A DNA stretch of 64,000 nucleotides. It comes from Cyanobacterium stanieri PCC 7202. Lineage in GTDB: Bacteria; Cyanobacteriota; Cyanobacteriia; Cyanobacteriales; Cyanobacteriaceae. Positions 1 through 64,000 of the stretch are shown here, in pieces (position 1 is the stretch's first letter; the number at the start of each line of letters is the position of its first letter). The notes under the pieces were generated by a model. It searched no databases. It saw only the letters and a program-made list of their open reading frames with translations, and was not told the DNA's origin. The position numbers and the translations under genes are program-made. The DNA is taken from NCBI GenBank assembly GCA_000317655.1, contig CP003940.1:1781547-1845546 (forward strand), in the 5' to 3' direction.

Positions 1-2
1 TT

Positions 3-422
3 GATAATTTGCTTTATACGGCGGATGCTGATTTCTCTTGTTTTTCTGATTTGGCTTTGTCTAGTCCTGGGGATTATTATCGTGAGGGTGAGGGTTCTTT
101 GTTACAGTTGGTGTTAACCCCGGGAGATCCTTTTATTAAGGAAAGTAATGAAAAGATTGCCCACCATGTTTTGGATCAGGTACATAAGTTGTTTCCTTCT
201 TCTCGGGAGCTTAATATGACTTGGTTTAGTGTGGTGAAGTTGGCTCAATCTTTGTATCGTGAGGCTCCGGGGATGGATGTTTATCGTCCTGCTCAAAAGA
301 CTCCTATTGATAATTTTTTCTTGGCTGGTAGTTATACTCAGCAGGATTATATTGATAGTATGGAGGGAGCTACTATTTCGGGAAGACAGGCGGCCGCTGA
401 GGTTTTGGCTTCTAAGGGATAA
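3..422 (+). CDS. crtQ: zeta-carotene desaturase, C-terminal part (cut by window start)
   Basis: The open frame runs in from the left edge, so only about the last 139 residues are present. The visible end contains [25 protein letters not shown] and [18 protein letters not shown], the FAD-binding C-terminal signature of plant/cyanobacterial zeta-carotene desaturases (ZDS/CrtQ). Family knowledge: the enzyme desaturates zeta-carotene towards lycopene at the thylakoid or plasma membrane, using FAD and plastoquinone. Phytoene desaturase (CrtP) is the close alternative; the [15 protein letters not shown] wording fits ZDS better. The annotated TTG at 9 is not the real start; that lies outside the window. 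The frame ends with TAA before a HIP1 site. Confidence 0.88.
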
Positions 423-488
423 TTTTAACTTATGAGCTAAGGGCGATCGCCCCTTACCAAATAACTTAGTTTCGCCCCCCAATACATC

Positions 489-504
489 CCCCTATTGTGG
501 GGGA
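489..504. terminator. short C/G hairpin after crtQ
   Basis: CCCCCTATTGTGGGGG forms a GC-rich stem between crtQ and the next small gene. No strong U-tract follows, so a terminator role is only a suggestion. The rest of the 423-529 gap holds one HIP1 octamer and nothing else I can assign. Confidence 0.3.
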
Positions 505-529
505 CTATCCCACATTTTGGCAATAAATT

Positions 530-697
530 ATGATGAAGGAAAGAGATAAATATGCGGTATTTTTGGGTCTTTTTATTGTCTTAGGGGCGATCGCCCAGAG
601 ATACTCGTTGATGTTGCCTCAGTTTTGGGATGTGACTATTACTGTGCTGACTAGCTTCTATTTAGGCTATTTAATCAAAAAGACCATGGCGAAATGA
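530..697 (+). CDS. small hydrophobic protein, 55 aa
   Basis: This short frame starts at two adjacent ATG codons (530 and 533) and reads MMKERDKYAVFLGLFIVLGA..., ending ...YLGYLIKKTMAK. A charged N-terminus is followed by one hydrophobic segment (about residues 9-22), a polar break, and a second hydrophobic segment (about 31-50), ending in lysines. That pattern fits a small membrane protein with two helices. It sits about 100 bases downstream of the carotenoid gene on the same strand. I do not recognise a named family. The HIP1 octamer inside the frame and the clean membrane-protein layout argue for a real gene, but its length makes chance possible. Confidence 0.5.
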   Translation: MMKERDKYAVFLGLFIVLGAIAQRYSLMLPQFWDVTITVLTSFYLGYLIKKTMAK

Positions 698-769
698 CCT
701 AGGTTAGGGCAAGTGGCAAAAGGCAAGGGGTAAGAAATGATAGTTATTTATTATCCATTGTTTTACCTC

Positions 770-800
770 TGTTCCCCGTTCCCTATTCCCTGTTCCCCGC
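770..800. repeat. short tandem repeats of the CCCTATTCCC / GTTCCCC type
   Basis: The stretch is a run of degenerate heptamers (GTTCCCC, GTTCCCT, ATTCCCT, GTTCCCC). This is the kind of short tandemly repeated sequence known from many cyanobacteria. It is followed at 814-835 by TTTTATCCCGAATTGAGGTTAC, which resembles the ends of other repeats in this window (31986-32219, 6017-6040). Confidence 0.7.
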
Positions 801-836
801 CGACCCCTGAAAATTTTATCCCGAATTGAGGTTACT

Positions 837-1448
837 TTAAAATTGATACTGCTCTTGATATAGTTCTCTGGTCATGGGTTGTTCTACTTCCAAACCTTCG
901 CCTCCCAAAAGCTCTAAAGGTTCACCGTCAACACTTAACCATACAGGGGTATCAGGTTCAAGGCTACTGGCGGTATATATCACCTGACCCAAACGTCCTA
1001 CCATAGAAGCACTACCGCCCCCTGTGGTAAATTCAAAGGATAAATCAACATGAACTCCATCCTCCCTTACATCCAAATCTAACAGTTGGGTATTTTCAGG
1101 AATGGCACTAAAATCATCGGTATCCGAACCCTGTAGAAGCATATTAAAGGCATTGGTTAATACTTCTTCTTGGGTGGTTGCCCTTGGTAAGTCGGTAGTA
1201 CGGGGGATAATTTCTAAATTTTCGTTGAGCCAATAGAGATTTACCCTTTGTCCTTCGGGTTGGGTGGGTTGTTCTGGATCAGTTGGTTGGGTGGGTTCTA
1301 CGATGGTAGGATCAGGAACCTGGGTGGTTTCTCTGTTGAGGGAAGTATAAGCCAGTAGGGCGGCGGCAGTACCTAGTACGAGAACGACACCGCCGACAAC
1401 GATGGTATTTTTCAAAGAGGAAAAGGGGTTAGTATTTTTATCTGCCAT
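837..1448 (-). CDS. GerMN-domain envelope protein
   Basis: A 203-residue protein. Residues about 13-38 form one hydrophobic segment (TIVVGGVVLVLGTAAALLAYT), likely a signal anchor. A Pro/Gln/Thr-rich linker follows (about 42-66), then a GerMN domain: VNLYWLN near the start, a TTQEEVLTNAFNMLLQG helix, DLDVREDGVHVDLSFEF, and GRLGQVIYTASSLEPDTPVWLSVDG. GerMN domains occur in spore germination and lipoprotein contexts; in cyanobacteria they are common membrane-anchored periplasmic proteins of unknown role. The gene is followed 41 bases upstream of its start by another envelope-type gene (1490-2263) on the same strand, so they may be co-transcribed. Domain assignment is good; function is not known. 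Confidence 0.8.
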   Translation of the reverse strand: MADKNTNPFSSLKNTIVVGGVVLVLGTAAALLAYTSLNRETTQVPDPTIVEPTQPTDPEQPTQPEGQRVNLYWLNENLEIIPRTTDLPRATTQEEVLTNAFNMLLQGSDTDDFSAIPENTQLLDLDVREDGVHVDLSFEFTTGGGSASMVGRLGQVIYTASSLEPDTPVWLSVDGEPLELLGGEGLEVEQPMTRELYQEQYQF

Positions 1449-1489
1449 GGTAAAAAATAGATATTTAAATATTTATAGTTGAACTAATT

Positions 1490-2263
1490 TTAACGATTAG
1501 GAACATGAATTAATGCAGTCATTCCTATATTGTCATCTTCTATATTGAATTCTGATAGTCTGGCGATGACACCAAATCTTTGTAAACCATTTAAGTCTAA
1601 CCGAGCATTAAGATTTTGGGTGAAACCTTGTAATAGTTGATCTGATATGGCACGACCGTTTAATGTTCCCCTTGGTTCAACAATTCTTAACCTTTGTCCT
1701 GCTACTAATTCTATGCCAAATTCTAGGTTAAAATCTACTCTTACCCCCGGCATCTGGGATCTAGCAACGGTACTTAGTCTTAATCTTTGATCTGGTCTTA
1801 GGTTTATACTAACTTCTTCTAATTCAAAGCCTTCTGGTACGGAGGGGGGAATGGATGAGGATATAATTTCAAAGGCTCGGGGCGATCGCACCATAGCATT
1901 AAGATCATCTTCCGTCAAAACCGTACGAATACCCACATTAATATCACTCTGGACAATTTCTCGCCAAGTTTCGGCATTAATCTCTCGAATACGACCAAAA
2001 TCAAATTGAAGGGGATCTGTTTCTAACTCAAAGACATCTAAGCGGAAATTTTCTCGCAATTCCCAACCCCGCACAGCCAACCTCACTCGATCAACTTTTC
2101 CCTTAACAATGTTGTGGGTAGGAACATTCTCCACCCTTACCTCTATTTCTTCCACGGATTCGGAATTTTGTTTGATGGCATTGGTAAAGGCACTATCAAT
2201 AATAAATCCCCCCGAAGACATTAAAGTCGTAAAAATTGTAAAGGTGCTAATAAAAAATTCCAT
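1490..2263 (-). CDS. LmeA/DUF2993-family phospholipid-binding-like protein
   Basis: A 257-residue protein with a short hydrophobic N-terminus followed by alternating beta-strand pattern: VEEIEVRVENVPTHNIVKGKVDRVRLAVRGWEL, then FEIISSSIPPSVPEGFELEEVSINLRPDQRLRLSTVARSQ in shorter pieces. This matches the DUF2993 (LmeA-like) family, which includes mycobacterial LmeA, a periplasmic phospholipid-binding protein. The cyanobacterial members are uncharacterised; a role at the envelope or in lipid handling is inferred. It lies 41 bases upstream of the GerMN gene on the same strand. Confidence 0.75.
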   Translation of the reverse strand: MEFFISTFTIFTTLMSSGGFIIDSAFTNAIKQNSESVEEIEVRVENVPTHNIVKGKVDRVRLAVRGWELRENFRLDVFELETDPLQFDFGRIREINAETWREIVQSDINVGIRTVLTEDDLNAMVRSPRAFEIISSSIPPSVPEGFELEEVSINLRPDQRLRLSTVARSQMPGVRVDFNLEFGIELVAGQRLRIVEPRGTLNGRAISDQLLQGFTQNLNARLDLNGLQRFGVIARLSEFNIEDDNIGMTALIHVPNR

Positions 2264-2412
2264 TATTTTAATAAATACTTAGAATGTGATAAACAAGTGA
2301 AATAGTGAGGCTGAAGAATAAGGAACGGTGTTAGCAATTAATAGTAATTATCCTCAACAAATATGATCGTACAACTTTTATCTTGGAACCTAAACCCTAA
2401 CACCTCCTTTGG

Positions 2413-3336
2413 CTAAAGATCGATAACCGTAATCCAATCTTGATAATTAGGATCTCTATTTTCCGTAATAGCAGTCAAAGTCTCTTTAATTTTAGTGGTA
2501 ATAGGTCTTTCGGGAGACAGGTGATAATTTTCTACCCTCTTCACAGGAGTTACCTTCGCCGCCGTACCACATAAAAATAACTCATCGGCAATGAACAATT
2601 CTGTTTTATCAATTTCCCTTTGTTCTACTTCTAAGCCCAAATTTTTGGCAATGGTAATGACACTATCTCTGGTAATACCTTCAAGAATATCTTGATCAAA
2701 ACTAGGAGTAATTAGTTTATCATTTCTGACCATAAAAATATTCATCCCCGTGGCTTCGCATACCTTACCTTGGGAGTTCATCAAAATAGCTTCATCAAAA
2801 CCAGCATCCACCGCCTCAGTCTTGGCTAACGCAGAGGTAATATACGCACCACTGATTTTACCTCTAAGGGGTAAACTACGGTCTTCTTGGCGATACCAAG
2901 AGCTAATCCTGCAACTAATACCATCGGGGGATAAATAATCACCCATTTCTAAACCGTAAACAAAAAAGTTTTTTTCAATATTATGTAAACGGGGGGCAAC
3001 CCCTAAGTCGGAGGTATAAACGAAAGGACGAATATAAAAAGGATTTGTGGGAGCATTTTTACTGACAAAATCCTTAATGACATCATAAATTTTTGTGGCG
3101 GGTAAGTCGTAGTGAAGATATTTGGCACTATTACTTAATCTCTTGCAGTGACGATCTAAACGAAATAATAACACCTGTTTAGGATTTTGAGGGTTGATAG
3201 TACCTCTCAAGCCACCAAAGGCACCTGTGCCATAGTGTAGGGCGTGGGTAGCAATAGAAATATTAGCATCTTTAAAGGGAACGAAGTTACCTTCAAAATA
3301 GGCGATGGGTAAAAAATCAGGCATAATTTGGATCAA
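2413..3336 (-). CDS. ilvE: branched-chain amino acid aminotransferase
   Basis: A 307-residue fold-type IV PLP aminotransferase. It performs the last step of leucine, isoleucine and valine synthesis, transferring the amino group from glutamate to the branched 2-oxo acids. The PLP lysine is K160 in LPLRGKISGAY. Also visible are HALHYGTGAFGGLRG near residue 31, FYIRPFVY near 100, and the cofactor-phosphate loop LEGITRDS plus FLCGTAAKVTPV. Two Met codons are possible (M1 and M5, MPDFLPIAYF); the second at 3324 fits family N-termini equally well. It is a single gene with a 150-base gap to its neighbours. Confidence 0.93.
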   Translation of the reverse strand: MIQIMPDFLPIAYFEGNFVPFKDANISIATHALHYGTGAFGGLRGTINPQNPKQVLLFRLDRHCKRLSNSAKYLHYDLPATKIYDVIKDFVSKNAPTNPFYIRPFVYTSDLGVAPRLHNIEKNFFVYGLEMGDYLSPDGISCRISSWYRQEDRSLPLRGKISGAYITSALAKTEAVDAGFDEAILMNSQGKVCEATGMNIFMVRNDKLITPSFDQDILEGITRDSVITIAKNLGLEVEQREIDKTELFIADELFLCGTAAKVTPVKRVENYHLSPERPITTKIKETLTAITENRDPNYQDWITVIDL

Positions 3337-3422
3337 TAAATTCTAGTCAGTCTTATAATTATATAGGTGTTTTTATCCTATCATTAAAACACTCAACATT
3401 ATTTATTGTTAGGGTTTAGGGG

Positions 3423-3728
3423 ATGGTTATTGAGTGGATAAAGTTTGAGGTCTGTTCTTCCTACCATGGCTTTTTTTTGGCACAAGATCAATTAATTTGG
3501 ACTAATGCCTTACAAAGATATGAGGGGTTTATGGATAAGCAAGTTTGGCTCAATCCTAACCACAAAGATGAAATTATTTTTGTCATTTCTTGGGCTTCTC
3601 GGGAGTTGTGGAAAGGTATTCCTCCTGAAGATTTAGCATTAATTGATCAGGAGTTTCAAAGGGCGATGGGGGATATTTCTTTTCGGATGGTTGAATCAAG
3701 GGAGTTTAATCTTCATCAATTCCCTTGA
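3423..3728 (+). CDS. TIGR03792-type cyanobacterial protein
   Basis: A 101-residue soluble protein starting MVIEWIKFEV and containing WTNALQRYEGFMDKQVWLNP and EIIFVISWASRELWKGI. This matches my memory of the TIGR03792 family, a small cyanobacterial family with an ABM-like (monooxygenase-like dimeric alpha-beta) look. No function is established. It is transcribed divergently from ilvE. Confidence 0.7.
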   Translation: MVIEWIKFEVCSSYHGFFLAQDQLIWTNALQRYEGFMDKQVWLNPNHKDEIIFVISWASRELWKGIPPEDLALIDQEFQRAMGDISFRMVESREFNLHQFP

Positions 3729-3772
3729 CAGTTTTTTGGGTGTTGCTGATTTTAGATATGATTTATCATTGA

Positions 3773-3805
3773 GGCAGGGAACAGGGAACGGGGAACAGGG
3801 GACAG
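3773..3805. repeat. short tandem repeats, GGGAACA type
   Basis: GGCAGGGAACAGGGAACGGG followed by GAACAGGGGACAG is the reverse-complement form of the heptamer repeats at 770-800 and 21465-21489. It lies in the 170-base gap between two small genes. Confidence 0.7.
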
Positions 3806-3897
3806 TTATAATATTTTGAAGTCTCAATTTTTAGTGTCATTCAATTATATTTCATACCATGATTAAGCAATGCCGTCTTTTGAACAGTCATATCGCC

Positions 3898-4098
3898 TTA
3901 ATTCACTCTTGTTAAGGGTTTGAGACGCACAGAAGCTATTAATCCAAAAGTACCTGCGATCGCCCCTATCAATAACCAAAGAGCAAAGGAATAACCCTTA
4001 GTATCAGCGACAATTCCAGCTGATAGACCGATAAAACAATGTAATAAAGCTAATAAAAAAATTACATTTGGACTAGGATTTGTTATTAAATCTAACAT
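3898..4098 (-). CDS. small membrane protein, 66 aa
   Basis: The protein has two hydrophobic helices, about residues 12-30 (VIFLLALLHCFIGLSAGIV) and 36-57 (YSFALWLLIGAIAGTFGLIASV), joined by a short polar turn DTKG, and ends in basic residues. The glycine-rich second helix is reminiscent of small transglycosylase-associated/YeaQ-like proteins, but I do not claim membership. It lies 44 bases downstream of era on the same strand and may share its transcript. Confidence 0.6.
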   Translation of the reverse strand: MLDLITNPSPNVIFLLALLHCFIGLSAGIVADTKGYSFALWLLIGAIAGTFGLIASVRLKPLTRVN

Positions 4099-4142
4099 AA
4101 TAAATAACTATAAATTTTAACTATATTAAAACGATAAATATA

Positions 4143-5084
4143 TTAATTTTTATCGACTTGATAACCAAATTCAGCTAATCTTAACCGTGATTGTCTCCAT
4201 TTTGGTTCAACCTTAACAAACAACTCTAAATATACCTTACCAGTTAATATTTTCTGCATTTGTTGACGGGAAGCAGAACCAATTTCCTTCAACATACTAC
4301 CTTTATCGCCAATTATAATCCCTTTTTGGGATTTTCTTTCCACACTAATGGCGGCATAAATTTTAGTTAGCTTAGGAGTTTCCACCATCTTTTCAATGGT
4401 GACAGCCACAGAATGGGGTATTTCTTCTCTGGTTAATAATAAAATTTGTTCCCTAATCAATTCTCCCATAATAAACCTTTCGGGTTGATCTGTTACTAAA
4501 TCAGGAGGATAATAATAGGGACCAAAATCAAGATTTGTGATTAATTTTTGTTGTAATTCTTCTAACCCAAAACCATTAACCGCAGAAAACTTTACCTGTT
4601 GCCAATTATCCCGACAAATTTCCCTATAACTAGCATCGATTTCCTCTCCATTACCCTTTTGTAAATCCGCTTTATTTAAACCCAGAATTACAGGGGTATT
4701 ACTATTTTGCAATAAATCGGCTATGTAGCGATCGCCCCCACCAGCCTTTTGCGCACAATCAACTACAAACAAAACCACATCCACATTATTAATTGCTGAC
4801 ACCGCATTTTGTACCAAAACCCTTCCTAATTCATGGTGGGGCTTATGAATACCGGGAGTATCCACAAAAATAATTTGAGCCTCATCGGTGGTTAAAATCC
4901 CCTGTAAACGGTTACGAGTAGTTTGTGCCACTGGGGAAGTAATCGCCACCTTTTGCCCAATTAATTGATTCATCAAAGTAGACTTACCCACATTGGGGCG
5001 CCCGATAATAGCAATAAAACCAGATTTGAAATTTTCTGGGGCAATGGGGATAATACTAGAAACTAAATCATTAACATTCGACAT
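4143..5084 (-). CDS. era: GTPase Era
   Basis: A 313-residue GTPase. G1 is GRPNVGKS (28-35), G3 is DTPG (75-78) and G4 is NKAD (137-140). A C-terminal KH domain carries the IIGDKGSMLKEIG RNA-binding loop, then VYLELFVKVEPKWR. Era binds the 3' end of 16S rRNA and is needed for 30S maturation. Length is normal. It is divergent from the pentapeptide gene at 5207, with a 120-base shared upstream region. Confidence 0.95.
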   Translation of the reverse strand: MSNVNDLVSSIIPIAPENFKSGFIAIIGRPNVGKSTLMNQLIGQKVAITSPVAQTTRNRLQGILTTDEAQIIFVDTPGIHKPHHELGRVLVQNAVSAINNVDVVLFVVDCAQKAGGGDRYIADLLQNSNTPVILGLNKADLQKGNGEEIDASYREICRDNWQQVKFSAVNGFGLEELQQKLITNLDFGPYYYPPDLVTDQPERFIMGELIREQILLLTREEIPHSVAVTIEKMVETPKLTKIYAAISVERKSQKGIIIGDKGSMLKEIGSASRQQMQKILTGKVYLELFVKVEPKWRQSRLRLAEFGYQVDKN

Positions 5085-5206
5085 AGAATATTTTATATAA
5101 CTATTTAACTATACAATGCAATTATAAGAAATTAAGATTTCACCCATCTCAAAAGTATCCACAATAATTGGCATCCTTCACATTTTACTCTAATCACCAC
5201 CAGCAA

Positions 5207-5932
5207 ATGAATTTAACCACAGAACAAATCTTAACCAAATATCACAACGGAGAAAAAGACTTTAGCCATAGTAAGCTATTAGAAGCAGAAATAATCAAGG
5301 CTAACCTATCTGGTACTAACTTTGCCCATAGTGATTTACGACAATCAAGATTAGGGCAAACTGATTTTAGTGATAGTAATTTTAGTCATGCTGATTTGAG
5401 TGAAGCTATTTTGTGGGGAACAAATTTTAATCAGGCAAACTTAAAACAGGCAAGTTTTCGAGATGCAGATTTAAGCAATGCTCATCTGATAGACAGTAAT
5501 TTGCAAGGTGCCAATTTGATTCAAGCTATTTTGTGTGGCGTTAACTTTAAAGGTGCAAATTTAACCAATGTTATGGCTATCTATGCCGACTTTCGTATTT
5601 CTTCTGATTATCGTACCAACTTAAGTGAAGTAAATCTGAGTAATGCCGATTTAAGCTATAGTTTTTTATCCCAAGCCCTTTTATATCGAGCTAATTTGAA
5701 TGGTGCAAAGCTATGTCGAGCGCACCTAGGCAAAAGAAAATACAATCAAAGTAACCTTGTTACTGACTTAACCGAAGCTAGTTTACAAAATGCCGATTTG
5801 AGCTATGCAGACTTATCAGGAGTTATTCTGGTGGGTGCAAATCTTCGGGGTGCAGATTTAACAGGCACAATTTTGGATGGGGCAATTTTGACTAATGCTA
5901 TCATGCCCGATGGTCAAGTTATAGTCTTGTAA
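5207..5932 (+). CDS. pentapeptide-repeat protein
   Basis: I take the ATG at 5207 (MNLTTEQILTKYHNGEKDF), giving 241 residues; an in-frame TTG at 5168 would add 13 residues without family support. After the short helical lead (the usual ...LLxxYxxGERDF-type start) come many A(D/N)LxX pentapeptides, for example ADLSEAILWGTNFNQANL, which stack as a right-handed quadrilateral beta-helix. A non-repeat break occurs around residues 125-140 (ADFRISSDYRTN). Such proteins are abundant in cyanobacteria and mostly of unknown function; there is no signal peptide here. Confidence 0.82.
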   Translation: MNLTTEQILTKYHNGEKDFSHSKLLEAEIIKANLSGTNFAHSDLRQSRLGQTDFSDSNFSHADLSEAILWGTNFNQANLKQASFRDADLSNAHLIDSNLQGANLIQAILCGVNFKGANLTNVMAIYADFRISSDYRTNLSEVNLSNADLSYSFLSQALLYRANLNGAKLCRAHLGKRKYNQSNLVTDLTEASLQNADLSYADLSGVILVGANLRGADLTGTILDGAILTNAIMPDGQVIVL

Positions 5933-6040
5933 AGGTGTGAAGAATGGATAATTGACAATTAACAATTAATAAACTGCACCCTGCAACTAGAAGCCTGAAA
6001 CCTAACCATACTGACAGCTTTTATCCCCAACTGAGGTTAT

Positions 6041-7147
6041 CTATCTTTGAGATTGTAGAAGTTGAGTAATTCCTTTTTTCTCCACTAATCCCAATAGGGT
6101 ACCATCTTCTTTGATGACAGTTAACTCAGTTTCTTTTTGTTGTTCCAACATTTTAACTACTTCCAAAAGAGTTTCTGTATCACTGACAGTTTTAACATCG
6201 TCATGGGATTTCATTAATTCCTTGATAGTTGTTTCACCCCAAAGATGAGTAGAAATATTTTTCAAGTCTTCTACTTCTAAAACCCCTACTAACATATTTT
6301 CTTCGTTGGTAACAAGAAATTTGCGCCAAGGCTGTTTACCAATGATGTAGTTATTGGCAAATTCTCTGAGGGTTAAGTTTTCTTTGACAATGGGGCTTTC
6401 TTTGGTGATAGCGTCACTAGCTGTAAAGTGATTTAGCTTATCTTCTAATCTAGCAGACTGGGCAGCGGTACCTGCATTTTGAAGTAAAAACCAACCGATT
6501 AGGACTGTCCAAAAGTTACCAAAAGGAATTACTCCTAATGTACCTAATGCACCAATGATAACGGCTGTCCAACCAAAAAACTGTCCAAAACGTCCTGCGA
6601 AGATAACACCTTTTTGAGGATTTCCTGTAATTTTCCAGACAATGGCTTTTAATACGTTACCACCATCGAGGGGTAATCCCGGAATCATATTAAACAATGC
6701 CAAGATGAGGTTAATATAAGCCAATAGGGAGACAACAAGGGAAAGAGCCAATGGTAGGGGAGTAGTTACCTGAATGGCGGTAAAGATAGCAAATAGTATT
6801 ATACTTACTAAAGGCCCGGCGATCGCAACGGCAAAGGCTTCTCCCGGAGATTTAGATTCTCTTTCTAAGGATGCTAAACCACCAAAGATAAAGAGGGTAA
6901 TGGATTTTACCTCAATTCCTTGAGAAATCGCCACAAAACTATGCCCCAATTCGTGGGCTAACACTGAGGCAAAGAGTAGTAAAGAAGCAAATAAACCCAC
7001 TAACCAAGGAAGTACCCCCGGAAGTTCGGTGGTAAATGCTAGTTGTCCACCATAGGTAAGAGTCATTAAACCCAATACTAAAAACCACGAGGGGTTGATA
7101 TAAAAGGGAATCCCAAATAAATTCCCAACTCTGATATTACCATTCAT
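6041..7147 (-). CDS. site-2 protease family metalloprotease with CBS domains
   Basis: A 368-residue membrane protease of family M50 (Rip3-like). The zinc site HELGH is at 65-69, and the second motif NMIPGLPLDGG at 153-163 supplies the catalytic aspartate (D161). About six hydrophobic segments fill residues 15-215. The C-terminal part (about 245-365) is a pair of CBS domains, which usually sense adenylate nucleotides. The family cleaves transmembrane anchors, often of anti-sigma factors; no such substrate lies beside it here. It is a single gene, with a repeat-like sequence (6017-6040) at its 3' end. Confidence 0.88.
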   Translation of the reverse strand: MNGNIRVGNLFGIPFYINPSWFLVLGLMTLTYGGQLAFTTELPGVLPWLVGLFASLLLFASVLAHELGHSFVAISQGIEVKSITLFIFGGLASLERESKSPGEAFAVAIAGPLVSIILFAIFTAIQVTTPLPLALSLVVSLLAYINLILALFNMIPGLPLDGGNVLKAIVWKITGNPQKGVIFAGRFGQFFGWTAVIIGALGTLGVIPFGNFWTVLIGWFLLQNAGTAAQSARLEDKLNHFTASDAITKESPIVKENLTLREFANNYIIGKQPWRKFLVTNEENMLVGVLEVEDLKNISTHLWGETTIKELMKSHDDVKTVSDTETLLEVVKMLEQQKETELTVIKEDGTLLGLVEKKGITQLLQSQR

Positions 7148-7489
7148 ATATTGTTCGTCTCCTTATTTGACTTAGTATTTTAAATCGCTTTTGGAAATAC
7201 GATTATCAAAAAATAATGTTTATTATTGCTAATACTATATTACGATATATTTTGAAATATAAAAAGCAAAAATAGAGCGGTAATCCGTCTATTTATTGTT
7301 CGGTTAAATGTTTCTATCATTTCCTGTTTACCAAAATATATATTTTAAAAAACTAATATTTTTGGGTAAATAAAATTACCATAAAAGACTTTATAACACC
7401 TAACAAAAAACCCTAAACTCTTGTGTAGTAAGAATTTAGGGAGCATTTAATTAATTATTTAAGAGAAAATAAATTAATATAAATTTATT
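7148..7489. other. AT-rich intergenic region
   Basis: This 342-base gap carries upstream sequence for the site-2 protease gene and, at its far end, the terminator of the BI-1 gene (7406-7441). I see no convincing open frame or RNA gene in the rest. Confidence 0.6.
7406..7441 (-). terminator. rho-independent terminator of the BI-1 family gene
   Basis: Read on the minus strand, CCCTAAATTCTT pairs with AAGAGTTTAGGG around a seven-base loop, with one wobble, and is followed directly by TTTTTTG. It lies about 50 bases past the stop of the gene at 7490-8218. Confidence 0.85.
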
Positions 7490-8218
7490 TTAGTCACGGC
7501 TATTAATGGCGATTAAAAGTCGAAGAATAAACACGAATAAATTGATGTAAGTTAGGTACATGGACAAAGCCGCACTCAGATATTGTTCATCTCTGTAGGT
7601 GCGAGGTAGGATATAAAAATCTACCACAGAAACTCCCGCAAAGAGAAAAACACCAAAACCAGAAATACCAACCTCTAACCAACTAGGAGTATATACCCCA
7701 AAAAGGCTAAAAATTAATTGTCCTACTAACACCACCAATAAACCAATCATCGCCATAGAGACGGTTTTAGTCAGTGCCAAGCCATCTTCTTCTGATAGAT
7801 TAGAGCCAATATTTCGGGCGGCAATGAACGTTACACCACAGCCCAAAGCTGCGATCGCAACGCCATTAATACCTACCCCCTCAGTGCCTAACGCAACGTA
7901 AACCAAACCACTGAGAGTATAACCAGACAAAAGACTATAAACAGCCAAAAGAGGTAGAGCAGTAGAATTATTTGCCTTTTCTGCAATGCCTCTGACCACG
8001 AAAAATAGGATCAACTCAGCAACTAACGCCACGAAAAAAGTGGTCATAAAAATACCGGGGTTAGAGCGAAGCACCCCCAAACCGCCATAGGTACCCACAG
8101 CAGTTAAAACTAAGCCACCGCCCAAAAATGGTAACGCATTGGGAATGACATTAGGACCTACTAATGCTTTATTTTGGGCATTTTGAATTGCCCCACGAAA
8201 ATTACTACTTGTAGCCAT
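7490..8218 (-). CDS. Bax inhibitor-1 (YbhL/YccA) family membrane protein
   Basis: A 242-residue protein with a polar 25-residue N-terminus and seven predicted hydrophobic segments. The final ones contain FLFAGVSVVDFYILPRTYRD and AALSMYLTYINLFVFILRLL, the characteristic aspartate-bearing end of BI-1/TMBIM proteins, which are pH-sensitive calcium-leak channels in characterised cases. Its role in cyanobacteria is not established. It is divergent from ndhD. Confidence 0.85.
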   Translation of the reverse strand: MATSSNFRGAIQNAQNKALVGPNVIPNALPFLGGGLVLTAVGTYGGLGVLRSNPGIFMTTFFVALVAELILFFVVRGIAEKANNSTALPLLAVYSLLSGYTLSGLVYVALGTEGVGINGVAIAALGCGVTFIAARNIGSNLSEEDGLALTKTVSMAMIGLLVVLVGQLIFSLFGVYTPSWLEVGISGFGVFLFAGVSVVDFYILPRTYRDEQYLSAALSMYLTYINLFVFILRLLIAINSRD

Positions 8219-8362
8219 ATATTTTGTTCTTAAAACCTAAGATATTATTACTATAGCTACTATTTTAAATCAGAAGATCTCTCTCCGACTTACGGAAAAC
8301 CGATAACAAATATCGTTTGTGGGTGCAGAAATCAATAACTTCCAGAGGACAAGAAAAAACTT

Positions 8363-8403
8363 TTTACAAAATTTTACAAAACGTTACAAAACTATGATAT
8401 AAT
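8363..8403 (+). promoter_or_regulatory. triple HLR1-like (RpaB) box and -10 element of ndhD
   Basis: Three octamers TTTACAAA (8363-8370), TTTACAAA (8373-8380) and GTTACAAA (8383-8390) lie exactly 10 bases apart. Two such octamers with a two-base spacer match the published HLR1 consensus for the response regulator RpaB, (G/T)TTACA(T/A)(T/A)NN(G/T)TTACA(T/A)(T/A). A perfect TATAAT follows at 8398-8403, 33 bases before the GTG. The boxes overlap the -35 area. Binding by RpaB is an inference from the motif. Confidence 0.7.
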
Positions 8404-8435
8404 TTTGCCACTCTAAATAAAACAATATAATAAAA

Positions 8436-10124
8436 GTGTATATGATAGCGGATCAATTTCCTTGGCTCACCGCAATTATAGCCTTGCCCCTAATCGCAGC
8501 CTTATTAATTCCCTTCATCCCCGACAAAGAAGGAAAAACCCTCAGATGGTATGCATTAGGAATAGGCATAACCGATTTCATTTTAATGTGTTACGTTTTT
8601 TGGCAAAAATTCGATACAAACAATGCCAACCTACAATTAGTAGAAAGCTATAGCTGGATACCCGACATCGGATTAAATTGGGCAGTATCTGTTGATGGTT
8701 TATCCATGCCCCTTGTGTTGTTAGCAGGATTTGTAACCACCCTCTCCATTTTTTCAGCTTGGCAAGTAGATCGTAAGCCAAAACTATTTTACTTTTTATT
8801 ATTACTACTATACTCGGCCCAAATCGGCGTATTTGTCGCCCAAGACATATTATTACTCTTCATCATGTGGGAATTAGAATTAGTTCCTGTATATCTCCTC
8901 GTGTCCATCTGGGGCGGTAAAAAACGTCGCTACGCTGCCACCAAATTTTTACTCTATACTGCCCTTGCCTCTATTTTTATCCTCGTGGCAGGATTAGGGA
9001 TGGCGTTATACGGTGGAGGTGCCATTACCTTTGACATGGTGGAGTTAGGCTTAAAAGATTATCCCCTCACCCTCGAATTATTACTATACGGTGGTTTATT
9101 AGTTGCCTTTGGTGTCAAACTGGCGGTTTTCCCCCTCCATACATGGCTACCTGATGCCCATGGAGAAGCATCTTCTCCCGTTTCTATGATTTTGGCAGGG
9201 GTATTATTAAAAATGGGAGGCTATGGTTTAATTCGTCTTAACCTTGGTTTATTATCCGAAGCCCATATTTATTTTGCACCTCTGCTCGTTATCCTCGGGG
9301 TGGTAAACATTATTTACGGTGCTTTTGCCTCCTTTGGACAAACTAATATGAAACGTCGTTTAGCTTATTCCTCTGTGTCTCACATGGGATTTGTGTTAAT
9401 CGGTATTGCTTCTTTTACCGACTTGGGTATTAGTGGGGCTATGCTACAAATGCTTTCCCATGGTTTAATTGCCGCTTTACTCTTCTTCCTTGCAGGGGTA
9501 ACTTACGATCGCACCAAGACCATGTATTTAGACGAAATGGGTAATATAGGTAAAGTGATGCCCAAGGTTTTCGCTTTATTTACCGCAGGGGCGATGGCTT
9601 CCTTAGCCTTACCCGGTATGAGTGGTTTTGTCAGTGAGTTAGCAGTGTTTGTGGGTTATAGTAACAGCGATGTTTATGGTTCGACTTTCCGCACCGTAAC
9701 TATCCTCCTCAGTGCAGTAGGTTTAATCCTAACCCCCATCTATCTACTATCGATGTTAAGACAGTTATTTTATAGCTCGGATCAAACTTTGATGTGTAAT
9801 TTGGGAGTACCTACCAATATCATTAACACAGACGAAGATAATGATGAGCCTGTATGTTTCGGGAATGATTGTATTTTGCCTATGAATGCAAAATATGAGG
9901 ATGCTAAACCAAGGGAGATTTTCATTGCGGCTTCTTTCCTGATTTTGATCATTGGGGTGGGTTTATATCCTAAGTTGGCGACTCAGTTATATGATGTGAA
10001 AACCGTGGCAATCAATGCTCAGGTAACAGAATCATATCAACAGGTTGCCCTTACTAATCCTCGTTTTGGCAATAAATTTGTCGAATCCCCTAATCTGGTG
10101 GAAAAAGTAGCAATCAATCAGTAA
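8436..10124 (+). CDS. ndhD: NAD(P)H-quinone oxidoreductase subunit 4 (NdhD)
   Basis: A 562-residue, about 14-helix proton-pumping subunit of the photosynthetic NDH-1 complex in the thylakoid membrane, which takes electrons from ferredoxin to plastoquinone for cyclic electron flow and respiration. Key features are the [28 protein letters not shown] region with the conserved Glu, [19 protein letters not shown], and the lysine in LLKMGGYGL. The annotated start is GTG at 8436; an ATG two codons later (8442) is equally possible. The sequence is closest in feel to the NdhD1 type (no CO2-uptake partner genes nearby), but I did not test this. No other ndh gene adjoins it. Confidence 0.93.
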
Positions 10125-10132
10125 AAACTTAA

Positions 10133-10213
10133 TAACCTCAGTTTGATATGGTGGTTGTAAATATGCTTGGATTGCTGGTTTCGTACCTACAATTGTTCGT
10201 CAAACTGAGGTTA
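10133..10213. repeat. 81-bp element with 14-bp perfect inverted ends behind ndhD
   Basis: TAACCTCAGTTTGA at 10133-10146 is exactly repeated in inverted form at 10200-10213 (TCAAACTGAGGTTA). The 53 bases between show no coding potential. The ends resemble those of the 31986-32219 repeat and the sequences at 814-835 and 6017-6040, suggesting one family of non-autonomous elements. It begins 9 bases after the ndhD stop. Confidence 0.7.
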
Positions 10214-10284
10214 CAATAGATTTATAGGAGCTAACTTGAATTATATTTTTAGTAGTTCTTTATTGTTCTATTCTCAATTATTAA

Positions 10285-11238
10285 ATGTCAGAAGATTCTC
10301 AAACTATCTCCCTTCCCAGTGTTGAAAGTGCGATCGCCCTTGCAGGAAAACAAGAAGAAAACCTAAGATATATAGCGAAAATGACAGGGGCAAACTTATC
10401 GTTACAGGGGCAAGATGTCGCCATCTACGGTAAAGCAAAACCCGTTGCGAGGAGTATTGAAGTAATCAAGGCATTAGAAGCCTTTTGGTTAGAGGCAAAA
10501 CCCATCACCGAGTCAGATATATTAGTGGTGTTTCATGCCCTTGACACCAATAAAATGGAAGAATACGAGGGAATCCAAAAAGAAGTATTAGCCCGTACGA
10601 GAAATGGGGAATTAATACGAGCTAAAACTTTTAAACAAAGACAGTATGTTAAAACTATCCAAAAATATGATATTACCTTTGGTATTGGTCCAGCTGGTAC
10701 AGGAAAAACCTTTTTAGCGGCCGTTTTGGCAGTACAAGCCCTCTTGAATGATGAATGTGAAAGACTTATCTTAACCCGCCCTGCCGTAGAAGCGGGAGAG
10801 AAATTGGGCTTTTTACCGGGGGATTTGCAACAAAAGGTTGATCCTTTTTTACGTCCTTTGTACGATGCTTTGTATCAATTCATTGAACCGATTAAAATTC
10901 CTGAACTGATTGAAAAAGGTAAAATAGAAGTTGCTCCCATTGCCTATATGAGAGGGAGAACCTTAAGTAATGCTTTTGTAATCGTTGATGAGGCACAAAA
11001 TACCACCCCTGCACAGTTAAAAATGGTTTTAACCCGTCTTGGTTTTGGTTCTAAAATGGTGGTGACGGGGGATATTACTCAAACTGATTTGCCCAACCAA
11101 CAACAGTCGGGCTTGATTGTGGCGGCAAAAATTTTACAGGATGTCAATGGTATTGGTTTCTGCAATCTCACCCAAGCAGATGTTATTCGTCATCCTTTGG
11201 TACAAAAAATTGTGGCGGCCTATGAAAAGCATCTTTAA
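10285..11238 (+). CDS. PhoH family ATPase
   Basis: A 317-residue cytoplasmic protein. The N-terminal third (about 1-110) is the KH-like/PhoH-N region. Walker A is GPAGTGKT (135-142), with RPAVEAGEKLGFLPGDLQQK after it, and Walker B is in AFVIVDEAQNTT near residue 235, followed by the TGDITQTDLP sensor. PhoH-like (PhoL/YbeZ) proteins are NTPases linked to RNA metabolism, often next to ybeY; here no ybeY is seen. It is the last + strand gene before the unknown operon. Confidence 0.9.
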   Translation: MSEDSQTISLPSVESAIALAGKQEENLRYIAKMTGANLSLQGQDVAIYGKAKPVARSIEVIKALEAFWLEAKPITESDILVVFHALDTNKMEEYEGIQKEVLARTRNGELIRAKTFKQRQYVKTIQKYDITFGIGPAGTGKTFLAAVLAVQALLNDECERLILTRPAVEAGEKLGFLPGDLQQKVDPFLRPLYDALYQFIEPIKIPELIEKGKIEVAPIAYMRGRTLSNAFVIVDEAQNTTPAQLKMVLTRLGFGSKMVVTGDITQTDLPNQQQSGLIVAAKILQDVNGIGFCNLTQADVIRHPLVQKIVAAYEKHL

Positions 11239-11294
11239 ATGAGCTTTAGATTTACTTCGTAATTGGAAACTTGCATTACTTACTTGATACTTTC

Positions 11295-12701
11295 TTAAAA
11301 AGGTACTTCAATAATAAGTAATAAAGATCTCTCTCGGCTATATTGATCTTCCTGCATATATTGCATTCTGGTTAGGTGGTGCTGTCTATATCTCACACTA
11401 ATTTCTACTGGATTACTTCTCTTTCCTTTTGGATCTATGATTCTTGCTCCAAAATTTCCCTCTAATGTTTTTCTTATATTAAACTCGATATTCCTTGGAT
11501 TAAAATCTGAATTTGTAAGTAATTCTCCTCTTAAACTTCCTGTCATCCGTGCAAAAGGTGTAACTTCTTTTGAATAGATGTTAAATGATTGGAATTGCTG
11601 CTCTAGCCACGGTGATATTGTCAATCTAGCTCTCAATCTATTGTGTAAGGGGAAAAGATTTTCATTATTTTGAGAAAGGATAGAATTAGAGAAATCAAAA
11701 TTCATACCTGATCCAGCCTTACCCAAAATATTTGGAGCCTCTTTTTTGAATTTTGCTAATAGTCGGGAATCTAGACTGACTTGTCCTCCTCTCTGTTGGT
11801 TTGGATATCTTAATGTTGTTCCAAAGCGCCCATTAATCGTTACTGAGTCTTTTACTAAATTATCACTCACCGATGATTTATTCATCAACCAAATAATGGC
11901 GACACCTAACTCTCTAAGGTTTTCATTAGTACCTAGTGTAAATCCTGATTCAACGCTAAACGGACCACCTATCGGCATCGTTATTTTCGTAAATTTTTGA
12001 AATCCAAATCGTTTTAATGGTGGTAATGGTGGATCTTGTGAATTGGTAACTTCTCTAACTTCTATTCTAGATTCTATACTTGCCTTTTTTTCTTTTTTAG
12101 CTTGATTTGGCTCAGAACTATCGGCTCTATCATCGGGGGAAGGTTCAGGATCCATAGAAAAATCATCCCTGTGGTCTGCCTTCGCTCGGTCGGTTGGTTG
12201 TGGCTCATCCTCTGGTAGCTTCTGTTCCATAGAATTACCCTGTTCGATATTCGCTCGGTCATTTTGATTTATTTCCTGATCTGAAACATAATCTGATTCT
12301 GGCGAATTTATATCCTCACTGCTTTCAGCACGATCAACAGGGGTTTGCTCTTTTGTGGGCGATTTTTCGGGCTGTCTTGGCTCAATCCCCTGCCCCTTTA
12401 AATTACCTGTATTATCATCATGGTCAACTGGTGTTTTATCATCTATAAAACCGTGGTCAAGAGGATTATTAAATAGCAGTGATGAGTCTGGATTAGGCAC
12501 TCCATCGAAAAAATCACCGTCCCAATGATTGTATCCTGAAGCATTTCCCTGTGGATAATGGCACTGTGTACTATGACACTGAATAGAGGATATATCTTGT
12601 GAATCATTGCCAGCATTCATCTTTTGGCTAACAAGATCTCCTAATCCCTGAGAAGCAGATTCAGATAATGCCTCGATAACTGCAGTTATAAGGTCAGCCA
12701 T
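11295..12701 (-). CDS. unknown protein, third gene of coupled operon (acidic repeat linker plus C-terminal domain)
   Basis: I choose ATG at 12701 (MADLITAVIEAL, 468 aa) because GGAGG lies 5 bases before it; an upstream ATG at 12713 is inside that Shine-Dalgarno. Residues 1-30 look helical. Residues about 75-205 are hydrophilic and Asp/Glu/Pro/Ser-rich with spaced TPVDHDD, TPVDRAES, QNDRANIE, PTDRAKAD and PDDRADSS units, a degenerate repeat of roughly 20-30 residues. From about 215 a folded, beta-rich part begins (ITMPIGGPFSVESGFTLG, RARLTISPWLEQQF, VEISVRYRQHH, ending LLLIIEVPF). No signal peptide or membrane helix is obvious. I do not recognise the family. The start overlaps the previous gene's stop by 8 bases, so translation is probably coupled. 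Confidence 0.75.
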   Translation of the reverse strand: MADLITAVIEALSESASQGLGDLVSQKMNAGNDSQDISSIQCHSTQCHYPQGNASGYNHWDGDFFDGVPNPDSSLLFNNPLDHGFIDDKTPVDHDDNTGNLKGQGIEPRQPEKSPTKEQTPVDRAESSEDINSPESDYVSDQEINQNDRANIEQGNSMEQKLPEDEPQPTDRAKADHRDDFSMDPEPSPDDRADSSEPNQAKKEKKASIESRIEVREVTNSQDPPLPPLKRFGFQKFTKITMPIGGPFSVESGFTLGTNENLRELGVAIIWLMNKSSVSDNLVKDSVTINGRFGTTLRYPNQQRGGQVSLDSRLLAKFKKEAPNILGKAGSGMNFDFSNSILSQNNENLFPLHNRLRARLTISPWLEQQFQSFNIYSKEVTPFARMTGSLRGELLTNSDFNPRNIEFNIRKTLEGNFGARIIDPKGKRSNPVEISVRYRQHHLTRMQYMQEDQYSRERSLLLIIEVPF

Positions 12702-13713
12702 TACTACCTCCATATTGTTTATCTGTTATGGGAGGACGAACAATAACTTGTGCATTCAAATGTGCTTCACAAATAGAGAAATAATCAGAATTTATTTCCA
12801 AAATAATGCTTTCATTTTCCACCAATAAAGCTGAGAGAGGTAGATAAGCTGTTAATGTTTGTAAAGGAGGAGAAACTTCCAAGATCGAAAATTCACTACA
12901 TTGACTTTCCAATTCATGGAGAGAGAAAATAGTATATGTAGAATCAATAGATTCCAATAAATGAAATTTTCTTAGTAATGGTCTTCCTAATGAATTATTT
13001 TGTCCTTGGCGAAATTGAAATTCAGTTAAGTAACTATCAAACTGAACATCGGCTTTGAATAAAATTCTATAGGCAATAATATCTTCCTTGGATTCGAGAT
13101 TTGTTTGATGTCGTAAGTCCTCTGGTTGGGAAGGGGATGTAGAACCTTCTGAGACAATTTCTATGGTGGTGGGGGAGTCATTTTCAGGATCTTGTCCTTG
13201 TACCCACATATCCAATGTCACCCCATATCCAAAACCATCGGAAGGTGTTAGCCTTGATGTTGCTAATTCCCAGGCGGCACCCTTTAACTGTATCGGTTGA
13301 GGAAAAACATAAATAGGACTTTGCCAACTACACTCGCCCACATTCAAAGATACAAGGGTTGCTTGTCCTTCCACTTCCATGGCTCGCATATTTCTTATTA
13401 ATCCACGGTGAAAATCATCATATCCACCTATGGTGTGTACACGATGGGCATAGGGGTCCGCATAAAACTGCGGAAACATTTCCTTACGTAATGTAATCTT
13501 TAACATCGGTCTGTCTTCCAAGTTAGAACGTGACATTAATTCTAAAAGGTTGTCTGCTTTTAACAGTAAATTTATGCCACTAACGTCAACGCCCATACCC
13601 AGTTGAACAGATTTAGTTATTCCCATATTATTGGGGGATGAAGCTAAATTAATATCCTCTGCATCTCGCAGATAAGCGTCTATTCCTGCTAGTTGAACAC
13701 GATCAATAATCAT
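12694..13713 (-). CDS. unknown protein, second gene of coupled operon
   Basis: A 339-residue protein beginning MIIDRVQLAGIDAYLRDAED. Visible parts are VQLGMGVDVSGINLLLKADNLLELM (about 37-60), a KITLRKEMFPQFYADPYAHRV stretch, WQSPIYVFPQPIQLKGAAW near 135, a Pro/Ser/Glu-rich break near 180-205, and a beta-rich C-terminal half with LTAYLPLSALLVENESIILEI. No signal peptide, membrane segment or catalytic motif is evident. Its start overlaps the end of the 913-residue gene by 11 bases and is preceded by GGAGG 9 bases upstream. The co-translation implies that its product works with the other two. I do not recognise it. Confidence 0.8.
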   Translation of the reverse strand: MIIDRVQLAGIDAYLRDAEDINLASSPNNMGITKSVQLGMGVDVSGINLLLKADNLLELMSRSNLEDRPMLKITLRKEMFPQFYADPYAHRVHTIGGYDDFHRGLIRNMRAMEVEGQATLVSLNVGECSWQSPIYVFPQPIQLKGAAWELATSRLTPSDGFGYGVTLDMWVQGQDPENDSPTTIEIVSEGSTSPSQPEDLRHQTNLESKEDIIAYRILFKADVQFDSYLTEFQFRQGQNNSLGRPLLRKFHLLESIDSTYTIFSLHELESQCSEFSILEVSPPLQTLTAYLPLSALLVENESIILEINSDYFSICEAHLNAQVIVRPPITDKQYGGSNG

Positions 13714-16444
13714 TTTTTACTACCTCCTCAAGCATATCAAACCAAACATCCATTACGAGATCTTGTTCACAAGATCCAATATTTCCAGTTCTAAGTTTTT
13801 TCAAACCATTAACCATCCCATTACCAAAACGAATTCTGACCCATTCGTCACGGGTTGTATACAATTTGTCAGTTAGGGCTGGAAGTTCGAGGTTTAAGGG
13901 AATCGTACCCACCACAATATCTAAGGGTAATTCTTGCCAATGAAAGTTTACCCCTTCTCTTCGATTACGAATAGTGCCTGACTGAAGTAGATCACGTACT
14001 ATTCTGCGATTTAGCTGTCCTCCTCGGTATTCGGTATAGGATTCGGACTCATCATAACTATCATCACGGGTTTGAGCATAGTAACGACCTGTTTTGTTGG
14101 CTGTGAGACTAATTTTCCCTGTATTACCATTGGCGGATGTGCGGGTACTGGTGGGCAATGATGGAGTCATAGAAATACCTTTAGAAACTCCCCCCCCCAC
14201 AATGAAAGATACACCTGCGTTGACTCCCAGATTAAATCCAATTCCATTTAACATAAAATATCTACGGACTGTTTCTTCCCCCACAAAACTGGTCAGTGTG
14301 CTTACATCTACTCCATCGTCTAGGGTAAGAAAATCTGTTGCTCTATTTACCATGTCTGTAAATATTGAATCGATGGGTGGGATAGATAAGTTTAGCAGTC
14401 CGTCAATATCAGTAAGGCGATTAGAATCTAGTCCTTGCCACATTTGCCCACTACCCCAGCCATCTCCTTGTAAAAGTACATTTTGTGGTGGTCTGTCAAT
14501 AATTGTTGCACTCAATATACGTTGTAATTTAGTAACAAAACTAGGAATGGCGTTATTGCTTCCATCCACAAAACCAATATGTTGTGTATGGGTACGACTT
14601 TCAGCATTACTGCTCATATAAAAGGAATCTGGTCCTGGATTGGGATTGTAGGTTGTGAGAGGAGAAGATGAAAAAGGCCATGAGGTGCCTTCCCCCGTTT
14701 GAGAGCGTTTCCAACCCTGAGAACCTCCGTAATGATAACGGTGATCAAAACTTTTATCTAGTGTTTCTGATCTTTCTACACTGACATCTCTAACGGTTTC
14801 TAAGTAACGCTGGTTGGCATATAATTTTACCCCTGATAATTGCAATAAATCTGTAAGGCTACGGGCTTCAAACAATATTTCTTTTAGTTCTCCTCCAACA
14901 ACATGCTCAATGGTAAATTTGAATCCATGTTTGCCTAGACGACTATAGTCTTCGGCTAAATCTTTACCGATCATTCGGAAGTTGAGTTGGCGCATTTGTT
15001 GGCTACGGGATTGACGAGAACTAATAAACACATGGGCTGATTGAATTAGCTCTAACTTTGTCAATGCGAGGTGTCCTTCTCTGGTACAGTGGAATACCGC
15101 CACAAAGTAACGGGCGTTGGTGGGACGAGAAAAACGGCATTGGAGGGTATCTCCTTCAAAGATTTGGTTTTGCTGATAGTAAATTAAATTACTGTATTGG
15201 TCATGGGCAGGATCTCGTTCCGATTCCATGGCAATAGGTGATACTCCTTCTACAGGATCAACTTCATAAATTAGTAAATCGAAGATACCAGAGTTATCAT
15301 TGGTCAACGATGTAACTTGTCTAGGGTTGGGCAGACTGAGAGTTATGCCACTTAGACAGCGAGGATGTTCTTCTGTTTGTTGAAAATAAAGTCGAACTTG
15401 CTCTCTTTGTTGAACTTTTTGCGAGATAAAAATTTCATCGATATTTAAGGGGTTATTATCACTTGGTATTTGATATAGGCGACCACCATTAAAAAGTGAT
15501 GCGGCACTCATGGGGAAATATCCCACGGCATTGGTTCGGGTGAAAACAAAATCGGTGGATGTATTTTTCATTTGGTTTCTCATCTGGCGGGGAAATTTTC
15601 CCTGCTCGAAATAGCTTTGTTCTAATGAGTCGGACATTTTTACTGCCCCTAACAAACCCGCTGGAACTTTTGGAGTATAACGGACATCTTCTGAGTAGCT
15701 AAAAACTCCTAAGTAAGGTATGAATACTCCCCAAAATTCTACGGTGCGATCGCTATCAGGTTGAATTCGACGTATAATACGGGGAAAATCGGCAAAGCGA
15801 ATTCTGATTTTTTCACTTTTTACAGGACCTGTGGCGATTAGGTGTAAACCACTATGGGAGGTTGGTTCTTGTCGTACGAATGCTACTTTTTCATCAAGAA
15901 ATCCTGTTTGGATGTGATCTTCCCAAGAAACATGAATTTCTCGGGGCAGACCAAAATTAGCGGAATTTTCGCCTTGAGGTGTGATGTAATAGGGAAGATA
16001 AGGATAACCACCGAACAAAATTCCTCCTATGATAGGGCATTGAGTTCCACGCATCGTCTCAAGGGTTATTTCAATTTCAAACCAGAATTCCTGTGACTTT
16101 TGATTTTCTTCTATAACTGGTCCACCCGCCCTTACGGTTATAAAAGGATTAGTAACATTAGAAGGTAATCCTACTACTGTCTCTACATTGTCCAGATTAG
16201 AAGTTGGAAAAGTTAATGTTCCTGTGCCAGGAGCTCCACCCCTAACAAGAACATCAGGCATGAAATCTTCTATATTTATGGGAGGAGGTTCAAATCCTGG
16301 TGGTGGTATCTCGTGAGCGGTTTCCGCATATACAATAGATCCCGAGCTTGATAATATTGGAGAGCGACTAATTATACTCACATTTACCACTTCAATTAAT
16401 TGCCCGACTGTGGTACGTAATGGCATATATTTGGTGCTATACAT
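13703..16444 (-). CDS. unknown 913-residue protein, first gene of coupled operon
   Basis: The start at 16444 has AGAGGG 4 bases upstream. The protein is long, soluble-looking and beta-rich: PITVRAGG-like strands in the first 130 residues, EIHVSWEDHIQTGF near 170, VEFWGVFIPYLGVFSYSE near 235, then repeated strand patterns (LYQIPSDNNPL, RCLSGITLSLPNPRQ, ARYFVAVFHC). A glycine-rich stretch near 725-745 (FNLGVNAGVSFIVGGGVSKG) is followed by a Ser/Thr/Asn-rich segment with ISLTANKTGRYYAQTRDD. It has few cysteines, no clear signal peptide and no enzymatic motif I can name. The size and beta-rich look suggest a structural or binding protein, which is inference. One HIP1 octamer (15746-15753) lies inside, so the gene has probably been resident for some time. 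Confidence 0.8.
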   Translation of the reverse strand: MYSTKYMPLRTTVGQLIEVVNVSIISRSPILSSSGSIVYAETAHEIPPPGFEPPPINIEDFMPDVLVRGGAPGTGTLTFPTSNLDNVETVVGLPSNVTNPFITVRAGGPVIEENQKSQEFWFEIEITLETMRGTQCPIIGGILFGGYPYLPYYITPQGENSANFGLPREIHVSWEDHIQTGFLDEKVAFVRQEPTSHSGLHLIATGPVKSEKIRIRFADFPRIIRRIQPDSDRTVEFWGVFIPYLGVFSYSEDVRYTPKVPAGLLGAVKMSDSLEQSYFEQGKFPRQMRNQMKNTSTDFVFTRTNAVGYFPMSAASLFNGGRLYQIPSDNNPLNIDEIFISQKVQQREQVRLYFQQTEEHPRCLSGITLSLPNPRQVTSLTNDNSGIFDLLIYEVDPVEGVSPIAMESERDPAHDQYSNLIYYQQNQIFEGDTLQCRFSRPTNARYFVAVFHCTREGHLALTKLELIQSAHVFISSRQSRSQQMRQLNFRMIGKDLAEDYSRLGKHGFKFTIEHVVGGELKEILFEARSLTDLLQLSGVKLYANQRYLETVRDVSVERSETLDKSFDHRYHYGGSQGWKRSQTGEGTSWPFSSSPLTTYNPNPGPDSFYMSSNAESRTHTQHIGFVDGSNNAIPSFVTKLQRILSATIIDRPPQNVLLQGDGWGSGQMWQGLDSNRLTDIDGLLNLSIPPIDSIFTDMVNRATDFLTLDDGVDVSTLTSFVGEETVRRYFMLNGIGFNLGVNAGVSFIVGGGVSKGISMTPSLPTSTRTSANGNTGKISLTANKTGRYYAQTRDDSYDESESYTEYRGGQLNRRIVRDLLQSGTIRNRREGVNFHWQELPLDIVVGTIPLNLELPALTDKLYTTRDEWVRIRFGNGMVNGLKKLRTGNIGSCEQDLVMDVWFDMLEEVVKNDY

Positions 16445-16967
16445 TTAACCCTCTTGGTATTATTTACATCAGAAATGTTGCATATTCAATACCTATAAAA
16501 GTATTTGCTCAATACTTCAATTTATCTATATAAATGCAACAAGTCTAATAAAAATTACCTGTCATTCAAGAAAAATGGGAATATTTTTTGATGGGTGTTG
16601 TACAAAACCAAACACAGCAATCCCTCATTACTACCACAAAAAACTGATTTACAGGGATTATATTAACTTTCAGCTTTTATGGTTAATGGTAAATGTTTTA
16701 ATAGTAGGTAATTTTATGGGTAAATTTTAACTGAAAAATTATTCAACTACCATAAATATTTTATTTTGTTTATAAAAATTAATGATATAAAATGTGGGTA
16801 TATCATTTAATTGTTATACTCACAAAAAACAACTATACTTCAAAAAAAGCAACTCAGAAACCTATATCTGTTATGACAAAGTTTTTCTCTTTTGCTATAT
16901 TTTTCTTGATTAAATAGACAGTTAAGATAATTCGTGGTTTTTTTCATGAACGCTCTCAAAGTCTTAT
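16445..16967. other. 523-base AT-rich intergenic region upstream of the unknown operon
   Basis: The region separates the operon start (minus strand) from the 3' end of the TPR/HEAT gene (minus strand), so it must hold the operon promoter. It is strongly AT-rich. I see no convincing gene; a 51-codon + strand frame at 16575-16730 lacks a ribosome-binding site. A large upstream region is compatible with complex regulation, but I can point to no specific operator. Confidence 0.5.
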
Positions 16968-18014
16968 TTATTCGACATTGCGATTATCTTCGATGAGGGT
17001 GGCGTCGACTTCTTGGGCATAGTCTTGATGATTGTCGTCGGGCAACATATTTTGATTGGAGGCAATTTTTTCTAGGGCTAAAAGGGCAATTTCCCTTACT
17101 TCAGGATCTGGATCATTATAAGCTGTTTGGGTAATAATGGGCTGAATTTGGATGATTAATTCATACACTTTGGTAATGTCTCTGAGGGCATTTTTGCGGA
17201 CATTGCCATGATCATCCTGTAGGGATAATATTAGGGCTTGATTGATGGGTTTAATACTATTAAATGCAATTTGAGATATGGCTTCTAAAATTAAGGTCTT
17301 TTCTTGAGAGTTACTTTTAATCATTATATCCAGCAAAGGGGCGATCGCCCTTGAATCGGCTTCTGAAGCTAAACGCCAAATAATTTTACTCCTATTTTTC
17401 GATTCTCCTTGTACCAATTCTTGTAATAATTCTTCGGTTTTATCCCTAGGTTTTTTGACTTCAGGATTAATTCTTTTTGCTAGTTGTCCTTGAGCGTTAG
17501 ATAACTCTTTTTTTTCTAAAATATTGTCATCATTATTTAATGATAATTGTTCAACTTTTCGTTGAGAAATTTTCTTGGCAGAATTGTTGTTATTTGCTAA
17601 TATTTTTATACCAATAATAATCAAGGTAATACTAATAATAATTACGAGAATAACAAGGGAAATAAGTAACATAAATAAAATATTATCCATGTTCCAAGTA
17701 TTGTTATCACGATTCGCCATCATGGTTTCAACATTATTAATCGCCCTTTGAGCATAGGCATCCTCGGGACGATGGGAGAGGGCTGTTCTAAAATAGTTCA
17801 AAGCCTCTTCATATTGGCGATTATTGGTGGCCTGATAACCCCTTTGCATATTCTCGTCATAAAGAACCGCAGGATCTTGATTGATTTCTTGTGCAGAGGC
17901 GATCGCCCTTACTTTGTAACTAATTTGAGAATTATTAGGAGAAGATAAGTTAGGGAAAAGGTTACAAAAAATGATAAATAAAGTCAATTTTAACAGCCAT
18001 TTTTTGCTATTCAT
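16968..18014 (-). CDS. TPR - membrane helix - HEAT-repeat protein
   Basis: A 348-residue protein in three parts. A signal-peptide-like N-terminus (1-45) precedes a TPR-like unit at about 56-95 (GYQATNNRQYEEALNYFRTALSHRPEDAYAQ). A strong transmembrane helix follows at about 112-138 (ILFMLLISLVILVIIISITL). The rest (about 185-330) is a HEAT-like array (SKIIWRLASEADSRAIAPLLDIM, DDHGNVRKNALRDI, DPDPEVREIALLALEKI). The topology implies TPRs outside the cytoplasm and HEAT repeats inside, i.e. a scaffold that could link both faces of a membrane. Function is unknown. It lies downstream of prfC on the same strand, with a 179-base gap. Confidence 0.72.
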   Translation of the reverse strand: MNSKKWLLKLTLFIIFCNLFPNLSSPNNSQISYKVRAIASAQEINQDPAVLYDENMQRGYQATNNRQYEEALNYFRTALSHRPEDAYAQRAINNVETMMANRDNNTWNMDNILFMLLISLVILVIIISITLIIIGIKILANNNNSAKKISQRKVEQLSLNNDDNILEKKELSNAQGQLAKRINPEVKKPRDKTEELLQELVQGESKNRSKIIWRLASEADSRAIAPLLDIMIKSNSQEKTLILEAISQIAFNSIKPINQALILSLQDDHGNVRKNALRDITKVYELIIQIQPIITQTAYNDPDPEVREIALLALEKIASNQNMLPDDNHQDYAQEVDATLIEDNRNVE

Positions 18015-18193
18015 AAAATTTAATTAATAATTTTATTTAAATGATTAAATATATATTCCTAAAAGTTAATTGACTGTCATAACGAAATAAATGATTCCGA
18101 ACATGATCAATTAACTCATATACTAATCCTATTTCATCAAAAAATTAAGGTCATCCTTTTCCCATTTATAACAAAAACTCCATACAACAAACT

Positions 18194-19792
18194 TTAAAGG
18201 GCGATCGCACTTAACCGTAAATCAGGATGATCAGCTGCTACCTGATTAATATTCCAATCGTTCTTAAATAATAATACAGGACGATCAAGAGCATCCTTAA
18301 CCACCATAGTATTAAACAAACGACCCACCTTTTCAAGGGCTTCCCAACCATCTACCACCCAACGGGCAGCCCCATAGGGCATCGGCTCAAGCCTAGAATC
18401 CACATTATACTCATTCAAGAGGCGATGTTGTACCACCTCAAATTGTAACTGCCCCACCGCCGCCAAAATGGGATCTCGAATAAAATCATCCTTCGAGTAC
18501 ATAATTTGTACCGCCCCTTCTTCCTGCAACTCCTGTACCCCTTTCTGGAATTGTTTAAACTTAGAAGGGTTAGGATTTTTGAGATAGGCGAACAACTCAG
18601 GAGAAAAACTAGGAATCTTGTCATACTCAATCTTTTTACCCAGATAGATAGTATCCCCAATGGCAAACATCCCCGGGTTATTCAAGCCGATGACATCCCC
18701 CGGATAGGCTTCCTCGATAGATTCTCTCCCTTGGGCAAAGAGCTTTTGAGGGCGAGAAAGACGAATAGTTTTGCCCGTGCGCGCGTGGTTTACCGACATA
18801 TCCTTTTCAAATTTGCCCGTACACACCCGCACAAAAGCCACCCTGTCACGGTGTCTTGCGTCCATATTTGCCTGTAATTTGAAGACAAAACCACTAAAAT
18901 CGGGATAAGTAGGCTCTAATTCCCCTAAACTCGAATTTCGGGGGGTGGGAGGTAGGGCATACTCCAAAAAGGCATCCAGGAATAAACGCACCCCAAAATT
19001 AGTCATGGCACTACCAAAAAATACAGGGGTCATTTTTCCTGCGTGGATGGCTTCGAGGTCAAAATCCGAGGCTACTTCTTCCAATAATTCCAACTCTTCC
19101 AAGGTTTGCTCGTACAAATCCCCATCCAGATAATTCTCAATGCTACTATCCCCATCAGAGATGACCATTTCTGGCACTTCCCCCTTACCATGGGCTACCC
19201 TATCAAACAGGTGATAAGCCTTCTTACGGCGACTATAGACCCCTTTAAAGTAATCTCCCATGCCCACAGGATAGTTAACCGCAAAGGTTTTTAAACCCAA
19301 TTCCTGCTCAATTTCATCCAATAATTCTAAAGGTTCACGACCGGGGCGATCCATTTTATTAACAAATGTAAAGATAGGGAGCGATCGCAACTTACAAACC
19401 TCAAATAACTTACGAGTCTGAGGCTCCAAACCCTTAGCCGCATCAATCAACATCACCGCATTATCCGCCGCCGCTAGGGTGCGATAAGTATCCTCACTAA
19501 AATCTTGGTGTCCAGGGGTATCCAAAAGATTAATCTGATAATTATCGTAGGCAAACTGTAACACCGTAGAAGTAATAGAAATACCCCTCTGTTTCTCCAT
19601 CTCCATCCAGTCAGAAGTAACCTTCCGTTGCTCACCCCTTGCCTTCACTGCCCCTGCTTCATGGATAGCACCCCCATAAAGCAAGAGTTTTTCTGTTAAA
19701 GTCGTTTTACCAGCATCAGGGTGAGAAATAATCGCAAAATTGCGACGCTTACTCACCGCCTTTAATAATTCTTGCTCAATCGTTGAAGCCAT
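18194..19792 (-). CDS. prfC: peptide chain release factor 3
   Basis: A 532-residue translational GTPase with SHPDAGKT (23-30), the RGISITSTV switch, [16 protein letters not shown], and [13 protein letters not shown]. The C-terminal part contains [14 protein letters not shown] and [13 protein letters not shown], typical of RF3 rather than EF-G. RF3 recycles RF1/RF2 after peptide release. Length is normal; it appears monocistronic or linked to the following TPR/HEAT gene. Confidence 0.95.
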
Positions 19793-19914
19793 ATATTTTA
19801 TTATCTCTATTTACAACAAAAAACTTAAAAATCCAATTTTTCTTCCTAGTATTTATCGAGTTAGGAAGCAAGGCAAAGCATAGTTTTTAATTAACCCCAA
19901 AAAACAATTATTTA

Positions 19915-19947
19915 TCCCCCCCTTATTAAGGGGGGCTAGGGGGGATC
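19915..19947. repeat. C/G-rich dispersed palindrome
   Basis: CCCCCCCTTATTAAGGGGGG, then CTAGGGGGGATC. A related sequence in the opposite orientation lies at 50316-50386, so this is a dispersed repeat. It sits between serS and prfC, where its strong stem could act as a transcription barrier. Confidence 0.7.
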
Positions 19948-20008
19948 AAAACTAAGGCGGACTAATAAAATTATCAAACAAAATCTTAGCCATAAAACCA
20001 AAATAACA

Positions 20009-21304
20009 CTAATCAACCCTCAAAACATCCTTACCCAAATAAGGACGTAAAACCTCTGGCACCATTACCGAACCATCATCCTGCTGATAATTCTCCAGCA
20101 CCGCCGCCATAGTACGCCCCACAGCCAAACCAGAACCGTTGAGAGTGTGGACATACTCAGTACCCTTAACCCCCTTCTCCTTAAAACGAATATCAGCCCT
20201 TCTCGCCTGAAAATCGCCACAATTAGAGCAACTAGAAATTTCTCGATAGGTATTAGCCGAAGGCAACCACACCTCAAGATCATAACACTTGTTCGCACTA
20301 AACCCTAAATCACCAGTACAAAGTTCCACCACTCGATAAGGTAATTCCAAAGCCTGTAAAATAGCCTCCGCATCCTTCACCATCTTTTGATGCTCTTCCT
20401 CGCTGGTTTCAGGGCGTACAATCTTGATCAATTCTACCTTATTAAACTGATGCAGACGAATCAACCCCTTCACATCACGTCCATAACTTCCTGCCTCCCG
20501 ACGAAAACAAGGAGTATAAGCACAATGATGGATAGGTAAAACGTCAGCCTCTAAGATTTCCTGACGATAAAAATTAGTTACAGGCACCTCCGCCGTGGGA
20601 GTTAACCATAAATTTTCCCCCTCACATTTAAAACTCTCCTCCGCAAACTTGGGTAACTGCCCTGTGCCTTGTAAGGAGTCAGTATTAATCAATACAGGGG
20701 GCATTACTTCCAAATATCCCGCCTCAATTTGACGGTCTAACATAAAATTAATTAAAGCCCTTTCTAGCGCTGCCCCCATGCCAATGAGGGATACAAAACG
20801 ACTCTGGGCAACTTTTACCGCCCTTTCGGAGTTGATAATGCCCAATTTTTCGCCGATTACATCATGGGATAAGGCTTTGTCGCCAGAAACTCGATTCTTA
20901 AATTCATCACCCCATCTTTTCACCTCCACATTTTCCTCCTCACTGGCACCAAGGGGGGTTGTATCACTAGGAAGATTGGGTAATTCTAATAATTTGGCTT
21001 CGATGTGGGCTTTTAATTCCCTTTCTTGGGGTTCTAAATCGGCTAATTTTGCCTTTACTTCGTTGCCTTCTTGTTTGAGGTTGGCAATTTCTTCCCCTGT
21101 GGGGTTGGCACCATCACGAATTTTTTGACCGATTAATTTACCAATTTCATTACTTCTGGCTTGTAACTCTGTACGCACCGATTGAATATCCCGCTGTTGG
21201 TTATCAAATTCAAGGAGACTATTTAAATCATAATCAGAGTTTCTGGTTTTTAGTTTTTGTAAAATTTGTTCTGGATTTTCCCTAATTTTTTTTAGATCTA
21301 ACAT
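20009..21304 (-). CDS. serS: serine--tRNA ligase
   Basis: A 431-residue class II synthetase. Residues about 25-105 form the antiparallel coiled-coil arm that grips tRNA-Ser ([40 protein letters not shown]). The catalytic core contains [15 protein letters not shown], motif 2 in [21 protein letters not shown], and motif 3 [18 protein letters not shown]. It activates serine with ATP and charges tRNA-Ser. Start [12 protein letters not shown] is standard. The next gene on this strand is thf1. Confidence 0.96.
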
Positions 21305-21464
21305 TATTATTTACAATCAAATAGTGATAAAAGATAATGAATTATTACTTTAAATATTTACGAGAATTTAATATAACTTCAATTGAGGATAATTAATTAT
21401 GGGTATGGTTCGGTTGTAGGTGTAATGTCTCTGAACAGAGGGTTATAAATTAAAACACGGAAAC

Positions 21465-21489
21465 CGTTCCCTGTTCCCCATTCCCCGCC
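21465..21489. repeat. short tandem repeats, GTTCCCT / ATTCCCC type
   Basis: CCGTTCCCTGTTCCCCATTC followed by CCCGCC: the same family as 770-800. It lies in the 296-base gap between thf1 and serS; nothing else is recognisable in that gap apart from a weak repeat-like AACTTCAATTGAGGATAA at 21376. Confidence 0.65.
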
Positions 21490-21601
21490 TTCACTACTCC
21501 ACTTTCTCAGCACAACCTACCCTAATTAATATTGCTAAGGTGAAAAGAACTAAGTGAAATTTTGTTGATTGTTTGTCAGTTTTAGAAAAGAGTTTCTAAA
21601 A

Positions 21602-22303
21602 TTAATTTTCGTTAGCTTCTTCTTTTTCTTCTGTTTTTTCGATGTTAATTCTTTTCTTTTTACTGGCTTCGATGGTTTCGGCAATCACCACTAACATCTG
21701 GTTAATTTTATCTAGGTTACTACGATACAAATCAACGTCTTTTTTGAGTTTATCTACGGGTAAATCTAATTTTTCGCTATAGGGGGCGATCAATTTTGCC
21801 AATTTTTCCTCATCTTTAGCCACATCAGGGGCAACTTTATTGATGAGGGTATAGAAACCAATGCCAAATAAACGACTATATTTAAATCTTTCACGCTCAA
21901 GGATAGATTTTAAAGAGTTGACAATATTTTCGTCTAAACCATTGTCAGCGACGGGGTTTAATAACCAGTTTACTAAGTCTTCGGCAGATTTTCCTTCCAC
22001 AAAGTTTAATAAACTCTCCGACTGATGGCGATAGTCATCGGGGTTGGCTTCTATAGCTTTACAAAGGGCGTTAAAGATGGATGTTTTATCTTCTTCGGGT
22101 TTGTAACCTGTCATGAATTGTTCAAAACTTTGGCATACACCGACGGCATAAACGGCATCGGGTTGAAAGTCTGTATTGACGGAAAGCAGGTGCATTTCTA
22201 CCATCAACTCTTGGACGACTTGACGATAAATGGAGTTGATGGGGCGGGTATGATATTGATAAAATGCTCTTCTGGTGTCTGAAACTGTACGAATTTTATC
22301 CAC
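21602..22303 (-). CDS. thf1: photosystem II biogenesis protein Psb29/Thf1
   Basis: A 233-residue soluble protein. RTVSDTRRAFYQYHTRPINSI near the start, VELMVEMHLLSVN-like text, FDFMTGYKPEEDK-type region (FEQFMTGYKPEED) and the SRLFGIGFYTLI stretch match Thf1/Psb29. The protein is all-helical; its C-terminal 50 residues are a charged coiled coil (ETIEASKKKRINIEKTEEKEE). Family knowledge: it interacts with FtsH proteases and supports PSII repair in high light. It is divergent from the SRPBCC gene. Confidence 0.93.
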   Translation of the reverse strand: MDKIRTVSDTRRAFYQYHTRPINSIYRQVVQELMVEMHLLSVNTDFQPDAVYAVGVCQSFEQFMTGYKPEEDKTSIFNALCKAIEANPDDYRHQSESLLNFVEGKSAEDLVNWLLNPVADNGLDENIVNSLKSILERERFKYSRLFGIGFYTLINKVAPDVAKDEEKLAKLIAPYSEKLDLPVDKLKKDVDLYRSNLDKINQMLVVIAETIEASKKKRINIEKTEEKEEANEN

Positions 22304-22458
22304 GAATTTATAATAGCTAAGTTAATATTTTGTTAACAATACTTAATTATCTCATCAAATTGGACGACTAAAACTCTTAATTGTCCATCTTCGATTGTAT
22401 ATTTTCTCGATGGAATCCTGTTATCATAGGAAAATCTTTGGATTTTAGTGGTGGTCAA

Positions 22459-22896
22459 ATGAGTAACTGGTTGGAACATAGTGTACAAATAGAGGTTAAT
22501 GCGCCCATTGATTTAGTTTGGAATTTATGGTCAGATCTTGAAAAGATGCCTTCTTGGATGAAATGGATTGAGTCGGTTACTATTCTTCCTGATAATGAGG
22601 ATTTATCCCGCTGGAAGTTGGCTAGTGGTGGTTTTGAGTTTAGCTGGTTGTCTCGCATTGTTAACCTCGAAAAGCATCAAATTATCCAGTGGGAATCGGT
22701 GGATGGTTTACCTAATCGGGGGGCTGTACGTTTTTACGATCGCCACGAGTCGAGTATAGTAAGGTTATCGGTGGCTTATTCTATTCCGGGGGTAATTGGT
22801 CAAATTATGGATAATCTGTTTTTGGGTAAGGTAGTGGAGTCCACTATTCAGGCGGATTTGGAAAGGTTTAAGGTATATATTGAGAATTTGCCATAA
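22459..22896 (+). CDS. SRPBCC-family (cyclase/dehydrase-like) protein
   Basis: I take ATG at 22459 (MSNWLEHSVQIEVNAPIDLVW), giving 145 residues, since the 26 upstream codons from TTG 22381 have no family look. The fold signature is VNAPIDLVWNLWSDLEKMPSWMKWIESV, then IIQWESVDGLPNRGAVRFYD and a long C-terminal helix. Members bind hydrophobic ligands; in some cyanobacteria a paralogue lies beside crtQ. Here no pathway gene adjoins, so the ligand is unknown. It is convergent with ygfZ, whose stop is only 4 bases away. Confidence 0.85.
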   Translation: MSNWLEHSVQIEVNAPIDLVWNLWSDLEKMPSWMKWIESVTILPDNEDLSRWKLASGGFEFSWLSRIVNLEKHQIIQWESVDGLPNRGAVRFYDRHESSIVRLSVAYSIPGVIGQIMDNLFLGKVVESTIQADLERFKVYIENLP

Positions 22897-22900
22897 TAGT

Positions 22901-23956
22901 TCACATATTTTCAGGATGACTTACAAAAGGTAGGGAAACCACTTCCCCTTGCTGATTGTTAACCGTTACCTGCAAGCCTAATCCTCCAGCCTTTGTACGG
23001 ATATAACCTAGGGCAAAAATTCCCTCTGAGGTGGTGCAATAACTGGTGATGGTGCCTACTTTTTCGCCGTTAATGGTGATCAATTTATTCTCTGTGAGGT
23101 TGACTGATGGGGGAAATTTGATACCCCATAATCTTTGTTTTACCCCTTTATAAGTATTTAGTCTGGCGATGGTTTCTTGTCCTATATAACAGCCTTTATC
23201 AAAGGATATGGCATCCCATAACCCTGCTTCGAGGGGATTATAATCGGTGGTTAACTCATGGTCTGGTTTTGGTTTTCCTTGCAGTATTCTTAATGTTTCA
23301 TAGGTTTGGTTGCCCATGGGAGTAGCTTTTTGGGCGGTTAATTTTTTCCAAATGATGGGGGCTTTTTCTTGGGGAATAATGAGGATATAACCTTTGATTT
23401 TAAAACCACTGCCGATAACTAAGGTTGATTCAACACCATCAAGGTTAATCTGAAAATGACTATATTCTGGAGCGTTAAGTTGAGATTCTGTTACCCAGTC
23501 TGTCAAAATTTCGGGGCTTTTTTCTCCCATGAGGGTAAAAATAGCATATTGCCCTGTTAAGTCTTCTAGTTCTACTTTATCAAAGGGAAATATATATCGA
23601 TCCATCCACTCTATTAGTGGCTGATTTTGTTGGGGAGATGTTAATAATAATAATTTTTCTTCTTTTACTAAAACGGTTACTAAATCGATGGTTCTACCTG
23701 TAGAATTTACAAAAACACTATTAGCTCCTTTTCCAGTTTTGAGGGATTGAATTTGATTAGTCGTTTGATTATGGATAAAAGAAAGGCGATCGCTCCCTGA
23801 TACTTTTATTAAACCAGAACAAGTGCGATCGCAGATAACGACTTCCTGAAATGCGTGATTAAGGGCGATCGAATCATTATTAAAAGTGGAAGGGGTATTC
23901 TCCGATGCAAAAAAAATTGCCCCCTGAGTCTTTTGTAAATCCTGTAAACTTGTCAT
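22901..23956 (-). CDS. ygfZ: folate-binding protein YgfZ
   Basis: A 351-residue GcvT-like protein with the diagnostic KGCYIGQE motif (about residue 244-251) containing the conserved cysteine. The N-terminal part has LIKVSGSDRLSFIHNQTTNQI, typical of the tetrahydrofolate-binding domain. YgfZ helps assemble or repair some iron-sulfur enzymes in a folate-dependent way. Length is slightly above the E. coli protein. It stands alone. Confidence 0.9.
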   Translation of the reverse strand: MTSLQDLQKTQGAIFFASENTPSTFNNDSIALNHAFQEVVICDRTCSGLIKVSGSDRLSFIHNQTTNQIQSLKTGKGANSVFVNSTGRTIDLVTVLVKEEKLLLLTSPQQNQPLIEWMDRYIFPFDKVELEDLTGQYAIFTLMGEKSPEILTDWVTESQLNAPEYSHFQINLDGVESTLVIGSGFKIKGYILIIPQEKAPIIWKKLTAQKATPMGNQTYETLRILQGKPKPDHELTTDYNPLEAGLWDAISFDKGCYIGQETIARLNTYKGVKQRLWGIKFPPSVNLTENKLITINGEKVGTITSYCTTSEGIFALGYIRTKAGGLGLQVTVNNQQGEVVSLPFVSHPENM

Positions 23957-24208
23957 AATATACTGTAAAGAATTAACCTATAGCTATTATAACCATAAAA
24001 AGTAGTATAATTTAACTAAAATATTATTTTTTACTAATCACAAAAAATCTTATATTAAACTATTTAAAAGCACAATATTTTATTCAAACATGAAAAATAA
24101 TCACACATTCTAAATTGTCAAAATAATAATTAAAATCAAAATAAAACGGTCTACTTAATTAATATAATTAATTTTTTTCCTGATAATTAATATTATATAT
24201 AAACTTGC

Positions 24209-25348
24209 TTGAACAACAATAATTTGAAACATATACTATTTATCCTTCCTTATCTCAGCTTAGGAGGTACGGAAAAACAGGCTCTTAGTATCATCGAAAA
24301 ACTAATCGGTCAATATCATATTTCCCTTTTAGCTCCCGAAGGGGAGGGGAAAGCGATTTTTGAGCCTATTCCCATGGAACAAAAACATTTTACTCGTTGG
24401 GATTTTAATTTTTTGAAAGGTTTTTGGGAATTATTTAGAGCCGTAAAAAGCCTTGAAAAAGAAAGACCAATTGACCTTATTCATATTCATGGAGCCCATG
24501 AATTAATGATCCCCATTCGATTAATTTTGAAAAAAATACCCATCATTTTCACTGTCCATGGCTACCATGGATACAATGCCAAATTTAGCTATCAATTAAG
24601 TTGTTTCCTAAGTAATAAATTAGCTACTAAGGTTATTAGTGTATGTGAAGCAGAGTTTAATATTCTCACAGAATTAGGAATCGAAAAAGATAAATTACAT
24701 CTAATTTATAATGGAGTAAATCCACCCAAATTAAATTCAGAAATATCTTTACAATATATAGAAAAATTCGCCCTCAATATATCCCAAGACATCATCATAG
24801 GCACTGCCGCCCGTCTTGATGAGGTAAAGGGATTAACTTATTTATTACAAGGATTTGCCATAGTTAATCAATACCTATTAAAGCAAAATAAACCCTTTAA
24901 CAAAAATCTAAAATTGATCATTGCGGGTACAGGAAAACTCGAAGAATCTTTGAGAAAAGAAGCTGAGGATTTAAACATCGCTCATCAAGTTATTTTTACT
25001 GGCTATATTAACGATTTGCCTAACTTGATGCACTTGTATGATATTTTTGTTTTGCCCTCCCTCCAAGAGGCAGCCAGTTTAGCTTGTATCGAGGCGATGT
25101 CTTTGGGCAAACCGATTATTGGTACATCCGTTGGGGGAATCCCCGAGCAGGTATATGATAATGTTAATGGCTTTATTGTTGAACCTCGTAATCCTCAGCA
25201 AATAGCTGATAGTTTAGTTAAACTAATCGAAAACCCTGACTTACGAGCAAAATTTGCTAAAAATAGTTATCAGCGTTATCAACAATTTTTCTCTAGTGAA
25301 ATTATGGTTTCCAAAACCGTTGAACTTTATGAACAAAGTATGGATTAA
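24209..25348 (+). CDS. glycosyltransferase family 4
   Basis: A 379-residue GT-B fold enzyme. The N-terminus HILFILPYLSLGGTEKQAL is the acceptor-side signature, followed by HIHGAHELMIPIRLI. The donor side has YNGVNPP, IGTAARLDEVKGLTYLL, IAGTGKLEESLR, and the EX7E motif in EAASLACIEAMSLGKPIIGT near residue 290. It transfers a sugar from a nucleotide-sugar with retention; the acceptor is unknown. The only start I see is TTG at 24209 (a second TTG is at 24224). The XPB-like helicase gene begins 7 bases after its stop, so they are probably co-transcribed. Confidence 0.87.
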   Translation: MNNNNLKHILFILPYLSLGGTEKQALSIIEKLIGQYHISLLAPEGEGKAIFEPIPMEQKHFTRWDFNFLKGFWELFRAVKSLEKERPIDLIHIHGAHELMIPIRLILKKIPIIFTVHGYHGYNAKFSYQLSCFLSNKLATKVISVCEAEFNILTELGIEKDKLHLIYNGVNPPKLNSEISLQYIEKFALNISQDIIIGTAARLDEVKGLTYLLQGFAIVNQYLLKQNKPFNKNLKLIIAGTGKLEESLRKEAEDLNIAHQVIFTGYINDLPNLMHLYDIFVLPSLQEAASLACIEAMSLGKPIIGTSVGGIPEQVYDNVNGFIVEPRNPQQIADSLVKLIENPDLRAKFAKNSYQRYQQFFSSEIMVSKTVELYEQSMD

Positions 25349-25354
25349 AGTAAT

Positions 25355-26842
25355 ATGAGGCGATCGCCCTTACTAACTTACGATAGAGGTACATTGATAT
25401 TACATCCACCCCCAAAGGGAAAAGCATGGATTGACTTCGCCACTTGGGATGATAGGGTAGAAAAATTCCGCATTCCTGCCCACCAATATCGCTCATTAAT
25501 AGAAACCCTCGAAGAAAATCAAATCCACTTCATTGATGATGCCAAAGAATTTACCACCCTCAACCTAGAAACAAATCTCCACCTTACCCCCTATCCCCAC
25601 CAACAAGAAGCCCTCGAAGCGTGGAAAAAAGCCCAGCGAAAAGGAGTCGTCGTCTTACCCACCGCCGCAGGGAAAACCTATCTAGCTCAAATGGCGATCG
25701 CCTGTACTCCCCGCACCACCTTAATTTTAGTACCAACCCTCGACCTAATGCACCAATGGTATGCCGAAATAGAAAAAGCCTTCCCCAAAATGGAAATCGG
25801 CTTACTCGGGGGAGGAAGCCACGACAGTAGCCCCATTTTAATCGCCACCTATCACAGTGCCGCCATCCATGCCAAATTTTTAGGCAATCAATACGCCCTG
25901 CAAATATTTGACGAATGCCACCACTTACCCACCGACTTTTTTAAAGTAATCGCCGAAGAATCCATCGCCCCCTATCGCCTTGGTTTAACCGCCACCCCCG
26001 AAAGAGGAGACGGCAGTCATAAAAAACTAGACACCCTCATTGGCAAAGTAATCTATCACAAAACCCCTCAAGACTTATCCAAGATAGCCCTCTGCGAATA
26101 CGAAATCATCCCCATCAAAGTAACCCTCACCCCTCAAGAAAGAAAACAATATCAACAGGCCATAAAAACCCGCAACGACTTTTTAAAACAATCCCACATC
26201 TATTTATCCAGCCTAGAAGGATGGCAAAAATTTGTCATCGCCAGTGCCAAATCCCCCGAAGGTAGACGAGCAATGATAGCCCATCGAGAAGCAAAAGAAA
26301 TCGCCTCGGGTACCAACGGCAAACTAAAAATACTCACAGAATTAATCAGCGAACATTACCCCGACAAAATGCTGATTTTCACCAACGACAACGCCACCGT
26401 ATATCGCATCTCCCAACAATTTCTAATCCCTGCCATCACCCATCAAACCCCCGTCAAAGAGCGTCACCAGATTTTAAGCAAATATAGAGAAGGAGATTAC
26501 AAAATTATAGTCGCCTCCCACGTCCTCAACGAAGGGGTTGATGTACCCGATGCCAAAATTGCCGTAATCCTATCAGGGACAGGCTCCACAAGAGAATACA
26601 TCCAAAGACTAGGACGTATTTTACGCAAAGCCAACCAACAAGAAAAACTAGCTAAATTATATGAAGTGGTGGCGGAAAATACCAGCGAGGAAAAAACATC
26701 CCACCGCCGTCAAGGTAAAATGCAAGTCCAAAAACCAACAAAAGTTGTACCCTTATCCTACAGCACCACCAAAAATAACAGTAACTTCAAGGCCGCCGAA
26801 AAAAAAAGAGCCATCAGAATAAAATTAACAACAACTCACTAA
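25355..26842 (+). CDS. XPB/Rad25-like superfamily 2 DNA helicase
   Basis: A 495-residue helicase. Motif I is PTAAGKT (102-108), motif II DECH (186-189), motif III LGLTATP near 211, and motif VI YIQRLGRILRKA near 420. The N-terminal 70 residues resemble the damage-recognition-like domain of short bacterial/archaeal XPB proteins. In archaea and many bacteria the partner is the nuclease Bax1 (DUF790), encoded next door; here the 3' neighbour is an unrelated REC gene. A DNA-repair or transcription-coupled role is inferred. The stop overlaps the convergent REC gene by 18 bases. Confidence 0.87.
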   Translation: MRRSPLLTYDRGTLILHPPPKGKAWIDFATWDDRVEKFRIPAHQYRSLIETLEENQIHFIDDAKEFTTLNLETNLHLTPYPHQQEALEAWKKAQRKGVVVLPTAAGKTYLAQMAIACTPRTTLILVPTLDLMHQWYAEIEKAFPKMEIGLLGGGSHDSSPILIATYHSAAIHAKFLGNQYALQIFDECHHLPTDFFKVIAEESIAPYRLGLTATPERGDGSHKKLDTLIGKVIYHKTPQDLSKIALCEYEIIPIKVTLTPQERKQYQQAIKTRNDFLKQSHIYLSSLEGWQKFVIASAKSPEGRRAMIAHREAKEIASGTNGKLKILTELISEHYPDKMLIFTNDNATVYRISQQFLIPAITHQTPVKERHQILSKYREGDYKIIVASHVLNEGVDVPDAKIAVILSGTGSTREYIQRLGRILRKANQQEKLAKLYEVVAENTSEEKTSHRRQGKMQVQKPTKVVPLSYSTTKNNSNFKAAEKKRAIRIKLTTTH

Positions 26843-27289
26843 TTGAGCTTGTTTCAACCGTTGTTGAAGATCTAAAATTTCCTTATGTTGCTTTCTAATG
26901 GTAATCTGAGTTTTAACCCTTCTCAACAACTCAGGTTTTCTAAAAGGCTTAGTTACATAATCATCAGCCCCCAACTCAAAAGCCTCTATTAAATGATGCT
27001 CCTCTTGACTTGCCGTTAAAAAAATAATCGGAATATCCCCATAATCAGGATTAGATTTCACCCTTTGACACACTTCCAAACCATTTAAATCAGGCATCAT
27101 TAAATCCAACAAAATTAGATCAGGAGTCAAGATAGTTAATCTCTCCAAAGCCTCCCTGCCACTGAGGGCAAAACTTGTCTGATAACCCTTTGCTTCTAAA
27201 ATATAAGTCAACAACTTTAGATTTGCTTTCAAGTCATCCACAATTAAAATAGTATCCTGCTCACACCCTAAACTATCCGACTTATCCAT
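26825..27289 (-). CDS. single-domain response regulator (REC)
   Basis: A 154-residue protein: a CheY-like receiver with acidic DD near 18-19, phospho-acceptor D62 in LILLDLMMPDLNG, and VTKPF near 111-115, followed by a helical tail (QTITIRKQHKEILDLQQRLKQAQ) that may be a coiled coil. There is no output domain, so it likely signals by protein contact or through the tail. Its kinase is not adjacent; the DICT-GAF kinase at 28322 is the nearest candidate, which is inference only. Confidence 0.88.
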   Translation of the reverse strand: MDKSDSLGCEQDTILIVDDLKANLKLLTYILEAKGYQTSFALSGREALERLTILTPDLILLDLMMPDLNGLEVCQRVKSNPDYGDIPIIFLTASQEEHHLIEAFELGADDYVTKPFRKPELLRRVKTQITIRKQHKEILDLQQRLKQAQLVSCC

Positions 27290-27397
27290 TCTTCAAATAT
27301 CTCCAATGTTACTCACTACTTATATGATGGGTTTTTTCTCTGTATAAAAGATCACAACTTTGTAATAATTAACTTGATATACCTTCATCGAGATTAA

Positions 27398-27616
27398 TCA
27401 CCTCATGTTCTGGTAAAAATTGATTCAAATGTTCAATTTTTTCCTACAGATATTTTTGTCAGCATCACCAGAGAAAAGCTAACTACTGCATTAGAAAATA
27501 TAAAAAGTAAGTTCCGATACAATTCCATTGTAGTCCATCAAAAAATAGATGGAGATTTGATAATCCCTGCGAGATTCAAGAAATCTAGTTTAGAATTATC
27601 GGATGGCAACTTATAA
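27398..27616 (+). pseudogene. open frame of 72 codons without a start, possible gene remnant
   Basis: From a TAA at 27395 to a TAA at 27614 one frame stays open. Its protein-like part reads FFPTDIFVSITREKLTTALE and later HQKIDGDLIIPARFKKS, which looks more like protein than random AT-rich sequence. No ATG, GTG or TTG lies in a sensible place. It precedes the 145-residue gene by 31 bases. It could be a decayed gene, a gene with a rare ATT start, or chance. Confidence 0.25.
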
Positions 27617-27647
27617 AAAATTAGATATAGAAACGGACAATTAACCT

Positions 27648-28085
27648 ATGGAATATGTAGATATTTTTGAGAGAATAGAAGGAGATTTATCAGATCGTGT
27701 CAAGGATTTACAAAAGAAGCAGCAGGAATTATTAGAACAAAAAAAATTTCTCACCGAGGCAAAACAAAGAATCCATGGCTTTTTGAGTGATGCCCACGAA
27801 ATAAGACAAGTATTGGAATTTCACCCTAGTTTAATAGAGGTAGTGAGGGGAGAGTTAGACAAAATTTTTGCAGTTAATTCTCCATCTCACAATCTACAAT
27901 TACCCAAGGCAAAAGGTGGAAAAATACCTGATAATTCCCCTCCTCAAAGTAAAGAGGTAGAGGTAAATTTACCCACCGAGGGAATGAAAAAACCGAAAGA
28001 TCCTGAAAAGATTAAATTCTTTCCCTATGTAAATATGGAAGGTAAAACCACTCGCCCTCCAGAAGTGAGTGAAAAAGAATCATAG
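27648..28085 (+). CDS. unknown coiled-coil protein, 145 aa
   Basis: The N-terminal half (about 8-50) is a charged helix with heptad character (RVKDLQKKQQELLEQKKFLTEAKQR), then HEIRQVLEFHPSLIEVVRGELDKIF. The C-terminal half is Pro/Lys/Glu-rich and probably disordered. There is no signal peptide. I do not recognise the family. A strong terminator follows at 28124-28158, so it forms its own short transcription unit upstream of the histidine kinase. Confidence 0.6.
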   Translation: MEYVDIFERIEGDLSDRVKDLQKKQQELLEQKKFLTEAKQRIHGFLSDAHEIRQVLEFHPSLIEVVRGELDKIFAVNSPSHNLQLPKAKGGKIPDNSPPQSKEVEVNLPTEGMKKPKDPEKIKFFPYVNMEGKTTRPPEVSEKES

Positions 28086-28123
28086 ATTCAGGTATGTGAT
28101 TAATCATTGATTTTTCGGCATTT

Positions 28124-28158
28124 AAGAGAAGAAAAAAATCTTTCTTCTCTTGTTTTTT
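28124..28158 (+). terminator. rho-independent terminator
   Basis: AAGAGAAGAAA (28124-28134) pairs perfectly with TTTCTTCTCTT (28141-28151), followed by GTTTTTTT. It ends the transcript of the 145-residue gene. Confidence 0.88.
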
Positions 28159-28321
28159 TGTAAAAAAACTTAACATAAATTAGTGATAAAGCTATAACAA
28201 CCAATAACCAAGTAATAGTAGGATAGAATCTAGTGCAATTAATTGTTATGTAAAGCGGATAGAGATTTACTTGTTATTTCCCAACCAGAACGCAAAGCTG
28301 ACCAAAAATTAAGCAGATTCA

Positions 28322-30346
28322 ATGAGCAATCCTAATTCTGTTGTTACAGATTTATTACAAGTTTTTCCTCAGTGGCGAACTCAAATCTATTTCAAATCTT
28401 CTTTAACAGCACTATCCCATGCGATGGAAGATCAGGTTTTGGCAAACACAGAAGAAGCCCTGATTATAGCTAGTTTTCAAAAAGAAAGGTTTTATCGTCA
28501 AGAAGCCCATCGCTATCGTCGTATTGGCAAGATTTCTCCCCATGTTTATGTTTTGGCAGCCCCTGAAACGGATTTTAGTAATGCAACGGATGTCTATGAA
28601 AAGATTGCTTTTGATGCTGATGATGCTTTAACTAATGAGTGGCATTTGGTGGTAATTGCCCAAAATTATACTAATTGTTTAATTTGTCGGGAAAAAACCC
28701 ATTTACCGAAAACTGAGGCGGCGGAGATGTCTATGGATAATAGTCGTCGTTTTGAAGGAATTTGGACTTTTGATCGTGATATTACCATGGAAGGGGCTTC
28801 TCTTCTATTGCGGCGTATTGCCCAATATCGTCCTGAGTTGGAGTCGAAGGTTGATGAGGCTTTGGCTCGTTATTGTTCTCGGGAAAAGAAATTATTTACA
28901 GGGAAAACTGTCCAGCCTACAGATGGACAAATTAATTCGCCAATTATTAATCCTGATCCTTTTGTACAACGGTTGATTACTTATTTACAGTCGGGGCAAT
29001 ATAAGTTAATCAAGGCAAACCGTTTTTTGAGTAATAAGGAGAAGAAAGAAAGGTTATTAAATTCGGTGACGGATGCCATTCGTCGCTCCCTTAATCCTGA
29101 AGAAATTTTGCAGGTGGCGGTGGACAAGTTGGGTGAGGGTTTGGGGGTGTGTCGTTGCTTGATATATCGGTGTCAGGAAACTGATCAAACGGCGGAGATT
29201 AACCATGAGTTTTTGAGTCAAGGGATAAAGTCTATTAAGGGGCAAACTTGGCCATTGAAACAAAATCCTTTGTTTAAGGAGGTGCTGAATTTACGGGAGT
29301 CTATTAGTATTGATGATGTTACTTTAGATCCTCGTACTCAGGGAAAAACTCCTGTTCTCAAAAAGTTAATTACTAGCTGTTCGATTATTTCTTGGCTAAT
29401 TGTACCGATTTTGTATCAGGGGCGTTTGTTGGGGGTGATGGAGTTACATCATTGTCAGGAACAACCCATTAATTGGAAACCTGAAGATATTGCCCTAGTA
29501 AATGCGATCGCAACTCAGGTGGCCGTGGCGCTGATTCAGGCAGAATCCTATACTAACTTAGAAGACCTTAATGAACAACTAGAAGCCCTCGATCGCACCC
29601 GTTCTAACCTTGTAGCCATCACTGGTCATGAATTACGTACCCCCCTATCTACTATCCAAATCTGCCTTGAGAGCTTGGCAAATGAGCCAGATATGCCCGA
29701 GGAGTTGAAGCAAATAATGCTCAATACGGCCCTCCAAGATGCGGAAAGGATGCGAAAATTGGTGCAAGATTTCCTCACCCTATCTCAGTTAGAAAGTGGT
29801 AGGGTGGAATGGAACCCCGAACCCTTATCTCTGGAGGAATGTGTGGAATTATCTATTTCTCATATTCGCTCCCGTCAGGATCAATCTTCTATTCCCGACA
29901 TTGAAAATTTAGTACCCCAACAGATTCCCCTCGTACAGGTGGATGGAGAGTGGTTGGTGGAGGTATTGAGTAAATTATTGGATAATGCCTGTAAGTTTAC
30001 CAATGGAGACGGATATATTCGTATTAGTGTCAAAGAAAAAGATCCTGCTAATTTGGAGGTAACTATATCTGATAATGGTAGGGGTATTGAACCTGATCGC
30101 TTAGACCAAGTTTTTGATCGTTTTTATCAAGAAGAGGGGGCTTTGCGACGTTCTGCAGGGGGTACGGGATTGGGTTTGGCTATTTGTCGTCAAATCGTCA
30201 ATAATTGGGGTGGACAAATTTGGGCGGAATCCTCTGGCAAAAATCAGGGTAGTAATTTTCATTTTACTATTCCCATTTTTGATGCGATTAATTTTCCCGT
30301 CAAGACGACTCAAAATAAAAAATTGCGATTAAAAGAGCGTTATTAA
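28322..30346 (+). CDS. DICT-GAF sensor histidine kinase
   Basis: A 674-residue soluble kinase. The first 190 residues match the DICT sensory domain (LTALSHAMEDQVLANTEEALIIASFQKERFYRQEA), which is common in cyanobacteria. A GAF domain spans about 255-405 (SLNPEEILQVAVDKLGEGLGVCRCLIYR, SWLIVPILYQGRLLGVMELH), containing cysteines but not the usual phytochrome CH pair. The HisKA H-box is ITGHELRTPLS with H436; the HATPase has LLDNACKFTNGDG, DNGRGIEPD and GGTGLGLAICRQ. Signals are unknown; the DICT/GAF layout suggests intracellular (light- or ligand-) sensing. No regulator gene follows. Confidence 0.88.
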   Translation: MSNPNSVVTDLLQVFPQWRTQIYFKSSLTALSHAMEDQVLANTEEALIIASFQKERFYRQEAHRYRRIGKISPHVYVLAAPETDFSNATDVYEKIAFDADDALTNEWHLVVIAQNYTNCLICREKTHLPKTEAAEMSMDNSRRFEGIWTFDRDITMEGASLLLRRIAQYRPELESKVDEALARYCSREKKLFTGKTVQPTDGQINSPIINPDPFVQRLITYLQSGQYKLIKANRFLSNKEKKERLLNSVTDAIRRSLNPEEILQVAVDKLGEGLGVCRCLIYRCQETDQTAEINHEFLSQGIKSIKGQTWPLKQNPLFKEVLNLRESISIDDVTLDPRTQGKTPVLKKLITSCSIISWLIVPILYQGRLLGVMELHHCQEQPINWKPEDIALVNAIATQVAVALIQAESYTNLEDLNEQLEALDRTRSNLVAITGHELRTPLSTIQICLESLANEPDMPEELKQIMLNTALQDAERMRKLVQDFLTLSQLESGRVEWNPEPLSLEECVELSISHIRSRQDQSSIPDIENLVPQQIPLVQVDGEWLVEVLSKLLDNACKFTNGDGYIRISVKEKDPANLEVTISDNGRGIEPDRLDQVFDRFYQEEGALRRSAGGTGLGLAICRQIVNNWGGQIWAESSGKNQGSNFHFTIPIFDAINFPVKTTQNKKLRLKERY

Positions 30347-30436
30347 CTGACTTTTTCGATTATTTATCTCGACTGATTTAGAGGGGATAATCGGGTTACA
30401 ATAGTTATTTGTTGATTATTTTAATACTAAATTTTT

Positions 30437-30760
30437 ATGAGTAATATTTATAACGTAGAGGTTAGCAATGAAGGGCAAACCTATACTTTTCAGGTGGCAG
30501 AAAATGAAACTATTTTAGCAGTAGCCGAAAGAGAAAATATCACTTTACCTAGTTCCTGTAATGCGGGGGTATGTACTACCTGCGCAGCAAAAATTACCAG
30601 CGGAGAAGTGGAACAGGGTGATGGCATGGGGGTTTCCCCTGAGTTACAGGCAGAGGGCTATGCTTTGCTGTGTGTGGCTTATCCTCGCTCTGATCTAAAA
30701 ATTGTCGCAGGGAAAGAGGACGAGGTTTATGATCGTCAGTTTGGCATGAGTCAAAAGTAA
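30437..30760 (+). CDS. plant-type [2Fe-2S] ferredoxin
   Basis: A 107-residue protein with cluster cysteines C41, C46, C49 and C79 (SSCNAGVCTTCAA ... LLC). It is slightly longer than photosynthetic PetF, with a C-terminal extension ending YDRQFGMSQK, so it is more likely one of the specialised secondary ferredoxins. It carries single electrons in the cytoplasm. It lies 91 bases after the kinase gene and 50 bases before ccdA. Confidence 0.9.
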   Translation: MSNIYNVEVSNEGQTYTFQVAENETILAVAERENITLPSSCNAGVCTTCAAKITSGEVEQGDGMGVSPELQAEGYALLCVAYPRSDLKIVAGKEDEVYDRQFGMSQK

Positions 30761-30770
30761 TTATTGATTA

Positions 30771-30795
30771 AATAAGGTGGGCAATGCCCACCCTA
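30771..30795. repeat. GGTGGGCA-TGCCCACCCTAC palindromic repeat
   Basis: AAGGTGGGCAATGCCCACCC followed by TACAG. A near-identical copy lies at 47888-47910. The GTGGGCA/TGCCCAC arms form a strong hairpin between the ferredoxin stop and the ccdA start. Confidence 0.75.
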
Positions 30796-30809
30796 CAGGA
30801 AATAATGTT

Positions 30810-31565
30810 ATGAATCTTGAGTCCATCTCAGAACAATTATACTATTTACAACAGTTTGCCAATGAGTTGGTTAATTCCCAACTAAGTCATCTCACGGTGT
30901 TTAGTGTGGGTATTATTTTATTGACGGGATTGTTAACCAGTCTGACTCCCTGTATGTTGTCTATGTTACCCCTGACCATTGCCTATATTGGTGGTTATCA
31001 GTCTCGGGGCAGGTTATCTAGTTTTTTTCAGTCGATTTATTTTGCCTTGGGTTTGGCCACTACTCTGGCTATTTTAGGAGTTGGGGCGGCGGTTTTTGGT
31101 AAGGTTTATGGACAAATCGGGGTGGGTTTACCTATTTTGGTAAGTGCGATCGCCATTATCATGGGTTTAAACCTACTGGAAATTATCCCCCTCAAGTTAC
31201 CAAGTTGGGGTAACACTGACTGGGTAGCAGAAAATATCCCCGACAGTTTACGGTCATATCTTTTGGGAGTAACCTTCGGTTTAGTTGCTTCCCCCTGTAG
31301 TACCCCCGTTTTAATTACCCTCCTTGCCTACATTGCCAACACTCAAAATATCTTACTGGGCACAGTTTTCCTCCTCAGCTACGCCCTCGGTTATGTATCC
31401 CCCCTGATTTTGGCAGGAACATTTACAGGTACTCTCAAAAAGTTACTTAGTCTGAGGATGGTTACTCAGTGGATAAACCCCATTAGCGGAGCGATTTTAT
31501 TAGGGTTTGGGGTAATCTCCTTGGCATCTCGCCTCAATCTTAATAGTCTTTTCCAATTCCTTTGA
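30810..31565 (+). CDS. ccdA: cytochrome c biogenesis protein CcdA
   Basis: I choose ATG at 30810 (MNLESISEQLYYLQ, 251 aa), because the upstream frame to 30777 would translate the palindromic repeat. Six hydrophobic helices carry the two conserved cysteines of the thiol relay: TSLTPCMLSMLPLT near residue 45 and VASPCSTPVLIT near 165. CcdA carries reducing power from cytoplasmic thioredoxin across the thylakoid membrane for apocytochrome c heme attachment. Its 3' end overlaps the convergent DUF3750 gene by 26 bases. Confidence 0.9.
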   Translation: MNLESISEQLYYLQQFANELVNSQLSHLTVFSVGIILLTGLLTSLTPCMLSMLPLTIAYIGGYQSRGRLSSFFQSIYFALGLATTLAILGVGAAVFGKVYGQIGVGLPILVSAIAIIMGLNLLEIIPLKLPSWGNTDWVAENIPDSLRSYLLGVTFGLVASPCSTPVLITLLAYIANTQNILLGTVFLLSYALGYVSPLILAGTFTGTLKKLLSLRMVTQWINPISGAILLGFGVISLASRLNLNSLFQFL

Positions 31566-31938
31566 TACTCAAAGAATAGTTGATCTGAGCTTGGTTTAAT
31601 ACCCATGCCACATAAGTATTACTATTGGGGCCTGGGAAATAACGATAAAGATAACAATGGGGATAATGGTCATAGCTGTTTTCAATCACCCTCATTAAGC
31701 GATGGGCTGTTTTTCCCTGCCAGAGGTATTCCTGCCAACTGTCTCCATTACCCACCCCTTGATAAACCCCCATCAAATTTTGATGGAGATGTCCCCAACT
31801 TTTTCCTCCCCTATCTCTGTTTTGCCACACCTCCCAACGATCGCACCTATGGACATCATGCACTACAAACCAATAGTGGACAGCCATAAAACCGATATAG
31901 GGAATCTTTGCCAGTCTTAACTCAACTTTTTTGTCCAT
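31540..31938 (-). CDS. DUF3750-family protein
   Basis: A 132-residue protein with ELRLAKIPYIGFMAVHYWFVV, RWEVWQN and GKTAHRLMRVIENS followed by NSNTYVAWVLNQA. These match the DUF3750 family (known also as a short protein in proteobacteria), with a conserved His, Trp and Asn pattern suggestive of an NlpC/P60-like or permuted papain fold; no function is known. It is convergent with ccdA, overlapping it by 26 bases. Confidence 0.75.
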   Translation of the reverse strand: MDKKVELRLAKIPYIGFMAVHYWFVVHDVHRCDRWEVWQNRDRGGKSWGHLHQNLMGVYQGVGNGDSWQEYLWQGKTAHRLMRVIENSYDHYPHCYLYRYFPGPNSNTYVAWVLNQAQINYSLSIKGIGKDY

Positions 31939-31985
31939 ATCCTCAAAAAGGAGTAGAAAAAAATCTACCCCTGTTATTTTTATAT

Positions 31986-32219
31986 TAACCTCAGTTCGGG
32001 ATAACAGTTCTCAGTATGGTAGGGGACGTAGCATGCTACGTCCGTACAGGTTGCAGGTTACAGGTTTAAAATACGACCAGCCTTTGTTAGTTCCTTGATG
32101 GAACTAAGTATCAGAAAATTAATTAACATTACAGTTTTTGTAAATTTCTTAACCTGATACCTGACGCCCGATACCTGGCACCTTTACAAGACTATAAATT
32201 TTATCCCGAACTCAGATTA
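31986..32219. repeat. composite repeat with 19-bp inverted ends and a 20-bp perfect palindrome
   Basis: TAACCTCAGTTCGGGATAA at 31986-32004 is repeated inverted, with few mismatches, at 32201-32219. Inside lies GGACGTAGCATGCTACGTCC (32024-32043), a perfect palindrome, and Cyt/Gly-rich degenerate repeats (CCTGATACCTGACGCCCGAT around 32150). This looks like one repeat inserted in another. No gene is seen in the whole 31939-32322 gap. Confidence 0.65.
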
Positions 32220-32323
32220 TATTAAGTACGGATAAATTATTACAATAAAATTCCCCCAGAATTGGGGGATTTAGGGGGCAATCAGGGCAATCTTGTTCAT
32301 CACTGATTACTCGAACTTGATAT
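32219..32323. mobile_element. 105-bp MITE-like element, copy 1 (cphA 3' end)
   Basis: The element has imperfect inverted ends (ATATTAAGTACGGATAAAT on the left; ATATCAAGTTCGAGTAATC-type inverted on the right) and a central palindrome TCCCCCAGAATTGGGGGA, then TTTAGGGGGC. Copies 2-4 are at 36758-36862, 43179-43283 and 47918-48021. Its right end touches the cphA stop codon (TAA, 32323-32325). Confidence 0.8.
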
Positions 32324-34944
32324 TAACCATCCTGCTGAGTTTTTTCGATAAATTCAATGGTACGAGTGACACTTTCGGGGAAAATAACCACCAATCCTTT
32401 GGGTTTAACCTTTTCCAAACCAGTTTCCAAGGCTTCCATTTCATCGATAATAACGTTATAACTAGCTTCAGGATTTTCGCTGAGGATACCCTTAACAATT
32501 AAGTCCGCCGCTTCTCCCTTTTCCCTACCTCGCTTGTCATCGTCTTCCTTGACAATAATATGGTCGAAGGTTTGGGCGGCAATTTTACCGAGTAGCATCA
32601 AATCCTCATCCCGTCTGTCTCCTGGACCCCCAATGACCCCGAGGCGATCGCCCTGCCAATTTTTCACAAAAGCCCCTACAGCTTCATAACCAGCGGGATT
32701 ATGGGCATAATCCACCAACACAGAATAATCCTTAATCTCAAATAAATTCATCCTGCCGGGAGTTTGAGCCGCCCCAGGGTTAAAGGTACGTACCCCTTGA
32801 CGGATTAACTCAATATCTACCCCATTTACAAAGGCCGCTAAACTAGCCGCCAAAGCATTGGCAATCATAAACGGTGCCATTCCCTTCATGGTGACAGGTA
32901 TATTTTCCGCCTTTTCGATGCGTAGAGTCCATTCTCCTTCAAAAATAGAGAGATAACCGTTTTCATAGATAGCAGCGATACCATCCCGACGGAGATGATC
33001 GATAATGATGGGGTTATTTTCGCTCATGGAAAAATAAGCGACCTTACCCTTAACATTTTTCGCCATCTGGGCCACCAAAGGATCATCCGCATTTAAAATG
33101 GAGTAACCATCGGGGTTTACCGCCTCCGCAATAATCCCTTTTACCCTTGCCATCTGTTCGATGGTGTCAATATCTCCTAAACCGAGGTGATCTGCGGCTA
33201 CATTCAACACCACACCCACATCACAGCTATCAAAAGCCAAACCAGAGCGGAGCATTCCTCCCCTAGCACATTCTAAAACCGCCACCTCCACGGTGGGATC
33301 TTTTAAAATGACCCCCGCACTCAGAGGACCAGTATTATCACCTTTTTCCACCATGTACTCCCCTAGGTAAATGCCGTCGGTGCTGGTGTAGCCCACTACT
33401 TTTCCTGTTTGCCTGTAGATGTGAGCAAGAAGGCGGGTGGTGGTGGTTTTGCCATTGGTGCCTGTGACGGCGAGAATGGGAATTCTACTGGGTTGATTGT
33501 CGGGATAGAGCATCTCTAGCACGGGGGCGGCCACATTGCGAGGTAAACCTTGGGAGGGGGCTACGTGCATCCTAAACCCTGGGGCGGCGTTGACTTCTAC
33601 AATTACTCCGTCCACTTCATCGAGGGGTTTGGTAATATCGGGGGTGACTACGTCTATCCCTGCTATATCAAGACCGATAATTTTGGCAGTACGTTCGGCA
33701 ATCCAGACATTTTTGGGGTGAATGTCGTCGGTGCGATCGATGGCAATGCCCCCTGTACTGAGGTTGGCGGTGGCGCGCAGGTAAGCAATTTCCCCCTCTT
33801 TGAGTACGGTATCCATATCAAAGCCCTGTCTTTTGAGGACACTTAATGAGGTGCGATCGATGCTAATGCGGGTTAAGACATTATCATGACCATCCCCTCG
33901 ATTGGGATCTGAGTTAGTTTGTTCAATTAATTCGTCAATGGTGGAAGTGCCATCCCCCACCACGTGGGCAGGTACCCTTTCGGAAACGGCAATTAATTTA
34001 CCATTAATGACCAAAAGACGATGATCATTACCCTGATAGTATTTTTCGACAATCACCGAGCGAGTTTTTGAGGCGGCCGCCGCTAAATCGTAGGCATCCT
34101 CAGCATCTTCCCAATCGTTAATATCAATGGTGATGCCCCTACCATGGTTGCCATCAAGGGGTTTGATAACAATGGGATAACCCCCCACATCTTCGATGGC
34201 ATCGGCTAACTCATCTAAATAATAGATTACTGTACCCCTAGGCACAGGAACCCCTGCATCACGGAGAATGGTTTTTGTACCTTCTTTGTCACAGGCTAAC
34301 TCTACCCCCAAAATGCCTGAATGCTCACTGAGGGTGGCTTGGATTCTTCTTTGATTTACTCCATACCCTAGCTGTACCATGGAACGAGCGCTCAACATCA
34401 TCCAAGGAATAGAGCGGGTTTCTGCTTCTTTGATGATGGTTTCGGTGGAAGGACCAAGGGCAGAAGTGGCTCGTAAGTCGTTTAAATCGGCAATGTCTTG
34501 GGCTAGTTCTTGGGGGGGGTAACTGCCTGTTTTGATGATGGAGTTACAGAGTCGGACAGCGGCTCTCCCTGCATAACGTCCTGCTTCTTCGTAAACATAT
34601 TCAAAGACTACGTTATAAACCCCTGGGGTGCTGGTTTCTCTGGTACGCCCAAAGCCCACGGGCATTCCTGCTAGTTCTTGCAGTTCGAGGGCGATATGTT
34701 CGATGATATGCCCCATATAGGTACCTTCTTTGACTCTTTCGAGGAAACCGCCACGATGATCTCGGGAACAAAAATGCTCTATCAAAGTAGGGAGAATTTC
34801 TACTAATCCTTCATAAAAGCCGGGGATCTCATTGGATGGTTTTTCGGCAACATCTTCTAAGTCGAGACGCATTTGTATTAGTTTTTGTCTACGAATGCTC
34901 CAATAATTGGGACCCCTTAAGGTTTGTGTTTTGAGGATTTTCAT
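32323..34944 (-). CDS. cphA: cyanophycin synthetase
   Basis: An 873-residue enzyme that polymerises aspartate and arginine into cyanophycin with ATP. The N-terminal part is followed by an ATP-grasp domain (GTKTILRDAGVPVPRG, PIVIKPLDGNHGRG near 250) and a Mur-ligase-like domain with GTNGKTTTT near residue 493, YTSTDGIYLG, and ECARGGMLRSGLAF. Length is typical. cphB lies 119 bases upstream on the same strand, the usual cphBA order, so one transcript probably makes both. The stop abuts the 105-bp element. Confidence 0.96.
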   Translation of the reverse strand: MKILKTQTLRGPNYWSIRRQKLIQMRLDLEDVAEKPSNEIPGFYEGLVEILPTLIEHFCSRDHRGGFLERVKEGTYMGHIIEHIALELQELAGMPVGFGRTRETSTPGVYNVVFEYVYEEAGRYAGRAAVRLCNSIIKTGSYPPQELAQDIADLNDLRATSALGPSTETIIKEAETRSIPWMMLSARSMVQLGYGVNQRRIQATLSEHSGILGVELACDKEGTKTILRDAGVPVPRGTVIYYLDELADAIEDVGGYPIVIKPLDGNHGRGITIDINDWEDAEDAYDLAAAASKTRSVIVEKYYQGNDHRLLVINGKLIAVSERVPAHVVGDGTSTIDELIEQTNSDPNRGDGHDNVLTRISIDRTSLSVLKRQGFDMDTVLKEGEIAYLRATANLSTGGIAIDRTDDIHPKNVWIAERTAKIIGLDIAGIDVVTPDITKPLDEVDGVIVEVNAAPGFRMHVAPSQGLPRNVAAPVLEMLYPDNQPSRIPILAVTGTNGKTTTTRLLAHIYRQTGKVVGYTSTDGIYLGEYMVEKGDNTGPLSAGVILKDPTVEVAVLECARGGMLRSGLAFDSCDVGVVLNVAADHLGLGDIDTIEQMARVKGIIAEAVNPDGYSILNADDPLVAQMAKNVKGKVAYFSMSENNPIIIDHLRRDGIAAIYENGYLSIFEGEWTLRIEKAENIPVTMKGMAPFMIANALAASLAAFVNGVDIELIRQGVRTFNPGAAQTPGRMNLFEIKDYSVLVDYAHNPAGYEAVGAFVKNWQGDRLGVIGGPGDRRDEDLMLLGKIAAQTFDHIIVKEDDDKRGREKGEAADLIVKGILSENPEASYNVIIDEMEALETGLEKVKPKGLVVIFPESVTRTIEFIEKTQQDG

Positions 34945-35063
34945 GCTATTTCTGATTTTAGACGCTACTTAGTTTGAGAGCCATGTTTTAGTGTCTCGTT
35001 TTTTTGAGACTTTTTACTGTTCAAGGTGAACATTCTTTTATCTTTTTGATCTTGGTGGGGATC

Positions 35064-35885
35064 TTATTGGTCGTTAACGGCGGCTGTGGGTTGATGGGTT
35101 TTACGATTATAGCGATCGCCATGGCAGAGAATATGTACCCTCAAGTTATGGAGAGCCAGAGGTGATTCGGCATCTACTTTTCCTTGATTGGTATAACTCA
35201 TGGCTTGAGCATCAACAACGGTAACGGTACCTTTACCAATTACTTCTAAATGATCATCGGGGGTAAAGAGGGCGCAGGTGTCTTCATCGATGCCGACTCC
35301 AATTCTTTCGGGATGGTTGGAAAGGGCGCTCAGTAGTCTTGCCATGCGGTTACGGTTGTGGAAATGTTGATCGACGATTACTTCGGGGATGATGCCTAAG
35401 CCCATGGCCATATCCACTAAGGCGCGATTGGGGGATTCTCCGCTACTACCTCCCGCGATCATGTGATGTCCCATGACGGCGGCTCCGGCGCTGGTGCCTC
35501 CGAGGGTGATTTCCCCTAGTTTTACCCGTTGGCGAATACGCTCCATCAGGGGGGTATCGGCGAGTAAACCGCAGAGTCGGAGTTGATCTCCCCCCGTCAT
35601 GAATACGGCGGTACATTGTTCTACATATTCTTGATAGGATTTGTCTTCTCCTTCGATGCGATCGCGCACATCCAATACTTTTAAATCCTTGACTCCCATA
35701 TCACGGAAAATGGATATGTAGCGATCGCCTATAATAGTAGGTTCCCGTGAAGCAGAGGGAATAATGCCGATGATGGCATCACTGCCTCCTGCACAACGCC
35801 AGAAGGTTTGTAAAATTTCCCGTCCATGTACTTTGTCCTCGGCACCTCCAATCACTAGCACTGAACTTCTTTGATATTGCTTCAT
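35064..35885 (-). CDS. cphB: cyanophycinase
   Basis: A 273-residue serine-type exopeptidase of the S51 family. The nucleophile elbow is GGTSAGAA near residue 133; VFMTGGDQLRL and VDQHFHNRNRMARLL supply other active-site residues. It releases beta-Asp-Arg dipeptides from cyanophycin. It is encoded directly upstream of cphA and divergently from trmD. Between cphB and cphA, GTCTCGTTTTTTTGAGAC (34993-35010) could form a weak hairpin. Confidence 0.95.
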   Translation of the reverse strand: MKQYQRSSVLVIGGAEDKVHGREILQTFWRCAGGSDAIIGIIPSASREPTIIGDRYISIFRDMGVKDLKVLDVRDRIEGEDKSYQEYVEQCTAVFMTGGDQLRLCGLLADTPLMERIRQRVKLGEITLGGTSAGAAVMGHHMIAGGSSGESPNRALVDMAMGLGIIPEVIVDQHFHNRNRMARLLSALSNHPERIGVGIDEDTCALFTPDDHLEVIGKGTVTVVDAQAMSYTNQGKVDAESPLALHNLRVHILCHGDRYNRKTHQPTAAVNDQ

Positions 35886-36076
35886 GTTAATTCCTACTTG
35901 ATTCTCTTCCTAAAATTACACCAACAGATAGACATTTTCGGCTCTCAAAAATGTTTATCCTATGATCATCTACACTATTTTATGGTTAAATCGGTAACAT
36001 ATCCAATAATTAGCGGTTCAGACAACAAGCCATTATCGATATTGACTCAAGCCAACTTTAGCAAATCATATTAACG

Positions 36077-36787
36077 GTGGAAATAAACGTTATTACTCTT
36101 TTTCCTGATTTTTTTACTTCTGCTCTTCACTCTAGTTTATTAGGTCGAGCTTTGAAAAAGCAAATCGCCACGGTGAACCTAGTTAACCCTAGAGATTTTA
36201 CCACGGACAAACATCGCACGGTGGATGATGTTCCCTATGGAGGAGGGGTGGGCATGGTCTTAAAACCTGAGCCTATTTTTGCGGCGGTGGAATCTATAAC
36301 TCCTCAGTGTCCCCAAGAGGTGATTATGCTTACTCCCCAAGGGCAAAGGATGGATCAGACTCTTTTTAAGGAGTTATCGACTAATTATCGGCAGTTGGTC
36401 CTTATTTGTGGACATTATGAGGGCATTGATGAGCGGGTACAAAATTTGGTGACACGGGAGGTGTCTTTGGGGGATTTTGTGCTGACGGGGGGAGAAATTC
36501 CTGCCCTAACTCTCATTGATGGGGTGGTGCGTTTGTTACCCGGTACGGTGGGCAAACAGGCTTCTTTGGAGGCGGAAAGTTTTGAGGATGGATTGTTAGA
36601 TTATCCCCATTATACCCGTCCCCCTGTGTTTCGGGGGTGGGAGGTGCCAGAGGTTTTACGGTCTGGGAATCACGGTGCGATCGCCCATTGGCGTCATCAA
36701 AAACAATTAGAAGCTACCCAGAAAAAACGCCCTGATTTATTAGAAAAACAAGAAATCATATCCAGTTCGGATAAATCATTACAATAG
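36077..36787 (+). CDS. trmD: tRNA (guanine37-N1)-methyltransferase
   Basis: A 236-residue SPOUT methyltransferase with GTG start (VEINVITLFPDFF). Typical blocks are DDVPYGGGVGMVLKPEP, ICGHYEGIDERV, the knot loop SLGDFVLTGGEIPAL, and LLPGTVGKQASLEAESF. It makes m1G37 to prevent frameshifting. The last ten or so codons (after KQEI: ISSSDKSLQ, stop TAG) lie inside the left end of the 105-bp element copy 2, so the natural C-terminus has been rewritten by the insertion. Confidence 0.94.
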   Translation: MEINVITLFPDFFTSALHSSLLGRALKKQIATVNLVNPRDFTTDKHRTVDDVPYGGGVGMVLKPEPIFAAVESITPQCPQEVIMLTPQGQRMDQTLFKELSTNYRQLVLICGHYEGIDERVQNLVTREVSLGDFVLTGGEIPALTLIDGVVRLLPGTVGKQASLEAESFEDGLLDYPHYTRPPVFRGWEVPEVLRSGNHGAIAHWRHQKQLEATQKKRPDLLEKQEIISSSDKSLQ

Positions 36788-36862
36788 AAAGTCCCCCAGA
36801 ATTGGGGGATTTAGGGGGCGAAAAAGCGATCCTTTTCACAACTAATTACTCGAACTTGATAT
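36758..36862. mobile_element. 105-bp MITE-like element, copy 2 (inside trmD 3' end)
   Basis: The left end ATATCCAGTTCGGATAAAT is within the trmD reading frame and supplies its stop codon. The central TCCCCCAGAATTGGGGGA palindrome and right end ACTCGAACTTGATAT match the other copies. Length is again 105 bases. Confidence 0.82.
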
Positions 36863-36972
36863 AAATCCCGAGAATTGAAGCATTAAAAATCAAAAAATAT
36901 AAATGTTAAAATAAAAACATCAAACATATTACAAATATTACATAACATTTAATTTTTGTTAGGCTCACAAAC

Positions 36973-38592
36973 ATGGACAATAATAATTTCACAATTGGTA
37001 TCATCGAAGGAGATTCCCGTGGTATTGTTCCTGCCTCCGATGTATTTCCCTTTTCGTCCGTGGTGACTTTGGATGCTCAATTTGAGAATAATCGAAATTC
37101 CAATGTAGTTGGTACGGGAGTAATGATTACCCCCAATCATGTCCTAACGGCTGGTCATGTGGTCTATAATCCTCGTAGGTTCAATAATCCTATTCCCACC
37201 GCCGTGAGAGCAACCCCTAGTGCTTTACAAGGGGAATTAAATTCGAGGGTAATTGGTAATGAATTAGATCCTTCGGCAAATGTTAATGGGATTAATTATT
37301 TATTAGATTTTGATCAAGTTTCTGGGACTGTTAGGGGTTTAACTCCTTTTGATCGAGATATTGCTTTACTTACTACCAATGATAACCCTGCACCCTTAGC
37401 ACCTGATGAGGTGGTGGGAATTGTGACTTTTGTAGATCCTCAATCGGCTTTGGGTTTGGGTGTCAGTAGTGCTGGTTTCCCCTCTGATGGTCGTACCATC
37501 GGCGATAATAGTACCATGGCAAGGTTAAATGGTCGAACTTTGGTACAGTCTCCAAAACCCGGTTTGGGTTTAGATCCTCAAAACCCTGATACGGGTAGTA
37601 TTCGTCAGGTGGGCGATCGCACCAGAGGCTCTAATGATGAATTTATTGATTTAGAAAGAATTATTTATTTTTCCTTTGATATTGATGTGGAAGGAGGGCA
37701 AAGCGGTAGCCCTGTATGGCATATCCTTCAAGGGGACACCACACCAAGGGTTTTAGGATTAATTACAGGTAGCCTCACCAGAAATCCCATGGATTTGGGT
37801 ATTGATTTTGGTAATAGTGGTATTTTAATTACTACGGATATTTACAACAATATTACTACTCAATTAGAACAAGATGGATGGGGAGAGTGGGGTAATGTAT
37901 TACCAGAAAATGCGATCGTTGGTTCTAACGAAAATGATTTAATTATCGGTTCATTTCGCCGAGAGAGAATTATCGGTGCGGGGGGTGAAAATCTCTTGTT
38001 TGGTGGGGGCGGTGATGACAGGTTAGAAGGGGGGGCAGGTATTGATTTGGCTTTGTTTGCTGAACCTGTAGAAAATTATACGATCATCATCGAAGACTTG
38101 GAAAACGGTATTTTTACCATCGAACATACGGGGGGAAGTCAGACAGAGGGCAGAAATTTACTCACCAACATCGAAATGGCTGTTTTTGGTTATGACATTA
38201 ATTTATCTGCGCAAGAACAAAACAATCTTTCCTTTTTACCTTTAAACATTGAACCAAATCAGGATATTTTAACTAACCTTTCCGATCGATTTCCCAGTAT
38301 TGCTAATATCAATGAGCTAATTTTACCAAGGGAAATTTATCAACCCACCGTGGCAAATACTACCCCAGAAACATCCGATTCCCTTTTCCATAACAACAAT
38401 TCTCCACCAGCACCTGTCCATAACAATCCCTTTGCCAGTCTTTTTAGTGGTTTAACACCCCGAGAAGATGCCATTTATTTATCTTCCTCTGGCATTGATA
38501 ATACTAATCATAATCCAATACCATGGCTAGAGTCTAATTCATTGGTACAACCTTCTCCTCTTCATCAGTCAATATTTCCTCAGACGACTTAG
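36973..38592 (+). CDS. trypsin-like serine protease with RTX-like repeats
   Basis: A 539-residue protein. The chymotrypsin-fold triad is visible: H62 in LTAGHVV, D129 in DRDIALL, S244 in GGQSGSPV. After it, about 305-345 holds degenerate RTX/hemolysin-type calcium repeats (ENDLIIG, GGENLLFGGGGDDRLEGGAG), followed by a domain with YTIIIEDLENGIFTIEHTGG and then a Pro/Asn/Ser-rich tail. There is no N-terminal signal peptide; RTX proteins are normally exported by type I secretion using C-terminal signals, so secretion is an inference. Only a short RTX block is present. Substrate unknown. Confidence 0.85.
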   Translation: MDNNNFTIGIIEGDSRGIVPASDVFPFSSVVTLDAQFENNRNSNVVGTGVMITPNHVLTAGHVVYNPRRFNNPIPTAVRATPSALQGELNSRVIGNELDPSANVNGINYLLDFDQVSGTVRGLTPFDRDIALLTTNDNPAPLAPDEVVGIVTFVDPQSALGLGVSSAGFPSDGRTIGDNSTMARLNGRTLVQSPKPGLGLDPQNPDTGSIRQVGDRTRGSNDEFIDLERIIYFSFDIDVEGGQSGSPVWHILQGDTTPRVLGLITGSLTRNPMDLGIDFGNSGILITTDIYNNITTQLEQDGWGEWGNVLPENAIVGSNENDLIIGSFRRERIIGAGGENLLFGGGGDDRLEGGAGIDLALFAEPVENYTIIIEDLENGIFTIEHTGGSQTEGRNLLTNIEMAVFGYDINLSAQEQNNLSFLPLNIEPNQDILTNLSDRFPSIANINELILPREIYQPTVANTTPETSDSLFHNNNSPPAPVHNNPFASLFSGLTPREDAIYLSSSGIDNTNHNPIPWLESNSLVQPSPLHQSIFPQTT

Positions 38593-38611
38593 GTAGTCGT
38601 CCATTGATTAA

Positions 38612-38815
38612 TTATTGGGAGTTGGCACGGGCATCCTTCACCGCAAACACAAAAGAGACAATGGTTAGGGGAATACTGAAGCCTAAAATCAGACTGGTAA
38701 TATTTTCCCCTAACTCTGGATTTCCAGAAGTAAGCTCAAAAATAGAACCCACACAGGCGATCGCACTTATACAAGAAACGAGTAGTAAAATACCACTCTT
38801 AGGTGTCATATACAT
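38612..38815 (-). CDS. small membrane protein, 67 aa
   Basis: The protein reads MYMTPKSGILLLVSCISAIA... with two hydrophobic helices (about 8-27 and 38-60) split by ELTSGNPELGE, ending in a charged KDARANSQ tail. I chose it over an overlapping + strand frame because that frame lacks protein-like features. It is convergent with the protease gene (20 bases apart). Family not recognised. Confidence 0.6.
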   Translation of the reverse strand: MYMTPKSGILLLVSCISAIACVGSIFELTSGNPELGENITSLILGFSIPLTIVSFVFAVKDARANSQ

Positions 38816-38885
38816 AAAAAGAATACCAAAATTAATTATTAAAACTATCTAAGTTATTTTAATTGATTGTCGGTTTAATAACTTA

Positions 38886-39281
38886 TTAATTATCAGGATC
38901 ATCATTAATTTTTTTCACCGAAACATCCACCGCATTTACATCAATAGTACCCTCGGGGGTAAACCTTTCAAAATGTCCATTTCGTGCCACTAAAATTTCC
39001 CCACAATTAGGACAACGACACTCCTTATCATTAAATCCAGCAAAAGTGTAATCACAAACAGGACAACTATCCTCCATCACATTCGCCTTCAACCACCAGC
39101 GAAATCCAAGCGCACCCAAAACAGGGGCAATAATTAAAAAAGCTAGGAAAATTAACACCCCATTAATTACCCAATCCCAACCTACAATTGCCACAACTAC
39201 CGTTAGTATTAGTAGTAATGAAAGACAACCATAATTTGCATAATTAGGGTTAATCAAAACTGTTCTATAATCTGGTTTCAT
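38886..39281 (-). CDS. membrane-anchored zinc-ribbon protein
   Basis: A 131-residue protein with two hydrophobic helices (about 17-38 and 40-62) followed by a zinc-ribbon with two CxxC pairs (CPVCDY ... CRCPNCGE at about 74-97) and an acidic tail. The metal-binding ribbon would face the cytoplasm if the N-terminus is inside. It is a conserved-looking cyanobacterial type, but I know no function. It lies 71 bases upstream of the 67-residue membrane protein gene on the same strand. Confidence 0.7.
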   Translation of the reverse strand: MKPDYRTVLINPNYANYGCLSLLLILTVVVAIVGWDWVINGVLIFLAFLIIAPVLGALGFRWWLKANVMEDSCPVCDYTFAGFNDKECRCPNCGEILVARNGHFERFTPEGTIDVNAVDVSVKKINDDPDN

Positions 39282-39453
39282 TTTTTGCTCCTATATTTTT
39301 TCTGAGTTATTTATTATAACTTTGAACAAGATTGCTCATAAAACTGCCCCATGCTAATTTTATTAATTTTTTTATAAAAAAATATCTCATAAATATTGTA
39401 TTATTAACTCAAATATTATATTAAATAAAATATTAAGTATTCAATAATATCTA

Positions 39454-39873
39454 ATGATTAATATTTCTTTTTTATGTTATGCGATTGTTTCCTTATTTTC
39501 CTTTGTTTTTGGAATTATTTATATAACTCGTGACAAATTCATGCCCTACCATGAAGTCGCACTAAATAAAACATGGGAAGACTTAGAACAAAATCAACAG
39601 ACACTTTTATTAGCTTTAATGAGGGTGGCAGGAAGTGGCTTTATAGGAAGTAGCATTACCACTATTTTCTTAATTTATGTTTATAATCTTTATCCTACCA
39701 ATATTATATTATTAATAACCCCTATTCCCTGTTTATGTATGTCTTTTGGATCTTTTTTAGCTACTACCATGGTTTCTCAAAAAACTCCTGCAAAACCTCC
39801 TTTAAAACTAACTATATTATCTTTTGCTTTACTATTTGTTGGAATCCTTAATAGTTTATTTTTTGTTAACTAA
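39454..39873 (+). CDS. membrane protein, four helices
   Basis: A 139-residue protein with four hydrophobic segments (about 3-25, 56-77, 82-103 and 117-137), and a short cytoplasmic loop DKFMPYHEVALNKTWEDLEQNQQ between the first two. I do not recognise a named family. ATG at 39454 is the only early start. It ends only 3 bases from the convergent DUF2256 gene stop. Confidence 0.65.
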   Translation: MINISFLCYAIVSLFSFVFGIIYITRDKFMPYHEVALNKTWEDLEQNQQTLLLALMRVAGSGFIGSSITTIFLIYVYNLYPTNIILLITPIPCLCMSFGSFLATTMVSQKTPAKPPLKLTILSFALLFVGILNSLFFVN

Positions 39874-39875
39874 AT

Positions 39876-40025
39876 CTATGACAATGTTTTTTGCCTTCGG
39901 CATCTTTCCGAACAATATTTAACATCATCCCAACACTTTTCCCACTTTTTGCGCCATGAAAAAGACAAACCACACACAGGGCAAATTTTTGTGGGTAAGT
40001 CAGATTTTTTCCGTTGTTTAGCCAT
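39876..40025 (-). CDS. DUF2256-family small protein, 49 aa
   Basis: The frame reads MAKQRKKSDLPTKICPVCGL, then FSWRKKWEKCWDDVKYCSER, then CRRQKTLS. Cysteines C15, C18, C31, C38 and C42 and the WRKKW-DDVKYCSERC pattern are the DUF2256 signature, a small zinc-binding-like family often found fused or next to cryptochrome/photolyase genes. It starts 26 bases downstream of the YciO gene stop on the same strand, so co-transcription is likely. No function is established. Confidence 0.85.
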   Translation of the reverse strand: MAKQRKKSDLPTKICPVCGLSFSWRKKWEKCWDDVKYCSERCRRQKTLS

Positions 40026-40051
40026 GGTAAAAAATGAAAAATAAGATTAAA

Positions 40052-40705
40052 TTAATTAGAAAAAGTAAATAAATTATCTAAATTTTCCCATCCTAAACCT
40101 TTTCTAATAACTTCAGGTTCGGAGGTACTCAAATCAAGAATAGTAGAAACTTTTAACCCTGGGTCATCATCGTTATCAATAATAATATCCACTAACTTTT
40201 CTAAATGATCAAATAATCTAGCTTTTTCCCAGTTGTAAGAGGGATACTTTCCTTCATCATCAGGAAAATGACCAGATGTAGAGATAATAGGATTATTTAA
40301 AGATGCTAATAAACTCTGACAAATATTATTGTCAGGTACTCTAATTCCTGTAGTTTTACGCTTAGGAGACATGACCAATTTAGGAACCAATTTAGTAGTA
40401 GGTAAAACAAAAGTATAAGGGCCAGGAATTAATCTTTTCATGATACGATAGGCTTCATCAGTAACTACCGCATATTCAGAAATATGAGATAAAGAAGAAC
40501 ATAAAAAAGTAAGGGGTTTATCACTAGATAATTGTTTTATTTGTCTTACCTTTTGTACTGCGGATTTAGCATTTAAATCACAACCGATAGCATATACTGT
40601 ATCTGTGGGATAAAGCATAATGGCCCCTTGTTTGAGGGCATCGGTAATTTGTTCAATCGATCGCTCCTGGGGATTTTCGGAGTTTAATTGGTATATAGTA
40701 GCCAT
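40052..40705 (-). CDS. YciO-like member of the Sua5/YrdC family
   Basis: A 217-residue protein with LYPTDTVYAIGCDL and KPLTFLCSSLSHIS, GPYTFVLPTTKLVP, KRKTTGIRVPDN and STSGHFPDDEG. The DKPLTFLC and RKTTGIRVP wording is closer to E. coli YciO than to the threonylcarbamoyl-AMP synthase TsaC. YciO binds RNA and has weak or disputed tRNA t6A-related activity. So a t6A role is possible but not shown. It is divergent from larC with a 52-base gap. Confidence 0.82.
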   Translation of the reverse strand: MATIYQLNSENPQERSIEQITDALKQGAIMLYPTDTVYAIGCDLNAKSAVQKVRQIKQLSSDKPLTFLCSSLSHISEYAVVTDEAYRIMKRLIPGPYTFVLPTTKLVPKLVMSPKRKTTGIRVPDNNICQSLLASLNNPIISTSGHFPDDEGKYPSYNWEKARLFDHLEKLVDIIIDNDDDPGLKVSTILDLSTSEPEVIRKGLGWENLDNLFTFSN

Positions 40706-40757
40706 AGAATTAGTTATTAATTTTTATTAAAAAGAATTATAAAAAAAGGTTTGTAAA

Positions 40758-41942
40758 ATGTCGAAAATAGCTTATGTACAATGCCCCACAGGAATCGCAG
40801 GAGATATGTTTCTCGGTGCTTTGGTAGATGGGGGAGTACCTCTTAAGTATCTCATCGATAGGTTACAAACTCTCAATTTAGGTGATGAGTATAGCTTAAC
40901 AGCAGAGGAAGTACAAAGACAGGGACAAAGGGCAACTAAGGTTAATGTAAACCTCAATCAAACCAGTCACCATCATCATCGGCATTTACCCGACATAGAA
41001 ACAATAATTACTCAAGCCAATTTACCTGAAACTGTTACTAAGAATAGTTTAGCAATTTTTCGACAACTGGCGATCGCAGAGGGGAATGTGCATGGAATCC
41101 CCTCCGAAAAAGTACATTTTCACGAAGTCGGTGCCACCGATGCCCTTATTGACATCATCGGCACTTGCATCGGCTTAGATTACCTTAACATTGACACCCT
41201 AGAATGTTCACCCTTACCCACAGGAGGAGGCACCGTCAAAGCCGCCCATGGCAGGTTATCAGTGCCTGTTCCTGCGGTGTTAGAATTGTGTCAGATGGGC
41301 AAAGTGCCTTTATATAGTAATGACATCGAAAAAGAATTAGTTACCCCCACAGGTGCTGCCATTGTGACTACCTTGGCTCAAAAATTTGGTCAACCCCCCA
41401 CCATGAAATTAACAAAAGTGGGCTTGGGCGCAGGAAACCAAGATTTAACCATGCCTAATATTCTCCGTCTTTGGATAGGGGAAAAGGAGGAAACAACGGA
41501 GGAAGAAACCGTGGCAGTATTAGAAACCCAAATCGATGATTTATCACCGCAAATTTTTGGTTATGTGATGGATGAGTTATTGCAATTGGGTGCGAGGGAT
41601 GTTTTTACTCAACCTGTTGCTATGAAGAAAAATCGCCCTGGGGTGTTATTGACGGTAATTTGTGATGTGGAGAAGGTGGGGGAGTGTGAAAGGTGTATTT
41701 TTGAGGAAACTTCTACCCTTGGCATCAGAAAACAAATACAAACTCGCTCTGTTTTGAGTCGTCATCTGGAAACTGTGAACACAAAATATGGTGAAGTTAG
41801 GGTAAAGGTTGCCCGTATGGGTGAGAAGGTTGTCAATATTCAACCTGAATATGATGATTGTGTTTTAATAGCTAAAAGATTACAAATTCCTCTCAGTGAG
41901 GTAATGTTGGAAACAAAAAGAGGCATTAACAATGGACAATAA
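40758..41942 (+). CDS. larC: LarC-family nickel-pincer cofactor protein
   Basis: A 394-residue protein with GIAGDMFLGALVDGG at the start, a histidine-rich stretch HHHHRH near residue 72 (metal-binding look), KVHFHEVGATDALIDIIG, CSPLPTGGGTVKAAHG, and a C-terminal part containing ETQIDDLSPQIFGYVMDELL. In Lactobacillus LarC is split by a programmed frameshift; here it is one continuous frame. LarC inserts nickel into the pincer cofactor of lactate racemase. No larA, larB or larE is in the window, so the cofactor user is unknown. Confidence 0.88.
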   Translation: MSKIAYVQCPTGIAGDMFLGALVDGGVPLKYLIDRLQTLNLGDEYSLTAEEVQRQGQRATKVNVNLNQTSHHHHRHLPDIETIITQANLPETVTKNSLAIFRQLAIAEGNVHGIPSEKVHFHEVGATDALIDIIGTCIGLDYLNIDTLECSPLPTGGGTVKAAHGRLSVPVPAVLELCQMGKVPLYSNDIEKELVTPTGAAIVTTLAQKFGQPPTMKLTKVGLGAGNQDLTMPNILRLWIGEKEETTEEETVAVLETQIDDLSPQIFGYVMDELLQLGARDVFTQPVAMKKNRPGVLLTVICDVEKVGECERCIFEETSTLGIRKQIQTRSVLSRHLETVNTKYGEVRVKVARMGEKVVNIQPEYDDCVLIAKRLQIPLSEVMLETKRGINNGQ

Positions 41943-42630
41943 AACCATTAAAGTCTCAAACATTTCACCATTGCCTATTCCCCATTCCCCATTCCCCCCG
42001 CAAGTTTGGATTGTAAGACATGGTAACAGGCATGATTTTGTGTATCCTGAATGGTTTAATCATGCTGAAAAAAAATATGATCCTCCTTTATCCGAAGATG
42101 GCATAATTCAAGCTAAAGCAGTGGCGAAAAGACTAGAAAATGAGCCTATCAAATATATTTTTTGCTCTCCTTTTTTACGGGCGATACAAACTGCTTATCC
42201 CATTGCGATCGCCCTTAACTTATCCATTAATCTTGAATCAGGACTAGGAGAATGGCATAATAAAGATTGGATGGATACAAAACCCCTCACCCAATACCCT
42301 GATAACCTAGACAAAAAATACCTCGATATAATCAATTGGGATTATCAACCTCAAATATATCCTCAATACCCTGAAACTTTAGAGGAAATATATCAACGCA
42401 CCGCCCAAACCACCAACATATTAACTCAATATCCTAATCCCCTTATCGTAGGGCATAGTGTCGCCATCCAAGGAATAATCAAAGCATTACGAAAAGCAGA
42501 ATATCAGCCCATAACCATCCCCCTGTGTAGCCTAAGTAAACTTAGCTATATCAACGATAAATGGCAGTGGGAATTACAAGCCGATACAACTCATTTAAAT
42601 CATCTCCCACCACCAAAAATTGCCCAGTAG
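41932..42630 (+). CDS. histidine phosphatase (phosphoglycerate mutase-like) family
   Basis: A 232-residue protein. The catalytic RHG is in VWIVRHGNRHDF (about 26-37); FCSPFLRAIQTAYPIA, GLGEWHN and VGHSVAIQG supply other conserved residues. ATG at 41932 overlaps larC by 11 bases, suggesting coupling. Residues about 11-22 (ISPLPIPHSPFPP) are encoded by short tandem repeats of the CCCATTC kind, directly before the catalytic strand. TTG at 41971 is another start, but it also lies in the repeat. Substrate unknown. Confidence 0.82.
   Translation: MDNKTIKVSNISPLPIPHSPFPPQVWIVRHGNRHDFVYPEWFNHAEKKYDPPLSEDGIIQAKAVAKRLENEPIKYIFCSPFLRAIQTAYPIAIALNLSINLESGLGEWHNKDWMDTKPLTQYPDNLDKKYLDIINWDYQPQIYPQYPETLEEIYQRTAQTTNILTQYPNPLIVGHSVAIQGIIKALRKAEYQPITIPLCSLSKLSYINDKWQWELQADTTHLNHLPPPKIAQ
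41970..42000. repeat. short tandem repeats within a coding sequence
   Basis: TTGCCTATTCCCCATTCCCC followed by ATTCCCCCC: the heptamer-type repeats seen in intergenic gaps, here in-frame inside the histidine-phosphatase gene. Confidence 0.7.
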
Positions 42631-42660
42631 AGACAACGCCCCTACCATGACAGAAAATTA

Positions 42661-43095
42661 TTAACCAATGGTTTTTAAAACATCTTGGGCATGGGTGCTA
42701 GTTTGTACACTACTATCTACATGGGTGATAACTCCCTCACCATTGATAATGTAGGTGACACGTTTTGCATAACCACCACCATCAACATCATAAGCCTTAG
42801 TAATAGCTTTATCACTATCAACCAAAAGCTGGAAAGGTAAACCATACTTTTCCTTAAAGGCTTTGTGAGAGGCTTCGTCATCCACACTCACACCCAAAAC
42901 TACCATATCTTTGTTTTGATACTCTTCGTAGTTGTCACGGAAACTTTGAGCTTGTTTGGTACAACCGGGGGTATCATCTTTGGGATAGAAATACATGACC
43001 ACGATTTTTCCTGCAAAATCGCTTAAAGATACAGTATTTCCTTGATCATCTTTGGTAGTAAAATCAGGGGCTTTGGTGCCTACACTAAGAGCCAT
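42661..43095 (-). CDS. bcp: Bcp/PrxQ-type peroxiredoxin lacking the resolving cysteine
   Basis: A 144-residue thiol peroxidase. The peroxidatic cysteine is C45 in DDTPGCTKQAQSFRD. E. coli Bcp has its resolving cysteine at position 50; here residue 50 is Gln and I see no other Cys, so the enzyme is a one-Cys form that must be reduced by an external thiol. Other family features (VVMYFYPKD, VVLGVSVDDEASHKAF, YIINGEGVITH) are intact. It is cytoplasmic. Confidence 0.9.
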   Translation of the reverse strand: MALSVGTKAPDFTTKDDQGNTVSLSDFAGKIVVMYFYPKDDTPGCTKQAQSFRDNYEEYQNKDMVVLGVSVDDEASHKAFKEKYGLPFQLLVDSDKAITKAYDVDGGGYAKRVTYIINGEGVITHVDSSVQTSTHAQDVLKTIG

Positions 43096-43178
43096 AATTA
43101 TTATTCCTATCTTTTGATTAATTTGCTACTTTTTATTATAAGTTTACATTACTTAACTAACCGTTACCATACCGAGTA

Positions 43179-43283
43179 ATATCAAATTCGAGTAATTAGT
43201 TATGAACAAGGTTTCCGTTTTGCCCCCTAAATCCCCCAATTCTGGGGGACTTGCTATGATAATTATTTATCTGAACTTGATAT
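43179..43283. mobile_element. 105-bp MITE-like element, copy 3 (inverted)
   Basis: It is the reverse complement of copies 1, 2 and 4: ATATCAAATTCGAGTAATTA on the left, CCCCCAATTCTGGGGGA in the middle, TGAACTTGATAT on the right. It ends at the stop codon of the 935-residue gene (TAA at 43283-43285 on the minus strand). Length 105 bases. Confidence 0.82.
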
Positions 43284-46090
43284 TAGTTAAAAATTTGTTT
43301 TAGACGACTGGTTTCTAGTTCGAGGATACGACGAGAAAATTCGTGATCTTCTTCTAAAATTTCATCAAAGGTATCCACCGCAATAGCTAAAATTTTCGTG
43401 GGAGTAGTTTTGGCGACAATTTTACCTGATTGCTTTTCATGGGATAAAACTTCTAATTCATCTAAAACTTGTCCGGGTATTAAGCTAGAAATAATGGGAG
43501 TATCACCATTAGCAGAAGGTTTAATAATTTCTACTTGCCCTTCAATTAACAAAAGCAACTCACGACAGGTATCACCTTCATCAGAAATGATTTCATCTTT
43601 TTGATAATTTTTAAAATAAGATAATTCTCCTAATTTAATCAACGTTGTACTGCTAATACCATCAAAAAACTCTGCATTACCCAAAATAATTATTTTGTGC
43701 AAAGTTTCTGATTCTGATAAATTAATTTCTTCACTATTCATCAATGTTTTAGCAGTTTCTTTTCCTAAAAAATGATGTTTTTCTGTTAATAAATTTTGGG
43801 CTTCTACCTTGGCGATATTCAAATCAATTTGTGCCAAAATATAAACACTAATCGCTTGAATAATAGGATTGGATTCCACCACTAAATCTCGGAAATGAGA
43901 GATAATTTTACTCTCGTCTATATCCAGCGCACAACTAACATTATTTTCAGGTGTTTTGAGGATAGATAATACATTATCAGGTAATCTATGATGCCAGTTA
44001 GCGTCAGGGTTGTTTAAAACTTCTGGTAATACACTGGGGGATAAATTTGCTAAATTTTGAGCAATTTCTTCATCAATGGATGAATCCTCATTTGTTTCGA
44101 TAATTTCTAATAATCCCCTAATTAAAAGTCGTTTTTTCTGTTTTACTGCTTTTCTAAGCAGGTTTAACTCTTCTCCTTGGGGTAAAAAACGAGGTTGGTT
44201 GAGGGTGTGATAACGTTCGATTAAATATTCTAATTGTGCTAGGATGTAGTCTGATTTTCCCCTGATGTCCGAGTCATGGTGCAAACCTTGCAAAATTTCT
44301 TCTTCTTCATCATAGGTAATACAATATTCTTGCTTGAGTTTGCGTATATCTTGGGAGTTACTTTCTAGTAAGTCTTCGATGGATTGTTTTTGCTGTAAAG
44401 ACAGCATTCTTTCTAGGGCTTTACGATACCCTGTCAGACGGACGGAATTTTCGAGAGAATGTAATTTAGAAGCATCTAACAAGGAGGGATCTTCTACTCC
44501 TAATTCTGTTAGTATGGTACGGTGTTCATCATCACTAATGCTTAATTCCCATCGCATCTGAGATAACATTTCCAGACTACTAACGGTGTTCACGTATCCT
44601 TCTTCTAGGGATTCTTTGAGGACGTTTTTATATAATTCTTGTCGTTTGTCTTTGGTAAATTCGGGTAATACTTTGGCTAATACATAGACTTCGTCAGTAT
44701 TCAGGTTGTCTATGGATTTGTCTTCCACAAAACGGCTGATATTTAAGCCCAGTTTTTTGAGTTGTTTACGTAAACGGCTAGTTAAACTTTCTTTGTTATA
44801 CATTTCTGGGGTTTTATGCCATGTTTGATATAACCAAATTGAGCTTAAAAATACTAGGGAAAAATCCCATATATATTGAGCTTGTAGTGGTAATAATACT
44901 AACCAAGATCGAGCGGCAAATATAAAGAAAAAATCAAAAATAACAAAGGTTAATAAAGTAAAGGTACGATGTCTAATTGTTTCGTGGGAAAGTTGGTGAT
45001 GATATTTTTTCTTGATAATTTTTTCTACGGTTTTTCCTATATAAATACTTGCGATGGTAAATAGTCCTAAAGTGAGGGGTACTGCGATAATTTTAGGAAT
45101 ATTAATGGGTTCTCCTAATATATAAAAACCGGGTGCTAAAAGAGTTCCTAGTTGATTTTGTTCGTAAGCCCAAATTCCTGAAAAATAATACTCCCAATTA
45201 CCTGCATATAAGTAATAATACAAGAAATAACCTATTACCAAACCAAAGTAACCATAGTATAGTACAGTGCGATCGCCCTTAGTAATACCATCCCAATAAC
45301 TTCTTTCTGAGTCAATATCGATACAAGGACTTTGACAGGCAACACAAGCACTTTTTTCTAGGTCATCTTCTACCGTACGACACATAGACTGAGTAATTTT
45401 ATTATCATCCATGTGAGCTTTACTACCTAATAAGCCATTGGGTTCGGAATAAATTTTTTGGACTGGTGCCATGGGACAAAAATAATTACACCATGATTTT
45501 CCGCCATAATAGTAGCCAACAAAAATTGCAGAAAAAATAGTAAACAATAACCAAATAGCTAAGGCTAATCTATCGGCATTAATAAACAAAATGCGAGAAC
45601 ATAAACCGATAAAAAACCAGCCCATTTGTACATATAAATAATTACGTCCTAACCACGAATCTTGTTCAACCCTAGGAATTTGAAAACGTACCGAACCACT
45701 TTTACTTACATTTTTAATTTTGCGTTGCCAACCTAACGCTCTTGGTATCAATGAAAGGAAAGATAAAGGACAAATTCTGCGCCATAATTCATGACCAAAA
45801 ATAAGCAATATAAATATAGAACTAGGTACAATAATTCCCCAAAAAACAGGTGCGCCTAAATAGTAATAATCTTTTTCTAAACATTCCCCCTGAACAAGAA
45901 TACATCTGTCTACATCAACCCTCAAAGGGCTAACTAAATTATCGGGGGAGGTTATTAGTGGAGAAATAGGGTCATAAAACAAAGATAAAATCAATATCAG
46001 CCATCCCAAGGTTAAAATCCACCTCACGGAGTGCATGGTTTTTTCTCTGGTTTGATTAAACATAGACAATTTTTTCTCAAAGTTCTTCAA
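43283..46090 (-). CDS. NapH/NosR-like iron-sulfur membrane protein fused to a cyclic-nucleotide-binding domain
   Basis: A 935-residue fusion. Residues about 20-430 have about ten hydrophobic helices with cysteine motifs: RRICPLS (C107), WCNYFCPM (C201, C205), and a 4Fe-4S-like C237-x11-C249-x2-C252-x3-C256 (CVACQSPC). These resemble the NapH/NosR/CcoG polyferredoxin module. A long helical, charged middle (about 445-790, no membrane segments) follows. The last 130 residues (about 800-935) are a CRP/cNMP-binding domain (FKNYQKDEIISDEGDTCRELLLLIEGQVEIIK, FDEILEEDHEFSRRIL). It could sense redox state and cyclic nucleotide together; that is inference. It seems monocistronic. Confidence 0.82.
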   Translation of the reverse strand: MKNFEKKLSMFNQTREKTMHSVRWILTLGWLILILSLFYDPISPLITSPDNLVSPLRVDVDRCILVQGECLEKDYYYLGAPVFWGIIVPSSIFILLIFGHELWRRICPLSFLSLIPRALGWQRKIKNVSKSGSVRFQIPRVEQDSWLGRNYLYVQMGWFFIGLCSRILFINADRLALAIWLLFTIFSAIFVGYYYGGKSWCNYFCPMAPVQKIYSEPNGLLGSKAHMDDNKITQSMCRTVEDDLEKSACVACQSPCIDIDSERSYWDGITKGDRTVLYYGYFGLVIGYFLYYYLYAGNWEYYFSGIWAYEQNQLGTLLAPGFYILGEPINIPKIIAVPLTLGLFTIASIYIGKTVEKIIKKKYHHQLSHETIRHRTFTLLTFVIFDFFFIFAARSWLVLLPLQAQYIWDFSLVFLSSIWLYQTWHKTPEMYNKESLTSRLRKQLKKLGLNISRFVEDKSIDNLNTDEVYVLAKVLPEFTKDKRQELYKNVLKESLEEGYVNTVSSLEMLSQMRWELSISDDEHRTILTELGVEDPSLLDASKLHSLENSVRLTGYRKALERMLSLQQKQSIEDLLESNSQDIRKLKQEYCITYDEEEEILQGLHHDSDIRGKSDYILAQLEYLIERYHTLNQPRFLPQGEELNLLRKAVKQKKRLLIRGLLEIIETNEDSSIDEEIAQNLANLSPSVLPEVLNNPDANWHHRLPDNVLSILKTPENNVSCALDIDESKIISHFRDLVVESNPIIQAISVYILAQIDLNIAKVEAQNLLTEKHHFLGKETAKTLMNSEEINLSESETLHKIIILGNAEFFDGISSTTLIKLGELSYFKNYQKDEIISDEGDTCRELLLLIEGQVEIIKPSANGDTPIISSLIPGQVLDELEVLSHEKQSGKIVAKTTPTKILAIAVDTFDEILEEDHEFSRRILELETSRLKQIFN

Positions 46091-46443
46091 AATATAGCAA
46101 TAACTCGCTTTGATGGGAGTTTTAGATATTCTCTATTTATCATCAATGTCCAATAGGGGATTAATCCTTTTTATCTTGACATTAATTTTTATATATTGCT
46201 TTTTGTCTATTAGTATAGCGATTATTATTGATAATTTGCTATATAAAATTACAAGTATATCTTGTAAAGATAATTTTTTGAGCAGACGACAAAACCACTC
46301 CCATACTATATGGGGAATAGTTTTGTCATTTTAAGGAGACAAGTTATCGAAAACTATTGCCTATTGCCCACCGCAAACAGAAAATTTTAGAATGAATCAC
46401 CCCTGCTTTTCTATGGAAGTAGAATGTAAGGCAAGACACTATT
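46091..46443. other. 353-base intergenic region with a hairpin
   Basis: This gap lies between the 935-residue gene (minus strand) and rsfS (minus strand). It holds a possible hairpin at 46288-46327 and an AT-rich frame at 46110-46334 that I do not accept as a gene. Nothing else is evident. Confidence 0.5.
46288..46327. other. two-stage hairpin
   Basis: GACAAAAC (46288-46295) pairs with GTTTTGTC (46320-46327), and inside CCCATA (46300-46305) pairs with TATGGG (46309-46314). It is followed by ATTTT. It may be a terminator or a structured RNA end; I see no family match. Confidence 0.45.
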
Positions 46444-46869
46444 CTAGTGGTGCATCCATTCGTCATTGTCAATGGTTTTTGCTCGACCCCAGAATGCTTC
46501 TAAACCGTAATATTCTCTGGCTTCGGGTAAAAAGATATGGGCGATTACGTCCCCATAGTCATGTAAAATCCAATTACCCTCGCTTTTTCCTTCTACTCTT
46601 ACAGGCTCAATACCCATTTTTTCGCTTACTTTTCCTTCAATGGATAGGGAAATAGCCCTTAGTTGAGGAAGAGAAAAACCAGTGATAATTACAAAATAGT
46701 CTGCCAGATACGATAATTCAGAAACATCGAGAATTTTGATGTCTTCCCCTTTACGATCATCTGCCGCATCGGCAATAATTAAAGCTAGTTCTTTACTGTC
46801 AAAAGGTTTATTTACATTGTCATTGGTTGAATTTAATTGATGCTCTATTTGTAGATCAGATTTAGTCAT
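46444..46869 (-). CDS. rsfS: ribosomal silencing factor RsfS
   Basis: A 141-residue DUF143 protein. The core runs ALIIADAADDRKGEDIKILD, SYLADYFVIITGFSLPQLRA, GNWILHDYGDVIAHIF and REYYGLEAFWGRA. The first 25 residues are an extra polar tail. RsfS binds L14 of the 50S subunit and blocks joining during starvation. It is divergent from the MoxR gene. Confidence 0.93.
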   Translation of the reverse strand: MTKSDLQIEHQLNSTNDNVNKPFDSKELALIIADAADDRKGEDIKILDVSELSYLADYFVIITGFSLPQLRAISLSIEGKVSEKMGIEPVRVEGKSEGNWILHDYGDVIAHIFLPEAREYYGLEAFWGRAKTIDNDEWMHH

Positions 46870-46970
46870 TCAAAAACATTTTGCACTCTATTTTTTCTTA
46901 TTATAACCATCCTTTGCAGAAGCTGAACCGTTGCTATAATTAGGGGATAAAATCCATTCATAAGTCTTCC

Positions 46971-47882
46971 ATGAGAGAAAAAATTACCGCCCTTCAAGAA
47001 AATTTAGCCCGTGCGATCGTGGGTAAAGAAGAACCGATAAAATTAGTTATGGTTGCCCTCCTTAGTGGTGGTCATGCCCTACTTGAAGATGTTCCGGGGG
47101 TTGGTAAAACCTTATTGGCAAAGTCTCTGGCAAAATCGATTAATGGTAAGTTTCAAAGAATCCAATGCACCCCCGATTTATTACCTAGTGATGTAACGGG
47201 GACTAATATTTGGAACCCTAGCACTCGAGAGTTTGAATTTTTACCTGGTCCTACTTTTGCGAATATTCTCCTTGCTGATGAAATCAATCGGGCTACCCCT
47301 CGCACTCAGTCATCATTGTTGGAGGTGATGGAAGAAAAGCAAGTAACGGTGGATGGAGAAGCCCGTGCAGTGCCTAGTCCTTTTTTTGTCATTGCCACTC
47401 AAAATCCTGTGGAGTATCAGGGTACTTTTCCTCTTCCCGAAGCACAAATGGATCGTTTTACCATCTCCCTAAGTGTGGGTTATCCTTCTCCAGAGGAGGA
47501 GCTTTTGATGTTACAAAAACAACTAGATCAGGGTTTTATTGGTGATGATTTAACTCCTTGTATTTCCCTTGAGGAGGTGATTGATTTACAAAAATCCTGT
47601 CAAAAAATTAAGGTTGCCCCTGAGTTACAAAAATATATTGTGGATTTGGTCACCAGTTCGAGGAATGATGATGAAATTAGCTTAGGGGTGAGTCCTCGGG
47701 GTACGTCTGCCATGCAAAAGGCGGTTCAGGCCTTGGCATTTATAGAGGGAAGGGATTATGCCACTCCTGATGATGTGAAGTTTTTAGCTCCCCATGTTTT
47801 GGCTCATCGTTTGATTGCTAGGGGGGGCAGAAATCCTAGGGTGATTATTGATCGTTTATTGCGTACTGTGCCTTTACCTTAA
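46971..47882 (+). CDS. MoxR-family AAA+ ATPase
   Basis: A 303-residue AAA+ protein. Walker A is VPGVGKT (41-47), Walker B is ILLADEINRATPRTQSSLLEVMEE, sensor 1 is FFVIATQNPVEYQG, and the arginine region is LPEAQMDRF. MoxR proteins act as chaperones that insert metal cofactors or assemble complexes, usually beside a DUF58 gene with a VWA domain. Here no DUF58 gene follows; the next gene is on the opposite strand, so the partner must be elsewhere. Substrate unknown. Confidence 0.9.
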   Translation: MREKITALQENLARAIVGKEEPIKLVMVALLSGGHALLEDVPGVGKTLLAKSLAKSINGKFQRIQCTPDLLPSDVTGTNIWNPSTREFEFLPGPTFANILLADEINRATPRTQSSLLEVMEEKQVTVDGEARAVPSPFFVIATQNPVEYQGTFPLPEAQMDRFTISLSVGYPSPEEELLMLQKQLDQGFIGDDLTPCISLEEVIDLQKSCQKIKVAPELQKYIVDLVTSSRNDDEISLGVSPRGTSAMQKAVQALAFIEGRDYATPDDVKFLAPHVLAHRLIARGGRNPRVIIDRLLRTVPLP

Positions 47883-47887
47883 TATTG

Positions 47888-47910
47888 TGGTGGGCATTGC
47901 CCACCCTACT
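47888..47910. repeat. GGTGGGCATTGCCCACCCTAC palindromic repeat, second copy
   Basis: GTGGGCATTGCCCAC with flanking CCTAC, essentially the same as 30771-30795. It lies 6 bases after the MoxR stop, where it could terminate transcription. Confidence 0.75.
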
Positions 47911-47917
47911 ATATATA

Positions 47918-48021
47918 ATGTTAAGTTTGGACAAATTTTTACAACAAAAGTCCCCCAGAATTGGGGGATTTAGGGGGCTAAACAACGATTCTCTCGATAA
48001 CTAATTACTCGAACTTGATAT
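47918..48021. mobile_element. 104-bp MITE-like element, copy 4
   Basis: The left end ATGTTAAGTTTGGACAAAT is the most diverged copy; the central TCCCCCAGAATTGGGGGA and the right end ACTCGAACTTGATAT are kept. It ends 5 bases before the stop of the Ycf39-like gene (minus strand, TAA at 48027-48029). Confidence 0.78.
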
Positions 48022-48026
48022 AGTGC

Positions 48027-48998
48027 TTATTTGAAGAAACTGCCTTTCTTTTTCTTTTTCTTCTTGTTTTGTTCAAAGTCGATTTCTTTAATTTTTTTCA
48101 TGATACGGCTGAAATATTCTTCTAAATATTCTTCGAGGCTAGTAATATCATCCCTATCAATTTGTAATTTTTCATATACTTCATCCATGGGGGCATCCAT
48201 GGGTTTACCACTGGCTAAGACTTCGGCAAAAGCAAGACGATCTGAGGCGTTTAATGTCCACTTAAACCAACGGGTAAAACCTCTTAAAAATCTTAGCAGA
48301 CGAATGGGGATACGGGATATTTTGGCTTGTTTTCCTGATAGTTTTTCACATAATGCTACGATTTCTCCACCAGTCCAGGCGCGATCGCCCATAATCGGTA
48401 AAGTCTGTTTCTCGGTGCCAGAAACTTCCACCGCTTTGAGGACAAATTTCGCCACATCCTGAGTATTCATATAAGCAATGGGGGTATTTTCACCACTCAC
48501 CCATACAGGCTGATTATCCAAAATAGGAATACCATACTGAGGAATTAAACCCTGCATAAATCCAGCCAGTTGAAAAATAGTATAATCCAAACCCGACTCT
48601 TGTAAAAATAACTCAGTACAATATTTAATATTCATCAAAGGAACATTATCAAAATCCTTCGCATTAATAATTGAAAAGAAAATATAACGTTTAATCTCAG
48701 CTTCCTGGGTCGCCTGAATCAAATTAACCTTACCCTGCCAATCCACCTGCTTAATACTTGCAGAATCTGTTGCCCTTGCCGTGGCCGCATCAATTACTAC
48801 GTCCACACCTTCTAATGCAGAAGGCAAAGTTTCAGGTTTACAAATATCTCCCCGAACTAGCTCCGCCCCCCATTCCTTTAAAAAACTAGCTCTACCAGTG
48901 CTTCTAACTAAACAACGTACTTGATGATCTTTATCTAGGGCATGGCGCACAATTTGTCTCCCCAGTGTGCCTGTTGCTCCGACTACTAATATTTTCAT
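48027..48998 (-). CDS. Ycf39-like NAD(P)-binding PSII assembly protein
   Basis: A 323-residue atypical short-chain dehydrogenase (NmrA-like). The Rossmann motif is GATGTLGRQIV (7-17); text such as RCLVRSTGRASFLKEWGAELVRGDIC and YTIFQLAGFMQGLIPQYGIPI fits Ycf39/HCF244. Family knowledge: Ycf39 works with high-light-inducible proteins to deliver chlorophyll to new D1 in the PSII reaction centre. The last 15 residues are a lysine-rich tail (EQNKKKKKKKGSFFK), which is unusual. A high-light role would fit with Thf1 elsewhere in the window. Confidence 0.85.
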   Translation of the reverse strand: MKILVVGATGTLGRQIVRHALDKDHQVRCLVRSTGRASFLKEWGAELVRGDICKPETLPSALEGVDVVIDAATARATDSASIKQVDWQGKVNLIQATQEAEIKRYIFFSIINAKDFDNVPLMNIKYCTELFLQESGLDYTIFQLAGFMQGLIPQYGIPILDNQPVWVSGENTPIAYMNTQDVAKFVLKAVEVSGTEKQTLPIMGDRAWTGGEIVALCEKLSGKQAKISRIPIRLLRFLRGFTRWFKWTLNASDRLAFAEVLASGKPMDAPMDEVYEKLQIDRDDITSLEEYLEEYFSRIMKKIKEIDFEQNKKKKKKKGSFFK

Positions 48999-49091
48999 TA
49001 TAATTATTAATTTATTTTACATATTTTAAACTTTCATTAAGATTTTATCAGAAAAGCCCTGTTTTAATTTTTTTAATGAAACTGAGATTAG

Positions 49092-50312
49092 TTAGGTGGA
49101 ATGTTGCCCAAATAACCAGCCTGTCGTCCAAGCGTTTTGAAAGTTAAATCCCCCCGTCACCCCATCAATATCTAATATTTCCCCTGCAAAATAAAGCCCC
49201 TCACATTTTTTACTTTCCATGGTTTTAAAATCAATTTCCTTGAGAGTCACCCCCCCGCAAGTAACAAACTCATCTTTAAACACCCCTTTCCCTTCTATGG
49301 CATAAACACCCCTAGTTAATTCAAATGCTAATTTTTCTAGTTCTTTTTTGGTAATTTCTGCCCAAATTTTCTCGTTATTTAATAAACTAAAATCTACTAA
49401 ACTTTGCCACAATCTTTTAGGTAAATTAAAGCCATTATAGTTAATAACTTTTTGCTTTGCTTTACTACTTTTTAGCTTGTTTAACTCTGATTTAATAGTT
49501 TCGGGATTGTCTTCAGGTAGCCAGTTAATAATTAACTCCATCTGATAATTATGATCATGTAATACCCTTGCTCCCCATGCCGACAGCTTAAGTACAGCAG
49601 GCCCACTTACTCCCCAGTGAGTAATCAATAAAGCTCCTTGTTGTTCTAACTTTTTGCCTTTGTTTTGTTTTAGCTGAATATGGACATTATCTGAGCTAAT
49701 TCCTGCTAAATTTTTGATTCTAGGATCATTTATTTTGAAAGTAAATAAGGAAGGAATAGGGGGTTTTATAGTATGTCCTAAAGATTGCGCCCACGTGTAT
49801 CCTAATTTATTACTTCCTGTGGCGATTAAAATTTTGTCGGCTGAAAATTCTTCCCCTGATTTGAGGGTAATTATAAATTGATTGGCGACTTTGTGAATGT
49901 TTTTAACGGGGGTTTGGATTTTTATTTTAATGCCCAAAGATTTAGCAGTATTTATCAGACAATCGATGATGGTTTGAGAGTCATCGGTGATAGGAAACAT
50001 ACGCCCATCTTTTTCGGCTTTGAGTTTCACTCCCCTATCTGTAAACCATTTGACGGTGTCTTGGGGTTGAAATCGGGAAAATGCTCCCCTCAACTCCCTA
50101 CCCCCACGGGGATAGTTAGTAATTAATTGACTGGGGTTAAAGCAGTGGTGAGTTACATTACATCTACCGCCCCCAGATATTTTTACTTTGCCTAATAGTT
50201 GTTTACTGGCTTCGAGGATGGTAATTTCTGCGTCGGGTTGATGGGTAGCGGCGCTGATGGCGCCAAAAAAACCCGCTGCGCCTCCGCCGATGATGATTAT
50301 TTTTTGATTCAT
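49092..50312 (-). CDS. BaiN/HI0933-family flavoprotein
   Basis: I use ATG at 50312 (MNQKIIIIGGGAAGFFG), because the preceding eight codons lie in the GATCCCCCC repeat, giving 406 residues. The FAD-binding GxGxxG is followed by GKVKISGGGRCNVTHHCFNP, characteristic of the HI0933/YhiN/BaiN family, and LYFAGEILDIDGVTGGFNFQNAWTTG near the end. Such enzymes are FAD-dependent reductases of uncertain substrate. It is followed at about 90 bases by the Ycf39-like gene on the same strand. Confidence 0.88.
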   Translation of the reverse strand: MNQKIIIIGGGAAGFFGAISAATHQPDAEITILEASKQLLGKVKISGGGRCNVTHHCFNPSQLITNYPRGGRELRGAFSRFQPQDTVKWFTDRGVKLKAEKDGRMFPITDDSQTIIDCLINTAKSLGIKIKIQTPVKNIHKVANQFIITLKSGEEFSADKILIATGSNKLGYTWAQSLGHTIKPPIPSLFTFKINDPRIKNLAGISSDNVHIQLKQNKGKKLEQQGALLITHWGVSGPAVLKLSAWGARVLHDHNYQMELIINWLPEDNPETIKSELNKLKSSKAKQKVINYNGFNLPKRLWQSLVDFSLLNNEKIWAEITKKELEKLAFELTRGVYAIEGKGVFKDEFVTCGGVTLKEIDFKTMESKKCEGLYFAGEILDIDGVTGGFNFQNAWTTGWLFGQHST

Positions 50313-50315
50313 TTT

Positions 50316-50386
50316 GATCCCCCCTAAATTCCCCAATTATGAGGGAGTTTTGATCCCCCCTAGCCCCCCTTAATAAGGGGGGAAAG
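50316..50386. repeat. GATCCCCCC dispersed repeat with internal palindrome
   Basis: GATCCCCCCTAAATTCCCC, then GATCCCCCCTAGCCCCCCTT and AATAAGGGGGGAAAG. The second part is the inverse of 19915-19947. It lies directly before the flavoprotein start codon. Confidence 0.7.
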
Positions 50387-50421
50387 ATTATTTGATTTCA
50401 GTTGATTGACATGGATAAAAA

Positions 50422-50457
50422 AATTCATTATCCATTATCCATTATCAATTCTCAATT
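50422..50457. repeat. short tandem repeats of the ATTATCC type
   Basis: ATTCATTATCCATTATCC followed by ATTATCAATTCTCAATT: tandem seven-base units, a variant of the short repeats. It lies at the 3' end of aroC, whose stop (50445) falls inside it. Confidence 0.6.
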
Positions 50458-51542
50458 AAATTGCATTGAGCATGATGACGGAGGAGATGATCACATAATA
50501 CGAGGGCAACCATTGCCTCTACCATGGGTACAGCCCTAGGTAATACACAGGGATCATGTCTTCCTTTGGCGGCGAGGGTGGTTTCTTCTCCTTCTTTACT
50601 GACGGTTTTTTGTTCTTTGCCGATGGTGGCGGTGGGTTTGAAGGCGGCTCTGAGGACGATGTTTTCGCCGTTGCTGATGCCTCCTTGGATGCCTCCTGAG
50701 CGATTGGTAACGGTGCGGGGGATGCCATTGTCGTCTAGGTAAAATTCGTCGTTGTGTTGGCTTCCTGTGAGGGTGGTTCCTGCAAATCCTGAACCAATTT
50801 CAAAGCCTTTGGTGGCAGGGAGGGACATAATAGCTTTGGCGAGGTCGGCTTCTAGTTTGTCAAAGACTGGCTCTCCTAGGCCTCTGGGAACGTTTCTAAC
50901 GACACATTCGAGGGTACCGCCGAGGGAGTCTTTTTCTTTACGAATTTGGTCGATGAGGTCGATCATTTTTTCGGCGATCGCACTGTCGGGACAGCGAACA
51001 ATATTACTTTCTACTTGTTCGAGGGTGACGGTATCTTGGTTGATGTTGGTGGCTTCTATGTCTTTGATACTTTTGACATAGGCGATAATTTCTACCCCTG
51101 CCACTTGTTTGAGGATTTTCTTGGCGATCGCCCCTGCGGCTACTCTACCAATGGTTTCCCGAGCAGAAGATCGCCCCCCACCTTGCCAGTTACGAATACC
51201 ATACTTTGCGTCATAGGTGGCATCAGCATGGGAAGGACGATATTTTACAGCCATTTCATCATAATCTTGAGATCTCGCATCCTTATTTCTGACCAAAATG
51301 GCGATGGGAGTACCGAGAGTTTTACCCTCAAACACCCCCGAAATAATTTCGCACAAGTCAGACTCTTTGCGGGGGGTGGTAATCTTACTCTGTCCGGGTT
51401 TTCTACGGTTCAAATCTTCTTGTATTTCTTCGGCGCTAATTTCGATACGAGGGGGGCAACCATCAATTACTACGCCAACTCCGCCCCCATGGGATTCCCC
51501 AAAAGTGGAGATTCTAAATAATTCACCAAAGATACTGCTCAT
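50445..51542 (-). CDS. aroC: chorismate synthase
   Basis: A 365-residue enzyme that makes chorismate from EPSP using reduced FMN, the last shikimate step. [18 protein letters not shown] (14-31), [16 protein letters not shown] and [22 protein letters not shown] are the family signatures. The last residues ([10 protein letters not shown]) are encoded by the short-repeat sequence at 50445-50457. Starts [11 protein letters not shown]; a single gene with 126-base gap to its upstream neighbour. Confidence 0.96.
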
Positions 51543-51602
51543 TTATAAAAAGATAATGTAAAGGTAGTGGAAATTTAAACTAGAAATATTTTTATCTTAA
51601 TA

Positions 51603-51638
51603 TTCATTGTTCATTGTCCATTGTCAATTGTCAATTGC
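51603..51638. repeat. short tandem repeats of the CATTGTC type
   Basis: TTCATTGTTCATTGTCC followed by ATTGTCAATTGTCAATTGC: seven-base units of the ATTGTYC type in the gap between aroC and the FAH gene. Confidence 0.65.
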
Positions 51639-51668
51639 TTTCAATCTACCTTAATACCCAAGTAAAAA

Positions 51669-52448
51669 TCAGTCGGGGATGGCTTCAATAATATTAGTCA
51701 ATACTCCTATACTTTCAATTTCTACACTAACAGTATCTCCTATTTGCATAGGGGCAATGCCTTCGGGGGTACCTGTGAGGATCACATCTCCAGGTAAAAG
51801 GGTCATGATTTGGGATACGTAGGCGACGATTTCGGCAGGGGAAAAAACCATGTCCTCTAGTAGGGCTGACTGTTTTGGTTTTTCTTCTTCGTTAATAATG
51901 GTTTCTAATCTCGCACCTGAAGTTAATTCTCGCACAATCCAAGGCCCTAGGGGGCAAAATGTATCAAATCCCTTGGCTCTTGTCCATTGCCCATCCTTTT
52001 TTTGTAAATCTCTGGCAGTTATATCGTTGGCAATGGTATAACCCCAAATTTTGTTTTTCGCTTCTTCTACGGTACAGTCTTTGGTGCGATCGCCTATTAC
52101 CAAAGCCAGTTCTCCTTCAAAATCAACCCTTTGAGACTGTTTTGGATAATAAATCGCTTGTTCATGGGCAATAATCGAAGAAGGAGGTTTCAAAAAAATA
52201 AGAGGTTCCTTGGGAACTTCTGAATCCATCTCGGCGGCATGGGAAGCATAATTTTTGCCCACGGCAACAATCTTAGAAGGCGCACAAGGGGATAATAATT
52301 GATACTCATCCACATCTAAAACTAAATCCGTTTCACTACCATCTAGCCATGGTGGAGCATCCAAAACCTGAACGCTACGGTCAAGTTGTAACTTTCCGTA
52401 ATACGTTTGTCCTTTTTTGGTTTTAACCCTTACATAACGCTGTGCCAT
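51669..52448 (-). CDS. fumarylacetoacetate hydrolase family protein
   Basis: A 259-residue FAH-fold protein. Metal-binding acidic residues lie in DFEGELALVIGD and GYTIANDITARDLQ, and VGKNYASHAAEMDSEVPKEPLIFLKPPSSI is typical of the FAHD1/YcgM-like (acylpyruvase or oxaloacetate decarboxylase) clade. It probably acts on small oxo acids in the cytoplasm. Substrate not determined by sequence. Confidence 0.88.
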   Translation of the reverse strand: MAQRYVRVKTKKGQTYYGKLQLDRSVQVLDAPPWLDGSETDLVLDVDEYQLLSPCAPSKIVAVGKNYASHAAEMDSEVPKEPLIFLKPPSSIIAHEQAIYYPKQSQRVDFEGELALVIGDRTKDCTVEEAKNKIWGYTIANDITARDLQKKDGQWTRAKGFDTFCPLGPWIVRELTSGARLETIINEEEKPKQSALLEDMVFSPAEIVAYVSQIMTLLPGDVILTGTPEGIAPMQIGDTVSVEIESIGVLTNIIEAIPD

Positions 52449-52635
52449 GATATAAATTCTAAAAATTGAATATTAAATTTTATTGATAATAAACTTATTT
52501 TCTATCAGGAGAATAAAGTTTGTTTAGCAAACATTAACCATCAAGATTAGAGGGAAAATTACTCCAACGTTATGCTATAATAAAACCCCTTGCATTTCAA
52601 TACGTAATACTTCGGACTTACTAAAAAAAACAATC

Positions 52636-53511
52636 TTAAGATGATCTCATCGATTGTAACCATCTTTTTTTCCATTGGCTAGTGGACTCGAGCCATGATG
52701 ATGATTGTTCTTTTTCCCTGCGCTCAATAATCACCTCGGCAGTATCAGTTAGGGTAGGATCTCGATAGGGAATGGCGGCACGGGTTTGTAAATGTTCTAA
52801 CTCCATTAATGACAAAGGTTGTAGGCAGATATTTCCCTTGGTGGCGAGGGTGCCGGGGGTTCGTTTTCCTACGGTAAAATTACGCCCTATTTTAAAACCC
52901 ACTAACTGCATGGCATTTCTGACGGCTGCGGAACAAGAGTAAGTGGCGAGAATTCCATCATCGGCTAAACATTGGACAACTAATTCAAAAAAATCCACTG
53001 TCCATAACTGAGGACATTTAGGAGGAGAAAAAGGATCAAAGAAAATAGCATCGGCTTTAAATTGACGCTCTAATAATAGTTTTATTTTTTCTCGTGCATC
53101 ACCTATTAATAATTCTATTGTAAGATTATTTTGATCTATTTTTTGCCTCGAACTTAGGATGCGTAAATATTCTTTTATATCTTCAGACCAAAGGGAAAGT
53201 AAATTATTGTTTATCGCCTGTTGAGGAACACTAATGTCTAGTTCTAGGGCAACTATTTCCAAAGAACAATTATGAGTATTTTTTGTATAAGTTTCTAAAA
53301 GAGAGGCTGTATTATAACCTAATCCATAACATAGATCAATAATTTTAAGATGTTTTTTTTCTGCTAATTTGGCATTAATATTACATCCTTTAATGTAGGT
53401 AATTTCTGATTCTTGTTTTGCTCCATATTTACTATGGAATGTTTCCTTAAATGTAGGGGAATAAAAAGTTTTTGAACCATCTTCGGTTAATCTCGTTTCT
53501 AATGTTTGCAT
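52636..53511 (-). CDS. MnmC-like tRNA methyltransferase (DUF752)
   Basis: A 291-residue SAM-dependent methyltransferase. The start (MQTLETRLTEDGSKTFYS, then HSKYGAKQES) and LKIIDLCYGLGYNTASLLE (SAM motif), ALELD, DAIFFDPFSPPKCPQLWTVDFF, GILATYSCSAAVRNAM and GRNFTVGKRTPGTLATK match the MnmD-type domain of MnmC without the FAD oxidase half. It would methylate the nm5(s)2U wobble base. It lies 18 bases after the REC-PP2C gene on the same strand, probably co-transcribed. Confidence 0.87.
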   Translation of the reverse strand: MQTLETRLTEDGSKTFYSPTFKETFHSKYGAKQESEITYIKGCNINAKLAEKKHLKIIDLCYGLGYNTASLLETYTKNTHNCSLEIVALELDISVPQQAINNNLLSLWSEDIKEYLRILSSRQKIDQNNLTIELLIGDAREKIKLLLERQFKADAIFFDPFSPPKCPQLWTVDFFELVVQCLADDGILATYSCSAAVRNAMQLVGFKIGRNFTVGKRTPGTLATKGNICLQPLSLMELEHLQTRAAIPYRDPTLTDTAEVIIERREKEQSSSWLESTSQWKKRWLQSMRSS

Positions 53512-53529
53512 AGATGACGTGCTATGTTT

Positions 53530-54654
53530 TTAATAAAAATTAATTTGCATAATAGATAAATCATCTGAAAAAAAATCATTATTATTATGTAACTTAGCTT
53601 GAGCTAAAATTTTATCTAAATCAGATTCTTCTTCTAATACAGACGTAAAATTATCAATGCCCCACATTTGCTGATTTTCTCCCAAAATTTCGTAAATTCC
53701 ATCACTAAAAATATATAGAGTAGAAGGAGATTCTATTTCATAACTATTATTATCATAATTCACATTGGGAAACATCCCGATGGGCAAACCGGGAGTTTTT
53801 AGTTTAATGGTTTTAGTAGTATTAGAGTTATCTTGATAAACGTAAACTCCTGGGGGATGTCCTGCACTAGAAAAAGTTAATTTATTAGTTGTCAAGTTAT
53901 AAATTCCATACCAAATTGTTAAATATTTATCATTTTTATTAGTCATTTGAAAAAAATTATTGAGACTAAATAAAACTTGATTGGGTTCTTTATAATTAAC
54001 TTTTCCAAGGTTACCATAACGTAATAAATTGAGCATGGAAATAGAGGGTAAAGCGGCACTTAAACCATGACCAGAAACATCTAATAAATAAAAAACGAGA
54101 TTTTCATCATCTAAGAAAAAGTAATCGAAAATATCTCCTCCCAATTGACGGGAGGGAATAAAACGAAAATCGATGTTGATTTTTTCGTGATGTAAGGATT
54201 CTGGCAATATAACACTGACATAGTCAGCGGCTTCGGATAATTCACTTTCTAATAATTGTTTTTGTCTTTGTAAATCTTGACTGAGTTGATGGAGTCGCAA
54301 ACCTGCCCTAACTCTAGCTTTTAATTCTTGTAAATCGATGGGTTTACAGATGAAATCATCGGCGCCTGCATCCAATCCCTGAACCCTATCATCAACCGAT
54401 ACCCTAGAGGTGATGAGAATAAAAAAAGTAGTGGCAAGGGTAGGGTTTTGTTTTACCTGACGGCATACTTCTAATCCCCCCATGCGAGGCATTAGCCAAT
54501 CGGAAATAATCAGGGCAGGTTTTATTTTTTCGGCTAATTCTAATCCGATGATTCCATCGGCGGCAATGGTTACTTCGTAACCGCTTTTTTTTAGGGTTCT
54601 GGTGAGGAGGATTTGAATTGTTCGGTCATCGTCTATGATGAGAATATGAGCCAT
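53530..54654 (-). CDS. REC-PP2C (SpoIIE/RsbU-like) phosphatase
   Basis: A 374-residue protein. The receiver domain (1-120) has DDD near 8-10 and D52 in LIISDWLMPRMGG; a linker with coiled-coil look (LRLHQLSQDLQRQKQLLESEL) leads to a PP2C-type phosphatase domain (about 165-374) with SRQLGGDIFDYFFLD, VFYLLDVSGHGLSAALPS, and FSSAGHPPGVYVY plus IFSDGIYEILGE. The REC likely gates phosphatase activity towards an anti-sigma-factor antagonist. No RsbV/W homologue is adjacent. Confidence 0.9.
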   Translation of the reverse strand: MAHILIIDDDRTIQILLTRTLKKSGYEVTIAADGIIGLELAEKIKPALIISDWLMPRMGGLEVCRQVKQNPTLATTFFILITSRVSVDDRVQGLDAGADDFICKPIDLQELKARVRAGLRLHQLSQDLQRQKQLLESELSEAADYVSVILPESLHHEKINIDFRFIPSRQLGGDIFDYFFLDDENLVFYLLDVSGHGLSAALPSISMLNLLRYGNLGKVNYKEPNQVLFSLNNFFQMTNKNDKYLTIWYGIYNLTTNKLTFSSAGHPPGVYVYQDNSNTTKTIKLKTPGLPIGMFPNVNYDNNSYEIESPSTLYIFSDGIYEILGENQQMWGIDNFTSVLEEESDLDKILAQAKLHNNNDFFSDDLSIMQINFY

Positions 54655-54837
54655 TGTCAGATAATTTTACTTAAATAGTTCATGATTTTGGTGTAATCTT
54701 GATCCTTAGCTGTTACCCTAAAAACCAGATTATTAGCTTAATAGTCAATAGGATAACTAATAGTTGCTAATTTAGAGTATTTTATTTGGTTATCTATCAA
54801 TTATTTATGGGTTTGGTTGAGTTAACATTTTTTTTGT

Positions 54838-56532
54838 ATGAGAAAGTATAAGTTATATTTCCTTTTTGTTGGTATTTTTTTCCTGTCAGCAGGGGTTATC
54901 ATCAGTTTTTTGTCAGAGACTAACTCTCTAGTGGGCTTTATTTTTTCCCTAGTGGGTATTTTGGTTTTAGGGGCGCTGTTAGTTTCTTACCTTTATCGAA
55001 ATCAGGGTTTTTGGGCGATGCGCTCTACCGAAGCGAGTACAAATGCTTTGGTGTCTACGGGATCGGTTGTTTTAATTTTAGCGGTAGTTAACTATCTGGG
55101 GATTAATTATTCTTGGACGGTGGATTTGACGGAAAATCAACTTTTTACTCTCTCGCCTCAGTCTCAGGAGTTGGTGAGAAATTTGGATGAGCCTTTGAAG
55201 GTATATGTTTTCGATAGTCCTCCTAATCCTAACGATCGCACTTTATTGGAAGATTATCGTCGTAATAATAGTTTATTTGAATATGAGTTTGTTGATCCAC
55301 AGGTCAGATTTAGTTTAGCCCAAGAATTTGGGGTACAAAGACAAGGGGATGTATATATCGAAAAAAGCGGTCAAAGGCAGTTGGTGCAGACAGTCTCTCC
55401 TAATAATCGCTTAACGGAAATTGCCCTCACAAATGCGATCGCCACTATCCAACGCACAGAGCAACCCATGGTATATATATTACAGGGTCATGGGGAACCC
55501 ATATTAGAAGAAGGAGAAAACAGCTTTTCTCAGGCAGTAACTAGCCTTACGGATAGAGGTTATGTAGTCCAACCCCTCAACCTTACCAACACGCCCCTAG
55601 TGCCTCCTAACGCCGATGTATTGATAGTGAGTAGTGGCACAAGGGAATTATTAGAAGGAGAAATAAACGCCATTCAAAGATTTGTGGACAATGGCGGTAG
55701 TTTATTGGTAATGTATAACGCCCAAAGTCCTTCGAGCTTAGATCGTTTATTTGCCCAGTGGGGAGTAGTTCTCCATGATGGTTTAATAGTAGATGGCTCA
55801 GGTACTGGAGATGTATTTGGTTTGGGGCCTTCGGTTACCTTTGTGGTCGATTATGGAAACCATCCCATCACCCGCAACTTTGATAATAGTATTAGTATAT
55901 TCCCCTTTGCTAGGGCGATTTTGACCGTGGAGGAAGAAAATATAATTCCAACCCCTCTATTTCTGACTAGCCCCCAAACATGGGCAGAAACAGATTTAAG
56001 TCAAGATACCATCGAATTTAACCCCGAGGAAGATTTACCTGGCCCTTTAAACGTTGGGGTTGCCCTAGTGAGAGAAAATCCTGACGCTCAACCATCCCAA
56101 ACCGATGGCGAAAATCCTGTGGACACCGAAGAAATTTCCCCCGCAGAAGAAGAAAGCGATACTCCCCCCGATTTACCAGAGGGGCAACTACCCCAACCAC
56201 CCACCATTAACGAACCAAATCCTCAACCCATTGAAGAAACCACTTCCATAGAATTACCCCCCGAAACGAGGATGGTAGTAATAGGTAACTCCACCTTTGC
56301 CACCAACGGCTGGTTTTCTCAACAGGTAAATAGCGATATTTGGTTTAATTCCATTGCGTGGTTATCTGGTGCCGATGAATCGGACTTATCTATCAGTCCA
56401 AAACAACCCACTAATCGGCGTTTGAATGTACAAAATTTCCATGTAACCCTCATCAGCTGGTTAGCTTTATTCATCATCCCTGGATTAGGTTTAGCCACGG
56501 CAATAGTTATGTGGTGGAAAAGAAGTCGTTAA
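54838..56532 (+). CDS. GldG-like ABC-transporter-associated protein
   Basis: A 564-residue protein. Residues about 7-90 hold three hydrophobic helices, then a GldG/IFT52-like extracytoplasmic domain (NLDEPLKVYVFDSPPNPNDRTLLEDYRR, VYILQGHGEPILEEGENSF, DVLIVSSGTRELLEGEINAIQRFVDNGGSLLVMYN). A Pro/Glu-rich loop (about 415-475) and a final helix with WWKRSR follow. GldG is the substrate-binding subunit of a gliding-type ABC-2 system; its ATPase and permease partners (gldA, gldF type) are not in this window. The 3' end overlaps the convergent gene by 4 bases. Confidence 0.85.
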   Translation: MRKYKLYFLFVGIFFLSAGVIISFLSETNSLVGFIFSLVGILVLGALLVSYLYRNQGFWAMRSTEASTNALVSTGSVVLILAVVNYLGINYSWTVDLTENQLFTLSPQSQELVRNLDEPLKVYVFDSPPNPNDRTLLEDYRRNNSLFEYEFVDPQVRFSLAQEFGVQRQGDVYIEKSGQRQLVQTVSPNNRLTEIALTNAIATIQRTEQPMVYILQGHGEPILEEGENSFSQAVTSLTDRGYVVQPLNLTNTPLVPPNADVLIVSSGTRELLEGEINAIQRFVDNGGSLLVMYNAQSPSSLDRLFAQWGVVLHDGLIVDGSGTGDVFGLGPSVTFVVDYGNHPITRNFDNSISIFPFARAILTVEEENIIPTPLFLTSPQTWAETDLSQDTIEFNPEEDLPGPLNVGVALVRENPDAQPSQTDGENPVDTEEISPAEEESDTPPDLPEGQLPQPPTINEPNPQPIEETTSIELPPETRMVVIGNSTFATNGWFSQQVNSDIWFNSIAWLSGADESDLSISPKQPTNRRLNVQNFHVTLISWLALFIIPGLGLATAIVMWWKRSR

Positions 56533-57011
56533 GCAATGGTGCTGTTAGTCGGTTTATTTTTGTCTAACAGCATTTTCAAATTTTCTTGAATGGCTTTTTG
56601 TAACTTATGGCAAAAAATTTCTTTACTTTGACGATAGTCTTGGGGAGTATCGAGGAAAATAATGCTATCAACTTCCTTGAGGGTAAACATTTGAAAGAGA
56701 ATTTCGCTGATACTAATTTCTTGGGCAATAATTTCTAATTTATCTATCTCACTATCAGCAAATTTTACTGCATCTTCTACGGTGGGAAAGGCATAAACTA
56801 CTTTTTTTTCAATTTCTGGCTCGTCTTCTTTTCCCAATACGGTAAGCACCAGATTATTTTCGAGGGTTTGTCGGAGGTAATATTTTTGATGGTTTAATTG
56901 TTGGGCATATACTTTTAATACTGGCACTACGCCATATTGCATAATGGGGGCAGGTACACCATAATTTGGGGCTTGATTGATTAAATTTTCAAATTGTTGG
57001 TCTAAATTCAT
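56529..57011 (-). CDS. unknown cyanobacterial-type protein, about 160 aa
   Basis: I choose ATG at 57011 (MNLDQQFENLINQAPNYGVPAPIMQY), since the 17 residues before it (from 57062) do not look conserved. The protein is soluble and mixed alpha/beta: YAQQLNHQKYYLRQTLENNLVLTVLGK, FPTVEDAVKFADSEIDKLEI, and a long C-terminal helix. I recall similar short conserved hypothetical proteins in cyanobacteria but know no function. It lies 65 bases after the pentapeptide gene on the same strand, and overlaps the GldG gene's end by 4 bases. Confidence 0.7.
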   Translation of the reverse strand: MNLDQQFENLINQAPNYGVPAPIMQYGVVPVLKVYAQQLNHQKYYLRQTLENNLVLTVLGKEDEPEIEKKVVYAFPTVEDAVKFADSEIDKLEIIAQEISISEILFQMFTLKEVDSIIFLDTPQDYRQSKEIFCHKLQKAIQENLKMLLDKNKPTNSTIA

Positions 57012-57076
57012 GATTTCGATTAGTTTTTCTTTCCCATGTTCATTATACTGACATCTTTTCAAGTGTTAGGAATCAT

Positions 57077-57904
57077 TTATTGTTCGGTATTTAAAATAAC
57101 TCCGTCAAGAATGGCATCTTCAAAATTGGTATTGTTGGTTTGAGCATCGGTTAAGTTGGCGTGGGTGAGGTTTGCCCTCATAAAATTAGACCAAGATAAT
57201 TTCGCTCCAGAAAAATTGGCTTTGGTAAAATCAGCACTACGAAGGCTTACCCATGTCACCATGGCATCGGTGAGGTTGGCGCTATGAAAAATAGCACTGG
57301 CAAAGTTTCCCGCGCTTAGGTTAGCATGGCTGAAGTTGGTATGAGTGGCGTTGATACCCACCGCATTAACGCTATTGAGTTGGGCGAAAGAAAGGTTAGC
57401 CCCTTCGAGGTTGGTGTTGAGTAAAAGGGCGTTGGTGAGGTTACAACCCTGTAGATTAGCGCCTTGCAGATTGGCACCACTCAAATTTGCTCGACTGAGA
57501 AGGCAGTTGGTCATTTGAGCTTTACTGAGGTTAGCATCTTTGAGAATAGAATCATGGAGGAGGGCATAGACTAATTTTGATTCGCTCAGGTTACATTCGG
57601 TGAGGTTTGCGGCCCTCAAACTAGCATCGGTAAGGTTGGATTGGGATAAGTCGCTATGGAGTAGGGTTGCCCTGATTAGATTCACCCCTGTTAAGTCTCC
57701 TTTGAGGATACTATTGTTAACATTGGAACCTTTGAGGTTGGTTTCAACGAAGGAACAATTTATAAACTCAACTCCGCTTAAGTCTGATTCTTTGAGATTG
57801 GCACGACTGAGGTTGATATTACTCAAGATTTGACCGTGGAGATCAACTTTTTCAAAGTTTGTTTCTCCTTTTTGGTATCTTTCCATTAATTCTTGGATTT
57901 CCAT
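57077..57904 (-). CDS. pentapeptide-repeat protein
   Basis: A 275-residue protein. The start (MEIQELMERYQKGETNFEKVDL) is the usual lead-in, followed by continuous A(N/D)LxX pentapeptides to about residue 265. The array has no long breaks, unlike the one at 5207-5932. No signal peptide, so cytoplasmic. It starts 15 bases downstream of the LpxB-like gene stop on the same strand, so they may be co-transcribed. Function unknown. Confidence 0.85.
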   Translation of the reverse strand: MEIQELMERYQKGETNFEKVDLHGQILSNINLSRANLKESDLSGVEFINCSFVETNLKGSNVNNSILKGDLTGVNLIRATLLHSDLSQSNLTDASLRAANLTECNLSESKLVYALLHDSILKDANLSKAQMTNCLLSRANLSGANLQGANLQGCNLTNALLLNTNLEGANLSFAQLNSVNAVGINATHTNFSHANLSAGNFASAIFHSANLTDAMVTWVSLRSADFTKANFSGAKLSWSNFMRANLTHANLTDAQTNNTNFEDAILDGVILNTEQ

Positions 57905-57918
57905 AGTTATTTTGATAT

Positions 57919-59157
57919 TTACTTCATTAACTGGTTGATTAGATGATGAGCTATTTTGTGAGATGCTCCTTCATTTCCCATTCTTTTGGTACCATTTTTA
58001 ACTATCATTTGCCAATAGTCGGGATTTGTTAGGGTTTGCTCAATCTTATTTACTATTTCTTCTGGTTTTTGCAGTAGTTGGATGGAATTCCCGAGAAGGT
58101 AGCTCTGGTTTTTGGCAAATTGATGATTGAATTGTGGTCCTTTCCCAATGATTGCCATGGCACTTTTTCCTAGTCCTACAAATTGCTCGGTGGCTGTTCC
58201 TGCCATGGCGATCGCCATATCACCATAATGAAGACAATCGGCATAGGCACCCTGACTAATACTTAATTTACCTTGTTTTGCTGTAAAGTTGACAATTTTT
58301 TTGTCTCTTATGGGTAGGGCTGGTTTTAGGTTTGGGCATTCTTGCCATGGGGAGGGCAGGGCTTGGATAAATGGCTCTAGGGGGAGGGAAGGGGCGATCG
58401 CACCGATAAACAAAAATTGATAATTGCTAGATGCTAATAAACAATCTACGGCTTGGAGGATAAGTTGCCAATTTTCGAGGGCTTCGGGCATTCTCGAACC
58501 GGGTAAAAGTACCAATTTTAAATGATTTTCATAGGGATCAAATTGGAGGTTAAAATCATGGTCAGCGATGCCATCCATCATGGGATTACCCACATCAAAG
58601 GCTTTGATGTTAAATTTTTGAAGACTATGGGCGGTGATGGAATCCCGAGGAAAAACCCCCCGACAACGGGCATGACTCATTAACCATCTTTCCCAAGGGT
58701 AGTATACACTACCAAAAAAACGATCTAAACCATTGGTATGGGGTAACCAACCCCTTTCGTTTTTCCAGAGATATTCTGATTTGGCAGTGCCCACAAATCC
58801 ATATTCCGCTCCACTCAACCAAGCAAACATGAGAGGTAAAATATCCCCCACTGCCAAAATTTTGCCACCGCCTTTTGCCCACTTTTTGACGGCTTGATAT
58901 TGAGCAATGGTCAACTGAATTAAACCTTGTTTCACATCTCCCAATAGTTGTTTTTTATCCATATAAACAAATCCCCCAGAAGGCATTTGTTTTACGGGGG
59001 CTATAATGGGTATATTGGCTTTATGATAAGCATAGCCCTCCCCCACCAAAGGCAAAGAGGCGATCGTCATTGTCGGGTCCACTAGCTGTAATTCCTTGAT
59101 GATTTTAACGGCGATGGTATCCTCTCCATGACCATTACTTAATACTAATAATTTCAT
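57919..59157 (-). CDS. lipid-A-disaccharide synthase-related protein
   Basis: A 412-residue GT-B-like protein matching the TIGR03492 family (LpxB-related, found in cyanobacteria and plants). Visible are LLVLSNGHGEDTIAVKII, PLVGEGYAYHKANIPII, GDILPLMFAWLSGA, and AIAMAGTATEQFVGLGKSAMAIIGKGPQFNHQFA. Its substrate is unknown; cyanobacterial lipid A is atypical, so it may act on other glycolipids. The first residue MKLLVLSNG is at 59157. Confidence 0.87.
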   Translation of the reverse strand: MKLLVLSNGHGEDTIAVKIIKELQLVDPTMTIASLPLVGEGYAYHKANIPIIAPVKQMPSGGFVYMDKKQLLGDVKQGLIQLTIAQYQAVKKWAKGGGKILAVGDILPLMFAWLSGAEYGFVGTAKSEYLWKNERGWLPHTNGLDRFFGSVYYPWERWLMSHARCRGVFPRDSITAHSLQKFNIKAFDVGNPMMDGIADHDFNLQFDPYENHLKLVLLPGSRMPEALENWQLILQAVDCLLASSNYQFLFIGAIAPSLPLEPFIQALPSPWQECPNLKPALPIRDKKIVNFTAKQGKLSISQGAYADCLHYGDMAIAMAGTATEQFVGLGKSAMAIIGKGPQFNHQFAKNQSYLLGNSIQLLQKPEEIVNKIEQTLTNPDYWQMIVKNGTKRMGNEGASHKIAHHLINQLMK

Positions 59158-59276
59158 CCCCTATCACACACATACTATTGCAAGGTTTAATCTTACGCAT
59201 TTTTGAAGAAAATTGACAATCAACCATTAATTTTTTTCGGTAGGCTAAACTAAATTAGCTCATGGTATAGTCTCTT

Positions 59277-59981
59277 ATGGAAATATTAATTGTCGAAGAC
59301 GAAAAAGAAATCGCCCAACTGATCAACTCTTGTCTGACAAGGGAAGGATTTAACTGTCACCTTGTCCATGATGGTTTATCTGCCCTCCAAAAAGCCAAAG
59401 AAATACAACCTGACTTAATTGTTTTAGATTTGATGTTACCCCAACTAGATGGCTTGGAAGTGTGTAATCGTTTACGAAATCAACCCCTAGAAAAAGATCC
59501 TTATATTCTCATGTTAACTGCCAAAGGAGAAGAAATTGATCGCATTGTAGGACTTTCTACGGGGGCTGATGACTATTTAGTAAAACCCTTTAGCACCAGA
59601 GAATTAGTCGCCAGAATTAGGGCTTTATTACGCCGTAGTTTGCGCCATGGGGGAATGCAGGAGGCACAAATTTATCAAACCAATCATTTTTGCGTCAATT
59701 TTGACGAACATAGTGCCACAAGACAATTAGACGGAGAAAAGATAGAAGAGTTAGATTTGACCGCCTTAGAATTTAATTTATTATCTACTTTCGTTAGCTA
59801 TCCCCATAAAGTGTGGAGTCGTACCCAATTAATCGATAAACTATGGGGTGCAGATTTTTTTGGTGATGAAAGGGTGGTAGATACCCATATTCGTCGTCTG
59901 AGGAAAAAAATAGAAAATAATCCTGCTCAACCAGTCTTTTTGAAAACCGTTGTGGGGGTAGGTTATAAATTTGAAGACTAA
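59277..59981 (+). CDS. OmpR-family response regulator
   Basis: A 234-residue regulator. The receiver has EDE near 7-9, D52 in LIVLDLMLPQLDG, T near 82 and K near 105 in VKPFSTREL. The C-terminal winged helix (about 130-232) has the recognition region VWSRTQLIDKLWGADFFGDERVVDTHIRRLRKKI. A short acidic linker joins them. Target genes are unknown; the adjacent convergent gene is petE. No kinase lies next to it. Confidence 0.88.
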   Translation: MEILIVEDEKEIAQLINSCLTREGFNCHLVHDGLSALQKAKEIQPDLIVLDLMLPQLDGLEVCNRLRNQPLEKDPYILMLTAKGEEIDRIVGLSTGADDYLVKPFSTRELVARIRALLRRSLRHGGMQEAQIYQTNHFCVNFDEHSATRQLDGEKIEELDLTALEFNLLSTFVSYPHKVWSRTQLIDKLWGADFFGDERVVDTHIRRLRKKIENNPAQPVFLKTVVGVGYKFED

Positions 59982-59983
59982 AA

Positions 59984-60004
59984 AACCCTCAGTAGATGAG
60001 GGTT
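59984..60004. terminator. bidirectional terminator between the regulator and petE
   Basis: AACCCTC (59984-59990) pairs with GAGGGTT (59998-60004), with A-rich sequence before and a T-rich stretch after, so it can serve both converging genes. Confidence 0.75.
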
Positions 60005-60030
60005 AATTCTTTTGTAGATGGGGGATGTAA

Positions 60031-60390
60031 TTATTGAACAACAACTTTTCCGTTCATTCCCGCACCACGATGAGGCTCACAGTAGTAGTTGTATTCACCG
60101 GGTTCAGAGAAAGTTACTTCAAAAGATTCACCGGGAGAGAATGCTAAACCTTTGTGGCTTAATTCGGGAGATCCATCAAATACGACGTTATGGGGAGCTA
60201 ATTTATTGTTTACCCATTTTACGGTATCACCAGCTTTGATGGTTACTTCGGCGGGTTGGAAAGCCAACATACCGCTATCTGCACCCATTTTTACTTCTAC
60301 GGTTTCAGCATTAGCGGGGGCAGTTGCGGAGATTACTACCATCATTGCTAATACTAAGGAAGATAAAAATAATCCTATTTTCTTAAACAT
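60031..60390 (-). CDS. petE: plastocyanin precursor
   Basis: A 119-residue copper protein. Signal peptide ends ...[14 protein letters not shown] (about residue 28), directing it to the thylakoid lumen. Copper ligands are visible: His in APHNVVFD, Cys and His in [11 protein letters not shown], and Met in that same motif. It carries electrons from cytochrome b6f to photosystem I. It is monocistronic with a shared terminator. Confidence 0.97.
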
Positions 60391-60428
60391 TGTTGTTTTA
60401 TTTTTTAAATGGTTCTTTATACCTACAG

Positions 60429-60458
60429 ATCATAATATGAACTTTGACCTGTTGTCAA
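60429..60458 (-). promoter_or_regulatory. putative petE promoter
   Basis: On the minus strand TTGACA (60453-60458) and TATGAT (60429-60434) are separated by 18 bases, about 40 bases upstream of the petE ATG. This is a good sigma-70-type match. Confidence 0.6.
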
Positions 60459-60480
60459 TTTCTAGCATTAAAATATTTTT

Positions 60481-60969
60481 TTATACTGTTTTTTCGATGT
60501 AAAATCTTTTTTTGTCGGTATCGAAGAAGATATTATAGTTTTCTAATTCTTGGGGGGTGGCTTTTAAAAAGTTATCGTATCCTGAATGTTGAACGAAGGT
60601 CGTTTTTTTGAGTATCTGCCATACCTGGTGACGGGGTAGATATTTTCTGTTTTCTTCGGGAATAATTTTTGTTGGTTTGATAGGCTCTGTGGTGGATGAT
60701 TTGATATTTTTAGTGGCTTTATTTTCTAATTTTTCTATTCTTGTTATCAAGGGGGCGATCGCCCTTTCTACTATGTCTTTAATTTGTTTTTGGTTATAAT
60801 TTGATTGCTGTATGTGAGAAGAATCATGTCGAGCTAAAAAATCAGTAATTAGGTTATTTAATAATACATTAAGACTAAGATTATCACTCTTAGAAATATT
60901 GTTAAGTTGTTCTAAATGTTGTGATTTAAGTTTAATTAATATTTCTACTTCATCGGAATAGTTATTCAT
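60481..60969 (-). CDS. unknown protein with RHH-like N-terminus
   Basis: I choose ATG at 60969 (MNNYSDEVEILIKLKSQ, 162 aa) over the upstream one at 60987. The first 45 residues (a strand VEILIKLKSQHLEQLNNISK, then helices SLNVLLNNLITDFLAR) fit a ribbon-helix-helix dimerisation unit. A coiled-coil-like and basic linker follows (about 60-95). The C-terminal part (about 110-160) holds RKYLPRHQVWQILKK and YDNFLKATPQELENYNIFFD, a compact domain I cannot name. It starts 23 bases downstream of the DnaJ gene stop, so the two probably form an operon. A DNA-binding role is only suggested. Confidence 0.6.
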   Translation of the reverse strand: MNNYSDEVEILIKLKSQHLEQLNNISKSDNLSLNVLLNNLITDFLARHDSSHIQQSNYNQKQIKDIVERAIAPLITRIEKLENKATKNIKSSTTEPIKPTKIIPEENRKYLPRHQVWQILKKTTFVQHSGYDNFLKATPQELENYNIFFDTDKKRFYIEKTV

Positions 60970-60991
60970 AAAAATAAGCTCAAACAAAAAT

Positions 60992-61684
60992 TTAATAACT
61001 GGTTTGATTAACCATATAACGAGCTTCTTCGTTTACCTCTGTTGCCAATCTAAATAGTTCTTGGGCATTGTGTAAACAATCGTAATCATAGCTCATGGTA
61101 AATCTTTCTAACTCTTCAATGGCATCACTAATATGATTTAGACCATAATAACAATTGGCGGCTACCCCTGCATATCTAGGAGGGTTGGGTTGAGATTTTA
61201 AAATTGATTTTCCTTGCTCGTAATATTGACGACAATTAGTTAAATAATCACAAAAAATTGACATTAAATCATCATCAAAAGGATCAGCAGATAATTCTTC
61301 CAATTCTTCTTCAAAGGGATCGATTATTTTTTCAAATAAAAAGTTTAGAGGGGTATAAACATTTTGTAACCAGGCAAATTGAGAGAGATCTTCGGCTTGG
61401 TGCGATCGCCTTTCGGCGTGGTAATATTGGGAAGCTGATTGACTTTTTGCCTGACGATAATTGATCGAATTATATTGTTGATTAATTAAAGTGCGATCGT
61501 AATTTTGGCGATTTTTTTGATCCCCCAATACCTCATAGGCAGCATTAATTTTGATAATTTCTTCATGATTTGCCGTTGCCTCTTGACTATCGGGGTGATA
61601 CTTTTTCACCAAACGGCGATAAGCCTCTTTGATTTCTTGGGCAGAAGCAGAAGATTTTATCTGTAAAACTTGGTAATAATCCAT
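60992..61684 (-). CDS. J-domain (DnaJ-like) protein
   Basis: A 230-residue protein. The J-domain (4-68) has HPD in RRLVKKYHPDSQEA, with the usual helices. The rest (about 95-230) is a helical domain with no zinc fingers (so type III): YTPLNFLFEKIIDPFEEELEEL, YLTNCRQYYEQGKSIL, ANCYYGLNHISDAIEELERF. J-proteins stimulate DnaK; the C-terminal domain likely picks the client. It precedes the RHH-like gene in the same direction. Confidence 0.88.
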   Translation of the reverse strand: MDYYQVLQIKSSASAQEIKEAYRRLVKKYHPDSQEATANHEEIIKINAAYEVLGDQKNRQNYDRTLINQQYNSINYRQAKSQSASQYYHAERRSHQAEDLSQFAWLQNVYTPLNFLFEKIIDPFEEELEELSADPFDDDLMSIFCDYLTNCRQYYEQGKSILKSQPNPPRYAGVAANCYYGLNHISDAIEELERFTMSYDYDCLHNAQELFRLATEVNEEARYMVNQTSY

Positions 61685-61734
61685 ACGGAAAAATTTGAGT
61701 AAGGTTTTGGGGTAATCAATTATTTAGAGTTTGA

Positions 61735-62670
61735 TCAGAAATCTTGAAATAAAGGAGTGCTAAGATAACGCTCACCGAAACTCGGTTGAATCATGACTAT
61801 AATCTTATCCTTATTCTCTGGTCTTTGACCCAATTTTATCGCTGCTGCAAGGGCTGCACCAGTGGAAATTCCTGATAAAATGCCTTCTTCCCTCGCTAAT
61901 TTTCTACCGTAGCTAATGGCTTCATCATCGGTGACAGTAATCACTTCATCAATTAAATCAACCCTCAACACTTCAGGGATAAAACCTGCTCCAATTCCTT
62001 GTATTTTGTGAGATCCGGGTTTATTGCCTGATATTACCGCACTATTGGCTGGTTCAACGGCGATCGCCCTAAATTCTGGTTTTTTACTCTTAATTACTTC
62101 ACTTATTCCCGTAATAGTGCCACCAGTGCCAACCCCTGCGACAACAAAATCAACCTGTCCATCGGTATCCTCCCAAATCTCTAGGGCAGTAGAAAGACGA
62201 TGAATTTCAGGATTAGCAGGGTTATTAAACTGCTGTAACATATAAGCATGGGGCATAGTTTCGACGATTTCCTGTGCCCTAGAAATACAGCCACGCATTC
62301 CCTCACTTCCGGGGGTTAACTCCAACTTTGCCCCAAAAGCCCTTAACATTGCCCTTCTTTCCTCGCTCATGGTTTCAGGCATGGTTAAAATTAATTGATA
62401 ACCCTTTGCTGCTGCTGCCATGGCAAGGGCAATGCCTGTATTACCAGAAGTAGGTTCAACTAAAATAGTTTTGTTGGGGGTGATTACTCCTGCTTTTTCC
62501 GCCGCATTAATCATGTTCACCCCAATTCTATCTTTTACCGAAGAAGATGGATTCATTCCTTCCAATTTTACCAATATTTCCGCTCCACAACCTTCTGATT
62601 GGGGAATGCGATTTAATCTAACTAGGGGGGTTTTACCGATTAATTCGGTGACATTTTGGGCGACTTTCAT
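61735..62670 (-). CDS. cysK: cysteine synthase A
   Basis: I choose ATG at 62670 ([20 protein letters not shown], 311 aa); upstream Met codons at 62700 and 62760 extend into the hairpin at 62737-62758 and look spurious. The PLP lysine is in [17 protein letters not shown], with [23 protein letters not shown] and SIGAGF-type blocks ([11 protein letters not shown]). It makes cysteine from O-acetylserine and sulfide. Its start lies 118 bases from the tnpB-linked small gene. Confidence 0.94.
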
Positions 62671-62736
62671 TTTATTTGATGTTTTCCATTTAATTTTCAT
62701 ATTATTGATCATACCAAGAACAAAGAGTGAGAAATA

Positions 62737-62758
62737 GCCACCTGTTTTAACGGGTGGC
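62737..62758. mobile_element. candidate hairpin end of IS200/IS605-type element
   Basis: GCCACCTGTT (62737-62746) pairs with AACGGGTGGC (62749-62758), one wobble, with a two-base loop. A short stem with a near-terminal location, just before an RHH gene and tnpB, is what the left end of an IS605-family element looks like. Alternatively it is the upstream region of cysK. Confidence 0.5.
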
Positions 62759-62787
62759 AAAACGAACGTGGCAGAATAAATTTATGC

Positions 62788-62931
62788 TTATACCTTGTCC
62801 AAGCTAATACGATCAATATATGACTCAATTATTTGGGTCATAGTCATATCTTTTAATTGAGCATATTTTTTCAGTTTAAGAAATCTTTTCTCCGATAACT
62901 TTACTCCCAAATATTTAGTTTTAACTGCCAT
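62788..62931 (-). CDS. ribbon-helix-helix (CopG-like) protein, 47 aa, of an IS605-type element
   Basis: The frame reads MAVKTKYLGVKLSEKRFLKL, then KKYAQLKDMTMTQIIESYID, then RISLDKV. The VKLSEKRFLKLKKYA helix-turn and TMTQIIESYIDRI helix are the RHH signature. Small genes of this kind are often found divergent to tnpB in cyanobacteria. It starts 30 bases from the tnpB start in the opposite direction. Confidence 0.75.
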   Translation of the reverse strand: MAVKTKYLGVKLSEKRFLKLKKYAQLKDMTMTQIIESYIDRISLDKV

Positions 62932-62961
62932 TTTATATTTAAACGATGTTATAATTTATGT

Positions 62962-64000
62962 ATGTATTATAAAACAGTTAAAACACTATTAACTAATAAT
63001 ATTGATGATGAGTGTCATGCTTATTTAAAATTTGCTTGTGAACAATCCAATAAGTTGTATAACGTGGCAGTTTATGTTGTTAGACAAGCTCATTTTGAAC
63101 AGTGTCTTGTAAAGACTTTTTTTGACAAAAACGACTTGTATCGAACAAGTTTAAAGTTGTCAAAAGTAAAAGTTAGTTATCCCCAGTTGTGCAAGGAACT
63201 TCAAAATAACTCTCATTATCAAGCTATAGGAGGAAGCCAAGCTCAACAAACCATCAAATCATCGGTGGAGGGATTCAAAGCCTACAACAAACTTTTACCT
63301 ATGTGGTTTAAAGGTGAGTTATTAAATAAACCAAAGCTACCTACTTACCGCAAAAATGGTATGTACCCAGTGGTTTTTACAGGTCAAAATCTAAGATTTA
63401 CGGCTGATGGTAAGCACTGTTATATCTCTATTCCAAAAAGTCAAAAAGATGAATTAATTACAGGGAGGTTTAAGTATTCCTTGTGGGAAAGGAAATACTA
63501 AAGACAATATCGCCGAGCTTAGAATTATTTCCTAGTAATCGGGAAATTCGTGGGCAGAATTTGTATATAAGTCTCCAGAGCAAAAAGCTACAGGACTAGA
63601 CTATTCTCAAGCTATGGGCATTGATAGTGGAGTGTCGAACCTTCTCACAGTAGTTAGCACTGAGGGTAAAAGTTTTATTCTTTGTGGTAAGCGTCTAAAG
63701 TTTACTAACCAAAAATATAATAAATTTGTAGCTAAATATAAGGAAGGTAAATCAGAGTTTTATTGGGATGAAAATTTAGACGAGGTGATTCACAAACGGA
63801 ATTGTCAAATTAGGGATACTGTGAATAAGTATGCTCGATTTTTAATCAATTACTGCCTTGCTCATAAAATAGGCAATATAGTATTTGGTTGGGGGCAAGG
63901 AGTTAAAACTGAAGCTAATCTAGGTAAAAGAAATAATCAAAACTTTGTCCAATTACCCACAGCGAGGTTAAAAAATCGAATTAAGGAATTAGCAGGGGAA
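62962..64000 (+). pseudogene. frameshifted tnpB (IS200/IS605 accessory nuclease), cut by window end
   Basis: The first frame (62962-63501) gives 179 residues in the RNA-guided TnpB style: MYYKTVKTLLTNN, NKLYNVAVYVVRQAHFE, KSSVEGFKAYNKLLPMWFKG, KPKLPTYRKNG. It then breaks: near 63470-63476 the protein sense moves to another frame (IPCGKGNTKDNIAELRII), and around 63510-63545 there are in-frame TAG and TAA that a +1 and +2 shift would repair (PSNREI). After that GIDSGVSNLLTVVSTEGKSF and KYARFLINYCLAHKIGNIVFGWG continue to 64000. The catalytic aspartate of GID is still readable. At least three indels make it a decayed copy, unless sequencing errors are the cause. Confidence 0.82.

What the first reader, a model, noticed from the sequence alone, without database searches (positions are those of the whole stretch)
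11295..16444. Three-gene operon of unknown, probably structural, large proteins
Seen: three frames of 913, 339 and 468 codons overlap by 11 and 8 bases, strongly suggesting co-translation and joint function. None has a motif I can name; the first is beta-rich with a glycine-rich stretch, the third has an acidic repeat linker and a folded C-terminus. No transport, phage or enzyme signature is visible. The proteins hint at one assembly (fibre, shell, surface or extracellular structure), which is inference. This is the best candidate for an undescribed system in the window.
Basis: partly seen in the sequence, partly recalled or inferred. Interest (0 to 1): 0.78.

Follow-up and report, generated by a model that had tools for sequence, protein, structure and literature searches.

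The report
Three-gene toxin system with swappable tip
Three overlapping genes in a bacterium, likely a cyanobacterium, have relatives that lie together in unrelated bacteria and in archaea; the first two stay alike while the end of the third differs and in some relatives resembles DNA-attacking toxins, so the trio is likely a rare weapon in which two proteins of an undescribed kind would carry an exchangeable toxin into other cells.

Summary
The trio is real and conserved. A (913 aa) and B (339 aa) match no family in Pfam, PHROGs, NCBIfam or PADLOC, yet 11 loci in other species' genomes, bacterial and archaeal, carry A followed by B; in 9 of 11 the two overlap by the same 11 bases. A third same-strand gene (453-567 aa) follows in all 10 loci whose contig reaches. 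It has the build of a polymorphic toxin: window and L002 are 90.5% identical in DNA from 50 bases before A to codon 198 of C, then unrelated. Elsewhere this place holds a DddA-like DNA deaminase (Pfam, above cut-off), a colicin-type DNase (E about 1e-3, below cut-off), and, by eye only, a deaminase and PD-(D/E)xK-like tips. The window's own 274-residue tip has no relative found. Against: three Roseobacter loci keep one C, so exchange is seen in only one close comparison. Predicted folds: jelly rolls in B and in the N-terminal half of A (CBM32/discoidin-like), plus a 265-residue, mostly low-confidence region in A. Best reading: A and B bind target cells and deliver C. Delivery, passage and target are inferred. 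No immunity gene flanks the window's trio. Only 1 of 386 genomes sampled from its phylum (itself) has A.

The parts
13703..16444 (-). Gene A, 913 aa; conserved carrier candidate
15026..15679 (-). A residues 256-473: predicted CBM32/discoidin-like jelly roll
13988..14782 (-). A residues 555-819: mostly low-confidence region, present in most homologues, with invariant W578, E615, R617; candidate for rearrangement (inferred)
   Evidence: strand-alternation test not significant
13722..13729 (-). GAGGAGGT inside the end of A: ribosome-binding site for B (reading by eye)
13703..13713 (-). 11-base A/B overlap ATGATTATTGA, stop of A and start of B
12694..13713 (-). Gene B, 339 aa; predicted beta protein with a jelly roll at residues 89-256
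11295..12713 (-). Gene C, 472 aa (or 468 from 12701): toxin-like third protein
12120..12713 (-). Constant N-terminal part of C (shared with L002)
12123..12335 (-). Acidic linker of C with four DRA motifs
11295..12119 (-). Variable tip of C (about 274 aa), predicted toxin domain of unknown family
16445..16967 (.). AT-rich intergenic stretch upstream of A (25.6% GC; no frame over 51 aa); homology with L002 ends 50 bases before A

Best explanation
The trio is likely a self-contained three-part toxin: C ends in an exchangeable part predicted to be a toxin domain, and A and B, a conserved pair of undescribed families, would bind target cells and carry that part inside. Shown: A, B and a third gene in one order in unrelated bacteria and archaea; the coupled A/B junction; clean replacement of C's end between the window and L002; similarity to known toxin domains at that place in two other loci. 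Predicted: jelly-roll domains in A and B like those of sugar- and surface-binding proteins. Inferred and untested: that A, with B, assembles on the target; that the low-confidence region of A rearranges into a passage; that C's N-terminal part and DRA linker dock it to A and B; that the tip then acts inside, on nucleic acid in those relatives whose tip can be read. The missing immunity gene beside the window's trio fits a tip that is kept inactive or aimed at distant cells such as grazers.
For: B follows A in 11 of 11 loci, with an 11-base overlap in 9; a third gene follows in 10 of 10 loci with enough sequence. A and B distances correlate at 0.987 over 11 rows and 0.938 over 7 non-redundant ones. 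Window and L002: 90.5% DNA identity over 4389 columns, ending at window 12119 inside C. L004/L011 tip: Pfam DddA-like E 3.2e-7, 30.7 bits against a cut-off of 25. L005 tip: Pfam Col-Pyo_DNase E 8.9e-4, PDB colicin E7 E 6.8e-4. Shared middle section but different tips in L006/L008 and L007. Folds. Patchy spread.
Against: The window's own tip matches nothing, so its toxicity is inferred from position. Of 8 distinct third proteins only 1 passes a curated cut-off and 1 more has E near 1e-3. Close relatives do not always differ: C of L009, L010 and L012 is 91-96% identical over its length and L004/L011 99%. No direct sign of a pore: the strand-alternation test reached p 0.05 in only 5 of 37 homologues. 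No secretion signal or transporter was found for A, B or C. Immunity genes, usual in polymorphic toxin systems, are not seen beside the window's trio. No expression or complex data.
Confidence: 0.68

Rival explanations
1. A and B form a closed shell or fibre that packs C as cargo, released by lysis; no membrane passage by A is needed.
Confidence: 0.17
2. The trio is an intracellular defence or abortive-infection module: A and B sense an invader and C's tip kills the infected cell.
For: Rare, patchy, transferred between phyla; nuclease- and deaminase-like tips; no immunity gene beside the window's trio; L006 lies beside what looks like a CRISPR array.
Against: No PADLOC match for 9 proteins scanned; no ATPase, nucleotidase or sensor domain in A or B; the predicted jelly rolls are of the kind found in surface-binding proteins.
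Confidence: 0.08
3. A, B and C together form a surface or extracellular structure, and the third protein is not a toxin.
For: Beta-rich folds; tips of the window, L002 and L009 match no toxin family.
Against: DddA-like and colicin-type similarity at the same place in other loci; abrupt replacement of the tip next to 90% identical DNA.
Confidence: 0.07

Closest known systems
Polymorphic toxin systems (Zhang et al. 2012, PMC3482391; passages seen)
   Same: Constant N-terminal part, variable C-terminal toxin, deaminase- and nuclease-type tips, patchy spread.
   Different: None of the listed delivery domains in the window's trio; two separate conserved partners A and B; no immunity gene beside the window's copy.
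Tc toxins (abstract of PMC7861908 seen in a listing)
   Same: Three kinds of protein, the last with a C-terminal toxic part carried by the others.
   Different: No Tc, SpvB or RHS family matched in A or B; A and B are much smaller than TcA and TcB (sizes recalled).
Binary pore-type AB toxins (recalled)
   Same: Separate binding/translocating and enzymatic proteins is the proposed logic.
   Different: No family of that kind matched in Pfam; pore not shown.
Extracellular contractile injection systems (abstract of PMC8213781 seen in a listing)
   Same: Toxin-carrying particles in environmental bacteria and archaea.
   Different: No phage-tail family matched in A, B or C; two carrier genes rather than a tail cluster. 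The rest of the genome was not searched for such a cluster.

Membership tests
Polymorphic toxin systems | Constant N-terminal part with exchangeable C-terminal part | tested here: met
   Window against L002: DNA 90.5% identical up to codon 198 of C, unrelated after; module sharing among L006, L007, L008. L009/L010/L012 and L004/L011 show no exchange.
Polymorphic toxin systems | C-terminal part belongs to a toxin family | tested here: inconclusive
   Met in relatives L004/L011 (above Pfam cut-off) and probable in L005; the window's own tip matches nothing.
Polymorphic toxin systems | Immunity gene next to the toxin gene (usual, not universal: the 2012 tables show some toxin families with none listed) | tested here: not met
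   Window: 56 bases to convergent phoH downstream, only frames of 51 aa or less upstream of A. L004/L011 have a 168-aa gene between A and B that could be one.
Polymorphic toxin systems | Known trafficking domain (T5SS, T6SS, T7SS, PVC, TcdB and others) | tested here: not met
   No such family in A, B or C. Hence filed as a new variant, not as a member of a named route.
Tc toxins | TcA, TcB/SpvB and RHS domains | tested here: not met
   No Pfam match of that kind in the window's A, B, C or in the 39 A and 33 B rows scanned.
Pore-forming or translocating protein (for A) | Membrane-inserting strands and oligomer | tested here: inconclusive
   5 of 37 homologues reach p 0.05 in the alternation test; oligomer prediction not run.
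CBM32/discoidin-like fold (for A) | Jelly-roll fold of that type | tested here: met
Anti-phage defence systems (PADLOC) | Match to a described defence protein | tested here: not met
   0 matches for 9 proteins.

The most novel reading that the evidence does not exclude
A previously undescribed, self-contained toxin-delivery machine: two proteins of new families form a glycan-binding carrier and passage, need no known secretion system, share one 11-base junction across bacterial phyla, occur also in archaea, and deliver a modular toxin whose tip is swapped by recombination; some tips, the window's among them, are new toxin families.
Probability: 0.5. Interest if true: 0.88.

Novelty: new variant of a known kind. 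Interest (0 to 1): 0.76.

Why it matters
Polymorphic toxins are known through a limited list of delivery routes. A two-protein carrier that no family library holds, scattered over bacteria and archaea, would add a route, and one small enough (A and B together about 3.7 kb) to rebuild and study in the laboratory. It also gives a place, directly after gene B, where unknown toxin domains can be read off by position: of 8 distinct third proteins here, three tips (window, L002, L009) have neither a family match nor a motif I can name. The archaeal copies bear on the open question of how archaea attack other cells.

Tried and rejected
Families of A, B, C: nothing above cut-off. A weak NCBIfam match of C (E 0.0052, 16.8 bits against a cut-off of 170) lies mostly in the acidic linker and was set aside. 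PDB by sequence: the A profile gave one meaningless hit (E 1.9), the B profile none, the window tip none. Viral, phage and plasmid collections: no relative of A; the viral scans rest on a few exact peptide patterns, so this is weak, and B and C were not searched there. B against birnavirus VP2 was rejected as a whole-protein match. A against viral models: leading hits at E 6e-5 but TM about 0.1, rejected. Strand-alternation test for a membrane hairpin in A: not significant. Empty site: in same-genus genome G003, phoH and the HEAT/TPR gene lie about 130 kb apart on one contig, so no simple empty site could be shown. Rfam: nothing in 11000-17200. Sampling for A or B: 1 of 60 relatives, 1 of 386 of the phylum, 1 of 62 in the order of the Brocadia genome, 1 of 398 in the phylum of the Noviherbaspirillum genome, 2 of 119 in the order of the Methanoperedens genome, 2 of 295 in the family of a Roseobacter genome; every genome counted as a hit was already known from the window.

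In print: nothing on this trio in the listings. Only listings were seen, except PMC3482391, of which passages were seen (not all matching places are shown there). Preprints and most subscription journals are not held. One search used a species name that I only recalled for the window.

Full report
What is there. Three minus-strand genes, A (13703-16444), B (12694-13713) and C (11295-12713), overlap at both junctions. At the A/B junction the DNA reads gaggaggtagtaaaaaATGATTATTGA: the last codons of A hold a ribosome-binding site (by eye) and the start of B. An 11-base overlap occurs at the same place in L002, L003, L005, L006, L007, L008, L009, L010 and L012, with the identical 11 letters in L002, L003, L005, L007 and L008. 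The two archaeal loci L004 and L011 instead have 704 bases between A and B, with a 168-aa gene. Part of the conservation of A's last and B's first residues may come from this shared coding, but A of L004 and L011 still ends in EDY without the overlap. The window's genome is one contig of 3,163,381 bases.

Relatives. A search of 5.8 billion proteins gave 40 A-like proteins, the weakest at E 3.9e-62, none with a precomputed Pfam domain; B gave 22 including itself. 39 rows (38 of the 40 and the window) were aligned for A. One scan of the species-genome collection with one conserved peptide pattern gave 20 stretches, of which 11 encode A; such a scan must miss relatives. Record titles name a Rhodospirillaceae bacterium, an uncultured archaeon and a Methanoperedens, Candidatus Brocadia, Noviherbaspirillum, Desulfosarcina, three Roseobacter, one Oceanobacillus and one Psychroflexus MAG. 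The last two labels look doubtful: the Oceanobacillus genome falls in the family of a Roseobacter genome, and the Psychroflexus contig is 5.8 kb long and 90.5% identical in DNA to the window. In the groups sampled the system is rare and no new carrier turned up. This pattern suggests horizontal transfer.

The unit. In 11 of 11 loci B follows A on the same strand, directly in 9 and after one small gene in 2. Distances in A and B correlate at 0.987 over the window and ten loci (L008 left out because its A is broken; 0 of 2000 permutations as high) and at 0.938 over seven non-redundant rows. In all 10 loci with enough sequence (L003 ends 390 bases after B) a third same-strand gene of 453-567 aa follows, from a 20-base overlap to a 43-base gap in the eight loci measured; L010 and L012 were read.

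C is built like a polymorphic toxin. Against L002 the window is 90.5% identical in DNA from 50 bases upstream of A to window position 12119, inside C; beyond that, forced alignment gives about 35-50% and BLASTN finds no continuation. In protein terms residues 1-200 of C are 75% identical and no further match is found. The sequence outside, on both sides, is not shared apart from short repeat-like matches. In other loci the C-terminal part can partly be read: DddA-like double-stranded DNA deaminase in L004/L011 (Pfam E 3.2e-7, above cut-off; PDB DddA only E 0.063); colicin-type DNase in L005 (Pfam E 8.9e-4, below cut-off; PDB colicin E7 E 6.8e-4). L007 has, by eye, an HAE...CxxC deaminase-like pattern (Pfam E 0.11, not significant). 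L006 and L008 share a tip with invariant VELK after an invariant D, which I read as PD-(D/E)xK-like (no family match). L006, L007 and L008 share a middle section, and L005 weakly so (E 7e-4 to 0.02), although L007's tip differs from that of L006/L008. The window, L002 and L009 tips match nothing above cut-off. So of 8 distinct C proteins (near copies L010, L011, L012 not counted), 1 passes a curated cut-off, 1 is probable, 3 are by eye, 3 unknown. Against frequent exchange: C of L009, L010 and L012 is 91-96% identical over its whole length, and of L004 and L011 99%; the window-L002 pair is the only close pair that differs. The genome holds no second copy of C.

The linker of C carries DR[AST] motifs: 13 in residues 91-225 of 8 C proteins against a shuffle mean of 1.24, with none of 5000 shuffles reaching 13. 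But 8 of the 13 are in the related pair window and L002; L006 has 2, L007 1, L008 2, and L004, L005, L009 none.

Immunity. In the window 56 bases separate C from convergent phoH, and no frame over 51 aa lies between A and the next gene. In L007 a convergent gene begins about 40 bases on. In L004/L011 about 215 bases follow before a convergent gene, but the 168-aa gene between A and B could be an immunity gene. L005, L006, L008 and L009 have short or doubtful frames. The absence is clearest for the window.

Mechanism. I propose that A and B form the carrier, that their jelly rolls bind surface sugars, that A's low-confidence region makes the passage, and that C's N-terminal part and linker dock it so that the tip enters. 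Shown: the unit, the coupling, one tip exchange, toxin similarity in two relatives. Inferred: binding, docking, passage, target. The rivals are a closed particle, an intracellular defence module and a structural role; the tips speak against the last.

Known or new. It works like a polymorphic toxin and, in its three-part logic, like Tc toxins, but shows no delivery domain of either. I file it as a new variant of polymorphic toxin system with an undescribed carrier pair.

Noticed in passing
L006:15893-20700: Repeated short peptides in several frames after the trio in the Brocadia locus look like a CRISPR array; read by eye only.
   Followed up: no
L004:7269-7775 and L011:10128-10634: A 168-aa gene between A and B only in the archaeal loci, no family above cut-off; candidate immunity or accessory protein.
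   Followed up: partly
L008:10001-12915: Gene A of the Desulfosarcina locus is split into two frames of 787 and about 185 aa; left as found.
   Followed up: no
L002 and L005: Record labels (Psychroflexus, Oceanobacillus) do not fit the sequence: probably mis-binned or mislabelled.
   Followed up: partly
13703-13729: The conserved end of A (EEVV..DY) is also coding space for the ribosome-binding site and start of B, so one stretch of DNA serves two proteins in several phyla.
   Followed up: yes
10285-11238 and 16968-18014: phoH (81-96% identical in four same-genus genomes) and a HEAT/TPR gene flank the trio; in G003 they lie about 130 kb apart.
   Followed up: partly
L009:16391-18169: An RTX-repeat protein gene lies just beyond C in a Roseobacter locus.
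   Followed up: no
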